From positions 868,001 through 932,000 of the forward strand of contig NZ_JAPKNI010000001.1 in NCBI RefSeq assembly GCF_026343955.1: 64,000 nt of DNA. Reading direction: 5' to 3'. Source of the stretch: Kaistia defluvii (lineage in GTDB: Bacteria; Pseudomonadota; Alphaproteobacteria; Rhizobiales; Kaistiaceae). The position numbers and the translations under genes are program-made. Within the stretch, counting starts at the first letter, position 1, and each line of letters opens with the position of its first letter. Below, piece by piece: positions 1 through 64,000 of this stretch. The notes beneath the pieces were generated by a model, which was given only the letters and a program-made list of their open reading frames with translations, did not search any database and was not told the DNA's origin.

Positions 1-96
1 CATCCAGGGATGTCGCCGGCTGACAGGCCGACCTCGCGCGGGGGGCGGATTCGAGATCGACCGACCGATCAGAGCCGAATGGCTCCTGCAACGGGG

Positions 97-501
97 CTAC
101 CAGCGGCGCCAGTCATTGCCCCAACCACCGTGCCAGCCGCGATCGCCGCGCCAGTCATTCTGGATCACCCGGCGGCGAAGGATCTCGCCGGACCAGGAAT
201 CGACCACCAGAATAACGTCCCGGCCACGCGGACCGATGGCGCGCACGATATAGGCGTCGCCCCGGCGGTTGATGATGTCGATCCGGGCATAGCCCTGACG
301 CGCAAGCAACCGGTAGATCTGGCGACCGTCGAGCTGGCGGCGGGGCGGCGGCGGGCGGCGATAGCCGCGATCGTCCCGATAGCCGCGGTCGTCATTGTAA
401 CCGCCGCGACCGCCTTCGAAGCGGTAGTCCTGGGCCTGGGCCGCGATCGGCAGCAGCAGGGCGCCGACCAGTGCGGAGGTGGCGAGAATGGACTTCATCA
501 T
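97..501 (-). CDS. Secreted PepSY-like small protein
   Basis: A 134-residue protein with a clear Sec signal peptide (residues 1-23, ending AAQA before QDYRFEGG), so it is probably periplasmic. After an Arg/Asp/Tyr/Gly-rich linker, the C-terminal part (about residues 55-125) has the look of a PepSY domain: a short helix with QGYARIDIINR, then two strands ending in VVDSWSGEIL. I chose the ATG at 501 rather than an upstream in-frame codon at 585, because it begins the signal peptide and has GGAGAG nine bases upstream. PepSY domains are thought to inhibit proteases or bind ligands in the envelope; no specific function can be assigned. It stands alone, divergent from the hsp20 gene. Confidence 0.8.
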   Translation of the reverse strand: MMKSILATSALVGALLLPIAAQAQDYRFEGGRGGYNDDRGYRDDRGYRRPPPPRRQLDGRQIYRLLARQGYARIDIINRRGDAYIVRAIGPRGRDVILVVDSWSGEILRRRVIQNDWRGDRGWHGGWGNDWRRW

Positions 502-643
502 TGATGTCTCTCCAGCGGATGCACCGAGCGATCTCTTTGTCGCCGGCATTGATGGTGAAGCTATCCGCGGGCGCCTGAACATCATCCGAATTGGTCGTTC
601 ATATGGCGTTCAGCCTGGCACGGAGCCAGACCCACTCCCCCCT

Positions 644-672
644 CTTGAACCACCCCGGACTTGTCCCCACAT
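644..672 (+). promoter_or_regulatory. RpoH (sigma-32)-type heat-shock promoter
   Basis: CTTGAAC at 644-650 and CCCCACAT at 665-672 are separated by 14 bases. This closely fits the known sigma-32 consensus (CTTGAAA, 13-17 bases, CCCCATNT), with one mismatch in the -10 element. It would start transcription near 680, giving a leader of about 105 nt before the hsp20 start codon. Confidence 0.7.
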
Positions 673-679
673 CCTCGTT

Positions 680-784
680 GCGGATGCCAAAAGAGGGTCC
701 GCAGCTGAGACACGCGGCCCCGGCCATCGGATGGCGGAGCCTTCGTGAACTTCGAAACGAACCGTCGCTCCAAGGAGGACAACC
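680..784 (+). ncRNA. ROSE-like RNA thermometer in the hsp20 5'UTR
   Basis: The last hairpin before the start codon reads TCGCT-CCAAGG-AGGA (765-779). This matches the conserved U-Y-G-C-U / AGGA anti-Shine-Dalgarno pairing of ROSE elements, known upstream of hsp20 genes in rhizobia. The strong Shine-Dalgarno AAGGAGG (772-778) would be sequestered at low temperature and released on heating. Further hairpins lie upstream: CATCC/GGATG near 670-686, GCCAT/ATGGC at 723-735, and TTCGT/ACGAA at 742-761. The leader length fits a multi-hairpin ROSE. Confidence 0.65.
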
Positions 785-1249
785 ATGCGTACGTTTGATC
801 TGAGCCCGCTCTATCGCTCCACGGTCGGCTTTGACCGGCTCTTCTCCCTTCTCGACCAGGCCTCCGGCGTCGAAGCCGGCGTGCCGGGCTATCCGCCCTA
901 CAACATCGAGCGCACCGGCGAGAACGCCTATCGCATCACCATGGCGGTAGCCGGTTTCGGCGACAGCGATCTGTCGATCGAGTCGCGTGAAAACACGCTG
1001 ACCGTGAAGGGCGAGAAGAAGCCTGAGGAAGGCAAGGATTCGGAAGTGCTGTATCGCGGCATTGCCGGACGTTCGTTCGAGCGCCGATTCCAGCTCGCCG
1101 ACCATGTGGAAGTGAAGGGCGCCAGCCTCGAGAACGGCCTCCTGCATGTCGATCTCGTCCGCGAGATCCCCGAGGCCATGAAGCCGCGCACGATCGCGAT
1201 TTCCAGCGGCAAGAATGCCAGCCAGCAGATCGAGGCCAAGGCGGCCTAA
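785..1249 (+). CDS. hsp20: Small heat-shock protein, Hsp20/IbpA family
   Basis: A 154-residue cytosolic holdase chaperone that binds unfolding proteins during heat stress as an ATP-independent oligomer. The N-terminus (MRTFDLSPLYRSTVGFDRLF) is typical of IbpA-like alphaproteobacterial Hsp20s. The alpha-crystallin domain spans about residues 35-140 and includes the conserved A-x-x-x-N-G-L segment (GASLENGLL); the short C-terminal tail follows. The start is set by AAGGAGG six bases upstream. The sigma-32 promoter and ROSE-type leader indicate two layers of heat control, transcriptional and translational. A strong terminator follows directly, so it is monocistronic. Confidence 0.95.
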   Translation: MRTFDLSPLYRSTVGFDRLFSLLDQASGVEAGVPGYPPYNIERTGENAYRITMAVAGFGDSDLSIESRENTLTVKGEKKPEEGKDSEVLYRGIAGRSFERRFQLADHVEVKGASLENGLLHVDLVREIPEAMKPRTIAISSGKNASQQIEAKAA

Positions 1250-1273
1250 GCAGCGTCACAGGCTGAAGGATGG

Positions 1274-1305
1274 GGCGTCCCACGCAAGTGGGACGCCTAT
1301 TTTTT
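1274..1305 (+). terminator. Rho-independent terminator of hsp20
   Basis: A perfect 10-bp stem, GGCGTCCCAC (1274-1283) and GTGGGACGCC (1288-1297), with a GCAA tetraloop is followed by TATTTTTT. The T-tract runs into the stop codon of the convergent aldolase gene. Confidence 0.9.
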
Positions 1306-2365
1306 AGGCCATATCTGCCGAAACTATTTGCAGAAATGCATCCACTTCCGATGCCTGCGTCTGGAAACTGGTCACCAGCCGCACAAGAATTGGCTTGTTG
1401 TCCAAGGGTGCTGCAATCGGTCCCGCCGTCGGCCACTCATAATAGGCAGCGCCCGCCGCGCGCAGCCGGGCATCGGCAGCCTTCGAGATCCACGCAAAGA
1501 CCTCATTGCCCTGCGGCTGCCAGGCGAGACTAGAGCCCGATGCCGCCTCTATGCCCTCGGCCAGCCGCCGTGCCATCGCATTGGCATGCGACGCCAGGCT
1601 CAGCCAGTGATCCGCCTCAAGATAGGCCGAGAACTGCGCCGCGACGAATCGGCTCTTGGAAAAGAGGTGGCCACCGCGCTTGCGATGAAACGCGAAGCCC
1701 TTCGCCTGCTCCGGATTGAAGAAGACGACCGCCTCGGCGGCGAAACAGCCATTCTTCGATCCGCCGAACGACATCACGTCGACGCCGGCGCGCCAGCTCG
1801 CCTCGGCCGGCGTGACTCCAAGCCCGGCGACCGCATTGCCGAATCGCGCGCCGTCCATATGGAGCGGCAGGCCAGCCTCATGCGCCACAGCGGCAAGCGC
1901 AGCGATCTCCGCCGGCGCATACGCCGTGCCGATTTCGGTAAGCTGGCTGATCGAAACGGCGACCGGTTGACCGTGATGAATGAACGCGGCCGGATAGAGC
2001 GCGATCGCCGCGGCCAGGTCGGCCGGCCACAGCTTGCCGTCCGCCCCATCGATCCGGTGCAGTCGCGAACCGCCGCCGAAAAACTCCGGCGCGCCGCCCT
2101 CGTCGACCGCGATATGAGCATCGCGGTGGCAGAACACCACGCCGCCCGGCCTGGAGAACTGCGCCAGGGACAGCGAATTCGCCGCCGTTCCCGTCGCGAC
2201 GAAAAACGCCGCCACCTCGCGCTCGAAGACCCGCGCGAACGCCGCCTCGACGGAAGCCGTCAGCGGATCGTTGCCATAGGCGGGAGCATAGCCACCCGCC
2301 GCTTCGACGAGCGCGGCCGCCACCCGGTCGGACGCCCCCGTCCAGTTATCGCTTGCAAAAATCAT
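1304..2365 (-). CDS. ltaE: Low-specificity L-threonine aldolase
   Basis: A 353-residue PLP enzyme of fold type I (beta-eliminating lyase family) that cleaves L-threonine and L-allo-threonine to glycine and acetaldehyde. Visible motifs are the N-terminal FASDNWTGAS, the substrate/PLP region VATGTAANSL (about 57-66), the PLP-ring aspartate in HMDGARFGNA (Asp171), and the Schiff-base lysine in SFGGSKNGC (Lys204). Length and motifs fit the family over its whole extent. The gene stands alone, convergent with hsp20 and divergent from gltB; its stop codon sits in the T-tract of the hsp20 terminator. Confidence 0.92.
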   Translation of the reverse strand: MIFASDNWTGASDRVAAALVEAAGGYAPAYGNDPLTASVEAAFARVFEREVAAFFVATGTAANSLSLAQFSRPGGVVFCHRDAHIAVDEGGAPEFFGGGSRLHRIDGADGKLWPADLAAAIALYPAAFIHHGQPVAVSISQLTEIGTAYAPAEIAALAAVAHEAGLPLHMDGARFGNAVAGLGVTPAEASWRAGVDVMSFGGSKNGCFAAEAVVFFNPEQAKGFAFHRKRGGHLFSKSRFVAAQFSAYLEADHWLSLASHANAMARRLAEGIEAASGSSLAWQPQGNEVFAWISKAADARLRAAGAAYYEWPTAGPIAAPLDNKPILVRLVTSFQTQASEVDAFLQIVSADMA

Positions 2366-2915
2366 GGCGCCATATCGCGGACACGCGGCGTCCGGCGCAA
2401 CCCCTTTGTCAGCCGTCGCTCGCGCACAGACAGCGCCATGTCATGACGGAGCCGCCCCAGTGCGGGAAACCCATGCCGCAGCGTCCGTAGCGCCTTTCGT
2501 AATTTTGTTGCGCTTGCATGACAGCATCATCACCTTAAGTGTGCTTGCCACGCTCCTTTCGTAACAAACATAATGCGTGATCGTCGGAGCGCTTGCCGAA
2601 CTAGAAGAGTTCTGGCATTTTGGCGCGCCTTGAATTAGGACAGTCTTGCTGTCCCATTATCGAATCCGGAACGCAAAGTTTCGGCCACGCACGAAGCGGG
2701 CGAGTTCGGAATGAACCTTGCTTGCGATAGGATGCGGCCCTGACGGGTCGGGTCGCATGCCGGACGGCGCGATGCGGCGGTTTGGACGCGCGGTTGCGTC
2801 TTATAGTGAATACGGCAATGCGCCGGTTGGTCATCCAAACGTTCGAAAGGACGAGCGGGAGAGCGGCCGGTTTCATCGTCGAATGATGAACCATAGAGGA
2901 TGAGAGGGCACTCAC
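2366..2915. other. Divergent intergenic region between ltaE and gltB
   Basis: About 550 bases hold no credible gene; the short open frames here lack ribosome sites and recognisable motifs. They must carry the divergent promoters of ltaE and gltB. A hairpin (ATGCGGCCC / GGGTCGCAT, near 2732-2757) lies in the probable gltB leader. A TATAGT hexamer at 2802-2807 could be part of a gltB promoter, but no well-spaced -35 element is visible. Confidence 0.5.
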
Positions 2916-7634
<4,719 letters not shown>

Positions 7635-7644
7635 GGGGAAAGAA

Positions 7645-9066
7645 ATGGGTAAGGTAACGGGTTTCCTCGAAATCGATCGCCAGGACCAGAAGTATCAGCC
7701 GGCTGCGGACCGCATCCGGCACTTCCGGGAATTCACCCTGCCGCTGAACGACCAGGACGTCGTCCGGCAGGCGGCGCGCTGCATGGATTGCGGCGTTCCG
7801 TTCTGCCACGGCGACACGGGCTGTCCGGTTCACAACCAGATCCCGGACTGGAACGACCTCGTCTATTCGAACGACTGGCAGGAGGCCTCGCGCAACCTGC
7901 ACTCGACCAACAACTTCCCGGAGTTCACCGGCCGCGTCTGCCCCGCCCCGTGCGAGGAAGCCTGCACGCTGAACCTCGAGAACACGCCGGTCGCGATCAA
8001 GTCGGTCGAGCAGTCGATCGCCGACAAGGCCTGGAACCAGGGCTGGATCAAGCCGGAGATCGCGGCGGTCAAGACCGGCCGCCGGATCGCCATCGTCGGT
8101 TCGGGGCCTGCCGGCATGGCGGCCGCCCAGCAGCTCGCCCGCGCCGGCCATGACGTCCATGTCTACGAGCGCGAGGCGAAGGCCGGCGGCCTGCTTCGCT
8201 ACGGCATCCCGGACTTCAAGATGGAGAAGCACTTCATCGATCGGCGCGTCGCGCAGATCGAGGCCGAGGGCGCCACCTTCCATTACGGCGTCAACATCGG
8301 CGTCAACAAGCCGATGGCCGAACTGGTCGCCGACCATGACGCAGTGCTGCTCACGGGCGGCGCCGAGGCCCCGCGCGACCCGAAGCTGCCGGGCGCCGAG
8401 CTGGAAGGCGTGCATTACGCCATGCCGTTCCTGGTCCAGCAGAACCGCCGGGTCGGTCGCGAGGAGATCCACGATGAGCCGATCATCGCCACCGGCAAGC
8501 GCGTTGTCGTCATCGGCGGCGGCGACACCGCGTCGGACTGCGTCGGCACCTCGTTCCGCCAGGGAGCGCTCGCCGTCACCCAGCTCGACATCCGCCCGAT
8601 GCCGCCGCTGCGCGAGGACAAGCTGACGGTCTGGCCCTATTGGCCGACCAAGTTCCGCACCTCGTCCTCGCAGGCCGAGGGAGCCGAGCGCGAGTTCGCC
8701 TGCGCCACGCTTGGCGTGGTCGGCAAGAACGGCAAGGTCACGGGCGTCCAGTGCGCCCGCGTCGACGAGAAGCGCCGGCCGATCGAAGGCACCGAGTTCG
8801 TCATCCGCGCCGATCTCGTCTTCATGGCGATCGGCTTTGCCCATCCGGTTCACGAGGGCATGCTGACCGAACTGGGCGCGACGCTCGACAAGCGCGGCAA
8901 CCTCGCCGCCGATACGCAGAGCTACCAGACCTCGGTCGACAAGGTGTTCGCCGCCGGCGACATGCGCCGCGGCCAGTCGCTCGTCGTCTGGGCGATCCGC
9001 GAAGGCCGCCAGGCGGCCCACGCGATCGACAAGCATCTGATGGGCGCGTCGAACCTCGCCTGGTAA
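7645..9066 (+). CDS. gltD: Glutamate synthase (NADPH), small subunit
   Basis: The 473-residue beta subunit of GOGAT takes electrons from NADPH through FAD and passes them via Fe-S clusters to GltB. The N-terminal ferredoxin-like domain has two Cys sets: Cys46, 49, 54, 60 ([15 protein letters not shown]) and Cys99, 103, 107 (CPAPCEEAC), which bind 4Fe-4S clusters in the family. An FAD Rossmann motif ([12 protein letters not shown], about residue 151) and an NADPH Rossmann motif ([12 protein letters not shown]) follow. Translation probably couples to gltB, ten bases upstream. A strong terminator ends the operon. Confidence 0.98.
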
Positions 9067-9091
9067 GGCCGGCTCGCAGCCGAAGACATAG

Positions 9092-9124
9092 AAGCCCCCG
9101 CCAGCGACCGGCGGGGGCTTTTTT
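9092..9124 (+). terminator. Rho-independent terminator of gltBD
   Basis: An 11-bp GC-rich stem, AAGCCCCCGCC (9092-9102) with GGCGGGGGCTT (9110-9120) and a 7-base loop, runs into TTTTTT. Confidence 0.95.
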
Positions 9125-9145
9125 ATGTACAGGCTTCGACTTCCA

Positions 9146-9271
9146 ACATCCTGAGGAGGCTTGCGGGAGCAAGCCGTCTCGAAGGACGCACAGCCTGAGG
9201 GCAATCCCTATAGCCGCACCACTCTACGTGCTTCGAGACGGCCCTTTGGGCCTCCTCAGCATGTTGAGGGT
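9146..9271. repeat. Inverted pair of CTGAGG-type palindromic repeats
   Basis: Copy A (9146-9191) has the flanks CATCCTGAGGA and GTCTCGAAGGA around a core hairpin GGCTTGC-GGGA-GCAAGCC. Copy B (9229-9271) is inverted, with flanks CTTCGAGACGG and CCTCCTCAGCATG around GGCCC-TTT-GGGCC. The flanks are conserved while the core differs but stays self-complementary. A second inverted pair of the same family is at 57361-57521. It lies between the convergent gltD and DUF459 genes. Confidence 0.75.
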
Positions 9272-9357
9272 AGAACTGCGCAATATATCTCAAAGGGAGG
9301 TAAGGCTGGCGCCAGCCTCAACCACGGCGTTCCTGGGCCGGGACCGGCCCTCCGGCC

Positions 9358-10662
9358 CTACTCCACGGCCGGAGCCATGCCCCGGACGCCTGCCGTGGGT
9401 GCCGGCAGGATGACGATGCCGTCGACGATCCTCGACGTCGACGCGGCGGCGCTGTCGTCCTCTGCATGTGGCGGCTTCCAGGCAAAGTCGTCGACCCGGC
9501 CGGCCTTCGCCGCCGGCGCCTCGCCTTTCACCGTCAGCTTGTATTGCAGACTGTCGGCCGCGGGGCCGGGTCCGGCCTGATCGGCGGCTCCCGCCAGCTT
9601 GGCGTTGGCCGTTCCGGGATCCGGATCGGTCAGGGACACCACCGGCCCGACCTGGCGCTCCTTGCCATCGGGGCCGATCTCCGTCGCCGCATTGGGGTTG
9701 GTCGGCGTGATCGCGCTCATCGGCAGGCCGAGGCCGCTATCCTGGCGTATGTCGCGCTCGACAAAGAAGGCAAGCTTGCGCTTGCCGGCCTTGCTGAAGT
9801 TGATGCCGTCGCTGAGACGCAGATTGCGCATCTGCCCGTCGACATCGGGTCCGCGCGCGATGAACTTGCCGCTCTCGTCGGCGAAGCCGTCCCATACGTC
9901 GATGAAATGCGCACCGACCGCCTCGGCCCGCACCTTGTAGATCAGGTTCAACTGCGCCATGTCGGCCGATGCATCCGACGAGCGCAGCGGCGGCGCGCCG
10001 ACCCAGTAGACCGGCTTGCCATAGACCTTGAGCGCCACCAGGAAACGCTCCACCCTCTGCTGATAGGCCTTCTGCCATTCGGCCGTGCCCGGCGACAGGC
10101 GGCCGTCGGGCGTCTTGATCTGCTGGCGGTCGTTCGCCCCCATCAGCACCACGACCATGTCCGGCTTCTCGGCATCGAGCTTTTCGCCGATCTTGGCGAC
10201 CCAGTCGAAATGATCGTCGCGCACGAAGCCGGAAGGCCCGTCGCTCTGATCAATGACCGCCAGCCTCGGCTCCTCCGCAAAGGCCTGATCGAGCCCCCAG
10301 GCCAGGGCGCCGGCGACGAAATCCCCGACCACGAGCACCTTTCGCGCGTCCGGATTCTTGGGCTGGATCTCGAGCGCCGGGTAAATCGGTTCGGCCGGCG
10401 CGGCCGGCCGCTTCTTGCGCACCGGCGGCGGCTGATCATTCGATTGACGCGGGGCGCGCTGCCCGGAGGGCGCCCGGCGGCGGCCCACATCCTGCGGCGG
10501 CATGAGAAACTCGTCCGGCGGCGGCCGCTCAATGCCGAACAGCCGGTCGAGGAACCCGGCCGGTCCACGGCGATATTGCGCGGCCGCAGGCTCCGTCGCG
10601 CTCAGCAGCGCGGCGGAGACCAGGAAAAGGGCGACGAACGCGCGAAGGATACGAACCAGCAT
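9358..10662 (-). CDS. DUF459 SGNH-hydrolase-like exported protein
   Basis: A 434-residue protein with an N-terminal signal sequence (residues 1-28, ending EPAAA) and a Pro/Arg-rich linker, then a DUF459/SGNH fold (about residues 105-310). Visible blocks are LVVGDFVAGALAWGL (block I region), VVLMGANDRQ (block III), and DGINFSKAGKRKLA in place of the usual catalytic DxxH block; the C-terminal tail is disordered. SGNH proteins of this kind are thought to act on acyl groups of envelope polysaccharides; the substrate is unknown. It lies downstream of a MltB-type transglycosylase on the same strand, which suggests a cell-wall role. Confidence 0.8.
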   Translation of the reverse strand: MLVRILRAFVALFLVSAALLSATEPAAAQYRRGPAGFLDRLFGIERPPPDEFLMPPQDVGRRRAPSGQRAPRQSNDQPPPVRKKRPAAPAEPIYPALEIQPKNPDARKVLVVGDFVAGALAWGLDQAFAEEPRLAVIDQSDGPSGFVRDDHFDWVAKIGEKLDAEKPDMVVVLMGANDRQQIKTPDGRLSPGTAEWQKAYQQRVERFLVALKVYGKPVYWVGAPPLRSSDASADMAQLNLIYKVRAEAVGAHFIDVWDGFADESGKFIARGPDVDGQMRNLRLSDGINFSKAGKRKLAFFVERDIRQDSGLGLPMSAITPTNPNAATEIGPDGKERQVGPVVSLTDPDPGTANAKLAGAADQAGPGPAADSLQYKLTVKGEAPAAKAGRVDDFAWKPPHAEDDSAAASTSRIVDGIVILPAPTAGVRGMAPAVE

Positions 10663-10678
10663 GACGACATCCGGTCAC

Positions 10679-10702
10679 AAGGTCGCCTGCCCTCGCGACC
10701 TT
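10679..10702. repeat. Intra-operon hairpin
   Basis: The perfect 8-bp inverted repeat AAGGTCGC / GCGACCTT has an 8-base loop and lies between the transglycosylase and DUF459 genes. It has no T-tract, so it is more likely a processing or attenuating stem than a terminator. Confidence 0.4.
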
Positions 10703-10718
10703 CCCTAAAGGAATAATC

Positions 10719-11972
10719 CTACCTGCCGGACCGCAGCCGCTGCAACACCCCCGTTGAGGCGTAACCGTCCGGCACGTCGCCGGCCGATGCCTGGTAAGAG
10801 CGAATAGCCTGGCGCGTCCCGGCGCCGATCTTGCCATCGACCGCGCCCGAATAGAAGCCGCGCCGCCCCAGCAATCTCTGCAATTCCGCCCTTTCGGCCG
10901 CCGCGAGCGGCCGCACCTCACGCGGCCAGCCGGAGATAAAATCGCCGCCGCCACGCAGCCGATCGGCCAGATGGCCAACCGCGAGCGCATAGGCATTGGC
11001 ATTGTTGTAGCGCTTGATCACTTTGAAGTTATGCAGGAGCAGGAAGGCGGGCCCGCCGGCGCCGGCAGGCGCATAGAGCGTCGCCGTCTCGTTCGAAGCG
11101 GGGAACTGCCGCCCGGCGACGCGATGGACGCCCATCTTGCGCCACTGGCCGAGGGAGAGCGCCTTGCCGGAATCGTTGTGGCGCCAGTCGAAGCCGGCCG
11201 GCAACTCGACCTCGTAGCCCCAGGTCTGGCCCGACCGCCAGCCCATCTTGGCGAGGTAGTTGGCCGTCGAGGCGAGCGCGTCGACCTCGGATGTCCAGAC
11301 ATTGCGCTTGCCGTCGCCATCGAAGTCGACGGCATAGGCCTGGTAGGTGGTCGGGATGAACTGGGTATGCCCCATGGCGCCGGCCCACGAGCCGACCATG
11401 TGGCGGGCATCGACGTCGCCGCGCTGCAGGATCTTCAGCGCCGCGATCAGCTGCTGGCGGCCATATTTCGCGCGCGAACCGCCCTGATAGGCCAGCGTCG
11501 CCAGCGAACGGATGGTGTTCTTGACGATCTTCGGATTGCTCAGCACCTGGCCATAGGAGGATTCCATGCCCCAGATCGCGACGACGACGCTGCGGTCGAC
11601 GCCATAGGCCTGCTCGATCTGCTGCAATTGCCGGCCGTACTGGCGCAGCGCGTCACGGCCATTCTCCAGCCGCTTCTGCGAGACGGCGCCATCCAGATAC
11701 TCCCAGAGCGGCTTGACGAATTCTGCCTGAGAACCGGCTTTGGACAGCACGTCGGGATCGGGGGTGAAATTGCCGAGCGCGCTGTTGTAGACGCTGCGCG
11801 AGATGCCGGCCTTCTGGGCGGTCGGCCAGAAACTCGCCACCCATCGCGCGCCTGCCGCATCCGCCATGGCGGGTAACAGCCCCGCCAGAAGCAGGAAGAC
11901 CAACAAGACTGCGCGGGTTCCGGCGGCCGCGAAGGGCCGCATGACGGAAACGGGCGAGCTCAAAAATGCCAT
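10719..11972 (-). CDS. mltB: Lytic murein transglycosylase, MltB/SLT_2 type
   Basis: A 417-residue periplasmic enzyme that cleaves peptidoglycan glycan strands, forming 1,6-anhydromuramyl ends. It has an N-terminal hydrophobic signal (about residues 18-39, ending MADA) and the SLT_2 catalytic domain with glutamate Glu137 in AIWGMESSYG. Further motifs are AGAMGHTQFIPTTY and the FDGDGKRN segment typical of MltB. A C-terminal peptidoglycan-binding domain (about residues 355-415, GRRGFYSGAVDGKIG) completes it. No lipobox Cys is evident, so it is probably soluble in the periplasm. The start at 11972 has GGAG about 12 bases upstream; the ATG at residue 11 is an alternative. Confidence 0.93.
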   Translation of the reverse strand: MAFLSSPVSVMRPFAAAGTRAVLLVFLLLAGLLPAMADAAGARWVASFWPTAQKAGISRSVYNSALGNFTPDPDVLSKAGSQAEFVKPLWEYLDGAVSQKRLENGRDALRQYGRQLQQIEQAYGVDRSVVVAIWGMESSYGQVLSNPKIVKNTIRSLATLAYQGGSRAKYGRQQLIAALKILQRGDVDARHMVGSWAGAMGHTQFIPTTYQAYAVDFDGDGKRNVWTSEVDALASTANYLAKMGWRSGQTWGYEVELPAGFDWRHNDSGKALSLGQWRKMGVHRVAGRQFPASNETATLYAPAGAGGPAFLLLHNFKVIKRYNNANAYALAVGHLADRLRGGGDFISGWPREVRPLAAAERAELQRLLGRRGFYSGAVDGKIGAGTRQAIRSYQASAGDVPDGYASTGVLQRLRSGR

Positions 11973-12069
11973 GTCTCAGAAGACTCCTTGTATCGGTATC
12001 CATGCAGATCCGGGCCCCCGTCCGGCTGCTTCCTCACGCTTCGACCAGCCCCAATCCGGTCCTTCCATC

Positions 12070-13062
12070 TCAGTCGCGCTGATTGCGCCGACCGAGCGCC
12101 GCCTCCCAGGCCAACGCAGTCGCGACGCATTGGTCGAGATCGTCATGCATGGGCGTCCAGCCCAGCGTGCTGCGTGCCCGTGTCGAATTTGCGACCACGG
12201 CGGGAACATCGCCGGGACGGCGTTCCCGCTCCACGACGGGGAATTCCTTGCCGGAGACACGCCGTACGGACTCCAGTACTTCGCGCACGGAATAGCCGTG
12301 GCCATAGCCGCAATTGGCGACCAGGCTGTCGCCGCCGTTGCGCAGATAGGCCAGCGCGTCGGCATGGGCATTGGCGAGATCGGCGACATGGATGTAGTCG
12401 CGCACGCAGGTGCCGTCCGGCGTGTCGCAATCGGTGCCGAACAGTTCGATCGCCTGGCGCTTGCCGAGTGCGGTCTCGCAGGCAACCTTGATCAGATGCG
12501 TCGCGCCCCGTGTGGATTGGCCGGTGCGGCCGCGCGGATCGGCGCCGACGACGTTGAAGTAGCGCAGCGCCGCATAGCGGAAGTCATGCGCCTTCGCCGC
12601 GTCCTCCAGCATCATCTCGGTCATCAGCTTCGAGCGGCCATAGGGCGATTGCGGCACGGTGGCCGCGCTCTCCAGCACGGGCTCGGTGCCGGTGTCGCCA
12701 TAGACGGCGGCGGTCGAGGAGAAGATGAAGTGGCGCACGCCAGCGCGGATCACCGCCGCCATCAGGGCGCGGGATTTGACGGTGTTGTTCAGATAGTAGC
12801 CGAGCGGATCGGAAACCGATTCCGGCACGACGATCGAACCGGCGAAATGGATGACGGCGTCGATGGCGTGTTCGGCGACCAACCGTTCGACCAGAGCCTC
12901 GTCGGCGATGTCGCCCTGGACGAAGGTTGCCTCCGGCGCCACGGCCCATCGAAAGCCGGTGGACAGCCGGTCGAGAACGACGACCGCCTCACCGGCGTCA
13001 ACAAGACGCCACACCATGTGGCTACCGATATATCCGGCTCCACCCGTCACCAAAACAGCCAC
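12070..13062 (-). CDS. galE: UDP-glucose 4-epimerase
   Basis: A 330-residue extended SDR that interconverts UDP-glucose and UDP-galactose for exopolysaccharide and LPS precursors. It has the NAD-binding TGGAGYIGSH (about 6-15), the SSTAAVYG serine/threonine segment, and the catalytic pair Tyr141/Lys145 (SPYGRSK). NNTVKSRAL and RYFNVVGADP are characteristic of GalE. The start is GTG, preceded by GGAG seven bases upstream. It is divergently arranged with galU, which supplies its UDP-glucose substrate. Confidence 0.94.
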   Translation of the reverse strand: MAVLVTGGAGYIGSHMVWRLVDAGEAVVVLDRLSTGFRWAVAPEATFVQGDIADEALVERLVAEHAIDAVIHFAGSIVVPESVSDPLGYYLNNTVKSRALMAAVIRAGVRHFIFSSTAAVYGDTGTEPVLESAATVPQSPYGRSKLMTEMMLEDAAKAHDFRYAALRYFNVVGADPRGRTGQSTRGATHLIKVACETALGKRQAIELFGTDCDTPDGTCVRDYIHVADLANAHADALAYLRNGGDSLVANCGYGHGYSVREVLESVRRVSGKEFPVVERERRPGDVPAVVANSTRARSTLGWTPMHDDLDQCVATALAWEAALGRRNQRD

Positions 13063-13211
13063 TTCGAAACTCCAAGCAGATTCGTAATGTTAATGAACTA
13101 TGAATAGGTGAACGAAGTCTTGATGGCGCTGAAATATTCACCCTTTTCATTAGCGTTCCTGTTAGGAATCTGCCGATATGCTATCCGTACCGATGCATCT
13201 GTGAGGCGTCC

Positions 13212-14090
13212 ATGAACCCGAAGATCCGCAAGGCCGTATTCCCCGTCGCAGGCCTTGGCACCCGCTTTCTCCCCGCGACCAAAGCCATGCCCAAGGAGAT
13301 GCTGACGGTCGTCGATCGTCCGCTGATCCAATATGCTGTCGATGAGGCGCGCGAAGCCGGCATCGAGCATCTGATTTTCGTCACCGGCCGCAACAAGGCG
13401 GTCATCGAGGATCACTTCGACGTCCAGTACGAACTGGAGGCCACGCTTTCCGGTCGCGGCAAGCAGGAGGCGCTCGACCTGCTGACCAAGGATCTGCCGA
13501 AGCCCGGCTCGACCAGCTTTACCCGCCAGCAGGTTCCCCTCGGCCTCGGCCATGCGGTCTGGTGCGCACGCGAGATGATCGGCAACGAGCCGTTCGCCGT
13601 GCTGCTGCCGGACATGCTCATGAAGGGCGAGCCCGGCTGCCTGAAGCAGATGGTCAAGGTCTATGAGGAGTGGGGTGGCAACGTCCTCGCCGTCGAGGAA
13701 TGCGACCCGTCGCAGACCCACCAGTACGGAATTGTCGGCGTCGGCGCCGAAGTCGGTGGCGCCGCCTTCCGCATCAATGCGATGGTCGAGAAGCCGAAGC
13801 CGGAAGTCGCCCCGTCCAACCTCTATATCAACGGCCGCTACATCCTGCAGCCCCAGATCTTCGACCTGCTCTCGAAGCAGGAGAAGGGCGCCGGCAACGA
13901 GATCCAGCTGACGGACGCCATGCTGCGCCTGATGGACCGCCAGTATATCTACGGCTGCCGCTTCAACGGTGAGACCTATGACTGCGGCAACAAGGTCGGC
14001 TTCCTCGCCGCCAACGTCGCTTTCGCGCTCGACCGCCCGGATATCGCGGCGGAATTCCGTCCCGAGCTGGAAAAGCTGCTGGCGCGCTAA
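13212..14090 (+). CDS. galU: UTP-glucose-1-phosphate uridylyltransferase
   Basis: A 292-residue nucleotidyltransferase that makes UDP-glucose from UTP and glucose-1-phosphate. The N-terminus contains the diagnostic [24 protein letters not shown] with the [11 protein letters not shown] signature, followed by [12 protein letters not shown] and the sugar-binding YDCGNKVGF near the C-terminus. The length is typical. GAGGCG lies just upstream of the ATG. It shares a 149-base divergent promoter region with galE; the two gene products act in sequence (exoN/exoB in rhizobial naming). Confidence 0.97.
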
Positions 14091-14105
14091 GGCGTCCAAA
14101 GATAC

Positions 14106-14134
14106 GACACGAAGCGGCCCTGCCGCTTCGTGTC
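14106..14134. terminator. Bidirectional hairpin between galU and the ankyrin gene
   Basis: A perfect 12-bp stem, GACACGAAGCGG (14106-14117) with CCGCTTCGTGTC (14123-14134) and a 5-base loop, lies between two convergent stop codons. No T-tract is present on either strand, so termination strength is uncertain. Confidence 0.6.
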
Positions 14135-14147
14135 CCCTGCCCCGCGC

Positions 14148-14849
14148 CTACTCCCGGGCGCCTGCCTTCGTCAAAAGCGCGACGATCGGCAGAAAGCCTC
14201 GTTGCCTGGCGTGCCGCAACGGCGTGACGCCATCACGATCCGGGAGCGAGGGATTGGCCCCGCCGTCGAGCAGCAGCTTGACGATCGCGATGTGGCGTTC
14301 GCCGCCATCGCCGAGCAGGATCGCCTCGAGCAGCGCCGTCCATCCCAGATTGTTCACATGATCGACCGCCACGCCCGCCTCGATGAGGGTTCGGACGGTT
14401 TCGACATGGCCGCGCTCGGCGGCTGGAATGAGCGCGGTGCCGCCATAGCGGTTGGTGCTCTTCAGGTCCGCGCCATGCGCGAGCGTCAGCTTCAGGATCT
14501 CCAGATGGCCGCGCGCACCGGCGTAGAGATAGGGGCTGTCCTGGATGCGGTCCTTGGCATTGACGTCGGCGCCGGCCAGGATCAGCTGCCGCGCGGCCCC
14601 GACGCGGTTCTGGTGCGTGGCGACAAGAAGCGCCGTTGCGCCATCGGCATTGCGGGCATCGACATCCACACCCTTCGCAAGCAGATTGGCGACGGCGGTT
14701 TCGTCACCACGCTCCACGGCGGCAAACAGCGCGTCCGGGGCGGCGGTCTGGGCGGAAGCGGTCATGACACCGGACACCATCAATCGGGTTGCGACGGCGG
14801 CGGCGATGCCGCCGAAGAGAAAGCTGCGCCGGGTCAGACGGATCGGCAT
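14148..14849 (-). CDS. Exported ankyrin-repeat protein
   Basis: A 233-residue protein with an N-terminal twin-arginine-like signal (TRRSFLFGG, then a hydrophobic stretch ending ASA), so it is probably periplasmic. It has about five ankyrin repeats (residues about 40-230), recognised by NADGATALLVATHQN, SPYLYAGARGHLEILK, GGTALIPAAERGHVE, LGWTALLEAI and GVTPLRHARQRG. Ankyrin repeats bind proteins; the partner is unknown. The start at 14849 is preferred over an upstream in-frame ATG because GAGGA lies upstream and the Tat motif then sits at residues 6-8. Confidence 0.85.
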   Translation of the reverse strand: MPIRLTRRSFLFGGIAAAVATRLMVSGVMTASAQTAAPDALFAAVERGDETAVANLLAKGVDVDARNADGATALLVATHQNRVGAARQLILAGADVNAKDRIQDSPYLYAGARGHLEILKLTLAHGADLKSTNRYGGTALIPAAERGHVETVRTLIEAGVAVDHVNNLGWTALLEAILLGDGGERHIAIVKLLLDGGANPSLPDRDGVTPLRHARQRGFLPIVALLTKAGARE

Positions 14850-14979
14850 GAAGGCGTCCTCGCACACGGATAGCGATCAGGCGCGAGGCGACAGGCCCCC
14901 TCGCCAGCTCTTTCCTTGTAGCCCGGCAGGGCGACGACCGTGAACCTCCCGGAGAGAAAACCGACGGGGCGACGACCGA

Positions 14980-15567
14980 CTACAGCTTGCCGATCTTGCG
15001 ACTGACCTTCTGCAGGTAGCGCGCGCGGCTTTCCGGCGTCGAACTGTCCATCTTGTAGTGCGCGGTATAGCTGGTGCGGCACAGCGGATGGCAGAGCGTG
15101 CGGATGCCGCGCAGGAGAATGCGCCGGCCCGGCTCCCCGACGAATTTCGACAGCATCCAGCTGGCGCCGCAGGTCGTCACCACGGCGATCTTGCGGATGT
15201 TGGTCATGCCCGGGCGCGGCCCCTGCGTCGCCGTCGGCATGGTGAAGGTGACATGCGGCACCCAGACCCGCTCCAGCCAGCCCTTCAGCATGGCCGGCGG
15301 GCCGTACCACCAGGTCGGATAGACGAAGACGAGGATCTCGCACCACTTGATCAGGGCGAGATGATCGGCGACCGGAAGCTCGTTGATGCCGGGCTCGTTG
15401 TAGACGCGGCGCTCGTCCGCCCCCATCACCGGATCGAAGCCGGAGGCATAAAGGTCGAGTAGCTTGACCTCATGGCCGGCGTTGCGAAGTGCGGCCACGG
15501 TGGTGTCGCGCAGGGCGGCGCCAAAACTCTCCGGCACGGGATGGGCGAAAACGACAAGGGCGCGCAT
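14980..15567 (-). CDS. NAD(P)H-dependent flavodoxin-fold oxidoreductase (second copy)
   Basis: A 195-residue protein of the flavodoxin_2/NQO1 fold. It begins MRALVVFAHPVPESFGAALRD, with the FAHP phosphate/flavin-binding loop, and contains VFVYPTWWYGPPAMLKGWLERV, the isoalloxazine-contacting loop of quinone reductases such as MdaB and KefF. Such enzymes carry out two-electron reduction of quinones or related acceptors. It is a tandem paralogue of the gene four bases upstream and appears to be the last gene of a seven-gene minus-strand operon. The physiological acceptor is unknown; reoxidation or reduction of cluster intermediates is my inference. Confidence 0.85.
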   Translation of the reverse strand: MRALVVFAHPVPESFGAALRDTTVAALRNAGHEVKLLDLYASGFDPVMGADERRVYNEPGINELPVADHLALIKWCEILVFVYPTWWYGPPAMLKGWLERVWVPHVTFTMPTATQGPRPGMTNIRKIAVVTTCGASWMLSKFVGEPGRRILLRGIRTLCHPLCRTSYTAHYKMDSSTPESRARYLQKVSRKIGKL

Positions 15568-15571
15568 GGCT

Positions 15572-16153
15572 CTAAAAACGTTCCATCTCTTTCGATACGC
15601 GCCGGAGGAACGCCGAGCGCGTCGCCTCCGTCGAGCGGTTCATGTCGTAATGGGCCAGGTAAGACACGCGGCCGAAGGGCCGGGTCTGCGCCCGCAGCAC
15701 GCGCTTGACGCTGCGGCGCGGCGGGTCCCCGACGAGCAGCGCCTTCCAGCGCGCGCCGCCATAGGTCGCCACCGCCGCGAGCTTGCGGATGTTCTGCAGA
15801 TTGTTGACGGCCTTGCCGCCTTCCATCCGGAACGACACGCCGGGCAGGAACACCCGGTCGAAGAAGCCCTTCAGGATCGCCGGGAAGCCGAAATTCCACA
15901 CGGGATAGACGAGGACCAGCGCCTCGGCTTTCAAAAGGCGCTCGACATAGGGATCGACGTTGCGCCGGTTGCGGGCGAGGTCGTGATAGTCGATCCGCTC
16001 CTGTCGCGACAGCACGGGATCGAAGCCCTCGGCGTAGAGATCGCAATCATCGACCTGGTGCCCGGCGTGCGTCAGGGCCTCTACGACGGTGCGATGCACC
16101 GCCGCCTGGAAGCTCGTCTCGACCGGATGCGCGTAGAGCACCAGAACGCGCAT
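15572..16153 (-). CDS. NAD(P)H-dependent flavodoxin-fold oxidoreductase (first copy)
   Basis: A 193-residue flavodoxin_2/NQO1-fold protein beginning MRVLVLYAHPVETSFQAAVH, with VLVYPVWNFGFPAILKGFFDRVFLPG as the flavin loop. It is clearly paralogous to its downstream neighbour, with the same order of motifs (FDPV, Y-P-W, KGxxxRV), indicating an old tandem duplication. It starts one base after the stop of the FAD-linked oxidase gene, so the two are almost certainly co-transcribed and translationally coupled. Its role is probably electron transfer within the cluster pathway. Confidence 0.85.
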   Translation of the reverse strand: MRVLVLYAHPVETSFQAAVHRTVVEALTHAGHQVDDCDLYAEGFDPVLSRQERIDYHDLARNRRNVDPYVERLLKAEALVLVYPVWNFGFPAILKGFFDRVFLPGVSFRMEGGKAVNNLQNIRKLAAVATYGGARWKALLVGDPPRRSVKRVLRAQTRPFGRVSYLAHYDMNRSTEATRSAFLRRVSKEMERF

Positions 16154-16154
16154 C

Positions 16155-17570
16155 TCAGCTCGCCTGCTGCAGTCCCGGGAACAGGAAGGTCTTGGTGGTG
16201 GTGAAGTCGAAGTCCGGATCTTCCCAGGCGATCATCTTGCCCGGATTGAGCAGGCCCTTCGGGTCCGCCTCGCGCTTGAAGGCGAGTTGGGCGAGGTCGG
16301 TCTGCTTCATGCCGCCCTCCTCCAGCGTATAGCGGTGCGGATTGAAGATCGGACAGCCATGTTCCTCATGGATGCGGATGATCTCTTCCAGCCGTTCCTC
16401 GGTGGTGTAGCGCACCATCGGCAGGCCCATCGGCGTGATCTTGCCGTCGAAGCGGACGAATTCCAGATGGCCGGGAACCTCGTCGCCGAGCAGCTTCGTC
16501 AGCGTCTCGATCTTCTCGATGTGGTGCGGCGGCGGATACATCGACTGCAGATAGGTGATCGACGGATCGACTCGGATCGCCCGCAGAGTCGTGTGGTTCC
16601 AGCCGAGCTCGTAAGCCGGCGGCAGGCCCTTCAGATCCTCGGCCGTGTCGGAGCGGAAGACGATCTCGCCCTTGGTCCGCTCGGTGAAGGCGACGAAGGC
16701 GTCGACCGCATGCGGCGCGAGCGAGACGATCGCCAGCGACTGGCCAGGCTTCAGGAATTTCTGGTGACGCAGGAAATAGTCGTAGGGGATCGGCGCCGCG
16801 ACGGTGGCGAGCTCCTTGAGCAGCAGGCCATCGGCATTGCCGAGGCTGTCGGCATAGCGCACCGCGTCCATGTAGTCGTCGAAACCGACCAGCACGTCGA
16901 CCCAGTCATAGGCCGTGGTCAGCGGCATCTCGACTTCGGTGATGATGCCGTTGGTGCCATAGGCGTGCATCACCTTGTGCAGTTCCCAGCCGGTCAGTTC
17001 CAGGACGCGCGGCTCGGCCTCCATGGTGACGACGCGGAGCCGCAGCACGTTGCCGATATCGCGCAGGCCGCCCCAGCGGATCGAGCCGACGCCGCCGGAA
17101 CCGCCGGCGATGAAGCCGCCGATCGTCGCCGTCTTGGCGGTCGAGGGATGGATGCGCAGTTCCTGGCCGGAATGGGCGCGCGTTTCGGCGTCGAGCTGGG
17201 CGACGACCACGCCGGGCTCGGCGATGACGCGGCCGGGATGGATCTCCTTGACCTTGTTCATCTCGGCAAGGTTCAGGATCAGCCCGCCGGAAAGCGGCAT
17301 GGCCTGGCCGTAATTGCCGGTGCCGGTGCCACGCGGCGTGACCGGCACGTCGTGCCTGAAGGCGGCCTTGAGGATGCGGATCACCTCCGCCTCGTCCTTC
17401 GGCGTCGCCACCAGATCGGCGGTGACGTTGTCGAGCTGGGCCTTCAGGACGGGCGAGTACCAGAAGAAGTCACGGCTCTTCTGCTTCACCAGCGCGGGAT
17501 TCTCCTCGATGGCGATGCCGTCGAGATCGGCCTTCAGCGCTTCGAGGTCGTTACGGAATTGGTGAGCCAT
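16155..17570 (-). CDS. FAD-binding (PCMH/GlcD-type) oxidase
   Basis: A 471-residue flavoprotein of the vanillyl-alcohol/glycolate oxidase group (COG0277). The PCMH FAD-binding domain (about residues 35-215) holds VTPRGTGTGNYGQAMPLSGG (the ADP/FAD loop) and HPSTAKTATIGGFIAGGSGGVGSIRWGGL. The C-terminal FAD-oxidase domain ends PKGLLNPGKMIAW, the family signature. Relatives oxidise 2-hydroxyacids or alcohols; the substrate here is unknown. The open frame extends far upstream through the amidohydrolase gene, but the ATG at 17570, two bases after that gene's stop, is the natural start. Confidence 0.88.
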   Translation of the reverse strand: MAHQFRNDLEALKADLDGIAIEENPALVKQKSRDFFWYSPVLKAQLDNVTADLVATPKDEAEVIRILKAAFRHDVPVTPRGTGTGNYGQAMPLSGGLILNLAEMNKVKEIHPGRVIAEPGVVVAQLDAETRAHSGQELRIHPSTAKTATIGGFIAGGSGGVGSIRWGGLRDIGNVLRLRVVTMEAEPRVLELTGWELHKVMHAYGTNGIITEVEMPLTTAYDWVDVLVGFDDYMDAVRYADSLGNADGLLLKELATVAAPIPYDYFLRHQKFLKPGQSLAIVSLAPHAVDAFVAFTERTKGEIVFRSDTAEDLKGLPPAYELGWNHTTLRAIRVDPSITYLQSMYPPPHHIEKIETLTKLLGDEVPGHLEFVRFDGKITPMGLPMVRYTTEERLEEIIRIHEEHGCPIFNPHRYTLEEGGMKQTDLAQLAFKREADPKGLLNPGKMIAWEDPDFDFTTTKTFLFPGLQQAS

Positions 17571-17572
17571 GA

Positions 17573-18886
17573 TCAGTGTCCAAACAGGGAATCGAGGTCG
17601 CGATAATCGGGCAAGGTCCGGTCGATCGCCTTGCCCTGGCGCAAAACGATGCGATCGGATTGCGGGCGCGACAGGAATTCCGACCACGTCCTGGCGCGGA
17701 ACAGCACCAGATCGGCCGGGTCGCCGACGCGGATGCGACCGACATCGGAGCGGCGCAGGATTGCCGCGGGGTTGGTGGTGACGACGCGCGCAGCGCCATC
17801 GAGAGGATGGTCGAGATGCAGGATGCGCACCGCCTCGCGGAACACCTCCACGGCGTCGAGGTCGCCATAGGCGTAGAACGGATCGCGCGTATTGTCGGAG
17901 GCGACGGCGACGCGGATGCCGCGCTCTTCCATCTCGTTCAACAGCGTCACGCCGCGCCAGCGCGGCGTGCGGCCGGCGTGCCGGTCCTGCAGATAGAGAT
18001 TGCACATCGGCAGCGAGACGACGGCGAGCCCGGCCTCGGCGACGAGATCCATGGTGCGGTCCGCCTCGCTTTCCTCCTGCCGCGCCAGCGAGCAGCAATG
18101 GCCGACCGTGACCTGCCCCTCATAATCGGTGCGGATCGCGGCTTCCGCGATCGCCTTGAGCGAGCGGGCATTCGGATCCGCGGTCTCGTCGACATGCAGA
18201 TCGATGTCGAAGCCGTTTTCCGAGGCCATCGCGAACAGATGGTCGAGCGCCGTCTCCAGCCCGGGGATCATGTAGGTGAACCCGCCGAGCACGCCGCCAT
18301 ACTCGGCAAGCGTCTGCGTCAGGCGGCTGCGCACGGTTTCGTCGAGGAACAGCTCGATCGGCGACAGCGCCACGGCCTGCAGGTCGACGCGACCTGCCCA
18401 GGCGTCGCGCGCCTCGGCGAAGGCCGGCCACGAGGCCGGGAACTGCGGCGGCACGCAATCGATATGCGTGCGGATCAGCTTCGTGCCGTGCGCATAGGCC
18501 GAGCGGAGCGAGAACTCCATGCGCGCCCGCACGTCGGCGGTCGACCAGGTCGCGTCGCGATCGGCATCCACGGCGGCGAGCGCACCGGCGAAATCGCCGG
18601 TCGGGTTCTCGCGGCGGGCCCAGATATGGCCCTTGTCAAGATGGGTGTGCATGTCGACGAAGCAGGGCCAGACCTGGCCCTTGTCGAGATCGAAGACCGG
18701 CAGCTCGGCGACGCTGCCGGCCGGCCGCAGCGCCTCGATCTTGCCGTCGGCAACGACGATATCGGCGCGCATCAGCCCCTCGCCGACATCGCGCCCGTCA
18801 AAGCCGTCGACGGTGACCGAAGGCAGCGTCGCATTGGCCAGCACATAGCGATCCGCATCGGGGAGCGCGGCGAAACCCTTCGTCAT
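17573..18886 (-). CDS. Cytosine-deaminase-like metal-dependent amidohydrolase
   Basis: A 437-residue TIM-barrel amidohydrolase closely resembling CodA. It has metal ligands His80/His82 in DMHTHLDKG, the LHVDET segment, VGHCCSL, and VASDNTRDPFYAYGDLD, which is the cytosine deaminase family signature with its metal-binding Asp. CodA relatives deaminate cytosine, isocytosine, creatinine or related rings. In this operon it sits between an NMT1/THI5-type transporter and an FAD oxidase, so the true substrate is probably an imported N-heterocycle rather than cytosine itself. Its start lies one base from the permease stop, implying coupled translation. Confidence 0.88.
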   Translation of the reverse strand: MTKGFAALPDADRYVLANATLPSVTVDGFDGRDVGEGLMRADIVVADGKIEALRPAGSVAELPVFDLDKGQVWPCFVDMHTHLDKGHIWARRENPTGDFAGALAAVDADRDATWSTADVRARMEFSLRSAYAHGTKLIRTHIDCVPPQFPASWPAFAEARDAWAGRVDLQAVALSPIELFLDETVRSRLTQTLAEYGGVLGGFTYMIPGLETALDHLFAMASENGFDIDLHVDETADPNARSLKAIAEAAIRTDYEGQVTVGHCCSLARQEESEADRTMDLVAEAGLAVVSLPMCNLYLQDRHAGRTPRWRGVTLLNEMEERGIRVAVASDNTRDPFYAYGDLDAVEVFREAVRILHLDHPLDGAARVVTTNPAAILRRSDVGRIRVGDPADLVLFRARTWSEFLSRPQSDRIVLRQGKAIDRTLPDYRDLDSLFGH

Positions 18887-18887
18887 C

Positions 18888-19766
18888 TCAATTCTCCCGC
18901 CGGATCGCGCTCTCGTGCCAGCGGCGGAGCGCCAGGTGCGAGATCAGGCTGGTGGCGCCATAGATCACGACACCCGTGCCGCAGAGCAGGATCAGCGCCG
19001 CGAACAGGCGGGGAATGTTGAGACGGTATTGCGATTCGAGGAGGCGGAAGGCGAGGCCCGAGCCGGCGCCCGCCGAACCGGCGGCGAACTCCGCCACCAC
19101 GGCGGCGATCAGCGCGAGACCGCCGGCGATCCGCAGGCCCGCCAGGAAATAGGGCAGCGCGGCCGGCAGCTTCAGGTGGATCATCGTCTGCCAGCGGCTG
19201 GCGCCGTAGAGCTCGAACAGGTTGAGCAGATTGTGGTCGGTGCTCTTCAGGCCCTGCGTCGTGTTGGAGAGCACCGGGAAGAAGGCGACGATCCAGGCGC
19301 AGATCAGCAGCGCCGACTGGGTCGAGGGCGCATAGATGAGAATGAGCGGCGCGATGGCGACGACCGGCGTCACCTGCAGGATCACCATGTAGGGCGACAG
19401 CGCCAGTTCGACCCATTTGGACGAGGTGAGCAGGATCGCCAGCGCGACCCCGCCGACCAGCGCGATGCCGAGCGCCGCGAAGGTGATCTTCAGCGTCACC
19501 AGCAGCGCAGTGCCGAGGATCGGCCAATCCTTGATCAGCGACTGCAGCACCAGGTCCGGGCCCGGCAGGATGTATTTCGGGATGTTGTAGGCCGCGACAT
19601 ACCAAGCCCAGAGGCCGATCAGGCCGGCGAGCATCACGAGCGGGATGGCCACCCGCAGCACGCGCTCGGTGACCGGCATGGACGGCGCGGGCACGAGGGC
19701 GGGTTCCGGATGCGCAGTCTCCTGCGCGGCGTGGGCCGCGGCCGGGCCCTGATCGATGCTGGTCAT
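18888..19766 (-). CDS. ABC transporter permease (SsuC/TauC/ThiX type)
   Basis: A 292-residue inner-membrane permease with six predicted membrane helices. It carries the EAA loop (LFELYGASRWQTMIHLKLPAALPYFLAGLRIAGG), characteristic of nitrate/sulfonate/pyrimidine importers. The start at 19766 is chosen because its ATG overlaps the TGA of the ATPase gene (ATGA), a hallmark of translational coupling; the longer open frame is an artefact. A Pro/Ala-rich N-terminal tail of about 30 residues precedes the first helix. Confidence 0.9.
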   Translation of the reverse strand: MTSIDQGPAAAHAAQETAHPEPALVPAPSMPVTERVLRVAIPLVMLAGLIGLWAWYVAAYNIPKYILPGPDLVLQSLIKDWPILGTALLVTLKITFAALGIALVGGVALAILLTSSKWVELALSPYMVILQVTPVVAIAPLILIYAPSTQSALLICAWIVAFFPVLSNTTQGLKSTDHNLLNLFELYGASRWQTMIHLKLPAALPYFLAGLRIAGGLALIAAVVAEFAAGSAGAGSGLAFRLLESQYRLNIPRLFAALILLCGTGVVIYGATSLISHLALRRWHESAIRREN

Positions 19767-20623
19767 AGGTGGTCGGCCGCTCCGATCGCGGAAAGAAGGG
19801 ATTCCGAGGCCCGGCGGCAATAATCGCCATAGGCCTGCGAAGTACGGAAGCCGATGCCGCGCGGATGCGGCGCATCGACGTCGATCTCGTCGATGACGCG
19901 GCCCGGACGGGCTGCCATGACGACGATGCGGCTCGACAGGTAGACGGATTCGAATACCGAATGCGTGACGAAGACGATGGTCCAGCCGAACTGTTCCCAG
20001 AGGCGCAGCAGGTCGTCATTGAGCTTCTGGCGGGTGATCTCGTCCAGCGCCGCGAAGGGCTCGTCCATCAGCAGGATGCGTGGGCGGGTGACCAGCGCGC
20101 GGGCGATCGAGACGCGCATCTTCATGCCGCCCGAAAGTTCGCGCGGATAGGAATCCGCGAACTTGTCGAGGCCGACCATCTCCAGCGCTTCCATCACGCG
20201 TGGCCGGGCGGCGGCCTGCGAGATTCCCTTGAGGCGCAGCGGCAGCCAGACATTCTTGAACACGGTCGCCCAGGGCATCAGCGTCGGTTCCTGGAACACG
20301 AAGCCGATCTCGCCCTCGCTCTTGTCACTCGCGGATTTCTCGGCCGGATCGGGCCAGACGATCTTGCCGGAACTCGGCTCGCCCAGTCCCGCCAGCATCC
20401 GCAGCGCCGTCGACTTGCCGCAGCCGGAGGGGCCGAGCAGACTGATGAACTCGCCGGCGCCGATCGTCAGCGACATGTCCTTCAGCGCGATGGTGCCGTT
20501 CGAAAAGGTCTTCGAAACATGCTCGAGACGCACGATAGGCCGTCCGGACAAGGCGGATGGCGGGCTGCTGGCTGCGAGAGACAAGAAATCCGTTTCCTCA
20601 ACTGAAGTGGCGAAGCGCGCCAC
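19763..20623 (-). CDS. ABC transporter ATP-binding protein (SsuB/TauB type)
   Basis: An ATPase of up to 286 residues with Walker A (LLGPSGCGKST), Q-loop (FVFQEPTLMPW), signature (LSGGMKMRVSIARAL), Walker B (ILLMDEPFAALDE) and the H-loop (VTHSVFESVYLS). The motif set and the PGR(V)IDEI C-terminal element are typical of sulfonate/nitrate/pyrimidine importers. The start is uncertain: GTG at 20623 has no good ribosome site, whereas TTG at 20584 has GAGGAA nine bases upstream and would give 273 residues. It lies downstream of the binding-protein gene and overlaps the permease gene. Confidence 0.9.
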   Translation of the reverse strand: MARFATSVEETDFLSLAASSPPSALSGRPIVRLEHVSKTFSNGTIALKDMSLTIGAGEFISLLGPSGCGKSTALRMLAGLGEPSSGKIVWPDPAEKSASDKSEGEIGFVFQEPTLMPWATVFKNVWLPLRLKGISQAAARPRVMEALEMVGLDKFADSYPRELSGGMKMRVSIARALVTRPRILLMDEPFAALDEITRQKLNDDLLRLWEQFGWTIVFVTHSVFESVYLSSRIVVMAARPGRVIDEIDVDAPHPRGIGFRTSQAYGDYCRRASESLLSAIGAADHL

Positions 20624-20680
20624 CAGACTGGCGATGGCATTGCCGGGGCGAGCCCGGCAATGCCTGGAGCGTCGCAGCCC

Positions 20681-21688
20681 CTACTTCTTCAGTTCCTTGC
20701 CCACGCCCTTGCAGGTGAACTTGGTCGTGTAGACCTTGGAAAGGTCGAGGCCCGGCTTGGTGACGCCCGCCTTGACCATCTTCTCGTAGAAATCCTGCAC
20801 GCGCGCATCGGTGATGCAGCCAATGCCCTTGTCGAGCGTATCGCCGGAATCGACCAGGCCGTAATCCTTCATGGTCTGGACGGTGTAGGCGATCTGCTCG
20901 TCCGTGATCTCGGGATTGTCCTTCTTGATCAGGTCGTTGGCAGCCTTGTTGTCGCCATACAGGTAATTGTACCAGCCGACCGTCGAGGCATCGACGAAGC
21001 GCTGGACGATGTCGGGATGCGCGTCGACATATTCCTGCGTGCCTTCGATCAGCGTCGAATAGGTGCTGAAGCCCTGGTCGGCGAGCAGGAACAGCTTGGG
21101 CTTGAAATCGGCCTGCTTGGCGATCTCGAACGGCTCGGAGGTGATGTAGCCCTGCTGCGCCGACTTCGGATCGGCCAGGAACGGCGCCGGATTGAAGGTG
21201 TAGGGCTTGAACTGTTCATCGCGGAAGCCCGGATAGGCCGACTTCATCCACTGGAAATAGGAGGCATAGCCATCCTTCGACAGCAGCAGCGTGTCGAGCT
21301 TGGCGAGGTCCTCGAACTTCTCGACGTCGGGATGGGCGATCAGGACCTGCGGTTCCTTCTGGAAGATCGCGGCGACCTCGACCAGCGGAATGCCTTCCTC
21401 GACGGCGGCGAAGGTCTCGACCAGATTGCCGGCCATGTTGAAGGTCGTCTTGCCGGCCAGCATCAGCTGGCGGTTGGCGGCCTGCGGGCCACCCTGCACG
21501 ATCGTGACCTTGAGGCCATACTTCTCGTAGGTGCCATCGGCGACGGCCTGGTAGAAGCCGCCATGCTCGGCCTGGGCCAGCCAATTGGTGCCGAAGCTGA
21601 CTTCGTCGAGGGCGAAGGCCTGGCCGGAAAAGGCCACTGCCGCCGCGCCGGCCGCCAGACCGATGAACTTAGTCCTGATGGATGTCAT
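20681..21688 (-). CDS. ABC substrate-binding protein, NMT1/THI5-like
   Basis: A 335-residue periplasmic binding protein with a Sec signal peptide (residues 1-26, ending GQAFA). The mature part begins LDEVSFGTNWLAQAEHGGFYQAVADG, the NMT1/THI5 pattern also found in transporters for thiamine-pyrimidine and other N-heterocycles. ATG at 21688 is chosen over GTG at 21694 because CGGAG stands five bases upstream and the signal peptide begins cleanly. It heads the seven-gene minus-strand operon and defines its import specificity. The ligand is not known; a purine or pyrimidine derivative is inferred from the deaminases encoded on both arms of the cluster. Confidence 0.9.
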   Translation of the reverse strand: MTSIRTKFIGLAAGAAAVAFSGQAFALDEVSFGTNWLAQAEHGGFYQAVADGTYEKYGLKVTIVQGGPQAANRQLMLAGKTTFNMAGNLVETFAAVEEGIPLVEVAAIFQKEPQVLIAHPDVEKFEDLAKLDTLLLSKDGYASYFQWMKSAYPGFRDEQFKPYTFNPAPFLADPKSAQQGYITSEPFEIAKQADFKPKLFLLADQGFSTYSTLIEGTQEYVDAHPDIVQRFVDASTVGWYNYLYGDNKAANDLIKKDNPEITDEQIAYTVQTMKDYGLVDSGDTLDKGIGCITDARVQDFYEKMVKAGVTKPGLDLSKVYTTKFTCKGVGKELKK

Positions 21689-22080
21689 GAGCACTCCGCC
21701 TTCCCCTTGTTGCGGCAGCCCCAGCGGCCGCAGATCTTGTTTTCTCGAACCATGTTGCCCGGTTCGCGGCCTTCAAGGCCCAGAAATCGCGCTCTCCAGT
21801 CGCAAGACATATGCCACTCGTCATTCGGCGCGAGGAGCCCCCAAGCCCCTGCGTCCGCCATGGCATACTCCCTGCTCCCGGGAAGTGGCGGCATATTATG
21901 CGACGAATTCTGCTCATGATAGCGGCAGCCGCCAGGAAATTGAGCAACTCCATCGAAAGGACGCGGCGGGAAATGCGCATCCCGCAGGCAGGCCCGCGCT
22001 TGCCACCGGGTCCATGCGCGCCCTACCCTTCCCGGACCTTTCCAGACCCAGACCCCATCCCGTCGAACCGGAGTTGCTCG
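21689..22080. other. Divergent control region of the heterocycle cluster
   Basis: About 390 bases separate the two arms of the cluster and must hold both promoters. Short TATGCCA / TGGCATA half-sites occur near 21810-21872 but are widely spaced. I see no convincing operator, and no regulator gene lies in the cluster. No gene is supported here; the upstream in-frame extension of the RidA gene lacks a ribosome site. Confidence 0.5.
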
Positions 22081-22470
22081 GTGAACCAGCCGCTGATCCC
22101 CAAGGATATCCGTCCGCCCTTCGGCCGCTACAGCCATGGCGTCGAAGCGCCGGCCGGCAGCCGCTTCATCTTCACCTCCGGCCAGCTCAGCATTCGCGCC
22201 GATGACAGCGTGCCCGACAGCGTCGAGGAGCAGGCCGAGATCTGCTTCGAAAACATCCGCTCGATTCTCGCGGAGGGCGGGATGGATCTTTCCGACATCG
22301 TCCGCCTCAATGCCTTCGTCACCAAGCGCGAGGACATGCGCCGCTACATGAATGTGCGCGACCGCTTCGTCAGCGAGCCGCTGCCGGCCTCGACGCTCTA
22401 CATCGTCACCGGCTTCACCCGGCCCGAATTCCTGGTCGAGATCGAAGCCGTCGCCGCCAGAGCGGAATGA
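22081..22470 (+). CDS. RidA/YjgF/YER057c family imine/enamine hydrolase
   Basis: A 129-residue Rid protein. It contains FGRYSHGVEA, FTSGQLSI, the N-I-R-S-I-L-A-E-G helix and the C-terminal GFTRPEFLVEIEAVA, in which the Arg is the conserved carboxylate-binding residue of the Rid superfamily. Rid proteins hydrolyse reactive imines and enamines made by PLP or flavin enzymes; related members act in pyrimidine and heterocycle breakdown. The start is GTG at 22081 with GGAG seven bases upstream. It is the first gene of the plus-strand arm and would suit hydrolysis of an aminoacrylate- or imine-type intermediate. Confidence 0.9.
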   Translation: MNQPLIPKDIRPPFGRYSHGVEAPAGSRFIFTSGQLSIRADDSVPDSVEEQAEICFENIRSILAEGGMDLSDIVRLNAFVTKREDMRRYMNVRDRFVSEPLPASTLYIVTGFTRPEFLVEIEAVAARAE

Positions 22471-22555
22471 ACGGCCGGTTGTCTGGCGCGCATCTTGCCA
22501 GCCAGGCGCCAGCGGCACCCGGCGTCGAGCGACGCGCGAGAGGACAGGAAGCGAC

Positions 22556-23911
22556 ATGACGACGAGCGAAAGAGTCTGGCTGAAGGATCCGATCGCGGTC
22601 CTCGCCGAAGGGGCGGAACGCGGCGTCGTCGTCGAGAACGGCAAGATCCAGGAACTGGTGGGCAAGGGCGCCGAACCGAGCCATCCGGTCCACAAGGTGT
22701 TCGACGCCTCGCGCCATGTCGTGACGCCCGGCCTCGTCAACACGCATCACCACATGTTCCAGACGCTGACCCGGGCGCATCCGGCGGCGATCAACAAGGA
22801 ACTGTTCCCCTGGCTGCAGGCGCTGTTCCCGATCTGGGCGAAGAACGTCAATCCCGACAATCTGCGGCTTGCCACCCGCCTGGCCCTGACCGAACTCCTG
22901 ATCTCCGGCTGCACCACGGCCTCGGACCATCAATATCTGTTCCCGCCGGGCCTCGACGACGCCATGGACATCCAGGCGGAAGAGGCCGGCAAGCTGGGCG
23001 TCCGCATGACGCTGACGCGCGGCGCGCTCAACCTGACGACCGAGGATGGCGGCAATGCCGACCAGGGCGCGGTGCAGGATACCGACGTCATCCTGGCCGA
23101 TTGCGAGCGGGTGATAAATCGCTACCACGACATGTCGGAAGGCTCGATGCTGCAGGTGGCGCTGGCCCCCTGCGCGCCCTTCAACGTCACCAAGCGGCTG
23201 ATGGTCGAGACGGCGGCGCTCGCCGAGCGCTGCGGTTGCCGGCTGCACACCCATCTCGGCGAAACCCGCGACGAGAACGCCTACTGCATGGAGCATTTCG
23301 GCTACCGGCCGGTCGATTATCTCGAGGAATGCGGCTGGCTCAACGACAAGGTCTGGCTGGCGCACGGCATCCACTTCAACGACGAGGAAGTGATGCGCCT
23401 CGGCCGCCACGGCGTCGGCGTCTCGCATTGCCCGACCTCCAACATGGTGCTCGCCTCCGGCCAGTGCCGCACCAAGGAACTGGAGGCGGCGGGATCCCCG
23501 GTCGGTCTCGGCGTCGACGGCTCGGCCTCCAACGACAATTCCAACCTGATGGAAGGCGTCCGCCACGCCCTGATGATCAACCGCCTCACCTACAACGCCG
23601 AAAGCGTCACGCATTTCGACGCGTTCCGCTGGGCGACGCAGGGTTCGGCGCGCTGCCTCGGCCGCGACGACATCGGCGCCATCGCCGTCGGCAAGCAGGC
23701 CGACATGGCGCTCTACACGCTGGACGAGCTGCGTTTTTCCGGCGCCGGCGACCCGCTTGCCGCCCTCGTTCTCTGCGGCGCCTACAAGGCCGACCGCGTT
23801 ATGGTGAAGGGCGACTGGCGCGTCGAGGAGGGCGTGCCCGTCGGCATGGACCTGGCCAGGCTCCGCTACGAACACGGCCAGGCGGCGAAGGCCTTTTTGG
23901 AGTCGGTGTAG
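22556..23911 (+). CDS. 8-oxoguanine deaminase-like amidohydrolase (copy 1)
   Basis: A 451-residue amidohydrolase of the AtzB/TrzN/8-oxoguanine deaminase group. It has zinc ligands in NTHHHMFQT (His64, His66), the HTHLGET motif, AHGIHF and GVGVSHCPTSNMVLASG, and the catalytic Asp in GLGVDGSASNDNSNLMEGVR. In this family the ring amino group of 8-oxoguanine (or isocytosine) is removed hydrolytically. ATG at 22556 with GAGGACAGGAA upstream is the start; a longer open frame is not supported. The stop is adjacent to the start of the tandem paralogue. Confidence 0.9.
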   Translation: MTTSERVWLKDPIAVLAEGAERGVVVENGKIQELVGKGAEPSHPVHKVFDASRHVVTPGLVNTHHHMFQTLTRAHPAAINKELFPWLQALFPIWAKNVNPDNLRLATRLALTELLISGCTTASDHQYLFPPGLDDAMDIQAEEAGKLGVRMTLTRGALNLTTEDGGNADQGAVQDTDVILADCERVINRYHDMSEGSMLQVALAPCAPFNVTKRLMVETAALAERCGCRLHTHLGETRDENAYCMEHFGYRPVDYLEECGWLNDKVWLAHGIHFNDEEVMRLGRHGVGVSHCPTSNMVLASGQCRTKELEAAGSPVGLGVDGSASNDNSNLMEGVRHALMINRLTYNAESVTHFDAFRWATQGSARCLGRDDIGAIAVGKQADMALYTLDELRFSGAGDPLAALVLCGAYKADRVMVKGDWRVEEGVPVGMDLARLRYEHGQAAKAFLESV

Positions 23912-25330
23912 GTGGCCAGGCTCCCACTGGCGCCCTCGCCCGCGCAGCGGGAAGGGGAGAAGAAGCCCACCGACCGCACCTGGATCAGGGATCCGATCGC
24001 CGTACTGGCCGAAGGCGCCGAGCGCGGCGTCGTCGTCGAAGGCGGCCGGATCGTGGAACTGGTGGGCAACGGCGCCGAACCCGCCCACCCGGTTCAGACA
24101 ATCTTCGACGCCTCGCGCCATGTCGTGACGCCCGGCCTCGTCAACACGCACCACCACTTCTTCCAGACCATGACGCGGGCGCATCCCAAGGCGATCAACA
24201 AATCGCTCTGGCCGTGGATCGAGGCGCTCTATCCGATCTGGACCCGCCATGTGAACGCCGACAATTTCCGCCTCGCCGCCCGGCTTTCCGTGACCGAACT
24301 GCTCATGTCGGGCTGCACCTGCGCCTCCGACCACCACTACATGTTCCCGGCCGGGCTTGAGCACGCGCTCGACATCGAGGCGGAGGAAGCCGCCGCTGTC
24401 GGATTGCGCATGACCCTTTCGCGCGGCGCGCTCGATGTCGTCGGCGAAAAGGCCGGCGACGGTAGCCAGGCGGTGGCGCCGGGCGGCGCGACGCAGGATA
24501 CCGACGTTATCCTCGCCGATTGCGAGCGCGTCATCGGCCGCTATCACGACCGCTCGGACGGCGCGATGACCCGCGTCGCGCTCGCCCCCTGCGCGCCCTT
24601 CGACGTTTCGATGCGGCTGATGCGCGAGACGGCGGCGCTGGCCGACCGGCACGATTGCCGGCTGCACACCCACCTCGTCGAGACGAAGCAGGAAGCCGAT
24701 TTCGCCCATGCCCGGCACGGCATGTCGGCGGTCGACTACCTAGAGGAATGCGGCTGGCTTTCGAACCGGACCTGGCTGGCGCATGGCATTCACTTCGATG
24801 ATGGCGAGGTGCAGAAGCTTGGCCGCCACGGCGTCGGCATCTGCCATTGTCCGACCTCCAACATGGTGCTCGCCTCCGGCATCTGCCGGACGAAGGAGCT
24901 GGAAGCGGCAGGCTCGCCGGTCGGTCTCGGCGTCGATGGCTCGGCCTCGAATGACAATTCCAACCTGATGGAAGCCGTCCGCCACGCCCTGATGATCGGG
25001 CGGCTGCGCTACGATGCGGCGAGCGTCACCCATCGCGACGCACTGCGCTGGGCGACGGAAGGTTCGGCCCGGTGCCTCGGCCGCGACGATCTAGGCAGAA
25101 TCGCCATCGGCAAGCAGGCGGACATGGCGTTCTGGTCGCTCGACGATCTGCGCTTCTCCGGCGCGGGCGATCCGATCGCGGCGCTCGTCCTCTGCGGCGC
25201 GCACGCGGCCGACCGCGTCATGGTCAAGGGCGAATGGCGGGTCGAGGACGGCGCGCCGGTCGGTGTCGATATCGCGCGGCTTCGCCACGAGCATCATCAG
25301 GCTTCGCGCGCCTTCCTGGAAGCGCTATGA
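23912..25330 (+). CDS. 8-oxoguanine deaminase-like amidohydrolase (copy 2)
   Basis: A 472-residue paralogue of the preceding gene with the same zinc and catalytic motifs (NTHHHFFQT, HTHLVET, AHGIHF, GICHCPTSNMVLASG, GVDGSASNDNSNLMEAVR). Long stretches are nearly identical at DNA level, indicating tandem duplication or gene conversion. The start is GTG directly abutting the previous stop, with GGAG nine bases upstream. The first 18 residues (PLAPSPAQREGE core) have no counterpart in copy 1 and look like translation through a palindromic intergenic repeat. Copy 2 also has an insertion near residue 170 (EKAGDGSQAVAPGG). Differing loops suggest different substrates. Confidence 0.9.
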   Translation: MARLPLAPSPAQREGEKKPTDRTWIRDPIAVLAEGAERGVVVEGGRIVELVGNGAEPAHPVQTIFDASRHVVTPGLVNTHHHFFQTMTRAHPKAINKSLWPWIEALYPIWTRHVNADNFRLAARLSVTELLMSGCTCASDHHYMFPAGLEHALDIEAEEAAAVGLRMTLSRGALDVVGEKAGDGSQAVAPGGATQDTDVILADCERVIGRYHDRSDGAMTRVALAPCAPFDVSMRLMRETAALADRHDCRLHTHLVETKQEADFAHARHGMSAVDYLEECGWLSNRTWLAHGIHFDDGEVQKLGRHGVGICHCPTSNMVLASGICRTKELEAAGSPVGLGVDGSASNDNSNLMEAVRHALMIGRLRYDAASVTHRDALRWATEGSARCLGRDDLGRIAIGKQADMAFWSLDDLRFSGAGDPIAALVLCGAHAADRVMVKGEWRVEDGAPVGVDIARLRHEHHQASRAFLEAL

Positions 25331-25438
25331 CAGGGGGCATTCTTTCGGACGGCCGCCCGGCCGCCCTCGGCCTGACAAGGTGGGCGCGGTGAACTGCCGT
25401 CCTGCCAACCCAAAATGATCCTTGAAAGAGATATCGGC

Positions 25439-26245
25439 ATGACCCTTCCCCGCCCCTATTGGCATGAGATGCAGGCCCCGGCTTTTCTGGGCGGCGAAAA
25501 GGACTGGATCGCGGTCCTGCCGGTTTGCGCCATCGAGCAGCACGGCCCGCATCTGCCCGTCTTTACCGATGCCTGCATCGGCGAAGGCATGGTCAAGCGC
25601 GTCATCGAGATGCTGCCCGAAGGGGTGCCCGCGACCTTCCTGCCGCTGCAGTCGATCGGCAAGTCGAACGAGCACATCGCCTCGCCCGGCACGCTGACCT
25701 TCTCGTGGGAAACCGTCATCAGGATGTGGCTGGAGATCGGTGACAGCCTTGCGCGCGCCGGCGTCCGCAAGCTGGTCCTCGTCACCTCGCATGGCGGCAA
25801 TATCCCGCCTTGCGAGATCATCGCCCGCGAGTTGCGCATCCGGCACGACATGCTGGTCGTTACCACCGGCTGGACCGCGGTCGGCGAGCCCGAAGGCATG
25901 GTGCCGGAGGAGGAATATCTCTACGGCATCCATGGCGGCGACGTCGAAACCTCGATTATGCTGCATTTCCGGCCCGATCTCGTCGACATGTCGAAGGCAG
26001 AGGATTTCCGCTCGACCCAGCTCGACCTGCTGAAGGAATTCAAGCGTCTCCGCTTCCACGGCGCCCCGGCGCGGGCGGCCTGGAAGGCGCAGGACCTGAA
26101 CCCAAAAGGCGCGGTCGGCAACGCGGCGCGCGCAACCGCCGATCGAGGCCGGCAGATGGTCGACTACCAGGCGGCGGCCTTCGTCGAACTGCTGCAGGAA
26201 ATGGCACGATTCGACCTCGACCGGCTCTCGAAGGCGCCCGCCTGA
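25439..26245 (+). CDS. Creatininase-family metal-dependent amidohydrolase
   Basis: A 268-residue member of the creatininase/ArfB superfamily. Metal-binding residues are visible as Glu33 and His35 in EQHGPHLP, Asp44 in FTDACIGEG, the SHGGN loop, and Glu in GGDVETS. Members open cyclic amides (creatinine) or remove formyl groups. ATG at 25439 has AAAGAGA eight bases upstream; an ATG eight codons earlier lacks one. Following two ring deaminases it may open or deformylate a heterocycle. The exact substrate is not predictable from sequence. Confidence 0.87.
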   Translation: MTLPRPYWHEMQAPAFLGGEKDWIAVLPVCAIEQHGPHLPVFTDACIGEGMVKRVIEMLPEGVPATFLPLQSIGKSNEHIASPGTLTFSWETVIRMWLEIGDSLARAGVRKLVLVTSHGGNIPPCEIIARELRIRHDMLVVTTGWTAVGEPEGMVPEEEYLYGIHGGDVETSIMLHFRPDLVDMSKAEDFRSTQLDLLKEFKRLRFHGAPARAAWKAQDLNPKGAVGNAARATADRGRQMVDYQAAAFVELLQEMARFDLDRLSKAPA

Positions 26246-26350
26246 AACGAAGAAATTCGACCGAAAACGCTTGGGAATGTCAGGCGTCTGTTGCTAGCAT
26301 GAAGGCAACAGCGCGACCGCATCTGCCGGAGCGTATGTCCGGGGGCGGGC

Positions 26351-27277
26351 GTGGTCGACATTGTCATTTCCGAGTTCATGCACAAGAACGCCGTCGCGGA
26401 TCTCTCCCGCGACTTCGAGGTTCACTACGAGCCGACGCTCGGCAGCGATCTGCCGAGCCTGGCGCGCGCGGTGCGCCATGCCAGGGCACTGATCATTCGC
26501 GACCGTACCGTGGTCGACATACCGCTGATCGCGCAGGCGCTTGACCTGCGCGTCATCGGCCAGGTCGGCGCGGTTTCCGACAACATCGACATGCTGAGCT
26601 GCGAGGCGCGCGGGGTCTCGATCGTCCGCGCCCCCGACATGATGGCCGACGCGATCGGTGAATACGTCATCGCCAGCGCCATGATGCTCGTGCGCGGCGC
26701 CTTTTTCGCGAGCCGCGAGGTAATGGCCGGCAAGTGGCCGCGCGGCCATCTCGTCGGCCGCGAGATCAATGGCCGCACGCTCGGCCTGCTGGGGCTCGAT
26801 TTCGGCGCCCGCGCCGCTGCCCAGCGCGCCCAGGCGCTCGGGATGAAGGTCATCGGCTGGGATCCGTTCCTGAAATCCGCCCATCCCGTGTGGCGCGATG
26901 TCGAGCGGGTCGAGTTCGATGCGCTGCTCGCCGAATCCGATGTGGTCAGCGTGCACCTTCCGGCCCGGCCGGAACTGATCGGTCGCGTCGGCACGGTGGC
27001 GCTGGCGCGGCTGAAGCCGACCGCGGTGCTGATCTCGGTTGGCGGCGGCGGCGTGGTCGACGAGGCGACCGTCGCCAACATGCTGTCGATCGGCCGACTG
27101 CGCGGCGCCGCCTTCGACGGTTTCGAGACCGAGCCGCTGAACAGCGAGGCCGGCTCGATCTTCGCGGCCGTGCCCAATCTGCTGCTGACGCCGCGCATCG
27201 CCGACCTGACGCTCGAATCGCACCTCCGCTCCTCGGCGGCGATCGTTGCCAAAGTTCGTGGCGCGCTCAATCTTTGA
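26351..27277 (+). CDS. Degenerate D-isomer 2-hydroxyacid dehydrogenase-like protein
   Basis: A 308-residue protein with the overall D-2-hydroxyacid dehydrogenase plan: a substrate domain, the AIGEYVIASAMM helix, a Rossmann segment, and an AFDGFETEPL block. The usual catalytic features are lost. The GxGxxG motif reads GLDFGA; the catalytic Arg of NxxRGxxVDE is Gly (ISVGGGGVVDE); and the catalytic His of LTPHxAG is Arg (LTPRIADL). Only the Glu of FETEP remains. The reading frame is intact and GC-rich like its neighbours, so it looks selected rather than decaying. Its function may be non-catalytic or altered. The start is GTG; a later ATG is possible. Confidence 0.8.
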   Translation: MVDIVISEFMHKNAVADLSRDFEVHYEPTLGSDLPSLARAVRHARALIIRDRTVVDIPLIAQALDLRVIGQVGAVSDNIDMLSCEARGVSIVRAPDMMADAIGEYVIASAMMLVRGAFFASREVMAGKWPRGHLVGREINGRTLGLLGLDFGARAAAQRAQALGMKVIGWDPFLKSAHPVWRDVERVEFDALLAESDVVSVHLPARPELIGRVGTVALARLKPTAVLISVGGGGVVDEATVANMLSIGRLRGAAFDGFETEPLNSEAGSIFAAVPNLLLTPRIADLTLESHLRSSAAIVAKVRGALNL

Positions 27278-27420
27278 TCAATCGGCCAAAATCCCTCTTG
27301 CAATAGCGCTCGGCCTCGGCTCGACTGGAGCTTTCCCGCCCATATCGAGGTTCCAGCAAGGAACCCACCTGCAGGCGGGCTGAAAGCGCTTTGGATGGCG
27401 CGAGCCAGGGGAGTTCAGGA

Positions 27421-29010
27421 ATGAAGAATTTTGCCCGCCTGTTGGCGGCAACCATGCTGGCCGCCGGCCTTGCTTCGGCGGCGGAAGCCAAGACTCTGGT
27501 GTACTGCTCGGAAGGCAGCCCGGAAAACTTCAACCCGCAGATCAACACCACCGGCACGTCGTTCGATGCGGCGCGTCCGGTATTCAACCAGCTCGTCGAG
27601 TTCGAGCCCGGCACGACCAAGATCCGCCCGGCGCTGGCAGAGAGCTGGGACGTGTCCCCGGACGGCCTCGAGGTGACGTTCCACCTCCGCAAGGGCGTGA
27701 AGTTCCATTCCTCGAAGCAGTTCAAGCCGACGCGCGACTTCAACGCCGACGACGTGCTGTTCTCGTTCAACCGGATGTGGAAGGAGGACAATCCCTACCA
27801 CAAGGTCTCCGGCGGCGCGTATGACTACTTCAACGACATGGAGATGCCGACTCTGCTGAAGTCGATCGACAAGGTCGACGACTACACGGTCAAGTTCACG
27901 CTGACCAAGCCGAATGCGCCCTTCCTCGCCAATCTCGGCATGGATTTCGCCACCATCATGTCGGCCGAATATGCCGACGCGATGCTGAAGGCGGGCAAAC
28001 CGGAGATGGTCGACCAGCAGCCGATCGGCACCGGTCCGTTCACCTTCGTCGCCTACCAGAAGGACGCCGTCATCCGCTTCAAGGCCTTCCCGGATTTCTG
28101 GGGCCCGAAAGCCAAGATCGACGACCTCGTCTTCGCCATCACCAAGGATCCGACAGCGCGCTGGGCCAAGCTCCAGAAGAACGAATGCCAGGTGATGATC
28201 GGCCCCAACCCGGCCGACCTCGAAGCGATGGGCAAGGACCCCAACGTCAACCTGCTGTCGCAGCCGGGCCTCAACATCGCCTATCTGTCGTTCAACGTCA
28301 CCAAGCCGCCCTTCGACAAGAAGGAAGTCCGACAGGCGCTGACGATGGCGATCGACCAGGCGACGATCATCAAGGACGTCTATGGCGGCGCCGGCCAGGC
28401 GGCCAAGAACTTCATTCCGCCGACGATCTGGAGCTACAACGACGCGATCGAGCCCTACAAGTATGACCCCGCCAAAGCCAAGGAAATGCTGAAGGCCGCC
28501 GGCGTCGCCGAAGGCTTCGAAAGCGATCTCTGGTGGATGCCGGTGACGCGCCCCTACAACCCGAACGCCAAGCGCATCGCCGAACTGATGCAGGCGGATT
28601 TCGAGAAGGTCGGCATCAAGACCCACCTGGTTTCCTATGAGTGGGGCGAATACCGCAAGCGCATGCAGGCCGGCGAGCACCAGATGGGCCAGCTCGGCTG
28701 GAGCGGTGACAATGGCGATCCCGACAACTTCTTCTTCCTGCTCGGCTGCGAGGGTGCCCGACCGGGCGGCCAGAACCTGTCGAAGTGGTGCAACGAGGAC
28801 TTCGAAGCCCTGTTCCAGAAGGCCAAGTCGACCTTCGACGTGGCGGAACGCGCGAAGCTCTACGAGCAGATGCAGGTGATCGCGCATGAAGAAGCACCGG
28901 TGTTCAACGTCGCGCATTCGATCGTGTACGAGCCGATCCGCAAGAACGTGACGAACTACAAGGTCAGCCCGCTCGGACGGCGTGAATTCGCCGAAGTCGG
29001 TCTCGAGTAG
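27421..29010 (+). CDS. dppA: Dipeptide-type ABC substrate-binding protein (SBP_bac_5)
   Basis: A 529-residue periplasmic binding protein with signal peptide MKNFARLLAATMLAAGLASAAEA. The mature N-terminus (KTLVYCSEGSPENFNPQINTTG) is typical of DppA rather than OppA. It retains the family segments FHLRKGVKFH, FNADDVLFSFNRM and WSGDNGDPDNFF. The start at 27421 is set by the signal peptide and the upstream AGGGGAG. It is the first gene of a dppABCDF set lying directly behind the heterocycle genes. The ligand may be a peptide or a peptide-like compound tied to the pathway. Confidence 0.92.
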   Translation: MKNFARLLAATMLAAGLASAAEAKTLVYCSEGSPENFNPQINTTGTSFDAARPVFNQLVEFEPGTTKIRPALAESWDVSPDGLEVTFHLRKGVKFHSSKQFKPTRDFNADDVLFSFNRMWKEDNPYHKVSGGAYDYFNDMEMPTLLKSIDKVDDYTVKFTLTKPNAPFLANLGMDFATIMSAEYADAMLKAGKPEMVDQQPIGTGPFTFVAYQKDAVIRFKAFPDFWGPKAKIDDLVFAITKDPTARWAKLQKNECQVMIGPNPADLEAMGKDPNVNLLSQPGLNIAYLSFNVTKPPFDKKEVRQALTMAIDQATIIKDVYGGAGQAAKNFIPPTIWSYNDAIEPYKYDPAKAKEMLKAAGVAEGFESDLWWMPVTRPYNPNAKRIAELMQADFEKVGIKTHLVSYEWGEYRKRMQAGEHQMGQLGWSGDNGDPDNFFFLLGCEGARPGGQNLSKWCNEDFEALFQKAKSTFDVAERAKLYEQMQVIAHEEAPVFNVAHSIVYEPIRKNVTNYKVSPLGRREFAEVGLE

Positions 29011-29066
29011 CAAGCGACGGACGAGGACGGGGGCGCACCACACCTCCGTCGTTCCGGGTAATGCCA

Positions 29067-29166
29067 TGAGCCTGCCGGACCGCGTCGCGCGCGGTTCGGC
29101 AGGCTCACGCAGGCCCCAGGATCCGCCGGCCCGCGAGGGCCAGGGCGGATCCCCGCATTCGCGGGG
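29067..29166 (+). repeat. Three consecutive stem-loops between dppA and dppB
   Basis: Stem 1 pairs 18-base arms at 29067-29084 and 29090-29107 (17 of 18 Watson-Crick, one wobble). Stem 2 pairs GGATCCGCC (29119-29127) with GGCGGATCC (29144-29152) and contains an inner GGCCC/GGGCC stem. Stem 3 is CCCCGC-ATTC-GCGGGG (29151-29166), which competes with stem 2 for two bases. No strong T-tract follows. Such structures after binding-protein genes usually stabilise or partially terminate the message so that the binding protein is made in excess. Confidence 0.7.
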
Positions 29167-29215
29167 ATGACGGCCGTGACGGCGCCTCCCGCCTCGCCTT
29201 CCAGGCGGTGTCACC

Positions 29216-30226
29216 ATGTTCAGTTTCATTATCCGGCGTGTGCTGCTGGTCATACCGACCTTCCTGGCCATCGCCTTCCTCACCTTCGTCGCGATCCGGC
29301 TCGTGCCGGGCGACCCGGTCGAGGCCCGTACCGGCGAGCGCGGCATCTCGCCCGAGCGCCTGGCCCATTTCCGCCATGAGCTCGGCCTCGACCAGCCGGT
29401 GTGGAAACAGTTTCTCGACTATCTCTGGCAGATCGCGCATGGCGATTTCGGCACCTCGATCTCGACGCAGACGCCGATCCTGACCGAATTCACGACGCTG
29501 TTCCCGGCGACGTTGGAACTGGCCATCTGCGCCATGCTGTTCGCGACGATCCTCGGCATCCCGGCCGGCGTGATCGCGGCGACCCGGCGCGGCACCTTCG
29601 TCGACTACACGCTGATGGGCGCCGCGCTGACCGGCTTCTCCATGCCGATCTTCTGGTGGGGCCTGCTGCTGATCCTGTTCTTCTCGGTCGATCTCGGCTG
29701 GACCCCCGTCTCGGGCCGCATCGACCTGCTCTATTATTTCGAGCCCGTCACCGGCTTCATGCTGATCGACAGCTGGCTCTCCGGCCAGGAGGGCGCGTTC
29801 AGCTCGGCCGTGTCGCACCTGATCCTGCCGACCATCGTGCTCGGCACCATCCCGCTCGCCACCATCGCCCGCATGACCCGATCGGCCATGCTGGAGATCC
29901 TGGGCGAGGATTACGTCCGCACCGCCCGCGCCAAGGGCCTGTCGCCCTTCCGCGTCGTCGGCATCCACGCGCTTCGCAACGCGCTGATCCCCGTCGTCAC
30001 GGTGATCGGCCTGCAGGTCGGCGCGCTGATGGCCGGCGCGGTGCTGACCGAATACATCTTCTCCTGGCCCGGCATCGGTTCCTGGCTGATCGAATCGATC
30101 CAGCGGCGCGACTATCCGGTGCTGCAGGGCGGCATCCTGCTGGTCTCCGGCATCGTCATCGTCATCAACATTCTCGTCGACCTGCTCTACGGCGTGCTCA
30201 ACCCGAGGATCCGCCATGCCCGCTGA
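29216..30226 (+). CDS. dppB: Dipeptide-type ABC transporter permease 1
   Basis: A 336-residue inner-membrane protein beginning MFSFIIRRVLLVIPTFLAIAFLTF, typical of DppB/OppB. It has about six membrane helices and the permease loop ARAKGLSPFRVVGIHALRNALIPVVTVIG containing the EAA-like G. The RLVPGDPVEARTG periplasmic segment is conserved in the family. It lies about 205 bases after dppA, separated by the triple stem-loop, and overlaps the next gene by 11 bases. Confidence 0.94.
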   Translation: MFSFIIRRVLLVIPTFLAIAFLTFVAIRLVPGDPVEARTGERGISPERLAHFRHELGLDQPVWKQFLDYLWQIAHGDFGTSISTQTPILTEFTTLFPATLELAICAMLFATILGIPAGVIAATRRGTFVDYTLMGAALTGFSMPIFWWGLLLILFFSVDLGWTPVSGRIDLLYYFEPVTGFMLIDSWLSGQEGAFSSAVSHLILPTIVLGTIPLATIARMTRSAMLEILGEDYVRTARAKGLSPFRVVGIHALRNALIPVVTVIGLQVGALMAGAVLTEYIFSWPGIGSWLIESIQRRDYPVLQGGILLVSGIVIVINILVDLLYGVLNPRIRHAR

Positions 30227-31139
30227 CAGAATGCCTGCCGAGCGGACCGCCGCCGCCATGGTCGAGCCGAAGGCGCCGCCCGGTCCCTTCGCCGCTTTCT
30301 TCCGCGACTTTTCGGAAAACCGCGCCGCCCTGATCGGGCTTATCCTGCTCGGCCTGCTGGTCTTCGTTGCCATATTCGCCGATTTCCTGGCGCCCTATTC
30401 GCCGATCGAGCAGTTCCGCGAGTTCACCCGCATTCCGCCCGCCTGGGTCGAAGGCGGAAACCGCGCCTTCCTGCTCGGCACCGACGAAATCGGCCGCGAC
30501 ATGCTCTCGCGCCTGATCTTCGGCGCCCGGCTGTCGCTGTTCATCGGCCTCTCCGTGGTGGTTGCCTCGATGGCGGTCGGCATCGTGCTCGGCCTGGTGG
30601 CGGCGTTCGCGCCGGGCTGGCCTTCGATCGTCATCATGCGGGCGATGGACGTCATCCTGTCCGTGCCGAGCCTGCTGCTCGCCATCGTCATCGTCGCGAT
30701 CATCGGCCCGAGCCTGACCAACACCATCGTCGCGATCACGGTGGTCTACCTGCCCTATTATGTCCGCCTCGTGCGCGCCTCGGCGATGCAGGAGAAGACC
30801 CGCGACTATGTGACGGCCGCCCGCGTCGGCGGCGCCGGCACGCTCCGCATCATGTTCAAGACGGTGCTGCCCAACTGCATGGCGCCGATCATCGTCCAGG
30901 CGGCGCTGACCATTTCCAACGCCATTCTCGAGGCAGCGGCGCTGGGCTTCCTCGGCCTCGGCGCGCAGCCGCCCTCGCCTGAATGGGGCGCAATGCTCGC
31001 CTCGGCGCGCGAATTCCTGCAATCCGCGCCCTGGATCGTCACCGAGCCCGGCCTCGCCATCCTGATCACCGTGCTTGCCATCAACCTTGTCGGCGACGGG
31101 CTGCGCGATGCGCTCGACCCGAAAATGCGGAGGAGCTGA
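30216..31139 (+). CDS. dppC: Dipeptide-type ABC transporter permease 2
   Basis: A 307-residue permease of the DppC/OppC type. It has an N-terminal cytoplasmic tail, the first helix near residues 37-60, and the [23 protein letters not shown] segment diagnostic of the family. The loop [29 protein letters not shown] and C-terminal [16 protein letters not shown] are also present. It pairs with DppB to form the channel. Its start overlaps the end of dppB, so translation is coupled; dppD follows after two bases. Confidence 0.94.
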
Positions 31140-31141
31140 CC

Positions 31142-32149
31142 ATGCCGCTTCTCGAAATCTCCGACCTGACGGTCGACTTCAAGACCGGCGGCGGCCAGTT
31201 CCGCGCCGTCGACGGCGTGTCGCTCACCGTCGACCGCGGCGAGATCCTGGCCATCGTCGGCGAGAGCGGCTCCGGCAAGTCGGTCGCCATGCTGGCCGTC
31301 ATGGGCCTGCTGCCCTGGACCGCAACCGTCACGGCCAGAACGCTCGCCTTCGATGGCCGCGACCTGCTGACGCTGACGCCGCGCGAGCGGCGCCGCCTGG
31401 TCGGCAAGGACATGGCGATGATCTTCCAGGAGCCGATGTCGAGCCTCAACCCGTGCTTCACGGTCGGCTACCAGATCGGCGAAAGCCTCAAGGTCCATCT
31501 CGGCCTCTCCAAGAGCGAGCGCCGGCAGCGCGCAATCGAGCTGCTGGACGCTGTCGGCATTCCCGATCCGGAACGACGGCTTTCCGCGTTTCCGCACCAG
31601 TTGTCCGGCGGCATGAGCCAGCGCGTGATGATCGCGATCGCTCTCGCCTGCCGGCCCAAGCTGATCATCGCCGACGAGCCGACCACGGCGCTCGACGTCA
31701 CCATCCAGGCGCAGATCCTGGAGCTGCTCGTCTCGCTGCAGCGCGAGACCGATACCGGCCTGGTGCTGATCACCCACGACATGGGCGTCGTCGCCGAAAC
31801 GGCCGAGCGCGTCTCGGTGCATTATGCGGGACAGAAGATCGAGGAGCAGCCCGTCGCGCCCTTGTTCGAAGATCCGCACCATCCCTATACGGCGGCGCTG
31901 CTCGCCGCCCTGCCGGAGCGCGCGACGGGCAAGCGCCTGCCGTCCATCCCCGGCGTCGTGCCCGGCCAGTTCGACCGGCCGCCGGCCTGCCTGTTCGAGC
32001 CGCGCTGCCGCTTCGCCACCGAGCGCTGCCGCACCAAGGCGCCGCCGCGCCAGGGCGCCATCGCCGGTTTCGCGCTCTGCCATTATCCGCTGACGCATGG
32101 CCGCCCCATCGGCCATCCCCACCCCGAAGGCAGGGAGGTCGCGGCATGA
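31142..32149 (+). CDS. dppD: Dipeptide-type ABC transporter ATPase 1
   Basis: A 335-residue ATPase with Walker A ([10 protein letters not shown]), Q-loop ([12 protein letters not shown]), signature ([15 protein letters not shown]), Walker B ([13 protein letters not shown]) and H-loop (LITHDMGVV). The C-terminal oligopeptide/dipeptide extension has Cys residues spaced as CLFEPRC, TERC and a later CHY; these bind a Fe-S cluster in characterised DppD proteins. ATG at 31142 follows GAGGAG; longer upstream reading is not supported. The stop overlaps the start of dppF in ATGA. Confidence 0.94.
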
Positions 32150-33132
32150 ACGCGCCCGTCGTCCTCGAAGCCAGCAAGCTGGCGCGCTTCTATTCGGTCA
32201 GCCGCGGCGCCTTCAATCCCGCCGCCACCATCCGCGCGCTGGCCGAGGCCAGCTTCACCCTGCATGCCGGCAAGACCCTGGCCGTCGTCGGCGAATCCGG
32301 CTGCGGAAAGTCCACCCTTGCCCGCCTCGTCACCATGATCGAGGAGCCGAGCGAGGGGCAACTGGTCATCGGCGACACCGACATCGTCACCGCCGACAAG
32401 GCGGCGCTGAAGAAGCTGCGCTCCGACGTGCAGATCGTCTTCCAGAACCCCTATGGCTCGCTCAATCCGCGCCAGAGGATCATCGACGCGCTGGCCGAGC
32501 CGCTGGTCATCAACCGCAAGGAAATGAGCGCGGCCGAACGCAAGGCAGCCGTGCTCGACATGCTGCAACGGGTCGGACTTCGCCCCGAGCATGCCAACCG
32601 CTATCCGCACATGTTTTCCGGCGGCCAGCGCCAGCGCATCGCGATTGCCCGCGCGCTGATGCTCCGGCCCAAGATTCTCGTCCTCGACGAGCCGGTCTCG
32701 GCGCTCGACGTATCGGTGCAGGCGCAGGTGCTCAACCTGCTGGTCGAGCTGCAGGAAAGCCTCGGCCTCTCCTACCTGTTCATCAGCCACGGCCTGTCGG
32801 TCGTCCGCCACATGGCCGATGAGATCATCGTCATGTATCTGGGCCGCGTCGTCGAACGCGCGCCGCGCGAAAAGCTGTTCGAGCAGCCGATGCACCCCTA
32901 TACGCAGGCGCTGCTTTCCGCCACGCCGATGGCGGATCCCGAGCGCCAGCGCGACCGGATCCGCCTGAAGGGCGAACTGCCCTCGCCGTTCAACCCGCCA
33001 TCCGGCTGCGCCTTCCATCCGCGCTGCCCGCTCGCCTTCGACAAATGCCGCGTCGACCGCCCCGAACTGCGCTTTCACGGCGAAACGGAAGTCGCCTGCT
33101 GGGCCGTCGAGCGGGATGACCGGGCGGCTTAG
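32146..33132 (+). CDS. dppF: Dipeptide-type ABC transporter ATPase 2
   Basis: A 328-residue ATPase with Walker A ([10 protein letters not shown]), Q-loop ([14 protein letters not shown]), signature ([15 protein letters not shown]), Walker B ([13 protein letters not shown]) and the C-terminal oligopeptide-binding extension ([15 protein letters not shown]). It partners DppD. The start at 32146 forms an ATGA overlap with dppD; the much longer open frame that runs through dppD is a shadow. A strong terminator lies 29 bases downstream, closing the operon. Confidence 0.94.
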
Positions 33133-33146
33133 GTCTTTTCAGCCAG

Positions 33147-33272
33147 CAAGCCCCTCACCCAGCCCTCTCCCGCGGGCGGGCGAGGGCTTTTCTGGCGGCC
33201 GCCCTCATCGACATCGCGGCAGATCGCTGACGCCCCCTCTCCCGCACGCGGGAGAGGGCTGGGGTGAGGGTC
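33147..33272. repeat. Inverted pair of CTCTCCCGC palindromes, including the dppF terminator
   Basis: The left copy contains AGCCCTC (33161-33167) paired with GAGGGCT (33182-33188), with an inner CCCGC/GCGGG stem and a TTTT tail, so it doubles as the dppF terminator. The right copy, CCCTCTCCCGC (33235-33245) with GCGGGAGAGGG (33248-33258), is a perfect 11-bp palindrome. The outer flanks CCCCTCACCC and GGGGTGAGGG mirror each other, making a composite element of about 126 bases. The same composite recurs at 63605-63737. Confidence 0.8.
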
Positions 33273-33387
33273 TTCCTTTGCCGCGACCGTTTCGTGACCC
33301 ATCGCAATCGGCGCCGACATCCCTTATATCAGGCGGCAACCCATTCCCCCTTTTGCGCGGGCTGATGTTCCGCGCCGGAGACATTTC

Positions 33388-34464
33388 ATGACGGAAACCC
33401 AGATCCCGGTCACCGTTCTCACCGGCTATCTCGGCGCCGGCAAGACGACGCTGCTGAACCGCATCCTCTCGGAAAACCACGGCAAGAAATACGCCGTCGT
33501 CGTCAATGAATTCGGCGAGATCGGCATCGACAACGACCTCATCGTCGAGAGCGACGAAGAGATCTACGAGATGAACAATGGCTGCGTCTGCTGCACGGTG
33601 CGCGGCGACCTGATCCGCGTCGTCGAGGGCCTGATGAAACGCCCCGGCGGTTTCGACGGCATCCTGGTTGAGACCACCGGGCTCGCCAATCCGGCCCCGG
33701 TCGCGCAGACCTTCTTCATGGATGACGATGTCCGCGCCAAGTCGCGCCTCGACGCCGTCGTCACCGTCGCCGACGCGATGAACCTTCTGACCCGGCTCGA
33801 CGACGCGCCGGAGGCCGAGGAACAGATCGCCTTCGCCGACGTCATTCTGCTCAACAAGGCCGATCTCGTCGACGCCGAGAAGCTGGCCGCCGTCGAGCGC
33901 CGCATCCGCGAGATCAACCCGCATGCGACGATCCACCGGACCGAGCGCTGCGCCATCGATCTCACCAAGGTGCTCGACCGTGGCGCCTTCGACCTCGAGC
34001 GCATCCTGACGCTCGACCCGGAATTCCTCGAGGGCGAGGATCATGACCATGATCACGTCCATGACGAGAATTGCGGCCACGATCACCACCATCATGACCA
34101 CGACCATGCCCATCACGGTCATGACCATGATCACGACCATCACCACCACCATCCGCGCCATGACGAATCCGTGTTCAGCGTCTCGCTGCGCGGCGGCACG
34201 CTCGATCCGAACAAGTTCTTCCCCTGGATCCAGGAAATCACCCAGGTCGAGGGTCCGAACATCCTGCGCCTGAAGGGCATCCTGGCGATGGACAAGGACC
34301 CGGACCGCTATGTGCTGCAGGGCGTGCACATGATCGTCGAAGGCACGCATCAGCGCCCCTGGGCCGAGGGCGAGAAGCGCGAGAGCCGCCTCGTCTTCAT
34401 CGGCCGCAAGCTGAACGAGCAGGCGCTGCGCAAGAGCTTCGAGGATTGCCTCGTCGCCGCCTGA
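33388..34464 (+). CDS. COG0523 (CobW/ZNG1-like) metallochaperone GTPase with His-rich insert
   Basis: A 358-residue G3E GTPase with Walker A GYLGAGKT (13-20), the metal-binding CxCC motif in NGCVCCTVRGDL (Cys66, 68, 69), and the NKAD base-recognition motif. A striking His/Asp run of about 40 residues (roughly 218-257) separates the GTPase from the CobW C-terminal domain. It gives a low-complexity DNA stretch of catgac/catcac repeats at 34039-34160. Such proteins deliver zinc (or cobalt) to client enzymes. GGAG lies seven bases before the ATG. I see no clear Zur box upstream. Confidence 0.93.
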   Translation: MTETQIPVTVLTGYLGAGKTTLLNRILSENHGKKYAVVVNEFGEIGIDNDLIVESDEEIYEMNNGCVCCTVRGDLIRVVEGLMKRPGGFDGILVETTGLANPAPVAQTFFMDDDVRAKSRLDAVVTVADAMNLLTRLDDAPEAEEQIAFADVILLNKADLVDAEKLAAVERRIREINPHATIHRTERCAIDLTKVLDRGAFDLERILTLDPEFLEGEDHDHDHVHDENCGHDHHHHDHDHAHHGHDHDHDHHHHHPRHDESVFSVSLRGGTLDPNKFFPWIQEITQVEGPNILRLKGILAMDKDPDRYVLQGVHMIVEGTHQRPWAEGEKRESRLVFIGRKLNEQALRKSFEDCLVAA

Positions 34465-34588
34465 GCCCCGGAACGGGCCGGCGCCTCGCCGCCCGGCACC
34501 CTTTCAGGCCGCGTCCCCCCGGAACATTCCGGGTGACGCGGCCTGACCTCCCCAAAGATCCACGACAGACATCGACCGGAAGCGCCTC

Positions 34589-35572
34589 TTGCCCACGATC
34601 CAGTCCTTTCCTCTCGACGCCTATGTCGTCGCCGCCGAGTTTCTGGGTTCCGAGCCGGCGTTCGCGCTCGGCGACGGCAAGGTCGCCCTGGTGAGCGGCC
34701 CCTCCGCCGAGAAGCATGGTGTCCATTCCGGAGGCCTGCTCGCCGCCGCCCGCACGCTCGATGGCGACCGGCTGATCACCACAGGCGATGACGGCCGCGT
34801 CATGGCGATCGACGCAAGCGGCAAGATCGACGAGATCGCGGTGCAGCCGAAGAAGTGGATCGACCAGGTCGCCTGCGGCCCGGACGGCACGATCGCCTAT
34901 GCCAGCGGCCGCCAGGTCTTCGTGCGCTTCGCCAACGGCAAGGAGCGCGTGCTGGAGCATGAGCGTACCGCCGCCGGCCTCGCCTTCGCGCCGAAGGGGC
35001 TGCGCCTCGCCGTCGCGCGCTACAATGGCGTGTCGCTCTGGTGGATCGGCACGGACGCCAAGCCGACCGAGTTCGAATGGAAGGGATCGCATCTCGGCGT
35101 CACCTTCTCGCCCGATGGCAAGAACGTCATCACGACGATGCAGGAAAATTCGCTGCATGGCTGGCGCGTCGCCGATGGCGGCGGCCACATGCGCATGTCG
35201 GGCTATCCGGGCAAGGTGAAGTCGATGTCCTGGTCGGCCAAGGGGCGCTTCCTGGCGACGTCGGGCGCGGAAATGGCCGTGCTGTGGCCGTTCCATTTCA
35301 AGGACGGCCCGATGGGCAAGCAACCGCTGCAACTCGGGACGCGCGACCAGATCGTCAGCTTCGTGGCCTGCCACCCGACCGAGGAGGTCGTGGCGATCGG
35401 CTACCGCGACGGCATGGTGCTGGCGGTTCGCTTCGCCGACAGCGACGAGGCGATCCTGCGCAAGCCGGCCAAAGGCGGCCCGATCAGCACGCTCGCCTGG
35501 GACAAGAAGGGCGTCCGCCTCGCCTTCGGCACCGAAGGCGGGCAGGCCGGCGTCATCGACCTCGCCGGCTGA
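34589..35572 (+). CDS. WD40-repeat protein
   Basis: A 327-residue protein with TTG start and CGGAAG six bases upstream. It is built of repeats of about 40 residues that resemble WD40 blades, such as LITTGDDGRVMAIDASGKID, VAVARYNGVSLWWIG, VTFSPDGKNVITTMQENSLHGWRV and SWSAKGRFLATSGAEMAVLWPF, predicting a seven-bladed propeller. No signal peptide is present, so it is cytosolic. It lies 124 bases downstream of the metallochaperone, a neighbourhood I recall from other Hyphomicrobiales, which suggests a scaffold role in metal supply. The function is not established. Confidence 0.85.
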   Translation: MPTIQSFPLDAYVVAAEFLGSEPAFALGDGKVALVSGPSAEKHGVHSGGLLAAARTLDGDRLITTGDDGRVMAIDASGKIDEIAVQPKKWIDQVACGPDGTIAYASGRQVFVRFANGKERVLEHERTAAGLAFAPKGLRLAVARYNGVSLWWIGTDAKPTEFEWKGSHLGVTFSPDGKNVITTMQENSLHGWRVADGGGHMRMSGYPGKVKSMSWSAKGRFLATSGAEMAVLWPFHFKDGPMGKQPLQLGTRDQIVSFVACHPTEEVVAIGYRDGMVLAVRFADSDEAILRKPAKGGPISTLAWDKKGVRLAFGTEGGQAGVIDLAG

Positions 35573-35602
35573 CAGCGACGAGCGCGCAGCCGGCGGCTTT
35601 CT

Positions 35603-35627
35603 TCACCTCTCCCTGAGGGAGAGGTGA
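35603..35627. terminator. Palindrome between convergent genes (CACCTCTCCCT family)
   Basis: The perfect 12-bp inverted repeat TCACCTCTCCCT / AGGGAGAGGTGA has almost no spacer and lies between the convergent WD40 and oxidase-like genes. It can serve as a bidirectional terminator. It belongs to the dispersed family also seen at 46778-46812 and 63785-63809. Confidence 0.65.
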
Positions 35628-35649
35628 CAAGGAGCGCAGGCCCGACGCT

Positions 35650-36030
35650 TCAGCGCAGGCTGGGGGTCTTCCGGAAGATCGCGGTCGCGAACAGGATCAT
35701 GCCGATCAGCGTGATCAGCGATCCCAGGATGACAATGGGTTCGCCGGCCGGCGCGCCGCGCAACGTCAGCACCAGGCCCGGGATCATGATCCAGAGGCCA
35801 ATCGTCGAGATCCAGAACTGGATCAGCGCGAGCCGGCTTTCCGCTTTGGCAGGATTGGCATTGTAATAAAAGCCCATCAGCGCGAGCGATACCCAGCCGA
35901 TCAGGTTGAGATGGGCATGCGCCGGTGCAAGACTAAAGTCCTGCTTCGCTCCCATGATGATTCCGCCCAGCATGCCGATGATCACATAGATCACCGCGGT
36001 GCCGATAAACATCTGGCTAATTCTTGGCAT
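35650..36030 (-). CDS. Small heme-copper-oxidase-like membrane protein
   Basis: A 126-residue, almost wholly hydrophobic protein with four predicted membrane helices. It contains SLAPAHAHLNLIGWVSLALMGFYY, which resembles the heme-ligand helix of cytochrome oxidase subunit I (especially cbb3/NorB type), but it is only a fraction of that subunit's length. The remaining helices are GMLGGIIMGA, IQFWISTIGLWIMIPGLVL and IVILGSLITLIGMILFATAIF. The two histidines of HAH could bind heme or metal. No other oxidase gene is near. It is a stand-alone family of unknown function. Confidence 0.75.
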   Translation of the reverse strand: MPRISQMFIGTAVIYVIIGMLGGIIMGAKQDFSLAPAHAHLNLIGWVSLALMGFYYNANPAKAESRLALIQFWISTIGLWIMIPGLVLTLRGAPAGEPIVILGSLITLIGMILFATAIFRKTPSLR

Positions 36031-36190
36031 GTCCGATTCCCCTCCGGAAGCGCGGCCGACTCATCCCGTCAAGCGCCCCAATGGCGGTTACGACGTTACG
36101 GAAGGCAAGTCAAAATCATTCTAGGGAAGAACGTCCGGACGGCCCAGCTCGGAGCGCGTGTCGGCCAGGGGCAGGACACGGGCAAAGGGC

Positions 36191-36262
36191 CAAAAGAATG
36201 ACGCCGGCGCGCGACCGGGAGCCGAAGGAGAGGCTCAAGACTCGGTCGCGTCTGCCGGCGTC
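36191..36262 (-). terminator. Terminal stem-loop of the DUF1127/CCUCC-loop RNA locus
   Basis: On the minus strand GACGCCGGC pairs with GCCGGCGTC (36254-36262 and 36200-36208). An inner CGCGACCG/CGGTCGCG stem and a GAGCC/GGCTC stem with loop TCTCCTTC complete a very stable hairpin. It is followed by ATTCTTTTG. This should end the transcript that begins at the DUF1127 gene. Confidence 0.65.
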
Positions 36263-36449
36263 TGACGCATGGCTTCGGGAGGAAAGCCGCATGGCGTCGA
36301 AGAAGAAACGCCCGTCGGGGAGGAGGTCGACGGGCGTTTTTAAGGTGGCGCGTTGCCGGGGAGGAGGTCAGCGCGGCGCCGATCGCAGGGACTTGGAGGG
36401 GAGGAGATTCCCTGCGAATTCCTTGAACTTTTAGCGTGTATCGAAAGTC
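36191..36449 (-). ncRNA. Array of CCTCC-loop hairpins (CcsR/cuckoo-like sRNAs) in the DUF1127 3' region
   Basis: Directly downstream of the DUF1127 stop, the minus strand has a row of hairpins whose loops expose pyrimidine-rich CTCC motifs. Unit 1 (36384-36416) has an 8-bp stem and CTCCTCCCC in its loop. Unit 2 (about 36347-36380) has a weak GCGC stem and CCTCCTCCCC. Unit 3 (36306-36339) has an 11-bp stem and CCTCCTCCCC. Unit 4 (36264-36298) has a two-part stem and TCCTCCC. Unit 5 is the terminator hairpin, with TCTCC. In Rhodobacter, CcsR RNAs with a CCUCCUCCC motif are processed from the 3' region of a DUF1127 mRNA. The match in layout and motif is my basis; expression is unproven. Confidence 0.7.
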
Positions 36450-36602
36450 TTAGTAGCCAACAGCCTGCTTCGCGACGCGCTCGATCTCGCCACGATGAAT
36501 GCCGAGGTCAGCAAGCTCGCGGTTGTTGAGGCGGGAAAGCTCGTTGTAGGTCTCGCGGAACTTGCGCCAGGTCTTGTAGGAAGCAACGATGTTCATAGCC
36601 AT
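36450..36602 (-). CDS. DUF1127 (YjiS-like) small protein
   Basis: A 50-residue basic protein read from the minus strand: it starts MAMNIVASYKTWRKF and continues with RETYNELSRLNNRELADLGI before ending VAKQAVGY. The segment L-x-x-L-x-x-R-E-L-x-D-I/L-G-I-x-R-x-E-I-E is the DUF1127 signature. AAAGGA lies nine bases upstream of the ATG. In Rhodobacter a DUF1127 protein (CcaF1) binds RNA and affects maturation of the sRNAs encoded downstream; in Agrobacterium relatives influence phosphate uptake and sRNA/mRNA turnover. The CCTCC-loop hairpins that follow here strengthen that link. Stress induction is expected from family behaviour, though I cannot define a promoter. Confidence 0.92.
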   Translation of the reverse strand: MAMNIVASYKTWRKFRETYNELSRLNNRELADLGIHRGEIERVAKQAVGY

Positions 36603-36935
36603 TTTCGGATGTCCTTTTGAATTCGGTTTGATCTCTGTCGAACTGGCGCCGGATTTCTCTGTCGCCGTTCTTGTTGACGCTGATATAGGCTGATGCCGAC
36701 GGAATGAGCACTGCGTAAAAGCTCATGCCAGCGATGCGCGTGGCGCAGAGCAGCATTAATTTCACCGTCATATTGCACTGCACCTTAAGCGCTGCGGCCG
36801 AATTGCGGCACTCAGATACCGATTGCGCCGACATCGCGGCGACGAGCCGGCGGAGACATGCCCGTGACGCATGTCAAGGCAACCGCGCGGCCTGCCTAAT
36901 CGGGAGGCGGCCGCCACCTCACCCTGCCAGGCGCA
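36603..36935. other. Upstream region of the DUF1127 gene
   Basis: About 330 bases between the DUF1127 start and the hss terminator contain no supported gene. The minus strand should carry the DUF1127 promoter; a TATATC hexamer (complement of 36682-36687) is a possible -10 element, but no matching -35 or RpoH box is convincing. Confidence 0.4.
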
Positions 36936-36963
36936 CAAAAAAAGACCGGGCCAGGGCCCGGTC
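36936..36963 (-). terminator. Rho-independent terminator of the hss operon
   Basis: On the minus strand GACCGGGC and GCCCGGTC form a stem with a 4-base loop, followed by seven T residues (plus-strand A-tract 36937-36943). Confidence 0.93.
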
Positions 36964-36993
36964 TCAACACTTCGTGCGGCTTGGTCGAACGTA

Positions 36994-38424
36994 TCAGCCC
37001 AGATTGTGGACCAGCACGTTGCGGAACTGCCAGGGGTCGCTCTCGTCGATGTCTTCCGGGAAGAAGCCCGGTCGATCGGTGAGCGGCGTCCAGTCGGTGT
37101 AGATGCCCTCGACGGTGCCGAGATAGGGCTTCTGCACGCTCAGGCACAGGTGATAGTCGAGCTCGTCCGCCTCGACGATGCCGGAGGTCGGATGCTCGAG
37201 CGCCCAGACCATGCCGGCGATCACCGCCGACGTGACCTGCATGCCGGTAGCGTTCTGGTAGGGCGCGTTCTCGCGCGCCTCGTCGATCGTCAGCCGCGAG
37301 CCATACCAGTAGGCGTTCTTGGCATGGCCATAGAGCAGCACGCCAAGCTCATCGCGGCCGGCGATGATCTCTTCCTCGCTGAGGATGTGCTGCTTCGACT
37401 GGCGCTTGCCGGCGCGGCCGAACATTTCGTGCAGCGACAGCACCGCGTCGTTGGACGGGTGGTAGGCGTAGTGGCAGGTCGGGCGATAGACGACTTCGCC
37501 CTCTTCGCGCACCGTGAAGTGGTCGGCGATCGAGATCGCTTCATTGTGCGTGACGAGGTAGCCGAGCTGCGGGCCGGGTGTCGGGCACCAGGAGCGCACG
37601 CGCGTATCGGCGCCGGGCCCCAGCAGGAAGATCGCCGCGCCGCTGCCGGTGTCATGCGTGCGGGCATGGTCCGGGATCCAGCGCTCATGCGTGCCCCAGC
37701 CAAGCTCGGCCGGCTGCAGCGCCTCGGAGATGAAGCCCTCGACCGACCAGGTGTTGATGAAGGTGTCGAGCTGCTTGGCGACGCGGGCGCGCTGCGTATC
37801 GCGCTCGGCGATGTGGATGCCCTTCACGCCGGTCGCCTTCATCAGGGCGGCCCATTCGCGACGCGTCTTCGGCTCGTCATGTTCGATGTTGAGGTCGCGC
37901 GCCACGTCCAGCAGCGCCTGCTTGACGAACCAGGACACCATGCCCGGATTGGCGCCGGAGCACGAAACCGCCGTCGGCCCGCCGGGATGGGCGCGCTTTT
38001 CCGTCAGCAGTTCTTCGCGCAGCGCATAGTTGGAGCGCGAGGCAGGGTCGGCCTTGTGGTCGTAGTAGAAGCCCGGCCAGGGCTCGATCACCGTGTCGAT
38101 GTAGAGGCTGCCGATTTCGCGGGCGAGCTTCATTATGTCGAGCGAGGAGGTATCGACCGAAAGGTTGACGCAAAAACCGCCGGCCGCCAGCAGCGGCGCC
38201 AGCACCTCGCGGTAGTTTTCCCGCGTCAGCGCCGCCTTGACGTGCTTCACGCCATAGGTAGCCATCAGTCCCACGTTTTCACTGCTCGGCTCGATGACCG
38301 TGATCTGCGGCTGGTCGAGCGCGAAATGGCGCTTGATCAGCGGGAGGAACCCTCGCCCGATCGAACCGAAGCCGATGATGACCACGGGGCCATGGATGCG
38401 ACCGTAGACAGGCCAAGTCGTCAT
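36994..38424 (-). CDS. hss: Homospermidine synthase
   Basis: A 476-residue NAD-dependent enzyme that makes sym-homospermidine from putrescine, the main long polyamine of many alphaproteobacteria. The N-terminal Rossmann motif is VVIIGFGSIGRGFLPL. The middle region contains SCSGANPGMVSWFVKQAL and IEPWPGFYYD, characteristic of bacterial Hss, and the length matches. ATG at 38424 has GGAG nine bases upstream; the longer frame to 38490 is not supported. It is downstream of ornithine decarboxylase and a GNAT gene on the same strand, giving a putrescine-to-homospermidine pathway. Confidence 0.95.
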   Translation of the reverse strand: MTTWPVYGRIHGPVVIIGFGSIGRGFLPLIKRHFALDQPQITVIEPSSENVGLMATYGVKHVKAALTRENYREVLAPLLAAGGFCVNLSVDTSSLDIMKLAREIGSLYIDTVIEPWPGFYYDHKADPASRSNYALREELLTEKRAHPGGPTAVSCSGANPGMVSWFVKQALLDVARDLNIEHDEPKTRREWAALMKATGVKGIHIAERDTQRARVAKQLDTFINTWSVEGFISEALQPAELGWGTHERWIPDHARTHDTGSGAAIFLLGPGADTRVRSWCPTPGPQLGYLVTHNEAISIADHFTVREEGEVVYRPTCHYAYHPSNDAVLSLHEMFGRAGKRQSKQHILSEEEIIAGRDELGVLLYGHAKNAYWYGSRLTIDEARENAPYQNATGMQVTSAVIAGMVWALEHPTSGIVEADELDYHLCLSVQKPYLGTVEGIYTDWTPLTDRPGFFPEDIDESDPWQFRNVLVHNLG

Positions 38425-38548
38425 AGCGAGACACTCCTCAAAGTCGAAATCAACAAGTGGGGTACCGTACCCTTCCTTCGTGACAAACAAAAAGTCGTGG
38501 ATGGAAGAGCGTCAACCCTTCCATCCACGACCGGTTTGAAGCGGGAGC

Positions 38549-39121
38549 CTAGCGGCTTGTATCGGCCAGGTCGAGCCCGGACGGGCTTGCAACCAGCGGA
38601 AAGTCCGTCGCGGAGAGCGGCGGCGCCGACCAGTCGCCTGTCGCGACCAGCATGCCGCAGGCGCCGTCGAGAGCGCCATCCCTGAGTTCCAGCGCCAGGA
38701 AGCGCTTGCGCTCCACCGGCCCCGGCATCAGCAGGCTCTGCGTCGGCTCGGCGGAAAAGCCGAAACGCGCATAGTATTCGGCATCGCCGACCAGAATCAC
38801 GGCGCCGTGGCCGAACATGGCGGCGCGGTTGAGCGCGGCGCGCATCAGCTTGCCGCCGAGGCCTTCGCTCTGACGTTCCGGCGCAATCGCCAGCGGCCCG
38901 AGCAGCAGGGCGTCGCGCCCGCCGGCCGCGACGTTCCAGAGCCGGACCGTGCCGATGATCTCGCCGCCATCGCGGGCGACGAGCGCCAGGCCGGACGCCG
39001 GCAGGCGGTTTTCCCGCAGGCGTTCGGAGGTTTTCTGGTGGCGATCCGGACCCATGGTCCGGTCAAGCAGCATTTCCCGGGCGCCGGATTCGCCGGGCGC
39101 CTCCACATCGATCTGAATCAT
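38549..39121 (-). CDS. GNAT N-acetyltransferase (YhbS-like)
   Basis: A 190-residue acetyltransferase. The GNAT acetyl-CoA motif is visible as LGPLAIAPERQSEGLGGKLM (Q/R-x-x-G-x-G/A), preceded by the beta-strand GEIIGTVRLWNV and followed by LVGDAEYYARFGFS. It belongs to the COG3153 group. Located between ornithine decarboxylase and homospermidine synthase, 13 bases after the former, it may acetylate a polyamine or its precursor; this is inferred from position only. Confidence 0.88.
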   Translation of the reverse strand: MIQIDVEAPGESGAREMLLDRTMGPDRHQKTSERLRENRLPASGLALVARDGGEIIGTVRLWNVAAGGRDALLLGPLAIAPERQSEGLGGKLMRAALNRAAMFGHGAVILVGDAEYYARFGFSAEPTQSLLMPGPVERKRFLALELRDGALDGACGMLVATGDWSAPPLSATDFPLVASPSGLDLADTSR

Positions 39122-39134
39122 GAATGGAATTCCC

Positions 39135-40268
39135 TCAGATCACGAAGGATTCGAGCGGCTTGAAGCCGTTGAAGGCGACCGCCGAATAGGTCGTCGTATA
39201 GGCGCCCGTGCCTTCGATCAGCACTTCGTCGCCGATCGAGAGCGAAACCGGAAGGTGATACGGCGCCTTCTCGTAGAGCACATCGGCCGAGTCGCAGGTC
39301 GGGCCGGCAAGCACGCAGGCCGTCTTCTCGTCGTGGTCATGCGCCGTGCGGATCGGGTAGCGGATCGACTCGTCCATCGTCTCGGCGAGGCCGCCGAACT
39401 TGCCGATGTCGAGATAGACCCAGCGCAGGTCGTCCGCCGCGTCGCTCTTCTTCGAGATCAGCACGACTTCCGTCTTGATGATGCCGGCATTGCCGACCAT
39501 GCCGCGGCCCGGCTCGATGATCGTCTCGGGGATCCGGTTGCCGAAATGGCGCTTCAGGGCCGAGTCGATCGACGAGGCATAGTTCTCCACGCCCGGAATC
39601 TCCTTGAGATAACGGGTCGGGAAACCACCGCCGAGATTGACCATCGACAGCTGGATGCCGCGCTCTGCGAGCGTGTGGAAGATGTCGGCGGCCGAGGCGA
39701 GCGCGCCGTCCCAGGCTTCGGTGTTCGCCTGCTGCGAACCGACATGGAACGAGACGCCATAGGCGCGCAGGCCCTGGCGATGGGCATGCTCGAGGACGCC
39801 GACAGCCATCTGGGGCTCGCAGCCGAATTTGCGCGACAGCGGCCATTCGGCGCCGGCGCCGTCGCACAGGATGCGGCAGAACACACGGGTGCCGGGAGCG
39901 GCGCGGGCGACCTTGTCGACCTCGGCTTCGCAATCGACCGCATAGAGGTTGATGCCACGCGCGAAGGCAGCGGCAACGTCGCGCTCCTTCTTGATGGTGT
40001 TGCCGAAGGAGATGCGATCCGGGGTGGCGCCAGCGGCCAGCGCCATGTCGATCTCGGCCACCGACGCGCAGTCGAAGTTCGAGCCGAGCGAGGCGAGCAG
40101 CGCCAGCACTTCCGGAGCCGGATTGGCCTTCACCGCATAGAAGACGCGGGTGTCGGGCAGAGCGTGCGCGAAGGTGAGATAATTCTCCCGCACGACATCG
40201 AGATCCACGACAAGGCACGGGCCATCGGGACGTCGGCTGTTGAGAAAGTCGATGATGCGAGCGGTCAT
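39135..40268 (-). CDS. odc: Ornithine decarboxylase (alanine-racemase fold)
   Basis: A 377-residue PLP enzyme of fold type III that decarboxylates ornithine (often also lysine) to putrescine or cadaverine. The PLP lysine is Lys47 in FYAVKANP. Other motifs are FHVGSQ, NLGGGFPTRY, EPGRGMVGNAG (PLP phosphate site) and GPTCDSADVL with the active-site Cys of the partner subunit. ATG at 40268 has GGAG six bases upstream; the in-frame extension to 40553 is the leader. It opens the odc-GNAT-hss operon. Confidence 0.94.
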   Translation of the reverse strand: MTARIIDFLNSRRPDGPCLVVDLDVVRENYLTFAHALPDTRVFYAVKANPAPEVLALLASLGSNFDCASVAEIDMALAAGATPDRISFGNTIKKERDVAAAFARGINLYAVDCEAEVDKVARAAPGTRVFCRILCDGAGAEWPLSRKFGCEPQMAVGVLEHAHRQGLRAYGVSFHVGSQQANTEAWDGALASAADIFHTLAERGIQLSMVNLGGGFPTRYLKEIPGVENYASSIDSALKRHFGNRIPETIIEPGRGMVGNAGIIKTEVVLISKKSDAADDLRWVYLDIGKFGGLAETMDESIRYPIRTAHDHDEKTACVLAGPTCDSADVLYEKAPYHLPVSLSIGDEVLIEGTGAYTTTYSAVAFNGFKPLESFVI

Positions 40269-40500
40269 GAGGGTCTCCCCGTTGGCCTGCCAAGGCCAAA
40301 AAAGCGTTGCGAGCGATGACGAAACCGGAGCGAATTCGCCGCGCCGAGCGCTATGGACGCGATCGGAACGTTGAAGACGAGCCGTTTTTGCCGGGGTTAG
40401 CCGGCAGTTTTCGCGGGTAGCAGTCGCAGGACAAACGCGGACGTTTATCGTAAGCGCTGCCTTCGCTTGGAACGGGAGACCCGATCCGCACGCCCGGCAA
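40269..40500 (-). ncRNA. Candidate speF-like leader RNA upstream of ornithine decarboxylase
   Basis: The minus-strand leader is rich in hairpins: AAGCG/CGCTT (40452-40468), GCCGG/CCGGC (about 40390-40406), and TTGGCCT-TGGC-AGGCCAA (40282-40299) just before the ribosome site. It contains the segment ACGTCCGCGTTTGTCC and GCGACTGCTACC, which I recall as conserved in the alphaproteobacterial speF motif. A GTG-initiated reading frame (40351-40491) crosses the conserved block. Structure and peptide coding are by eye only. Confidence 0.5.
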
Positions 40501-41015
40501 GGATGTAGTGCCTCTTCAGTGACAACGGCCTTTGGAGAGCCGTCCGAGACCAAAAAAGCCCGCTACGTCGTTGCTTCAAGTCGCGTCCTCCGCGGAGACG
40601 GAGTTCACCGGTTTCGCTTTCCGGCTGCCGACCTTATCGGGATCTCTCCCGAACTCCTGGGACCCTCTCTTTTTGAGAGTCTTGGGCGTCGCTTCGGCCT
40701 CTTGTCCGAAGCCCCACCGGTCGGCACGCAACCACAGGCACGTGCGATAATTGGGCAAGCGGTACGTAGGCCCAACGCGGTTAACATTCAAGCGGTTTTT
40801 GCCCCCTGGGCCCAAAATTCACGCACGATCGGCCGCGCAACGCTCGACATGACGGAATCGCGACATTTTTGTGTCGCCACAGGGGCTTGGCAGCTCCCTC
40901 CGGGAGGCGGATTCCGCCCGCAAAGCAGGCTTAACGCGTCCCGCACTGCGATTGATTCGTGCTTCCGGCCATGGGCGCTTTGGCCTATGCAGAAGCGTCA
41001 ACAGGAGGGCTGCGC
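40501..41015. other. Intergenic region between odc and the GGT-family gene
   Basis: About 515 bases hold no credible coding frame. Several short hairpins occur: CTCTC/GAGAG near 40669-40683, GCGACA/TGTCGC near 40858-40875, and adjacent CTCCC/GGGAG and GGCGGA/TCCGCC stems near 40892-40919. The region must contain the odc promoter and leader start on the minus strand and the promoter for the hydrolase gene on the plus strand. Confidence 0.4.
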
Positions 41016-42605
41016 GTGAACGAAACCGTCGTCGGTGAAAAGGGCATGGTCGTCGCCCCCCACAGGGCTGCAGCGGAAGCGGGGGCGGAGATCATCCGGG
41101 CCGGCGGCAACGCCATCGAGGCGGTGATCGCCGCGGCCGCCACCATCGCCGTGGTCTATCCGCATATGAATGCCATTGGCGGCGACGGCTTCTGGCTGAT
41201 CCGCGAACCGGGCAAGGAGCCGCGCTACCTAGAAGCCTGCGGCGGCGCCGGTTCGCTCGCCACCATCAAGGCCTATCGCGGCAAGGGCTATGACACGATC
41301 CCGACGCGCGGCCCCGATGCGGCGCTCACCGTCGCCGGCGCGGTCTCCGGCTGGAACACCGCCTATGAACTGTCGCAGAGCCTGGGCGGGCGGATCGACC
41401 GCCCCACCCTGCTCGCCGACGCCGTCGAACATGCCAAGAAGGGCATCAGCGTCACGCGCTCGCAGGCAAGGCTGACGGCGCAGCACCTCGCCGATCTCTC
41501 CACCGCCCCCGGCTTCGGGGACGTATTCCTGGTCGACGGCAAGGCGCCGGAACTCGGCGCGACGATCCGCCAGGAACGCCTCGCCGACACGCTGGACCAT
41601 CTCGGCCGAGCCGGCTTCCTCGACTTCTATAAGGGCGACGTCGCCAGCGAGATCGGCGCCGATCTCGAGCGCTTCGAATGCCCGGTGACGCGCGACGACC
41701 TCGCCGCGCATGAGGCGCGCCTGCGCGCCCCCCTCTCCGTCCGGCTCGAGGGCGCCACGGTGTTCAACTCGCCGCCGCCGACCCAGGGCCTCGCCTCGCT
41801 GCTGATCCTCGGCATCTTCGAGCGCCTCAACGTCAAGCGCGGCGAGAGCTTCGAGCATATTCACGGGCTGGTCGAGGCGACCAAGCGCGCCTTCCTGATC
41901 CGCGACAAGCATGTCACCGACCCGGTCTTCGCCGGCGATCTCTCCGTGCATCTGTCGCCGCGCGTGCTCGACCGCGAGGCGGCGCAGATCAGCATGTCCC
42001 GCGCCGCGCCCTGGCCTCAGGTGGCGAAGAAGGGCGACACGGTCTGGCTCGGCGCGATCGACGCCTCCGGCCTCTCCGTTTCCTATATCCAGTCGATCTT
42101 CTGGGAGTTCGGCTCCGGCGTCGTGCTGCCGGCGACCGGCATCACCTGGCAGAACCGCGGCGCCAGCTTCTCGCTCGATCCGCGCGCGCTCAATCCGCTC
42201 GAGCCCGGCCGCAAACCGTTCCATACGCTGAACCCGGCGCTCGCCCGCTTCGACGATGGCCGCATCATGAGCTACGGCACGATGGGCGGCGAGGGCCAGC
42301 CGCAGACGCAGGCCGCCCTGATGAGCCGGCATGCGCTGTTCGGCATGGATCTGGGCGAAGCGATCGACGCGCCGCGCTGGCTGCTCGGCCGCACCTGGGG
42401 CTCGGACCACACCAATCTGCGCGTGGAAAACCGGTTCGATCCCGACCTTCTGATCGCGCTGGAACGGGCCGGCCACGAAGTCGCCGTGCTGGACGAGGCC
42501 TATTCCGACACGATGGGTCATGCCGGCGCGCTGGTGCGGCGCAAGGATGGCCGGATCTTCGGCGCCAGCGATCCGCGTTCCGACGGCGCCGCCATCGCCG
42601 CCTGA
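41016..42605 (+). CDS. Gamma-glutamyltransferase-family Ntn-hydrolase, possibly HpxW-like
   Basis: A 529-residue Ntn-hydrolase of the GGT superfamily. The nucleophile Thr is Thr342 in KKGDTVWLGAID, the autocatalytic cleavage site. FGSGVVLPATGITWQNRGASFSLDP and YGTMGGEGQPQTQ are diagnostic. There is no signal peptide, unlike secreted GGT, so it is cytosolic. GDTVW is the pattern of YwrD/HpxW-type members; HpxW hydrolyses oxamate in Klebsiella purine breakdown. GTG at 41016 has AGGAGG seven bases upstream. It is followed by an amidase gene and a LysR gene, which supports a small-molecule hydrolase role. Confidence 0.88.
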   Translation: MNETVVGEKGMVVAPHRAAAEAGAEIIRAGGNAIEAVIAAAATIAVVYPHMNAIGGDGFWLIREPGKEPRYLEACGGAGSLATIKAYRGKGYDTIPTRGPDAALTVAGAVSGWNTAYELSQSLGGRIDRPTLLADAVEHAKKGISVTRSQARLTAQHLADLSTAPGFGDVFLVDGKAPELGATIRQERLADTLDHLGRAGFLDFYKGDVASEIGADLERFECPVTRDDLAAHEARLRAPLSVRLEGATVFNSPPPTQGLASLLILGIFERLNVKRGESFEHIHGLVEATKRAFLIRDKHVTDPVFAGDLSVHLSPRVLDREAAQISMSRAAPWPQVAKKGDTVWLGAIDASGLSVSYIQSIFWEFGSGVVLPATGITWQNRGASFSLDPRALNPLEPGRKPFHTLNPALARFDDGRIMSYGTMGGEGQPQTQAALMSRHALFGMDLGEAIDAPRWLLGRTWGSDHTNLRVENRFDPDLLIALERAGHEVAVLDEAYSDTMGHAGALVRRKDGRIFGASDPRSDGAAIAA

Positions 42606-42720
42606 GGGCCCCGGCGCGCTCTTTTTTGGCAAATACCTGAGAATGGCGCTATGAATCGCCTGCAAAGCGACGCCGCGATGGCGTCGCCCCGATATCCCAT
42701 CCAGGAGTCGATAGACGCCC

Positions 42721-43905
42721 ATGCTTCTCGCCAGCGATCCGGTCCATGCGTTCGTCGACTATCCCGCCGTTGAAGTACCGTCCTCCCCGACCGGGCCGCT
42801 CGTCGGCCTGACCATGGCGATCAAGGACCTCTATGACGTCGCCGGTTATCCGACCGGCGTCGGCCACCCGCTGAAGCGCGCCGAGAGTGGCGACAAAACG
42901 GTGACCGCGCCCGCCGTGCAGTTCCTGCTCGATGCCGGCGCCCGTTTCGTCGGCAAGGTCCATACCGACGAGTTCGCCTATTCGATGAATGGCGAGAACC
43001 ACCATTACGGCACGCCGATCAACGTCCGCGCGCCCGGCCGCATTCCGGGCGGCTCGTCCTCCGGCTCGGCCACCGCCGTCTCCGGCGGCCTGGTCGATTT
43101 CGCGCTTGGCAGCGACACCGGCGGCTCGGTGCGCGCGCCGGCTTCCTATAACGGCCTGCTCGGCATCCGCCCGACGCATGGACGGATCGACATTTCCCGC
43201 GTCGCGCCGCTGGCCGAGACCTTCGACACGGTCGGCTGGTTCGCCCGCGATGCCGACACCTTCTCCCGCGTCGGCGCCGTGCTGCTGGGCGAGGACGAGA
43301 GCGACACGCCGCTGACCCGCTTCCTCGTCGGCGACGACATCCACGCCCTGCTGCTCGGCGAACTGGAAGAGGCCGCTGTCCGTTCGGCGACGCCGCGCAT
43401 CGCCGCGCATCTGGAGCCGGCCGGCGCCGTCATCGTCGCGCCGGATGGGCTCGCCGCCTGGCGCATGATCTTCCGCACCATGCAGGCCTATGAAGCCTGG
43501 CAGGCGAATGGCGAATGGATCGAGAGCCGCCAGCCGAGCTTCGGCCCCGGCGTGCGCGAGCGCTTCGAATGGGCGAGCCACGTCACCCGCGAGGAATATG
43601 ACGCCGCCGCCCTGCGCCGCGCCCAGGTCCGCGCGCGCGTGCGCGGCCTGCTCGGCGAAGACACCGTCCTCGCCATCCCGACCACGCCCGGCATCGCGCC
43701 GCGCATCGGCCTGGGCGGCGACGAGCTCGAATCCTATCGCAACCGCGCGCTTTCCATGCTCTGCACGGCCGGCCTCGCCGGCCTGCCGCAGATCAGCCTG
43801 CCGCTCGCCGACCATGAGGGATGCCCGCTCGGCGTCTCGCTGATCGCGCCGGCCGGACGCGACCGCGCCTTGATCGATCTCGCCGCCCGGATCATGGCAG
43901 GCTAG
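42721..43905 (+). CDS. Amidase-signature family hydrolase
   Basis: A 394-residue amidase with the full Ser-cisSer-Lys triad visible: Lys35 in AIKDLYDV, cis-Ser112 in PGGSSSGSA, and nucleophile Ser136 in SDTGGSVRAPAS. It resembles GatA/AtzE/HpxY-type small-molecule amidases, not the tRNA-dependent GatA, because no gatB or gatC is near. Directly downstream of the GGT-family gene it probably acts in the same pathway, hydrolysing an amide or ureide. AGGAG precedes the ATG by about 13 bases. Confidence 0.9.
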   Translation: MLLASDPVHAFVDYPAVEVPSSPTGPLVGLTMAIKDLYDVAGYPTGVGHPLKRAESGDKTVTAPAVQFLLDAGARFVGKVHTDEFAYSMNGENHHYGTPINVRAPGRIPGGSSSGSATAVSGGLVDFALGSDTGGSVRAPASYNGLLGIRPTHGRIDISRVAPLAETFDTVGWFARDADTFSRVGAVLLGEDESDTPLTRFLVGDDIHALLLGELEEAAVRSATPRIAAHLEPAGAVIVAPDGLAAWRMIFRTMQAYEAWQANGEWIESRQPSFGPGVRERFEWASHVTREEYDAAALRRAQVRARVRGLLGEDTVLAIPTTPGIAPRIGLGGDELESYRNRALSMLCTAGLAGLPQISLPLADHEGCPLGVSLIAPAGRDRALIDLAARIMAG

Positions 43906-43976
43906 TCCGCTTCGCCGGCTCACGCCGCCTCGCGCGGGCCGGCTCCCCCTTCGCTCGAAATACCCTAGGCGGCATC

Positions 43977-44885
43977 ATGGATACGCTCACCCGGATGAAG
44001 ACCTTCGTCGAGGTCGTCGAGGCCGGCGGCTTTTCGGCCGCCGCGCGCAAGATGGGCCGCTCGAAGGCGCTGATCTCCAAATATGTCCGCGAACTCGAGG
44101 ACGAGTTGGGCGCCCGCCTGCTCAACCGCACCACGCGCACCCTGTCGCTGACCGAGGTCGGCCAGGGCTATGCCCGTGACGCCACCGAGATCCTGCAGCG
44201 GATCGAGGACCTGCAATCCTCGGTCGGTGACGCCCATGCCGCGCCGCGCGGCCGCCTCAAGGTCTCGGCCCCGCGTACCTTCGGCGATGGCGAGCTCGGC
44301 CGCGCGATCATGGAGTTCGTGGTCAGCGAGCCGGAGATCTCGCTCGAGCTTCATCTGGAGGATCGCTTCGTCGATCTCGTCGACGAAGGCTTCGACGTCG
44401 CCATCCGCATCTCGACCCTGACCGACTCGAGCCTGATCGCCCGCCGCCTCGCCTCGTTCCGCATATCCGCCGTCGCAAGCCCCGCCGTGCTGGAACAGTA
44501 TGGCCTGCCGGAGCGCCCGGAAGACCTTTCCGGCAAGCCTTGTGTGATCGATTCCAACGTCGCCTACCGCACCAACTGGCCGTTCCTGATCGATGGCGAG
44601 CGGGTGACCGTGCCGGTCAAGGGCCGCGTCGAGGTCGACAGCCCCAACGCCGCCCGCCTCGCGGCGCTGGCCGGCCTCGGCTTCGCCATCGTCCCGCATC
44701 TGGTGGTCAAGGACGACATCGAGGCCGGCCGGCTGCGCGTCGTGCTGGAGGCTTACGAGCCGGCCAGCGCCGCCATCCACGCCGTCTATCCGCACCGCCG
44801 CCATCTCTCCGGCAAGGTGCGCAGCTTCATCGACTTCCTGGTGAAGTGGTTCGACAAGAACGGCCCGCATGGCGGGAATTGCTAG
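43977..44885 (+). CDS. LysR-family transcriptional regulator
   Basis: A 302-residue regulator with the N-terminal winged helix (about residues 1-60: TRMKTFVEVVEAGGFSAAARKMGRSKALISKYVRELE, LLNRTTRTLSLTEVG) and a periplasmic-binding-like effector domain (about 90-295). It belongs to the AaeR/DmlR-like subgroup (PRGRLKVSAPRTFG). It lies 71 bases after the amidase on the same strand. Control of the GGT-family/amidase pair is plausible, but not shown by any operator I can see. Confidence 0.93.
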   Translation: MDTLTRMKTFVEVVEAGGFSAAARKMGRSKALISKYVRELEDELGARLLNRTTRTLSLTEVGQGYARDATEILQRIEDLQSSVGDAHAAPRGRLKVSAPRTFGDGELGRAIMEFVVSEPEISLELHLEDRFVDLVDEGFDVAIRISTLTDSSLIARRLASFRISAVASPAVLEQYGLPERPEDLSGKPCVIDSNVAYRTNWPFLIDGERVTVPVKGRVEVDSPNAARLAALAGLGFAIVPHLVVKDDIEAGRLRVVLEAYEPASAAIHAVYPHRRHLSGKVRSFIDFLVKWFDKNGPHGGNC

Positions 44886-45026
44886 GCGCGCTTCCGCCGC
44901 CGGCCGGGATCAAGAAACTGTGATGGCGGGGCCGTCGGCGGCACGCCCCCGCCGCCGGCTCGACACGATCTGGCCGCACTTGTCTGGCCCTTTCAGGCCG
45001 TTCGCCTTTCCGCAGAGACCCATCGC

Positions 45027-45671
45027 ATGCTTCGATCCCTGATCGTCTTCGCCTTCGCCGCGCTCTTCGCGACCGCAGCCCAGGCGCATCCGCATGTCTT
45101 CGTCGATGCGAAGGAGGAGATCCTGTTCGACGCCGACGGCAAGATGTCGGCGATCCGCCATATCTGGCAGTTCGACCAGGCCTTCACCGCCTTCGCTATC
45201 CAGGGCCTCGATGCCAATGGCGACGGCAAGCTGTCGGACGATGAATTGCAGCCGCTCGCCAAGGTGAACGTCGAGTCGCTGAAGGACTACCACTACTTCA
45301 CCCGGCTGAAGGTCAATGGCCGCCGCGCTCCGGTCGAGGCGCCTTCGGAATACTGGCTCGACTTCCACGACAGCCGGCTGACGCTGTTCTACACGCTGCC
45401 GCTGAAGACGCCGACCGCCGTCGGCGAGACCACGACGCTGGAAGTGTTCGACCCCGAATATTTCGTCGCCTTCAACTTCGTGAAGCATCACGCCATCACG
45501 CTCACCAACGCGCCGGCCAATTGCAAGGCGCATTACGCGCCGCCGCACGAGCTCGACGCCGACATCATGGCCAAGCTTGCCGCGATCCCGGCCGACCAGC
45601 GCGACCTGCCCGATGAACTCGCCGACGCGGCCTCGAGCCTCGCGGCCCAGATCACGATCCGCTGTTCATGA
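45027..45671 (+). CDS. DUF1007 periplasmic protein, nickel/cobalt export partner
   Basis: A 214-residue protein with signal peptide MLRSLIVFAFAALFATAAQA and mature N-terminus HPHVFVDAKEEILFD, the DUF1007 hallmark (HPH may bind metal). An EF-hand-like DANGDGKLSDDEL lies near residue 60. DUF1007 proteins nearly always accompany NicO/RcnA-type transporters, as here, where the stop overlaps the next start in ATGA. It probably handles Ni or Co in the periplasm. Confidence 0.9.
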   Translation: MLRSLIVFAFAALFATAAQAHPHVFVDAKEEILFDADGKMSAIRHIWQFDQAFTAFAIQGLDANGDGKLSDDELQPLAKVNVESLKDYHYFTRLKVNGRRAPVEAPSEYWLDFHDSRLTLFYTLPLKTPTAVGETTTLEVFDPEYFVAFNFVKHHAITLTNAPANCKAHYAPPHELDADIMAKLAAIPADQRDLPDELADAASSLAAQITIRCS

Positions 45672-46771
45672 AGCCATCCCGCGCCTTTCGCTGGATCGGC
45701 GCCGTCGCCGCCAGCGCGATGCCGACTTTCGCCCTCGCCGCGCCGAGCCCGTTCGGCATCGCCACGCCCGATGGCGGCGGCACGGTCGCCTGGGCCGGCC
45801 CACTCGCCCCGCTGTTCCAGTGGATCGCGCGCCAGCAATCCGTGTTCTACCGCGACCTGACCGACGCGCTCGCCAACCTGTCGCAGAGCGGTCACGCGGC
45901 GCTCATCCTGGTCGCGCTGTCCTTCGCCTATGGCGTGTTCCACGCCGTCGGCCCCGGCCATGGCAAGGCGGTGATCGCCTCCTATCTGCTGGCCACCGGC
46001 GACCGGCTGAAGCGCGGCATCGTCATCTCCTTTGCCTCCGCCCTGGTGCAGGCGCTGACCGCCATCCTCGTTGTTTCCGTCGGCACGCTGATTCTCAACG
46101 TGACCGCGATGACCATGACGCGGGCGACCGACGCGCTGGAAATCGCCAGCTACGCGCTGATCGCGCTCTGCGGCATCTGGCTGCTCTGGATGAAACTGTC
46201 GGGACGCGGCCAGGAGTCCAATCCGAATGCGCCGGTCGTCGAGCATGATCCCGCGACCTGCAATCATCCCCATCACCGGCTCGGCCGCAATTTCGCCTTC
46301 GCGCCTCGGGTCGCTCCCGCCGGCCTTGCCAATGCGGGTTTTTCGGCCACCGGGCTCGCCAACAGTCGCGTCCCGCCCGGGGCGACCGGCCTCGCCTGCG
46401 ATTGCGGCCATTCGCACGCGCCAGACCCGTCCCAGCTCGACCGCCCGCTGACCGTCGGTCGGGCCTGGACGGCGATCCTCGCCGTCGGAATCCGCCCCTG
46501 CTCGGGCGCCATCATCGTGCTGGTCTTCGCCGTGTCGCAAAAGCTCTATTGGGCCGGCATCCTGTCGGTGCTGCTGATGGCGCTCGGCACCGGCCTGACG
46601 GTCTCGGCGCTGGCAACGATGGCGGTAAAGGCCAAGGACCTGGCGCTGCGCTTCTCCGGCGGCGAGACGCGGACGCAACTGCGCGTCGTCAACGGCCTGC
46701 AGATCGCCGTCGCCAGCGGCATCCTGCTGTTCGGCCTGCTGATGCTCGGCGGCGCCCTGGCGGCGGGGTAG
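45668..46771 (+). CDS. Nickel/cobalt transporter, NicO/RcnA family
   Basis: A 367-residue inner-membrane protein with about six helices after a cleavable or anchoring signal. The family signature HAVGPGHGKAVIASYLLATGD lies near residue 95. A cytoplasmic loop is His-rich (EHDPATCNHPHHR, CDCGHSHAPD), and a second conserved block reads AVGIRPCSGAIIVLVFA. RcnA-type members export Ni and Co. It is translationally coupled to the DUF1007 gene. No RcnR or NikR regulator gene is near. Confidence 0.93.
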   Translation: MKPSRAFRWIGAVAASAMPTFALAAPSPFGIATPDGGGTVAWAGPLAPLFQWIARQQSVFYRDLTDALANLSQSGHAALILVALSFAYGVFHAVGPGHGKAVIASYLLATGDRLKRGIVISFASALVQALTAILVVSVGTLILNVTAMTMTRATDALEIASYALIALCGIWLLWMKLSGRGQESNPNAPVVEHDPATCNHPHHRLGRNFAFAPRVAPAGLANAGFSATGLANSRVPPGATGLACDCGHSHAPDPSQLDRPLTVGRAWTAILAVGIRPCSGAIIVLVFAVSQKLYWAGILSVLLMALGTGLTVSALATMAVKAKDLALRFSGGETRTQLRVVNGLQIAVASGILLFGLLMLGGALAAG

Positions 46772-46777
46772 TTTCGC

Positions 46778-46812
46778 TTCCTTCACCTCTACCTGAGGGA
46801 GAGGTGAAGGAA
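46778..46812. terminator. Bidirectional terminator palindrome between nicO and puuD-like genes
   Basis: A perfect 13-bp stem, TTCCTTCACCTCT (46778-46790) with AGAGGTGAAGGAA (46800-46812), has a 9-base loop and lies between convergent stop codons. It belongs to the CACCTCTCCCT repeat family. Confidence 0.75.
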
Positions 46813-46823
46813 GGGCCTTCTCC

Positions 46824-47609
46824 CTACTCCGCCGCCGCCAGGCGACCGCGCGAGGCCAGGCGCGCCCGCATCGCCTCGCCGAAGGCGCGGAACAGGCGGG
46901 CGGAGGGCGCGTCGGTCGCCACCCAATATTCCGGATGCCATTGGACGCCGACGGCGAAGCCCGGCGCGTCGCGAACGCTGACCGCCTCGATCGTGCCGTC
47001 CGCCGCCACCGCCTCGACGACCAGCCCTTCCGCCAACTCGCCGATCGCCTGCCGATGCAGCGAGTTCACCTCGATTTCGTCGCGCTCGACGATGCGTGCG
47101 AAACAGCCATCGGCCACGATCCGGACCGGGTGGCGGATCGCGAAGCGCTCGGCCTGAACCTCGGAGACCGGCGCACGGTGATCGTCACGGCCGGGAAGAT
47201 CCTGCACTTCGGAGATCAGCGTGCCCCCCAGCGCGACGTTCAGTTCCTGCTGGCCGCGGCAGATGGCGAGCAAGGGCACGCCATGCCGGATCGCGGCGCG
47301 GATCAGCGGCAGCGTGGTGGAATCGCGGGCCGCGTCATAGGGCTCTGTACGGGGATCGGCGCTTTCGCCATAGAGCGAGGGATGGACATTGGAGCGGCTG
47401 CCGGTGACCAGCACACCGTCGACGCGCGCCAGCAGCGCCTCGATGTCGAGCGCGTCGCCGAGCGACGGCACGATCACCGGAATACCACCGGCACCGGTCA
47501 GGACCGCCTTCACATAGGTCTCCGAGGCGGCGTGCCAGCGATAGCCCTCGAACTCGCGCACATCGGCCGCAACGGCCACGAGAGGCGAGGCATTCTTTGG
47601 TTCCATCAT
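46824..47609 (-). CDS. Class I glutamine amidotransferase-like hydrolase (PuuD family)
   Basis: A 261-residue protein of the gamma-glutamyl-GABA hydrolase family. The catalytic triad is visible: Cys117 in LLAICRGQQELNVALGG, and His225 with Glu227 in GVQWHPEY. TGSRSNVHPSLYG is the family substrate loop. PuuD hydrolyses gamma-glutamyl-GABA in putrescine breakdown. No other puu genes are adjacent, so the substrate is uncertain. Two ATGs in tandem (47609, 47606) could start it; no strong ribosome site is seen. Confidence 0.88.
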   Translation of the reverse strand: MMEPKNASPLVAVAADVREFEGYRWHAASETYVKAVLTGAGGIPVIVPSLGDALDIEALLARVDGVLVTGSRSNVHPSLYGESADPRTEPYDAARDSTTLPLIRAAIRHGVPLLAICRGQQELNVALGGTLISEVQDLPGRDDHRAPVSEVQAERFAIRHPVRIVADGCFARIVERDEIEVNSLHRQAIGELAEGLVVEAVAADGTIEAVSVRDAPGFAVGVQWHPEYWVATDAPSARLFRAFGEAMRARLASRGRLAAAE

Positions 47610-47817
47610 GATACAGATCGCTTGCTGGGAGGCATTTCGCCCCTTTTACACCGGAAGATGACAAAAATAGCCGTCTTTTCGCCAACTCTGCCGGTTAAGG
47701 ACCCAGCCCCCCGATAGAGGCATTCCCCCGGATGCCGGCTGCCTGGGCCGAGACGGCCGCCGAGAGGCTGGCGTCGCGACCGCATTGGCTGCCCCGAACC
47801 AACCAGGAGGTACGGAT

Positions 47818-48945
47818 ATGTCTCCGAACCGACCGGACCGACGCTCCTTCCTGCGCAACGCCGTCCTTGCGCCCGGCGTGGCCGTGGCAGGCGGTGCCGC
47901 CCCGGCGCTCGCCGCCCCTGCCATTGCATCGGTTCCCCCCGCCATATCCTGGCAGCTGCAATCGAGCTTTCCCGCCTCGCTCGAAACCATTCATGGCACT
48001 ACCGAGGCGATGGCCCGCTCGATCGCGGCGCTGACCGGCGGCCGGTTCCGCATCGAGATCGCGGCGGCCGGCGACTATGCGCCAAGCCCCGAAACGCTAG
48101 ACGCCGTGCGAAACGGGACGATCCAGGCCCACCAGACCTGCTCCTACTACTACATGGACCTCGACCCTGCCTTCGCGATAGGCACCGCCTTGCCCTTCGG
48201 CCTCAATGCCCGGATGCAGAACGCATGGATCACCGATGGCGGCGGCCAGCAACTGCTCGACGCCTTCTATGCCCAACACGACCTGGTCTCCTTCGTCGTG
48301 GGCAACACCGGCGCGCAGATGGGCGGCTGGTACCGCAGGGAAATCCGCAGCCTGCCGGAGATCGCCGGCCTGAAGATGCGGATCGCCGGCCTCGGCGGCA
48401 CCGTACTCGCCCGACTTGGCGTGGAGCCGCAGCAGCTCGCGCCCGAGGCGATCTACTCCGCCCTCGCGGACGGCACGATCGACGCGGCCGAGTGGGGCGG
48501 ACCGCATGAGGACGAGAAGTTCGGCTTCTACAAGGTCGCGCCCTATTACTACTATCCCGGCTGGTGGGAGGGCGGGCCGTCCATCCATCTCCTGGTGAAC
48601 CGCCCCGCCTTCGAAGCGCTGCCGGAGAGCTACAGGGTGGCGCTTCGAACCGCCGCCGCGCAGGCCTCGCACGACATGCTCGCCCGCTTCGACGTGCGCA
48701 ACAATACCGCCATCCGCAATCTGATCGACAAGGGCGTGCAATTGCGTCCCTTCCCGAGCGACCTGCTGGAGGCCGCCTACAAGGCGGCGTTCGAGCTCTA
48801 TGGCGAACTGTCGGCCGATCACCCGAGCTTCAAGGCGATCTACGAGCCCTGGAAGATCTTCCGCGACCAGATCTACCAGACGTTCCGGGTTGCCGAGAAT
48901 TCGTTCGACACCTTCGGCTTCGCGCAGCAAGCCAAGGGGCTCTGA
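47818..48945 (+). CDS. TRAP transporter substrate-binding protein (DctP type), orphan
   Basis: A 375-residue periplasmic binding protein with a Tat signal (PDRRSFLRNAV, then a hydrophobic stretch ending PALAAPA). The DctP fold is seen in WQLQSSFPASLETIHGTTEAMARSI, AQMGGWYRREI and LPEIAGLKMRIAGLGGTVLARLGVEPQQL, with the carboxylate-binding Arg in MRIAG. The Tat export and EWGGPHEDEKFGFYKVAPYYYYPGWWEGG resemble TakP/lactate-type binders of keto- or hydroxyacids. AGGAGG precedes the start. No dctQ or dctM permease genes lie within the window's vicinity. Confidence 0.9.
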   Translation: MSPNRPDRRSFLRNAVLAPGVAVAGGAAPALAAPAIASVPPAISWQLQSSFPASLETIHGTTEAMARSIAALTGGRFRIEIAAAGDYAPSPETLDAVRNGTIQAHQTCSYYYMDLDPAFAIGTALPFGLNARMQNAWITDGGGQQLLDAFYAQHDLVSFVVGNTGAQMGGWYRREIRSLPEIAGLKMRIAGLGGTVLARLGVEPQQLAPEAIYSALADGTIDAAEWGGPHEDEKFGFYKVAPYYYYPGWWEGGPSIHLLVNRPAFEALPESYRVALRTAAAQASHDMLARFDVRNNTAIRNLIDKGVQLRPFPSDLLEAAYKAAFELYGELSADHPSFKAIYEPWKIFRDQIYQTFRVAENSFDTFGFAQQAKGL

Positions 48946-48968
48946 TCCGAAGGCGCCAACGCAAGTCC

Positions 48969-49016
48969 TTCACCCTGCCCTCTCCCGCAAACGGACCGGG
49001 CTGGGGTGAGGGGCCC
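48969..49016. repeat. Degenerate CTCTCCCGC palindromic repeat
   Basis: It contains CTTCACCCTGCCCTCTCCCGC followed by CGGGCTGGGGTGAGGGG, a single degraded copy of the family at 33147 and 63605. It lies between the convergent TRAP binding-protein and kdsD genes. Confidence 0.6.
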
Positions 49017-49020
49017 TTTC

Positions 49021-50034
49021 TCAGGCCACGCCGATCCGCAGCAGGTCGTGCATGTGCAGCACGCCGACGGGCCGGTCGCCCTCGACCACGAACAGCACGG
49101 TGATCTTGGCGGCGTTCAGCCGGTCGATCGCCGCGCCCACCAGCATGTCCGGCTGGATCGTCTTCGGCGAGCGGGTCATCACCTGGTCGACGCTGCGCGC
49201 CAGCAGGTCCGGCCCGATATGGCGGCGCAGGTCGCCATCGGTGATCATGCCGATCAGCGCGCCGTCGCCATCGATCACGCCGAGGCAGCCGAGCCCCTTG
49301 GCGGTCATCGTGACGATCGCCTCCGTCATCGGCGCGCCGGAATGAGCCACCGGCATCGACGCGCCCTTATGCATCACGTCGCGGACGAAATGCAGGCTGG
49401 CGCCGAGCTTGCCGCCGGGATGGAACAGGCGGAAATCCTGCGCCGTGAAGCCGCGCGTCTCGAGCAGGGCGATGGCGAGCGCATCGCCCAGCGCCAGTTG
49501 CATCACCGCCGAGGTCGTCGGCGCGAGTCCATGCGGACAGGCCTCTTCCGCGCGCGGCAGCAGCAGGACGTGGCTCGCCTGGCGGCCCAGCGTGCTGTCG
49601 GCATTGGAGGTGACGGCGATCAGCGGCGTGCGGAAGCGGCTCGCATATTCGACCACGGCGCGCAGTTCCGCCGTCTCGCCCGACCAGGACAGCGCCAGAA
49701 TGATGTCGTCGCGGCCAACCATGCCGAGGTCGCCATGGCTCGCCTCGGCGGCATGGACGAAGAAGGCCGGCGTGCCGGTGGAAGCCAGCGTCGCCGCGAT
49801 CTTGACGCCGACATGGCCGCTCTTGCCGACGCCGGTGACGACGACGCGGCCCCCATGGGCGCGGATCATGTCGACGACGTCGGCGAAGGGCGCGGCCAGC
49901 GGCCCGGCGAAGGCGGCGGCCAGGGCATCGAGGCCGGCGCGCTCGCTTTCCAGCGTCCTGAGCGCCGAGGCGACCGACGGACCCGCCATATCCACGCTCG
50001 CCAGTTGTTCGCCTGTCTTGCCCGCCACCGGCAT
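49021..50034 (-). CDS. kdsD: D-arabinose-5-phosphate isomerase (KpsF/GutQ family)
   Basis: A 337-residue enzyme that converts ribulose-5-phosphate to arabinose-5-phosphate, the first step of KDO synthesis for LPS. The N-terminal SIS domain (about 45-190) has VVVTGVGKSGHVGVKIAATLASTGTPAFFVHAAEASHGDLGM, and LSWSGET for sugar-phosphate binding. Two CBS domains occupy residues about 215-335 (MTEAIVTMTAKGLGCLGVIDGDGALIGMITDGDLRR). The motif set is specific for this family. It is divergent from the beta-barrel gene. Confidence 0.95.
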   Translation of the reverse strand: MPVAGKTGEQLASVDMAGPSVASALRTLESERAGLDALAAAFAGPLAAPFADVVDMIRAHGGRVVVTGVGKSGHVGVKIAATLASTGTPAFFVHAAEASHGDLGMVGRDDIILALSWSGETAELRAVVEYASRFRTPLIAVTSNADSTLGRQASHVLLLPRAEEACPHGLAPTTSAVMQLALGDALAIALLETRGFTAQDFRLFHPGGKLGASLHFVRDVMHKGASMPVAHSGAPMTEAIVTMTAKGLGCLGVIDGDGALIGMITDGDLRRHIGPDLLARSVDQVMTRSPKTIQPDMLVGAAIDRLNAAKITVLFVVEGDRPVGVLHMHDLLRIGVA

Positions 50035-50222
50035 CGTTCACTCCGCATCCGTTTTCTGGCGGGCTTTTAGCATGCCCCGCCGGCCCGCGCCGCCGGAAAA
50101 CGCTGTGCGGCGGCGAGGCGGCGACAACCTTCTCTTAACCAAGGCCGTTTACGGTTCGGAAACCATAGTGTCCGGCTCGCCGGTCGCTACCCGTTTTCGT
50201 CAGAAGGCCACGGCAAGCGGCA

Positions 50223-51665
50223 ATGCAGATTCCAGTCCGGCTCATCCTGTCGGCGGCGCTCTTCACGGCGCTCGCATCGACGACGGTTGCCCGGGCCCAG
50301 GACGCGGCCCTGCCGGCCGATCTGCTCGACGACACCGACGCCTTCGGCAGCCTGCGCGGCAGCGACGGACAGGCCGCCGTCGACCTCACCCTGCCCACCG
50401 AGACGCCCGGCACGGGCAATAACGAGCCGCCGCCGACCGGCCGCGCCGTGCGCACCGAGCGCATCGCGCCCATCATCGCCGAGGAGGACGAGCCGGCCCG
50501 GCCGCGCAACCGCACCGCCGATGCGCTCGATGCCTCCAGCTACGATCCGCTTGGCATCCGCATGGGCAGCTTCACCGTGCTGCCCTCGATCGAACTGCGC
50601 GGCGGCTATACCTCGAACGCGGCGGGCTCCGCGACGGGGGGACCGTCCGGGCTGCTGACCCTGGTGCCGGACCTGATCGTCAAGTCGGACTGGAGCCGGC
50701 ACGCGCTCGACTTCAAGTTCCACGGCACCTACGACTATTTCACCGACACCTCCGTCGCGCCGAAGCCGACCGTGGATGCCGAGGCCAATGCCCGCATCGA
50801 CCTGCCGCGCGACTGGGCGCTGCGGCTGCGGGCCGCCTATAATTACGAGACGCAGTCGCTTTCCAACCTCGATTATCCGGCTGGCGTCGACAATCCGCCG
50901 GGGATCAACACCTATGCGGCCGGGGTGACGCTGGATGGCACGCTCGGCCGCACGGTCCTGCAGTTGCGCAGCAACATCGCCTATTCCGGCTATGAAGACG
51001 GCAAGGCCGGCGACGTCACCATCCCGCAGGGCTATCGCGACAACACGCTGGCGAGCGCCGCCGCCCGCGTCGGCTACGAGGTGACGCCGGTCCTCACGCC
51101 CTTCGTCGAGGCCGAGGTCTCCGACCGCAGCTTCCGCCAGAAGATCGATCCGAACGGCTTCAGCCGCGCCAGCCAGGGCGTGACGCTGCGCGGCGGCATC
51201 GCCTATTCTGCCGATCCGGTGCTCCGGGGCGAACTCGCCATCGGCTGGCATCGCGAGCGCTATGACGACAACGCGTTCAAGCCGCTCAACGCCATGACCA
51301 TCGACGGCAATGTGCTGTGGGCGCCGACGGAGCTGACCAATTTCACGCTCCGTGCCGCGACCTATGTCGATCCGACGACGGATTCGAGCTCGGCCGGCTC
51401 GATTGTGTACGATGTCGGACTGAAGGCCCAGCATGCGCTGCGCCGCAACCTGACGCTCGAGGCCGACCTCGGCTACCAATACCAGGACTACCAGGGCATC
51501 AACGCCGCCGACATCACCTATGAAGCCGGCTTCGGGGTGACGTGGAAAATCAATCGCGCCGCCTGGCTTGTCGGGCGTTTCTCGCAGGAATACTACAAGA
51601 GTGCCCAGCCGGGCGGAGACTATCCGACCACCACCGTCACGGTCGGCCTGCGCCTGCAGCGTTGA
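50223..51665 (+). CDS. Outer-membrane beta-barrel protein (BBP2-like)
   Basis: A 480-residue protein with signal peptide MQIPVRLILSAALFTALASTTVARA. After a Pro/Asp-rich linker of about 90 residues, the rest is a series of alternating strands with aromatic girdle residues (SIELRGGYTSNA, HALDFKFHGTYDYF, LRAAYNYETQS), ending VGLRLQR. This is a typical outer-membrane barrel of the family often linked to exopolysaccharide secretion (VpsM-like, PF10082). It is divergent from kdsD; a role in surface polysaccharide is inferred. Confidence 0.87.
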   Translation: MQIPVRLILSAALFTALASTTVARAQDAALPADLLDDTDAFGSLRGSDGQAAVDLTLPTETPGTGNNEPPPTGRAVRTERIAPIIAEEDEPARPRNRTADALDASSYDPLGIRMGSFTVLPSIELRGGYTSNAAGSATGGPSGLLTLVPDLIVKSDWSRHALDFKFHGTYDYFTDTSVAPKPTVDAEANARIDLPRDWALRLRAAYNYETQSLSNLDYPAGVDNPPGINTYAAGVTLDGTLGRTVLQLRSNIAYSGYEDGKAGDVTIPQGYRDNTLASAAARVGYEVTPVLTPFVEAEVSDRSFRQKIDPNGFSRASQGVTLRGGIAYSADPVLRGELAIGWHRERYDDNAFKPLNAMTIDGNVLWAPTELTNFTLRAATYVDPTTDSSSAGSIVYDVGLKAQHALRRNLTLEADLGYQYQDYQGINAADITYEAGFGVTWKINRAAWLVGRFSQEYYKSAQPGGDYPTTTVTVGLRLQR

Positions 51666-51728
51666 GTTTCTGGCGATTTCGTTTGCCGTGTCATCAACCC
51701 GACACGTTGACCCGTTATGGGGAACCGC

Positions 51729-52268
51729 ATGGCCTTCAATCACCGCAAAACGATCACCTTCCGCCTCGCCCAGACAGCGCGTGCCGCGCGTGGGCGTTCA
51801 GGTAGTCATCTCGCGCGGATCGGGCTCCATCCCGGCCAGGACAGCGTTCTGAAGACGCTTTCCGAGCAGGATGGCCTCTCGATGAGCCAGCTGGCGCAAT
51901 CGCTGGCCGTGCAGCCGCCCACCGTCACCAAGATGGTGAGCCGCCTCGCCGCCCAGGGTTACGTGGAGCGCAAGGCCTCCAAGGGCGACGGTCGCCAGGC
52001 GCATGTCTATCTGACGCAGCAGGGCCGCGACGCCATCGTCGACATCGACAAGGGCTGGAAGCGGCTGGAAAAGGAAGCGCTCGCCGGTCTCGACGACAAG
52101 GACGTCAAGCGCCTGCGCAAGCTGCTGCGCCAGATCGAGCGCAACCTCTCGGCCATCCCCGAGGACGGCGAGGACGACGCAATCGACGAGCCGGAAGCCG
52201 AGCCGGAGACGGAATCAAAGCCGGACGCGACCGATATCGCGCCGGAGAACGCCGAAACGGTGGCTTGA
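51729..52268 (+). CDS. MarR-family transcriptional regulator
   Basis: A 179-residue regulator with the MarR winged helix: LHPGQDSVLKTLSEQDGLSMSQLAQSLAVQPPTVTKMVSRLAAQGYVERKASKGDGRQAHVYLT contains the recognition helix and the DxRxxxV wing (here DGRQAHV). The C-terminal 40 residues are strongly acidic and low-complexity. ATG at 51729 has GGGGAA upstream; an ATG four codons earlier is possible. It sits between the beta-barrel and a DMT transporter gene on the same strand; the target is unknown. Confidence 0.9.
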   Translation: MAFNHRKTITFRLAQTARAARGRSGSHLARIGLHPGQDSVLKTLSEQDGLSMSQLAQSLAVQPPTVTKMVSRLAAQGYVERKASKGDGRQAHVYLTQQGRDAIVDIDKGWKRLEKEALAGLDDKDVKRLRKLLRQIERNLSAIPEDGEDDAIDEPEAEPETESKPDATDIAPENAETVA

Positions 52269-52366
52269 GCCCGGCGGCGCAATCTGCTTGATTGGGCAAG
52301 GCCCGATCGCCGATAGCGCCTGCCCTTTCCCGGGCATCCTCCCCCGACCGACTTCCCGGAGCCCGG

Positions 52367-53293
52367 ATGTCTTCCCCGTTGCCGACCGCCGATGCGGAGG
52401 CCACGCTGCGCTTGCGCGGCATCGCCATGTATTCCCTCGCCATGTTTCTGTTCGCCGGCACCGATGCCTGCGCCAAATATGCGGGCCAGTTCGTGCCGGT
52501 GATGGAGGTGGTCTGGCTGCGCTTCGTCGTCCAGATCGTGCTTGCGGTGCTGGTGTTCCAGCCATGGCGCGCCATCGCGCTCTACAAGACGCGCCGGCCG
52601 GGGATGCAGTTCCTGCGCGGCATGTTCCTGGCCGGCTCGACGGTCTTCAATTTCCTCGCCGTCCATGAACTTCAGCTCGACCAGACCATGTCGATCGGTT
52701 TCTCGGCGCCCTTCATCACGGCGGCGCTCGCGGGTCCGCTGCTCGGAGAATGGGCAGGGCCACGCCGCTGGGCGGCGATCCTGGTCGGCTTCGTGGGGGT
52801 GCTGGTGATCACCATGCCAGGCTTCGGATCGCTGAAGCCGGCGATGTTCCTGTCGCTCGCCGCCGCCTCGTCGAACGCGTTCTACATCCTCTCGACCCGG
52901 TTGCTCACCCGGACCGACAGCAGCGCCGGGCTGCTGCTCTATTCGGGCCTGATTCCCGCCCTGGTGCTGTCGCCCGTCGCCGTTCCCATGATCGTTGCGC
53001 CGCCGACGCTGCTGGTCGGGGTCTGCATGTTCCTGACCGGGGCCCTGGCCTTCGCCGGCCACTGGTGCCTGGTCCATGCCCACAAGCAGACCGCCGTGCC
53101 CGTGCTCGCGCCCTTCATGTACACGGGCCTGATCTGGATGATCCTGCTCGGTTATCTCGTCTTCAACGACGTACCGGCGCCGCGCACCCTCGTCGGCGCC
53201 AGCATCATCATCGCCAGCGGTCTCTACCTACTCTACCGCGAGCGGGTAAAGGCGCCGAAGCGGCAGGAGCCGGTCGACGTGCTCGACGGCTGA
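52367..53293 (+). CDS. EamA/DMT-superfamily transporter
   Basis: A 308-residue membrane protein with ten predicted helices arranged as two EamA repeats (about 18-150 and 165-300). It has the typical GTDACAKYAG first helix, LRFVVQ, and FSAPFITAALAGPLLGE at the end of repeat one. Such transporters export metabolites or amino acids; no substrate can be assigned. ATG at 52367 follows GGAG and leaves a short cytoplasmic tail. Confidence 0.92.
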   Translation: MSSPLPTADAEATLRLRGIAMYSLAMFLFAGTDACAKYAGQFVPVMEVVWLRFVVQIVLAVLVFQPWRAIALYKTRRPGMQFLRGMFLAGSTVFNFLAVHELQLDQTMSIGFSAPFITAALAGPLLGEWAGPRRWAAILVGFVGVLVITMPGFGSLKPAMFLSLAAASSNAFYILSTRLLTRTDSSAGLLLYSGLIPALVLSPVAVPMIVAPPTLLVGVCMFLTGALAFAGHWCLVHAHKQTAVPVLAPFMYTGLIWMILLGYLVFNDVPAPRTLVGASIIIASGLYLLYRERVKAPKRQEPVDVLDG

Positions 53294-53436
53294 ACGCCGC
53301 TTCTTGCCCGGCGCGGCAGAAAGGCCGCAGCCGCCCGCCCGAAAACGCGCTAAGACAGCGAACCGCATCGCCCGAACATCGCCTTTCCGCGCCCTTCCCG
53401 CGCGCGGCTGCAGACCGTCCTCTCCCCGGATACCCC

Positions 53437-54636
53437 ATGGCCCTTCCCGCCAACCGACAGGCGCGCTTCTTCGTCGCCCTCGCCATCATGGTCGCGCTGC
53501 TGAACAGCACCGCCGCGTCGCCGCTCTATACGAGCTACCGGGTAATGTGGTCGCTGGACGCGTTCACCGTCGCCTTCATCTTCGCCATCTACGCCTTCGG
53601 CACGCTCGCCGCGCTGGTCGTGCTGGGACGGCTCTCCGATCGCCTGCCCGACCGGCGGCTGCTGATCATCGTCTCGCTCGGCATCGTGATCGCCGGCGCG
53701 CTGATCTTCGCCTCGGCCGGCAATCTGGCCACCCTGCTGATCGGAAGACTGCTGGCCGGCGCCGGCACTGGCGGCCTGACCGGGATCGCCAACGCCGCCC
53801 TGATCGAGCTCGACCCCAAGGCGGACGCGCGCGCCAATGCCGTGCTCGCCACGGCCGTCTTCACCGGCGGCTGCGCGCTTGGGCCGGTCATCAGCTCGGC
53901 CGCGCTCCATTTCGACGCCTGGCCGCTTCATCTGCCCTTCATCCTGATCGCCGCCCTGGCACTGATCGCCATCCTGGGCCTCGTCACCGCCTCCTGGCAG
54001 CCGGCGTCGCGCATCGTCGAGACGCGGCAGAGGGTCGCCGCGAACGTCGTCCCGACCGGCCGCTACGCCGCCTTTACAGTGGCGGCGGGGGCGCTGATCA
54101 TCGCCTGGGCCGTCGGCTCGACCTTCGCCGGGCTCGGCGTCACCTTCGTGCATGAACTGCTGAAGGTGAACAGCCAGGCGGCATCCGGCGTCATCGTCGC
54201 CGCCTTCCAGCTCGTCGCCGGCATCAGCCAGCTCGCCAGCCAGCGGCTCGATTCCAACAAGGCCATGGTGCTCGGCACGACTCTGATCGCGCTGGCAATC
54301 CTCGCCTGCGCCTTCGCCATCTGGACCACGTCGCCGCTGCTGTTCGTGCTCGGCACGCTGGGCAGCGGCATCGGTTATGGCGCGGCCTTTGTCGGCGCCG
54401 CCGGCGTGGTCAACCGAATCGCCCCGCCCGACCGGCGGGCCACCTGGGTCTCGACCTTCTACATCACCGGCTATCTCGCCAACGCGCTGCCGGTGCTGGC
54501 GCTGGGCTTCCTCGGCGACCGCCTCGGCCTGTTCGGCGCCTTCCTGTGCCTCACGGTCTTCACCGTCGTCGGGACGATCGTGGTCAACAGCACCGCCCGC
54601 ATCGTGCTGCGGCCGTCGCGGCGCGGACGCGCCTAG
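53437..54636 (+). CDS. MFS transporter
   Basis: A 399-residue, twelve-helix major facilitator. The signature between helices 2 and 3 is LGRLSDRLPDRRLLI, and LIGRLLAGAGTGGLTGIANAALIEL forms helix 4. RIAPPDRRATWVSTFYITGYLANALPVLALGFLGDRLG is the corresponding C-terminal region. It resembles drug or sugar efflux carriers. ATG at 53437 is the natural start; the open frame running upstream through the DMT gene is a shadow. It is followed at once by a palindromic repeat. Confidence 0.92.
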   Translation: MALPANRQARFFVALAIMVALLNSTAASPLYTSYRVMWSLDAFTVAFIFAIYAFGTLAALVVLGRLSDRLPDRRLLIIVSLGIVIAGALIFASAGNLATLLIGRLLAGAGTGGLTGIANAALIELDPKADARANAVLATAVFTGGCALGPVISSAALHFDAWPLHLPFILIAALALIAILGLVTASWQPASRIVETRQRVAANVVPTGRYAAFTVAAGALIIAWAVGSTFAGLGVTFVHELLKVNSQAASGVIVAAFQLVAGISQLASQRLDSNKAMVLGTTLIALAILACAFAIWTTSPLLFVLGTLGSGIGYGAAFVGAAGVVNRIAPPDRRATWVSTFYITGYLANALPVLALGFLGDRLGLFGAFLCLTVFTVVGTIVVNSTARIVLRPSRRGRA

Positions 54637-54738
54637 GGCCTTTCACCGTTACCCTGAAGCGGTGAAAGGCTCTAACTCCTTGTGAGATCGCGTTTTCTTC
54701 ACGCGAACCGGTACTCACTTCGCTCGAAAACGCTCTAG
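54637..54738. repeat. RIME-like dispersed repeat with terminator-type hairpin
   Basis: It begins with a perfect 11-bp stem, GCCTTTCACCG (54638-54648) with CGGTGAAAGGC (54660-54670). It continues with CGCGTTTTCTTCACGCGAACCGG and CACTTCGCTCGAAAACGCTCTAG. The second half recurs in inverted orientation at 62836-62889. It fills the space between convergent MFS and SDR genes and probably acts as a bidirectional terminator. Confidence 0.75.
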
Positions 54739-54742
54739 CCGG

Positions 54743-55510
54743 TCAGTCGAGCTCCTGCACGCCGCCGCCCGAGACCGTCAGCACCTGGCCGCTGATCCAC
54801 GCCGCCGCCGGCGAGCAGAGGAACAGCGCCGCATTGGCGATATCGGAGGGCTCGCCGAGCCGCCCGAGCGGCGTGTGCTTCAGCATCGCCGCCTCGATCT
54901 CCGGCGTCAGCACGCTCTTCAACGCATCAGTCTTGATCGCCCCCGGGGCGATGGCATTGACGCGGATGTTCTTCGGGCCGAGGTCGAAGGCGGCGTTGCG
55001 GGTCAGATGGTTGACCGCCGCCTTGGACGAACCGTAGGAGGCCATGCGCTGGTTCTTGTTCTCGCCCGACATGGACGAGATGTTGAGCACCGCGCCGCCG
55101 CCGGCCTGCTCCATATGCGGCGCGGCCAGCTGCATCAGGCGGAACAGCGCAAAGACGTTCAGCTCATACGCCCAGCGAAAATCCTTCATCGGCATGTCGA
55201 ACGGCTTGGGTCCGCCGCCGCCGGCATTGTTGACGAGGATCGTCAGTTTGCCGAATTGCGACACCGCCTGCTCGACGGCGCGCGCCAGATGCGCCTCGGC
55301 GGTGACGTTGCATTCGATGCCGATCGCCCGGCCGCCCTTCGCGACAATCGCGTCGGCTACCTCGATCGCGCCTTCCGGCCTCAGGTCGGTGACCACGACC
55401 GCGGCGCCGGCTTCGGCGAAGGTCATCGCGATGGCACGGCCGATGCCCGCCGCGGCCCCCGTGACGATGGCGACATCCGCATCGAGATTGAGGAGCTGGC
55501 TGATCGTCAT
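54743..55510 (-). CDS. SDR oxidoreductase, HdhA (7-alpha-hydroxysteroid dehydrogenase)-like
   Basis: A 255-residue classical SDR, exactly the length of E. coli HdhA. It shares its unusual motifs: NNAGGGGPKPFDMP, ENKNQRMASYGSSKAA (Tyr/Lys of YxxxK), NIRVNAIAPGAIKTDALKS and SPAAAWISGQVLTVSGGGVQELD. The cofactor motif is TGAAAGIGRAIA. HdhA oxidises the 7-alpha-hydroxyl of bile acids, but in soil bacteria such homologues may use other secondary alcohols. The start at 55510 aligns with HdhA; an in-frame ATG at 55525 is an alternative. Confidence 0.88.
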   Translation of the reverse strand: MTISQLLNLDADVAIVTGAAAGIGRAIAMTFAEAGAAVVVTDLRPEGAIEVADAIVAKGGRAIGIECNVTAEAHLARAVEQAVSQFGKLTILVNNAGGGGPKPFDMPMKDFRWAYELNVFALFRLMQLAAPHMEQAGGGAVLNISSMSGENKNQRMASYGSSKAAVNHLTRNAAFDLGPKNIRVNAIAPGAIKTDALKSVLTPEIEAAMLKHTPLGRLGEPSDIANAALFLCSPAAAWISGQVLTVSGGGVQELD

Positions 55511-55587
55511 GACGGCACCCGACATTGATCCAGGGAACGCCCTTCACTCTGTCACGATCGACCAGCGCCGTCATCCGGCCGGCCGGT

Positions 55588-56370
55588 TCAGATCCCGGCA
55601 TACCATTCGTAGCCGCGATCTTCCCAGAAACCGCCCTGGCCGCCATCGATCGCGGAGAAATCGGCCACCGCCTCGATGCGCATGACGTATTTCGCCATCT
55701 TGTAGCCGAGCTGGCGCTCGACCCGCAGCCGCAGCGGCGCGCCATGCGCGACCGGCAGGGTCCCGCCGTTCATCTCGTAGGCCAGGATGGTCTGGGCGTG
55801 CTCGGCATCCGGCAAGCCGAGGCTCTCGTAGTATTTGGCGCCGCCGGCCAGGGTCTGCTCCAGCGTGTCGGCGCAATAGAAGACGATGTAGCGCGCTTCC
55901 GGCTTCAGCCCGACCTGGTCGAGCAGCGCCTTCAGCGGCACGCCCTTCCACTTGCCGATGCAGCTCCAGCCCTCGACGCAGTCATGCCGGGTGATCTGGG
56001 TGCGCGACGGCATGGCGCGCAGATCCGCCAGCGACCATTCCATCGGCCGCTCGACCAGCCCGCCGACCTTCAGGCGCCAATCCTGGAAGCCATTGGCTGA
56101 CAGCGCGAGATAGTCCTCGTCCTGCGGGTCGATGCTGCCATTCGGCTTGAAGTCGGGCGAGATGTCCGCCTCGCTATATTCGCGCGCCATGTCGTTGGGG
56201 CCGAGGATGGCGCGCTGGGTCGTGCGGGTCAGGCTTTCCGCCCGGAACAGCATGCGGCGGAACCAGTCGGCGCTGGAAAGCTGGTCGCAGCCGGCGAGCA
56301 CCAGCGTCCCGCCAAGCACGAAGGCGCGCTTGAGGAAACCGCGGCGGTCGAAGCCCTTATCAACGCGCAT
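55588..56370 (-). CDS. Molybdopterin-dependent oxidoreductase, sulfite-oxidase fold
   Basis: A 260-residue protein with the Mo-cofactor domain of sulfite oxidase/MsrP. The Mo-ligating Cys is Cys131 in RHDCVEGWSCIGKW, and the C-terminal GYKMAKYVMRIEAV fits the fold. The N-terminus combines a Tat motif (DRRGFLKR) and a lipobox (LAGC, Cys28), suggesting a periplasmic, membrane-anchored lipoprotein exported folded. Its gene overlaps that of a cytochrome b by 11 bases, so electrons probably flow between the quinone pool and this site. The substrate is unknown. Confidence 0.9.
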   Translation of the reverse strand: MRVDKGFDRRGFLKRAFVLGGTLVLAGCDQLSSADWFRRMLFRAESLTRTTQRAILGPNDMAREYSEADISPDFKPNGSIDPQDEDYLALSANGFQDWRLKVGGLVERPMEWSLADLRAMPSRTQITRHDCVEGWSCIGKWKGVPLKALLDQVGLKPEARYIVFYCADTLEQTLAGGAKYYESLGLPDAEHAQTILAYEMNGGTLPVAHGAPLRLRVERQLGYKMAKYVMRIEAVADFSAIDGGQGGFWEDRGYEWYAGI

Positions 56371-57202
56371 CGGATTTCTCCTCGGGCTGGATGACGTAAT
56401 TGCCGGTGATCATCGAGCGCAGATTGTTGAAGACGCCCGAGATCAGCACCATGGCGAGGTGGACGAGGATGAACAGCACCACCAGCGTGGCGCAGACGAA
56501 GTGGATCGTGCGCGCCGTCTGCCGGCCTCCGAGGATATCGACGAGCCAGGGAAAGGCTGCGTCGATGCCGGGCGACATGGCGAGGCCGGCCAGGACCAGC
56601 AGCGGCAGCACGACCAGCGCGATGCCGAAATAGGCGAGCTTCTGCAACACGTTGTAGTGACGCGCCTCGTCCCCTCTCGGGAATTTCAGCCGCATGTGCT
56701 CCCAGATCGACGCGCCGATATGGCGGAGCTGGTCGCGGTTTGGCACCAGTTCGCGCAGATGGCCGGACGCCAGGCTCCAGGCCAGGTAGACGAGGCCATT
56801 GGCGACGAACAGCCAGGCGAAGAAGAAGTGCCAGCGTCGTCCGGTGGCGAGATCCTGGAAGCTCGGCAGCGTCGCCCAGCTCGGGAAACCGCGCTCGACG
56901 GAGGCGCCATTTTCGCGCGACACGCCCAGCACGCCGGTGGTGGTGAAGTCATGGCCGAGGATGGTGGTGACGCCGACGGGGTTGTCGTCGGTATCGGGCG
57001 CCTGCCGCATCGCCAGCACCGGGCTGTCGAAATGCGAGCGCTGGCCCAGATAGAGGGCCGGATGGGCGTTGAAGATCTGCATCCCGCTCATCAGCAGCAC
57101 GGTGATGCAGAGCACGTTGATCCAGTGGGTGACCCGGACCACGAGACGGTGGCGATAGATCAGCTGGCGTCGTGGGACGCCTTCTTCCGAGATCGCAGAC
57201 AT
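56360..57202 (-). CDS. Cytochrome b561/hydrogenase-type membrane subunit
   Basis: A 280-residue, four-helix membrane protein of the Ni-Fe hydrogenase cytochrome b family. Heme-ligand candidates are His in HRLVVRVTHWINVLC, RRWHFFFAWLFV, and ARTIHFVCATLVVLFILVHLAMVLISGV. ATG at 57202 has GGAG seven bases upstream; an earlier start is unlikely. It overlaps the Mo-oxidoreductase gene and should anchor and wire that enzyme to the quinone pool. Confidence 0.88.
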   Translation of the reverse strand: MSAISEEGVPRRQLIYRHRLVVRVTHWINVLCITVLLMSGMQIFNAHPALYLGQRSHFDSPVLAMRQAPDTDDNPVGVTTILGHDFTTTGVLGVSRENGASVERGFPSWATLPSFQDLATGRRWHFFFAWLFVANGLVYLAWSLASGHLRELVPNRDQLRHIGASIWEHMRLKFPRGDEARHYNVLQKLAYFGIALVVLPLLVLAGLAMSPGIDAAFPWLVDILGGRQTARTIHFVCATLVVLFILVHLAMVLISGVFNNLRSMITGNYVIQPEEKSDAR

Positions 57203-57652
57203 GGCCGGACTCCGCCGGCCCGGCACGCGGTCGAAACGGCCGCCCCTTTTCCGGGCCCAACCATTCTACGCTCTTTTCGCCCGCGAAGTTTCGCGAAGCA
57301 TTCGCGGGTGTAGCCCCCGCCAAGTAATTCGCCCGGGAGGTCATTCCCAAAACACGACCATCATCCTGAGGTGCCCGGCGAAGCCGGGCCTCGAAGGAGG
57401 ATCCAGGGAACGCCCGATTTAGATCGCGGGGCGGATTTTGCCTGAGTTCGTCTGCAAGCCGCAATGCCCCGCTGGAGCCTCCTTCGAGGCTTCGCTCGCG
57501 CGAAGCACCTCAGGATGATGGCGGAGCCGGTCGATGGGCCTGGAATACCCAGATGTTTGGCGAGCTGCCCCGCGGCCTAAAGCATCAAGGCAGGCGGAGA
57601 CGGTGGGCTGCCTTCCGGCAGCCCGCGCCTTCACGAAGGAAAAAGGAGCCGA
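57203..57652. other. Intergenic region with repeats and a terminal hairpin
   Basis: No gene is supported in these 450 bases. They hold a CCCGCGAA/TTCGCGGG stem near 57270-57308, the CTGAGG repeat pair, and GGGCTGCC-TTCC-GGCAGCCC (57605-57624). The last may terminate the HIBADH-type gene on the minus strand, although no T-tract follows it. Confidence 0.5.
57361..57521. repeat. Second inverted pair of CTGAGG-type palindromic repeats
   Basis: The left copy (57361-57400) has flanks CATCCTGAGGTG and CCTCGAAGGAGG around CCCGGC-GAA-GCCGGG. The right copy (57477-57521) is inverted, with CCTCCTTCGAGG and CACCTCAGGATG around CTTCGC-TCGC-GCGAAG. Flanks match the 9146-9271 pair while the cores differ. 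GATCCAGGGAACGCCC just after the left copy also occurs at 55527-55542. Confidence 0.8.
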
Positions 57653-58552
57653 TCACCCCTTCAGTTTCGTGCCGTTCTGCGCGGCGATGAAGTCGGCCAG
57701 CATCGGCACGAACTTCTCGGCCTGGCCGGAGGCGGCCATGGCGGCGAAATTGTTCTTCACCGCATCGCCCAGCGTGTTCACCGCGCCGGCCGAATCCGCC
57801 ATCGACGCGAGATAGCGCAGATCCTTGTAGGCGTTGGAGATGGTGAAGGGATGGGCGTTCTCGTTGCCGTCGATGACGTAGTTCATGAAGGTGTCGTAGA
57901 AGCCGCAATGCATGCGGCCCTTGCTGATCACCGAATGGAACGTGTCCGGGGTGATGCCGACCTTCTGGCCGACGGCCAGCGCCTCGGAATAAAGCGCGGC
58001 ATAGCCGAGCGAGAGGAAGTTGTTGATCAGCTTCATCTTGTGGCCGGCGCCGACCGGGCCGACATGCACGATCGTCGCCGCCCAGCAGGCGATCAGCGGC
58101 TGGATCGAGGCGAACACCTCGTCGCTGGCGCCGACCAGCGCCTGCAGCTTGCCGGCGGCGGCCCCGGCCGGCGTGCCGCCCAGCGGCGCATCGACCAGCG
58201 TCACGCCCTGCGCTTCCATGCGGCCCGAGAGGCGCAGCGTCGAGGTCGGCTCGGCGGTCGAGCAATCGATGACGATCAGCCCCTTGCGCGCGCCGGCCAG
58301 GATGCCGTCCTTGCCTTCGATAACCTGCTCGACATCGCGCGAGCCGGTCACGCAGAGAAAGATCACGTCGGCGCCGCGCGCCATGTCGGCAGGGGTCGCC
58401 ACCTCATGCGCGCCGAGCGCCAGCAGTCGCTCGACCGCCTCGCGACGACGATTGGCCATGACCAGAAGCGGGTTGCCCTTGGTGACCAGGTTGGTCGCCA
58501 TCCCCTCGCCCATGAATCCAAGCCCGATAAAGCCGACGGTGCGATTTGTCAT
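57653..58552 (-). CDS. 3-hydroxyisobutyrate dehydrogenase-family oxidoreductase
   Basis: A 299-residue beta-hydroxyacid dehydrogenase. The NAD(P) motif is VGFIGLGFMGEGMATNL at the N-terminus, the substrate loop is LVDAPLGGTPAGAAAGKL, and the catalytic Lys lies in GAGHKMKLINNFLS. Relatives include tartronate semialdehyde reductase and 3-hydroxyisobutyrate dehydrogenase. ATG at 58552 follows GGGAGGGG; the longer frame is not supported. It is divergent from a 2-hydroxyacid dehydrogenase gene, so a joint role in glyoxylate or hydroxypyruvate metabolism is possible. Confidence 0.92.
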   Translation of the reverse strand: MTNRTVGFIGLGFMGEGMATNLVTKGNPLLVMANRRREAVERLLALGAHEVATPADMARGADVIFLCVTGSRDVEQVIEGKDGILAGARKGLIVIDCSTAEPTSTLRLSGRMEAQGVTLVDAPLGGTPAGAAAGKLQALVGASDEVFASIQPLIACWAATIVHVGPVGAGHKMKLINNFLSLGYAALYSEALAVGQKVGITPDTFHSVISKGRMHCGFYDTFMNYVIDGNENAHPFTISNAYKDLRYLASMADSAGAVNTLGDAVKNNFAAMAASGQAEKFVPMLADFIAAQNGTKLKG

Positions 58553-58783
58553 GACGACAACCCCTCCCTGGGTGTTTGCATTTGATTTCATTCGCAGATT
58601 AGAGTGCGAAACCGGTTCAGGACAAGGCAAACCACCGCCAGTCCCGCGAGGAAACACCACCCGATCGGATCATTGGCACAGATGAGCCGGGATCGATCGC
58701 CGAAATCATGTTACCGATCACACGAATCCGGTGCCGGCGCTGCGCCAACCGGGTTCGCGCACAGCCAGCCGCAAGGAGCCCTC

Positions 58784-59746
58784 ATGTCTCGGCCCGAACT
58801 TCTCATGCCCGGGCGCATGCAACAGAACGTCAACGATGCCCTCGACGCCAAGTTCACCGTGCATCGCCTCTATGACGCCAAGGACCCGGCCGCCCTGCTC
58901 GCCGAAGTCGCGCCCCGCATCCAGGCGGTCGCCGTGGGCGGCGCCGTCGACGCCGCGCTGATCGACAGGCTGCCGGCGCTCGAGATCGTGGCGAGCTTCG
59001 GCGTCGGCTATGACCTGGTCGATGCGAAGCACGCGGCCACCAAGGGCGTCATCGTCACCAACACGCCGGACGTGCTGACCGAGGAAGTCGCCGACACCGC
59101 GCTCGGCCTGCTGCTGATGACGGTGCGCGAGTTGTCCGCCTCGGAGCGCTATCTGCGCGCCGGCAAGTGGCCGACCGCCAATTACCCGCTCAGCGGCTCG
59201 CTGCGCGACCGCACGGTCGGCATTGTCGGCCTCGGCCGCATCGGCAAGGCCATCGCCCACCGCCTCGAAGCCTTCGGCGTCCCGGTCGTCTATCACAACC
59301 GCCGCCCGGCCGAGGACGTCTCCTACAAGTACTACGCCGATCTGACCGAGATGGCCGGGGCCGTCGACACGCTGCTGAGCGTCCTGCCCGGCGGCGCCTC
59401 GACCGAGAAGGTCATCAACCGCGCGGTGCTCGACGCGCTGGGCCCTCGCGGCGTGCTGATCAATATCGGCCGCGGCACCGTCGTCGACGAGGCGGAGCTG
59501 ATCAAGGCGCTGCAGGAAAAGCGGATCGCCGCCGCCGGCCTCGACGTGTTCGAGAAGGAGCCGCAGGTTCCTGCCGAGTTGATCGCGCTCGAAAACGCCG
59601 TGCTGCTGCCGCATGTCGGCTCGGCCTCGGTCTTCACGCGCGACGCCATGGGCCAACGCGTCATCGACAACCTGACCGCCTGGCTCGACGGCAAGCCGCC
59701 GCTCAGCCCCGTCTCCGAGACGCCGTTCACCGGCTGGAAGAAGTAA
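58784..59746 (+). CDS. D-isomer 2-hydroxyacid dehydrogenase (glyoxylate/hydroxypyruvate reductase-like)
   Basis: A 320-residue dehydrogenase with all catalytic features: the Rossmann motif VGIVGLGRIGKAIA, the Arg in INIGRGTVVDE, the Glu in DVFEKEP, and the His in LPHVGSAS. It resembles plant-type hydroxypyruvate/glyoxylate reductases. AAGGAG lies just upstream of the ATG at 58784. It is divergent from the HIBADH-type gene. It is a useful contrast to the degenerate homologue at 26351-27277. Confidence 0.93.
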   Translation: MSRPELLMPGRMQQNVNDALDAKFTVHRLYDAKDPAALLAEVAPRIQAVAVGGAVDAALIDRLPALEIVASFGVGYDLVDAKHAATKGVIVTNTPDVLTEEVADTALGLLLMTVRELSASERYLRAGKWPTANYPLSGSLRDRTVGIVGLGRIGKAIAHRLEAFGVPVVYHNRRPAEDVSYKYYADLTEMAGAVDTLLSVLPGGASTEKVINRAVLDALGPRGVLINIGRGTVVDEAELIKALQEKRIAAAGLDVFEKEPQVPAELIALENAVLLPHVGSASVFTRDAMGQRVIDNLTAWLDGKPPLSPVSETPFTGWKK

Positions 59747-59764
59747 GGCGCGGGCCTTTTGGAA

Positions 59765-60002
59765 GCCCCTCTCCCTCAGGGAGAGGGGCATCTTGCCTTG
59801 AGATATGGACTCGCAGGCCCCCTCCCCGAAAGCGCTCCGCGCTTTCGACCCTCCCTCAAGGGGAGGGTTCAGCCGCGGAGGATGCGTGGGGCGCCCGAGA
59901 TCTTTGGCAGCCGGCAATCCCTCGATTGCCGGCTTTTTCTTTTCTGGAACCCTCCCCTTGAGGGAGGGTCAAAACCGGCAGAGCCGGTTTTGGGGAGGGG
60001 TC
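59765..60002. repeat. Cluster of CCCTCCCC palindromic repeats around a terminator
   Basis: GCCCCTCTCCC/GGGAGAGGGGC (59765-59789) is a perfect palindrome. Two larger copies then face each other. One, about 59820-59871, has flanks CCCTCCCC and ACCCTCCCTCAAGGGGAGGG around CGAAAGCGC-TCC-GCGCTTTCG. The other, about 59947-60000, is inverted, with core CAAAACCGGC-AGA-GCCGGTTTTG. Flanks are conserved and cores are unrelated but self-complementary. Confidence 0.8.
59909..59943 (+). terminator. Rho-independent terminator downstream of the 2-hydroxyacid dehydrogenase
   Basis: A perfect 10-bp stem, AGCCGGCAAT (59909-59918) with ATTGCCGGCT (59925-59934) and a 6-base loop, is followed by TTTTTCTTTTC. It lies between the two inverted CCCTCCCC repeats, about 160 bases after the stop codon. 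Confidence 0.92.
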
Positions 60003-60045
60003 GCATCCCCGCCGCTTGCGCCAGACCATGGGAAGATTCAGCTTC

Positions 60046-60801
60046 TCAAAGCGAGAACCCGCCATCCGAAAGATAGACCTGGCCGGTCGTGTAGCGCGAC
60101 TCGTCGGACGCCAGGTAGATCGCCAGCGAGGCGATTTCCTCGGCGGTGCCGAGGCGGCCCATCGGCTGGCGGTCGATGAACTGCTGGCGGATCTCCTCCA
60201 CCGTCTTGCCCTGCTTTTCCGCCTGCTCGGCGATGCGACCGTCGAGCGAGGGCGACTGGATCGTGCCGGGCGCAATCGAGTTCACGCGGATGCCCTGGCG
60301 GATATAGTCGGCGGCGACCGCCTTGGTCAGGCCGACGACGGCGGCCTTCGAAGCACCATAGGCGTAGCGGTTCGGGATGCCGCGCACGGAGCTTGCGCCG
60401 GACGAGATGTTGATGATCGAGCCCTCGCCCTTCGCCAGCATGCCCGGCAGGAAGGCGCGAATGGTGCGGTGCATCGCCTTGGCGTTGATGTCGAAGGAGA
60501 GATCCCAGTCCTCGTCCGATGTGGTCAGAGCCGTGCCGTGATGCACGAAGCCGGCGCAGTTGAACAGGATGTCGACCGGCCCGACCTCTTTCGCCAGCGC
60601 ATCGACCGCCTCGGTCGAGCGCACGTCGAGCGCATGCACCTCGGCGACACCGCCGGCCTTCAGATCCGCCATCCCCTCCGGCTTCAGGTCCGTGGCGATG
60701 ACATAGGCGCCCTCCGCCGCGAAGGCGAGCGCCGTGGCGTGGCCAATGCCAGCTCCGGCCGCCGTCAGAAAGGCGCGCTTGCCCGTGAGACGTCCCGTCA
60801 T
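60046..60801 (-). CDS. SDR oxidoreductase (BDH2/keto-deoxy-sugar dehydrogenase-like)
   Basis: A 251-residue classical SDR. The cofactor motif is the variant TAAGAGIGHATA, as in BDH2-type 3-hydroxybutyrate and 2-keto-3-deoxy-L-fuconate dehydrogenases. NCAGFVHHGT, the SSGASSVRGIPNRYAYGASKAA block (Ser, Tyr, Lys) and VRVNSIAPGTIQSPSL follow. Its start overlaps the stop of the upstream GNAT gene (ATGA), making it the last gene of a four-gene minus-strand operon. Confidence 0.9.
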   Translation of the reverse strand: MTGRLTGKRAFLTAAGAGIGHATALAFAAEGAYVIATDLKPEGMADLKAGGVAEVHALDVRSTEAVDALAKEVGPVDILFNCAGFVHHGTALTTSDEDWDLSFDINAKAMHRTIRAFLPGMLAKGEGSIINISSGASSVRGIPNRYAYGASKAAVVGLTKAVAADYIRQGIRVNSIAPGTIQSPSLDGRIAEQAEKQGKTVEEIRQQFIDRQPMGRLGTAEEIASLAIYLASDESRYTTGQVYLSDGGFSL

Positions 60802-61271
60802 GAAATTCCTCCCGTTTTCTTGTCGATTGTCTTGAACATGTGAACGATCGTGCGATCCTCGAGCACCTCCCGCCCTTCGATCGCGTATCCGTGCCGCTGG
60901 TACCAGGCGATGTTCTCGACGAGCTTTTCGCCGGTATAGAGTCGCAGCTTCCAGCGCCTGAGCTCGCGCGCCCGCGTCTCGGCGAATTCCAGCAGGCGGT
61001 TGCCGACGCCCTGACCCTGCGCCACTGGCGAGACCGCGATGCTCCAGACCAGCAGGTCCTTCGGCCGCTTCTCCAGCACCAGAAGCCCCCGAGGCGCCGT
61101 CACCCCGTCCAGCAGCCAGAATTCATGCGTGTCGAACAGGCGGGCATAGTCGGCGAGCAGCGGCAGTGGCTGGACGCCCAGCCGTTCGCGGTTGCGGGCA
61201 TAGGCAGCCCTCTGCAGCGCCTCGATGGCGAGACGGTCGTCCGGGCCGCCGCGACGCGGCGGCCGGTTCAC
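60798..61271 (-). CDS. GNAT N-acetyltransferase
   Basis: A 157-residue acetyltransferase. The acetyl-CoA motif is VWSIAVSPVAQGQGVGNRLLEFAETRARE (Q-x-x-G-x-G), followed by LRLYTGEKLVENIAWYQRHGYAIEGRE, a classical GNAT C-terminal half. The start is GTG at 61271, whose GTGA overlaps the stop of the preceding gene; the longer frame to 61379 is not used. Its stop in turn overlaps the SDR start. The acceptor is unknown. Confidence 0.88.
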   Translation of the reverse strand: MNRPPRRGGPDDRLAIEALQRAAYARNRERLGVQPLPLLADYARLFDTHEFWLLDGVTAPRGLLVLEKRPKDLLVWSIAVSPVAQGQGVGNRLLEFAETRARELRRWKLRLYTGEKLVENIAWYQRHGYAIEGREVLEDRTIVHMFKTIDKKTGGIS

Positions 61272-61975
61272 GGCGCGGTCTCCGCCCCGCCGGTATCGAG
61301 GCTCGCTCTCTGCCGCCCCTCGGCGTCGAAATTGGCAGGGTCGAGCCAGGCCTCGAAGCCCTGCTTCACGCGCGGCCATTCGCTGTCGAGCATCGAGAAC
61401 CAGGCCGTGTCGCGGTTGCGGCCCTTGACGATCATGTGCTGGCGGAACGTGCCCTCATAGCGGAAACCATAGCGCCGGGCGGCGCGCTGCGACGGCGCGT
61501 TGAGATCGTTGCACTTCCACTCGTAGCGGCGATAGCCGAGATCGTCGAAGACATAGCGCGCCAGCAGATACATCGCCTCGGTGGCGCCGATCGTGCGCTG
61601 GAGACGCGGCGAATAGAGGATGTTGCCGACCTCGACGACCCGGTCGTTCGGCACGATCCGCATCAGCGCGGCATGGCCAACGGCGCGGCCCGACTTCCGG
61701 TCCAGGATGGCGAACAGCAGCGGATCGTCCTTGTTCGCCGCTTCCGCATAGTGCGCGGAAAAGCTCTCGAAATCGGTAAAGGGGCCCTGCCAGAGATAAG
61801 GCCAGAGCCCGTCATTCTCCGGCCCGCTCGAGGCATCGTATAGGTCGCGGCCATGGGTGGCGAGATCGAACGGCACGAGGTCGACGAAGCGACCTTCAAG
61901 CCGGACGCGGCCGGGTCTTTGCCCCGGCGGGATATCAAGCTCGATGCCCACGGGCAGCGTTGCAGTCGATGTCAC
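61268..61975 (-). CDS. GNAT acetyltransferase, RimJ/RimL type
   Basis: A 235-residue protein of the Acetyltransf_3 group. Features are RLEGRFVDLVPFD, the GHAALMRIVPNDRVVEVGNILYSPRLQRTIGATEAM strand-helix unit with the acetyl-CoA loop, and FDDLGYRRYEWKCNDLNAPSQRAARRYGFRYEGTFRQHMIVKGRNRDTAWFSML, typical of RimJ-like N-acetyltransferases. Overlaps with both neighbours (ATGA upstream, GTGA downstream) show operon membership. The substrate is unknown. Confidence 0.9.
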   Translation of the reverse strand: MTSTATLPVGIELDIPPGQRPGRVRLEGRFVDLVPFDLATHGRDLYDASSGPENDGLWPYLWQGPFTDFESFSAHYAEAANKDDPLLFAILDRKSGRAVGHAALMRIVPNDRVVEVGNILYSPRLQRTIGATEAMYLLARYVFDDLGYRRYEWKCNDLNAPSQRAARRYGFRYEGTFRQHMIVKGRNRDTAWFSMLDSEWPRVKQGFEAWLDPANFDAEGRQRASLDTGGAETAP

Positions 61976-62805
61976 GATTGGATCGCTCTGGCAAAGGGCG
62001 CGAAGGCGCGGTTCAGATCGGCGCCGGGCTCGGCCTGCGCCAGTTCGGTCAGGGTCCCGGCCCCCGCCACTTCGCGCGCCAGCCGCAGGAACCCGCCATA
62101 GGCGGCGCGGGCAAGCCCGGTCGCGAGCGAGATCCGCCGCGCGCCCTGGGCGGCGATCCCGGCGATCGATTGCGCCGGATCGAGCGCGATCACGTTGACC
62201 GGCTTGCCGCCGGCTGCCGAAAGCACGGCGGCGGTCGCGGCGGCGTCGAGCTTGCCCGGCACGAACAACACATCGGCACCGGCTTCCGCGAAGGCGGCAA
62301 TGCGGCGGCAGGCCTCGTTCAGCGAATCGGGATAGCCGATCAGCAGCGCCTCGCTGCGCGCGGTCAACAGCACGTCCTGCCGCGACGCGTCGATGGCGGC
62401 GCGCGCCGCGCGGATGCGCTCGACCGCATGGTCGAAGCCATAGAGCGAACGGTCGGATGCCATGTCCTCGACGGAGAGACCGGCGACGCCGGTGTCGACG
62501 CAGAGGCTGACATTGGTGGCGACGCCTTCCGCGTCATCGGCGAAGGCATTGCCGAAATCGGCGTTCACGGGAAGATCGGTGGCCTCGACGATCTCCACCA
62601 CATGCGCCAGCATCACATCGCGCGAAACCGCGCCGTCCGGCAGGCCGCGGCTGAAGGCGAAGCCGCCCGAAGTGGTGGCGAGCGCCTTGAAATCCAGCCC
62701 GGCCAGCAGACGCGCGCTGCCGATGTCCCAGGGGTTGGGAAGGACGAAACAACCCGACTCGTGCAGCCTGCGAAAGGCGGCGCGCCGCGCCGATATCGAT
62801 GTCAT
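61972..62805 (-). CDS. Isocitrate lyase/PEP mutase-family protein
   Basis: A 277-residue TIM-barrel protein. FVLPNPWDIGSARLLAGLDFKALATTSGGFAFSRGLPDG at the N-terminus and LPVNADFGNAFAD (Mg-binding Asp region), GVAGLSVEDM and LLTARSEALL follow the PEP mutase/isocitrate lyase superfamily. The KKCGH motif of isocitrate lyase is absent, so it is not that enzyme. Many such proteins are annotated as carboxyvinyl-phosphonate phosphorylmutase-like without proof. It is the first gene of the operon with two GNATs and an SDR. Confidence 0.88.
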   Translation of the reverse strand: MTSISARRAAFRRLHESGCFVLPNPWDIGSARLLAGLDFKALATTSGGFAFSRGLPDGAVSRDVMLAHVVEIVEATDLPVNADFGNAFADDAEGVATNVSLCVDTGVAGLSVEDMASDRSLYGFDHAVERIRAARAAIDASRQDVLLTARSEALLIGYPDSLNEACRRIAAFAEAGADVLFVPGKLDAAATAAVLSAAGGKPVNVIALDPAQSIAGIAAQGARRISLATGLARAAYGGFLRLAREVAGAGTLTELAQAEPGADLNRAFAPFARAIQS

Positions 62806-62835
62806 CTTTGCCCCTCACCTTCCGACGCGTCGATC

Positions 62836-62889
62836 CTAGAGCGTTTTCGAGCGAAGTGGAAAGCGGTTTGCGCGGAGAAAGCGCGCTCC
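62836..62889. repeat. Second copy of the RIME-like repeat
   Basis: CTAGAGCGTTTTCGAGCGAAGTG followed by a diverged AAAGCGGTTTGCGCGGAGAAAGCGCG is the inverted partner of the distal half of the element at 54637-54738. It lies between the promoter side of the PEP-mutase-family gene and the small-protein gene. Confidence 0.7.
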
Positions 62890-62932
62890 TGCAACGCCTT
62901 AGGCCTGGAGACCCGGCGTTGGGGGATATGGC

Positions 62933-63112
62933 TCAGCGCGACGTCTCGGGCGCCGCGATCCCGCGCCGCGCCATTTCCTCGAGCACGAGGCGGGGAATCG
63001 GCCGGCAGCCACAATGGGCGGTGTGGGCCAGATGCCATTCGACGCGCTGGTCGATCGTCGGGTTTTCCGGCATCGGATTGGCGTCGTGCCACGCCCGGTT
63101 CAGCTTGCTCAT
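62933..63112 (-). CDS. Conserved small hypothetical protein with HxxHCGC motif
   Basis: A 59-residue protein starting MSKLNRAWHDANPMPENPT and containing QRVEWHLAHTAHCGCRPIP, with two Cys and two His that could bind a metal. No signal or membrane segment is present. I recall similar short proteins in other Hyphomicrobiales but no function. A purine-rich ribosome site (GGGGGGGAACG) precedes the ATG at 63112; the longer frame to 63616 is not supported. It is 16 bases downstream of the next small gene. Confidence 0.7.
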   Translation of the reverse strand: MSKLNRAWHDANPMPENPTIDQRVEWHLAHTAHCGCRPIPRLVLEEMARRGIAAPETSR

Positions 63113-63128
63113 CGTTCCCCCCCTTGCG

Positions 63129-63440
63129 TCAGAAACGCGTCTCGACGTCCCAATCATCGCCCAGTTCCTCGCGGATGGCGGCGGCGATCGCATGGCCCTC
63201 GGCGCGCCAGACGATCTCGGCCTCCGGCGAGGCGAAGCGCGTCGCCGGAGGATTGGCCGGATCGAAGACAGCGTCGAACGCGTCGCCCCAGGCCTCGATC
63301 CGGTCGAGCAGATCGTCGGAGAGGTCCAGATCGTCCGGTTCGATGGCGAAGGCGGGCTTGTTGTCCGGCACGAGCCAGAAGTGCTCGGCGATGCCTTCCG
63401 GCGAAATCCTGAGTTGCGGCAAAGCAGCCTCCGCTTGCAT
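63129..63440 (-). CDS. Acidic hypothetical protein
   Basis: A 103-residue acidic protein that I do not recognise. It begins MQAEAALPQLRISPEGIAEHFWLVPDN and has a helical DLDLSDDLLDRIEAWGDAFDAVFDPANP core with the C-terminal EELGDDWDVETRF. No signal peptide or membrane segment is seen. Codon use and GC-rich third positions match neighbouring genes, which supports it being real. It is likely co-transcribed with the 59-residue protein gene downstream. Confidence 0.7.
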   Translation of the reverse strand: MQAEAALPQLRISPEGIAEHFWLVPDNKPAFAIEPDDLDLSDDLLDRIEAWGDAFDAVFDPANPPATRFASPEAEIVWRAEGHAIAAAIREELGDDWDVETRF

Positions 63441-63604
63441 GGGGAAGCGCTATTTAAGCGAAGATCGACCGGGATGGAATTGGGCCGGCTGGGCTGTTGC
63501 ACAAATTGGGCCAAACGCCGTCGTCGCCCCTGCGAAGGCCTAGGCCCAGAACCACCGGCGGTGAAAGCGTCGCGGGAGTTGCAACATCGCCAGCGAAGTC
63601 CAAT

Positions 63605-63737
63605 CAAGCCCCTCACCCCACCCTCTCCCGCAAGCGGGCGAGGGCTTTCCGCCAGCGCGCGCCCTCGACGCGGAGACGCTTGGAAAGGCTGGAACCGCCC
63701 CCTCTCCCGCCCGCGGGAGAGGGCTGGGGTGAGGGTC
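63605..63737. repeat. Second composite CTCTCCCGC inverted pair
   Basis: The left copy, CCCTCTCCCGC-AA-GCGGGCGAGGG (63621-63644), has CCCCTCACCCC outside. The right copy, CCCTCTCCCGC-CC-GCGGGAGAGGG (63700-63723), has CTGGGGTGAGGGT outside. The arrangement and spacing repeat those at 33147-33272. Confidence 0.85.
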
Positions 63738-63779
63738 CCTTACTCCGCCGTCGCCCGGCGGCGGGGCGACTCTGCGCGG

Positions 63780-63945
63780 AAGTCCTTCACCTCTCCCTGA
63801 GGGAGAGGTCGACGGCCGCAGGCCGGCGGGTGAGGGTTTACGGCCTCACCGCAACTAGCTCTCCTGACTGGCGATCGATCCGGATGGTTCCCTAAACCCT
63901 GACCCGGAGCTTCGCTTCAACCTCCCCAGAGGGAGAGGTGAGGGA
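63780..63945. repeat. CACCTCTCCCT-family repeats
   Basis: TTCACCTCTCCCT-GAGGGAGAGGT near 63785-63809 is followed by a GGCCGCAGGCC stem and GGGTGAGGG. A partial copy, CCTCCCCAGAGGGAGAGGTGAGGG, is at about 63921-63944. Confidence 0.7.
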
Positions 63946-63961
63946 CGCACCCGAAAACAAC

Positions 63962-63985
63962 ATGACCGGCCACGGGGCCGGTCAT
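63962..63985 (-). terminator. Hairpin, probable terminator of a minus-strand gene beyond the window
   Basis: ATGACCGGCC (63962-63971) pairs perfectly with GGCCGGTCAT (63976-63985) around ACGG. On the minus strand it is followed by GTTGTTTTC, a modest T-tract, so it may end a transcript entering from the right. Confidence 0.5.
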
Positions 63986-64000
63986 GAGCATCTATCGAAG

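Follow-up and report, generated by a model that had tools for sequence, protein, structure and literature searches.

What does the small DUF1127 gene of Kaistia defluvii produce together with the series of CCUCC-loop hairpins that follows it? The locus lies in a 64,000-nucleotide stretch of the genome, called the window here, in which an initial annotation made from the sequence alone had placed a 50-codon DUF1127 gene with CCUCC-loop hairpins 3' of it and had read them as a probable CcsR/cuckoo-type sRNA locus. The coordinates of all five hairpins proved correct (Table 1), and the evidence below makes it likely that the locus is transcribed as one LTTR-driven unit and yields both a DUF1127 protein and an anti-Shine-Dalgarno sRNA.

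Table 1. Features of the DUF1127–alpha-r14 locus and its flanks (positions in the window).
Feature	Position	Strand	Remarks
126-aa protein (flank)	35650-36030		COX1 match below threshold
Hairpin 5 and T-rich tail	36191-36262 (hairpin 36200-36262)	minus	loop with TCTCC; second terminator-like structure
Hairpin 4	36264-36298	minus	loop TTTCCTCCC; past first terminator
alpha-r14 (cuckoo) sRNA	36303-36422	minus	three CCUCC(UCC)-loop hairpins, the third an intrinsic terminator
Hairpin 3	36306-36339	minus	loop CCTCCTCCCC; terminator of alpha-r14
Hairpin 2	36347-36380	minus	loop CCTCCTCCCC
Hairpin 1	36384-36416	minus	loop CTCCTCCCCTCC
Spacer, 27 nt	36423-36449	minus	presumed processing region
DUF1127 small-protein gene	36450-36602	minus	50 aa, 6 arginines; Pfam PF06568
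Core promoter	36683-36711	minus	-35 GTGCTC 36706-36711, 17-nt spacer, -10 CTATAT 36683-36688
LsrB/VtlR-like operator, predicted	36724-36747	minus	TGC-N7-GCA then CnGnCATG
Distal palindrome	36771-36784	minus	promoter element, core TGC-N3-GCA
Flanking gene (hss)	36994-38490		saccharopine-dehydrogenase domains

The annotated gene was confirmed by its coordinates and by its match to PF06568 (52.8 bits, E 3.2e-14, gathering cut-off 23.3), which makes it a member of the DUF1127 family. Its product is 92–100% identical in the six further copies that are linked to hss and have a close DUF1127, 92–96% identical in named records of Kaistia granuli, K. adipata and K. terrae, and 98% identical in a Hyphomicrobiales MAG; a search of solved structures gave nothing convincing for it (best E 0.088). 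The flanking gene hss is presumably that of homospermidine synthase. The genome of this strain (4.9 Mb, 21 contigs) has five DUF1127 genes and three alpha-r14 copies, each copy directly 3' of a DUF1127 gene. A weak mmgR-like match was also seen 3' of a further DUF1127 gene in the same genome (L008:1803-1868; 26.7 bits, cut-off 41, E 0.067). On the 5' side of the ornithine decarboxylase gene in the window, a speF leader (RF00518, 40417-40545, minus strand, 52.3 bits) and an alpha-r45 match (RF02347, 40554-40756, minus strand, 48.2 bits) were found.

A search with the cuckoo covariance model, which the initial annotation had recommended, placed the Rfam family alpha-r14 (RF02344) on hairpins 1 to 3 at 66.5 bits (cut-off 58.8, E 8.2e-10). 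The match has the three hairpins of alpha-r14 with the motif in unpaired loops and the third as terminator, the loop of hairpin 1 carrying a shifted form of the CCUCC(UCC) motif. The predicted fold of 36191-36449 reached -112.9 kcal/mol against a shuffle mean of -78.5 (sd 4.5; z -7.6), and none of the 200 dinucleotide shuffles was as low; together with the alpha-r14 score, this puts the hairpin stretch far beyond chance. The array described earlier is present with all its five hairpins but is not uniform, as hairpins 1 to 3 are one alpha-r14 with its own terminator. What had been taken for several sRNAs is one three-loop sRNA, to which a fourth loop is added in some species only. The identification as CcsR was abandoned in favour of alpha-r14, the CcsR1 model (RF02791) scoring 15.7 bits at the window copy against a cut-off of 65.3; two paralogous copies in the same genome gave sub-threshold CcsR1 matches of 35.6 and 32.3 bits. 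The wider idea of a module of DUF1127 and a cuckoo-type sRNA stood, with both family matches and with the association published in PMC10253847.

The alpha-r14 RNA was found in all 14 Kaistia genomes, with 47 hits of which 40 were above the cut-off. Covariation was analysed in an alignment of 43 of these copies, the weak hits L049, L050 and L052 and the contig-end hit L051 being omitted. The 31 stem pairs formed in 94.1% of the cells versus 86.6% in shuffles, and in 38–54% when the partner was shifted by 1–3 columns as a control. Compensatory changes in relatives, which had been named beforehand as a check, were present: 19/31 pairs had changed on both sides, versus 9.5 in shuffles, and 0/500 shuffles were as high. 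Two results of the same alignment count against our main reading, as the further standard pair types did not exceed those in shuffles (123/500 reached the number) and the pairing of hairpin 1 was weaker (85.3% of the cells). The loop motifs were among the most constant columns. Thus, the claim that loops are kept while stems vary holds for the covarying stems, but in hairpin 3, the stem of which varies least, 6 of the 11 pairs never vary either. These covariation tests together indicated that the alpha-r14 structure is under selection.

The hairpins beyond alpha-r14 were compared among the copies linked to hss, eight in the genus, seven of which have a close DUF1127 and were aligned (L009, with a DUF1127 66% identical, was omitted). 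Hairpin 4 is present in three of the seven (the window copy, G004 and G013) and absent from four; by eye, the three copies differ by one pair changed on both sides (C-G to U-A) and one pair changed on one side. The stem of hairpin 5 is invariant in all seven copies; its loop is variable and does not keep CCUCC, so that conservation of the loop motif is not supported for this terminator hairpin. The T-run of the first terminator has three or fewer T in 4/7 hss-linked copies and in 0/36 other copies examined (L009 among these; L049, L050, L051 and L052 omitted), as taken from the T-run column alone of a crude scan that missed part of hairpin 5. All three copies with hairpin 4 belong to the four with a short T-run. 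Because this T-run is interrupted in the window copy, part of the transcripts should read through hairpin 4, and the sequence suggests that the first terminator is leaky and is backed up by the second.

The order of the two genes is largely constant in Kaistia. DUF1127 stands upstream of alpha-r14 on the same strand at 43/47 hits. In 37 of these 43 copies, no more than 10 nt separate its stop codon from the sRNA; in the window copy, the distance is 27 nt. By analogy with CcsR, this spacer is presumed to be a region of RNase E processing. The four hits without DUF1127 are L023, in which the promoter described below is kept, and three weak hits without promoter. At L023 (G011:C3:138152-138273), where no DUF1127 was found, the same promoter lies directly 5' of alpha-r14, which is the NfeR1 arrangement within the genus.

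An LsrB/VtlR-like promoter was found at 44 of the 47 genus hits, in 43 copies 5' of DUF1127; the remaining three (L049, L050 and L052; 31.9–36.3 bits, without DUF1127 or promoter) were dropped before the promoter was scored. The consensus is TGC-N7-(G/A)CA followed, at a constant distance of 45 nt, by a -10 close to CTATAT, the -35 resembling TGCTC, and a score of at least 8/12 was obtained in 44/44 kept copies and in 0/4400 mononucleotide shuffles; because the copies are related, the 44 represent conservation and not independent events. In addition, the distal TGC-N3-GCA occurs 37–38 nt upstream of the box in 42/44 Kaistia copies, whereas it was found anywhere in the same 60 nt in 136/8800 mononucleotide shuffles. 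The pattern TGC-N7-GCA-N3-C-N-G-N-CATG-N13-TGC has three matches in the genome of this strain, exactly at the three DUF1127–alpha-r14 pairs, and none elsewhere, including at the two other DUF1127 genes; the reversed pattern gave no match in the same genome. As the pattern was derived from these loci, its absence from the rest of the genome is the informative part. The geometry of box and -10 is the same as that of the LsrB site of nfeR1, published as TGCA-N6-GCAT at -72 to -57 with a -10 CTATAT (PMC10746234), so that by motif and spacing the LsrB box with sigma-70 promoter of the NfeR1 type is present at these 44 hits. The downstream half of the box, CnGnCATG, agrees with CAATGCAGCCATGCA, the motif published for VtlR (PMC12595884). 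Placed by the NfeR1 geometry, transcription would start at about 36676. Since the promoter stands before DUF1127 in 43 copies, the protein and the sRNA look like products of one transcript.

A LysR gene was found directly behind trxB in the same genome (L155:2500-3390), and the position of vtlR behind trxB is described as well conserved in Alphaproteobacteria (PMC7486931). The identity of this gene rests on its position, because none of the 25 NCBIfam families listed among the 56 matched reached the cut-off. It is a candidate regulator, tied to the promoter by motif and gene order only, and this counts against the main reading.

Beyond the genus, the gene and the RNA are joined in some lineages and apart in others. 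A match to alpha-r14 was obtained in 47 of the 101 genomes searched, that of this strain included. Among 21 listed loci of other genera and families (one per genome, seven below the cut-off), 11 have the fused order with the DUF1127 stop -1 to 10 nt before alpha-r14, three have DUF1127 83–209 nt upstream, and seven have no DUF1127 within about 1.5 kb. Tandem alpha-r14 in two or three copies, recalling the CcsR cluster, was seen at G094:C59:204875-205349, G014:C16:81994-82326 and G015:C35:16440-16763. A scan of named DUF1127 loci covered the best 80 of at least 576 confirmed stretches, and 60 of these were scanned with Rfam (17 of the Kaistia group and the last three omitted). In this best-scoring sample, alpha-r14 lies upstream of DUF1127 in 32/60 loci, separately downstream in 6/60 and fused in 3/60 (two Prosthecomicrobium, one Rhizobium albus), and no alpha-r14 above the cut-off was found within 2.5 kb in 19/60; of the 41 loci in which both occur, 38 thus have them apart. 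The 32 upstream loci and the 19 without alpha-r14 mean that DUF1127 and alpha-r14 are separable, which counts against the main reading. In the same 60 loci, box and -10 precede DUF1127 in 57, and TGC-N7-GCAT followed by G is present in 58 against 50/6000 shuffles. On rhizobial and agrobacterial plasmids, alpha-r14 lies about 180–220 nt behind DUF1127 in five of the six loci, with a terminator-like hairpin seen by eye between the two, and the search expression found a box before alpha-r14 in three of these five. Thus, the named and plasmid loci point to one promoter type standing widely before DUF1127, with the sRNA joined or apart by lineage.

The tight linkage of DUF1127 with the sRNA, and the six arginines in a protein of 50 residues, would also be expected if the loops were binding sites of the DUF1127 protein, forming an autoregulatory or sponge element and not mRNA-targeting seeds, and CcaF1 is reported to bind RNA and to take part in CcsR maturation (PMC10253847, PMC8625941). 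We consider this unlikely, as a Sinorhizobium ntrB reporter was lowered by NfeR1 and not by a variant with its three seeds mutated (PMC10746234), and protein contacts explain the work on DUF1127 in Agrobacterium and Salmonella (PMC12501420); moreover, the 19 named loci above have DUF1127 without alpha-r14 nearby. The results in PMC12501420, in which Agrobacterium DUF1127 proteins act on PhoR by contacts between proteins and Salmonella YjiS gave no sign of binding RNA, count against a part of our main reading as well. There is little to recommend the view that the hairpins merely stabilise or terminate the 3' UTR of the DUF1127 mRNA without any trans-acting sRNA: the unit does end in two terminator-like hairpins, but the CCUCC loops are kept in three hairpins with covarying stems, sRNA and promoter occur at L023 without DUF1127, and the sRNA is apart from the gene in nearly all named loci of the best-scoring sample that have both. 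A CcsR/RpoH stress locus as in Rhodobacter, with an RpoHI/RpoHII promoter and induction by heat and oxidative stress, is very improbable, for although the gene order is that of ccaF1-CcsR1-4 (PMC10253847) and two paralogs have the sub-threshold CcsR1 matches given above, the window copy falls far below the CcsR1 cut-off, the conserved promoter is LsrB/VtlR-like and the sole CTTGACA-like stretch seen further upstream is not conserved among the hss-linked orthologs. As the conserved promoter looks LsrB/VtlR-like and that of ccaF1-CcsR is an RpoHI/RpoHII promoter (PMC10253847), the heat or oxidative induction expected by analogy with Rhodobacter is not the best prediction.

The LTTR-driven dual mRNA that we prefer was proposed by combining published work on NfeR1 and LsrB, on VtlR and DUF1127, and on CcaF1 and CcsR, to the extent of the sections cited here. 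In it, a LysR regulator of the LsrB/VtlR kind, with the trxB-adjacent gene as candidate, would activate the promoter at 36683-36747, and the transcript would be translated into the DUF1127 protein, its 3' UTR being the alpha-r14 sRNA. Cleavage of the DUF1127 mRNA probably yields the sRNA, and the cut would fall in the spacer that follows the stop codon; alternatively, the sRNA may be active while attached. The three exposed CCUCC(UCC) loops would be redundant seeds: by pairing with the Shine-Dalgarno sequences of target mRNAs, they would prevent translation, as has been shown for NfeR1 in Sinorhizobium. Some transcripts may pass the first terminator, take in hairpin 4 as a possible fourth seed and end at the second terminator. 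The shared promoter suggests that protein and RNA work together, and the DUF1127 protein made alongside may bind this sRNA or mature it, as CcaF1 does for CcsR. More tentatively, LsrB/VtlR might ancestrally control one dual mRNA, for an RNA-binding DUF1127 protein and an sRNA which this protein matures or helps to pair, as the main output of the regulator in the genus; DUF1127 would then be the partner of Hfq-independent NfeR1-type sRNAs, and the weakened first terminator would add a fourth seed hairpin in the window copy.

The type of locus is already known, since the CIN1 locus has been named (PMC10253847) and alpha-r14 is in Rfam; the useful new point is the promoter shared by DUF1127 and alpha-r14. 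In the open-access library searched, none of the 10 papers listed for at least two of NfeR1, DUF1127, VtlR, cuckoo RNA and CcsR covers both NfeR1 and DUF1127, and the two matches for Kaistia and sRNA concern a mosquito larvicide and a fungus. Two fields, that of VtlR-controlled DUF1127 proteins and that of LsrB-controlled anti-Shine-Dalgarno sRNAs, meet in one predicted transcript. If the prediction is true, the RNA partner, if any, of NfeR1-type sRNAs, a question of PMC10746234, becomes directly testable, and so does the “intriguing puzzle” (PMC12501420) of whether DUF1127 binds RNA or proteins.

Among the known systems, NfeR1 of S. meliloti (Smr14C2, RF02344) is similar in having three hairpins whose stems vary and whose loops are anti-Shine-Dalgarno, and in its promoter, where an LsrB-type box (TGC-N7-GCA, about -72 to -57) precedes a -10 of sequence CTATAT. 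It is activated by LsrB and occludes ribosome-binding sites through its three loops, which serve as redundant seeds (PMC10746234). NfeR1 is transcribed from a promoter of its own immediately 5' of the sRNA, whereas DUF1127 stands between promoter and sRNA at the window locus, and the window copy has an extra hairpin and a second terminator. AbcR1 and AbcR2 (alpha-r15) have related anti-Shine-Dalgarno motifs but belong to another sRNA family; AbcR1 is placed under LsrB/VtlR in PMC10746234, and the sections of PMC7486931 cited here agree for Agrobacterium and report no LsrB effect in S. meliloti. The alpha-r15 model (RF02345) gave no match in the genome of this strain, and the control genomes were equally without match. 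An upstream-ORF attenuator is described in S. meliloti (PMC12218461). The CcaF1-CcsR1-4 locus of Rhodobacter sphaeroides shares the order of DUF1127 followed by CCUCC-loop sRNAs, there in one transcript, and CcaF1, which itself belongs to the DUF1127 family, is an RNA-binding protein that participates, together with RNase E, in the maturation of the CcsR RNAs made from its own mRNA (PMC10253847, PMC8625941). DUF1127 beside CcsR-like sRNAs is called the “CIN1 locus” (PMC10253847, citing Reinkensmeier and Giegerich 2015), and a short DUF1127 gene adjoining a CCUCC-loop sRNA is what the window has. In contrast to the four sRNAs of CcsR1-4, the window has one three-hairpin RNA (the CcsR1 model has two hairpins), and the promoter is LsrB/VtlR-like where that of ccaF1-CcsR is of RpoHI/RpoHII type (PMC10253847). 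Finally, the genes known to be activated by VtlR include DUF1127 genes of Brucella and, in Agrobacterium, atu1667 (PMC12595884, PMC7486931). Six of the seven Agrobacterium-named loci scanned have no alpha-r14 above the cut-off within 2.5 kb. Like these VtlR targets (BAB1_0914, BAB2_0512 and BAB2_0574 in Brucella; atu1667), the DUF1127 gene of the window lies behind a VtlR-type box; in the window, alpha-r14 is fused to the gene.
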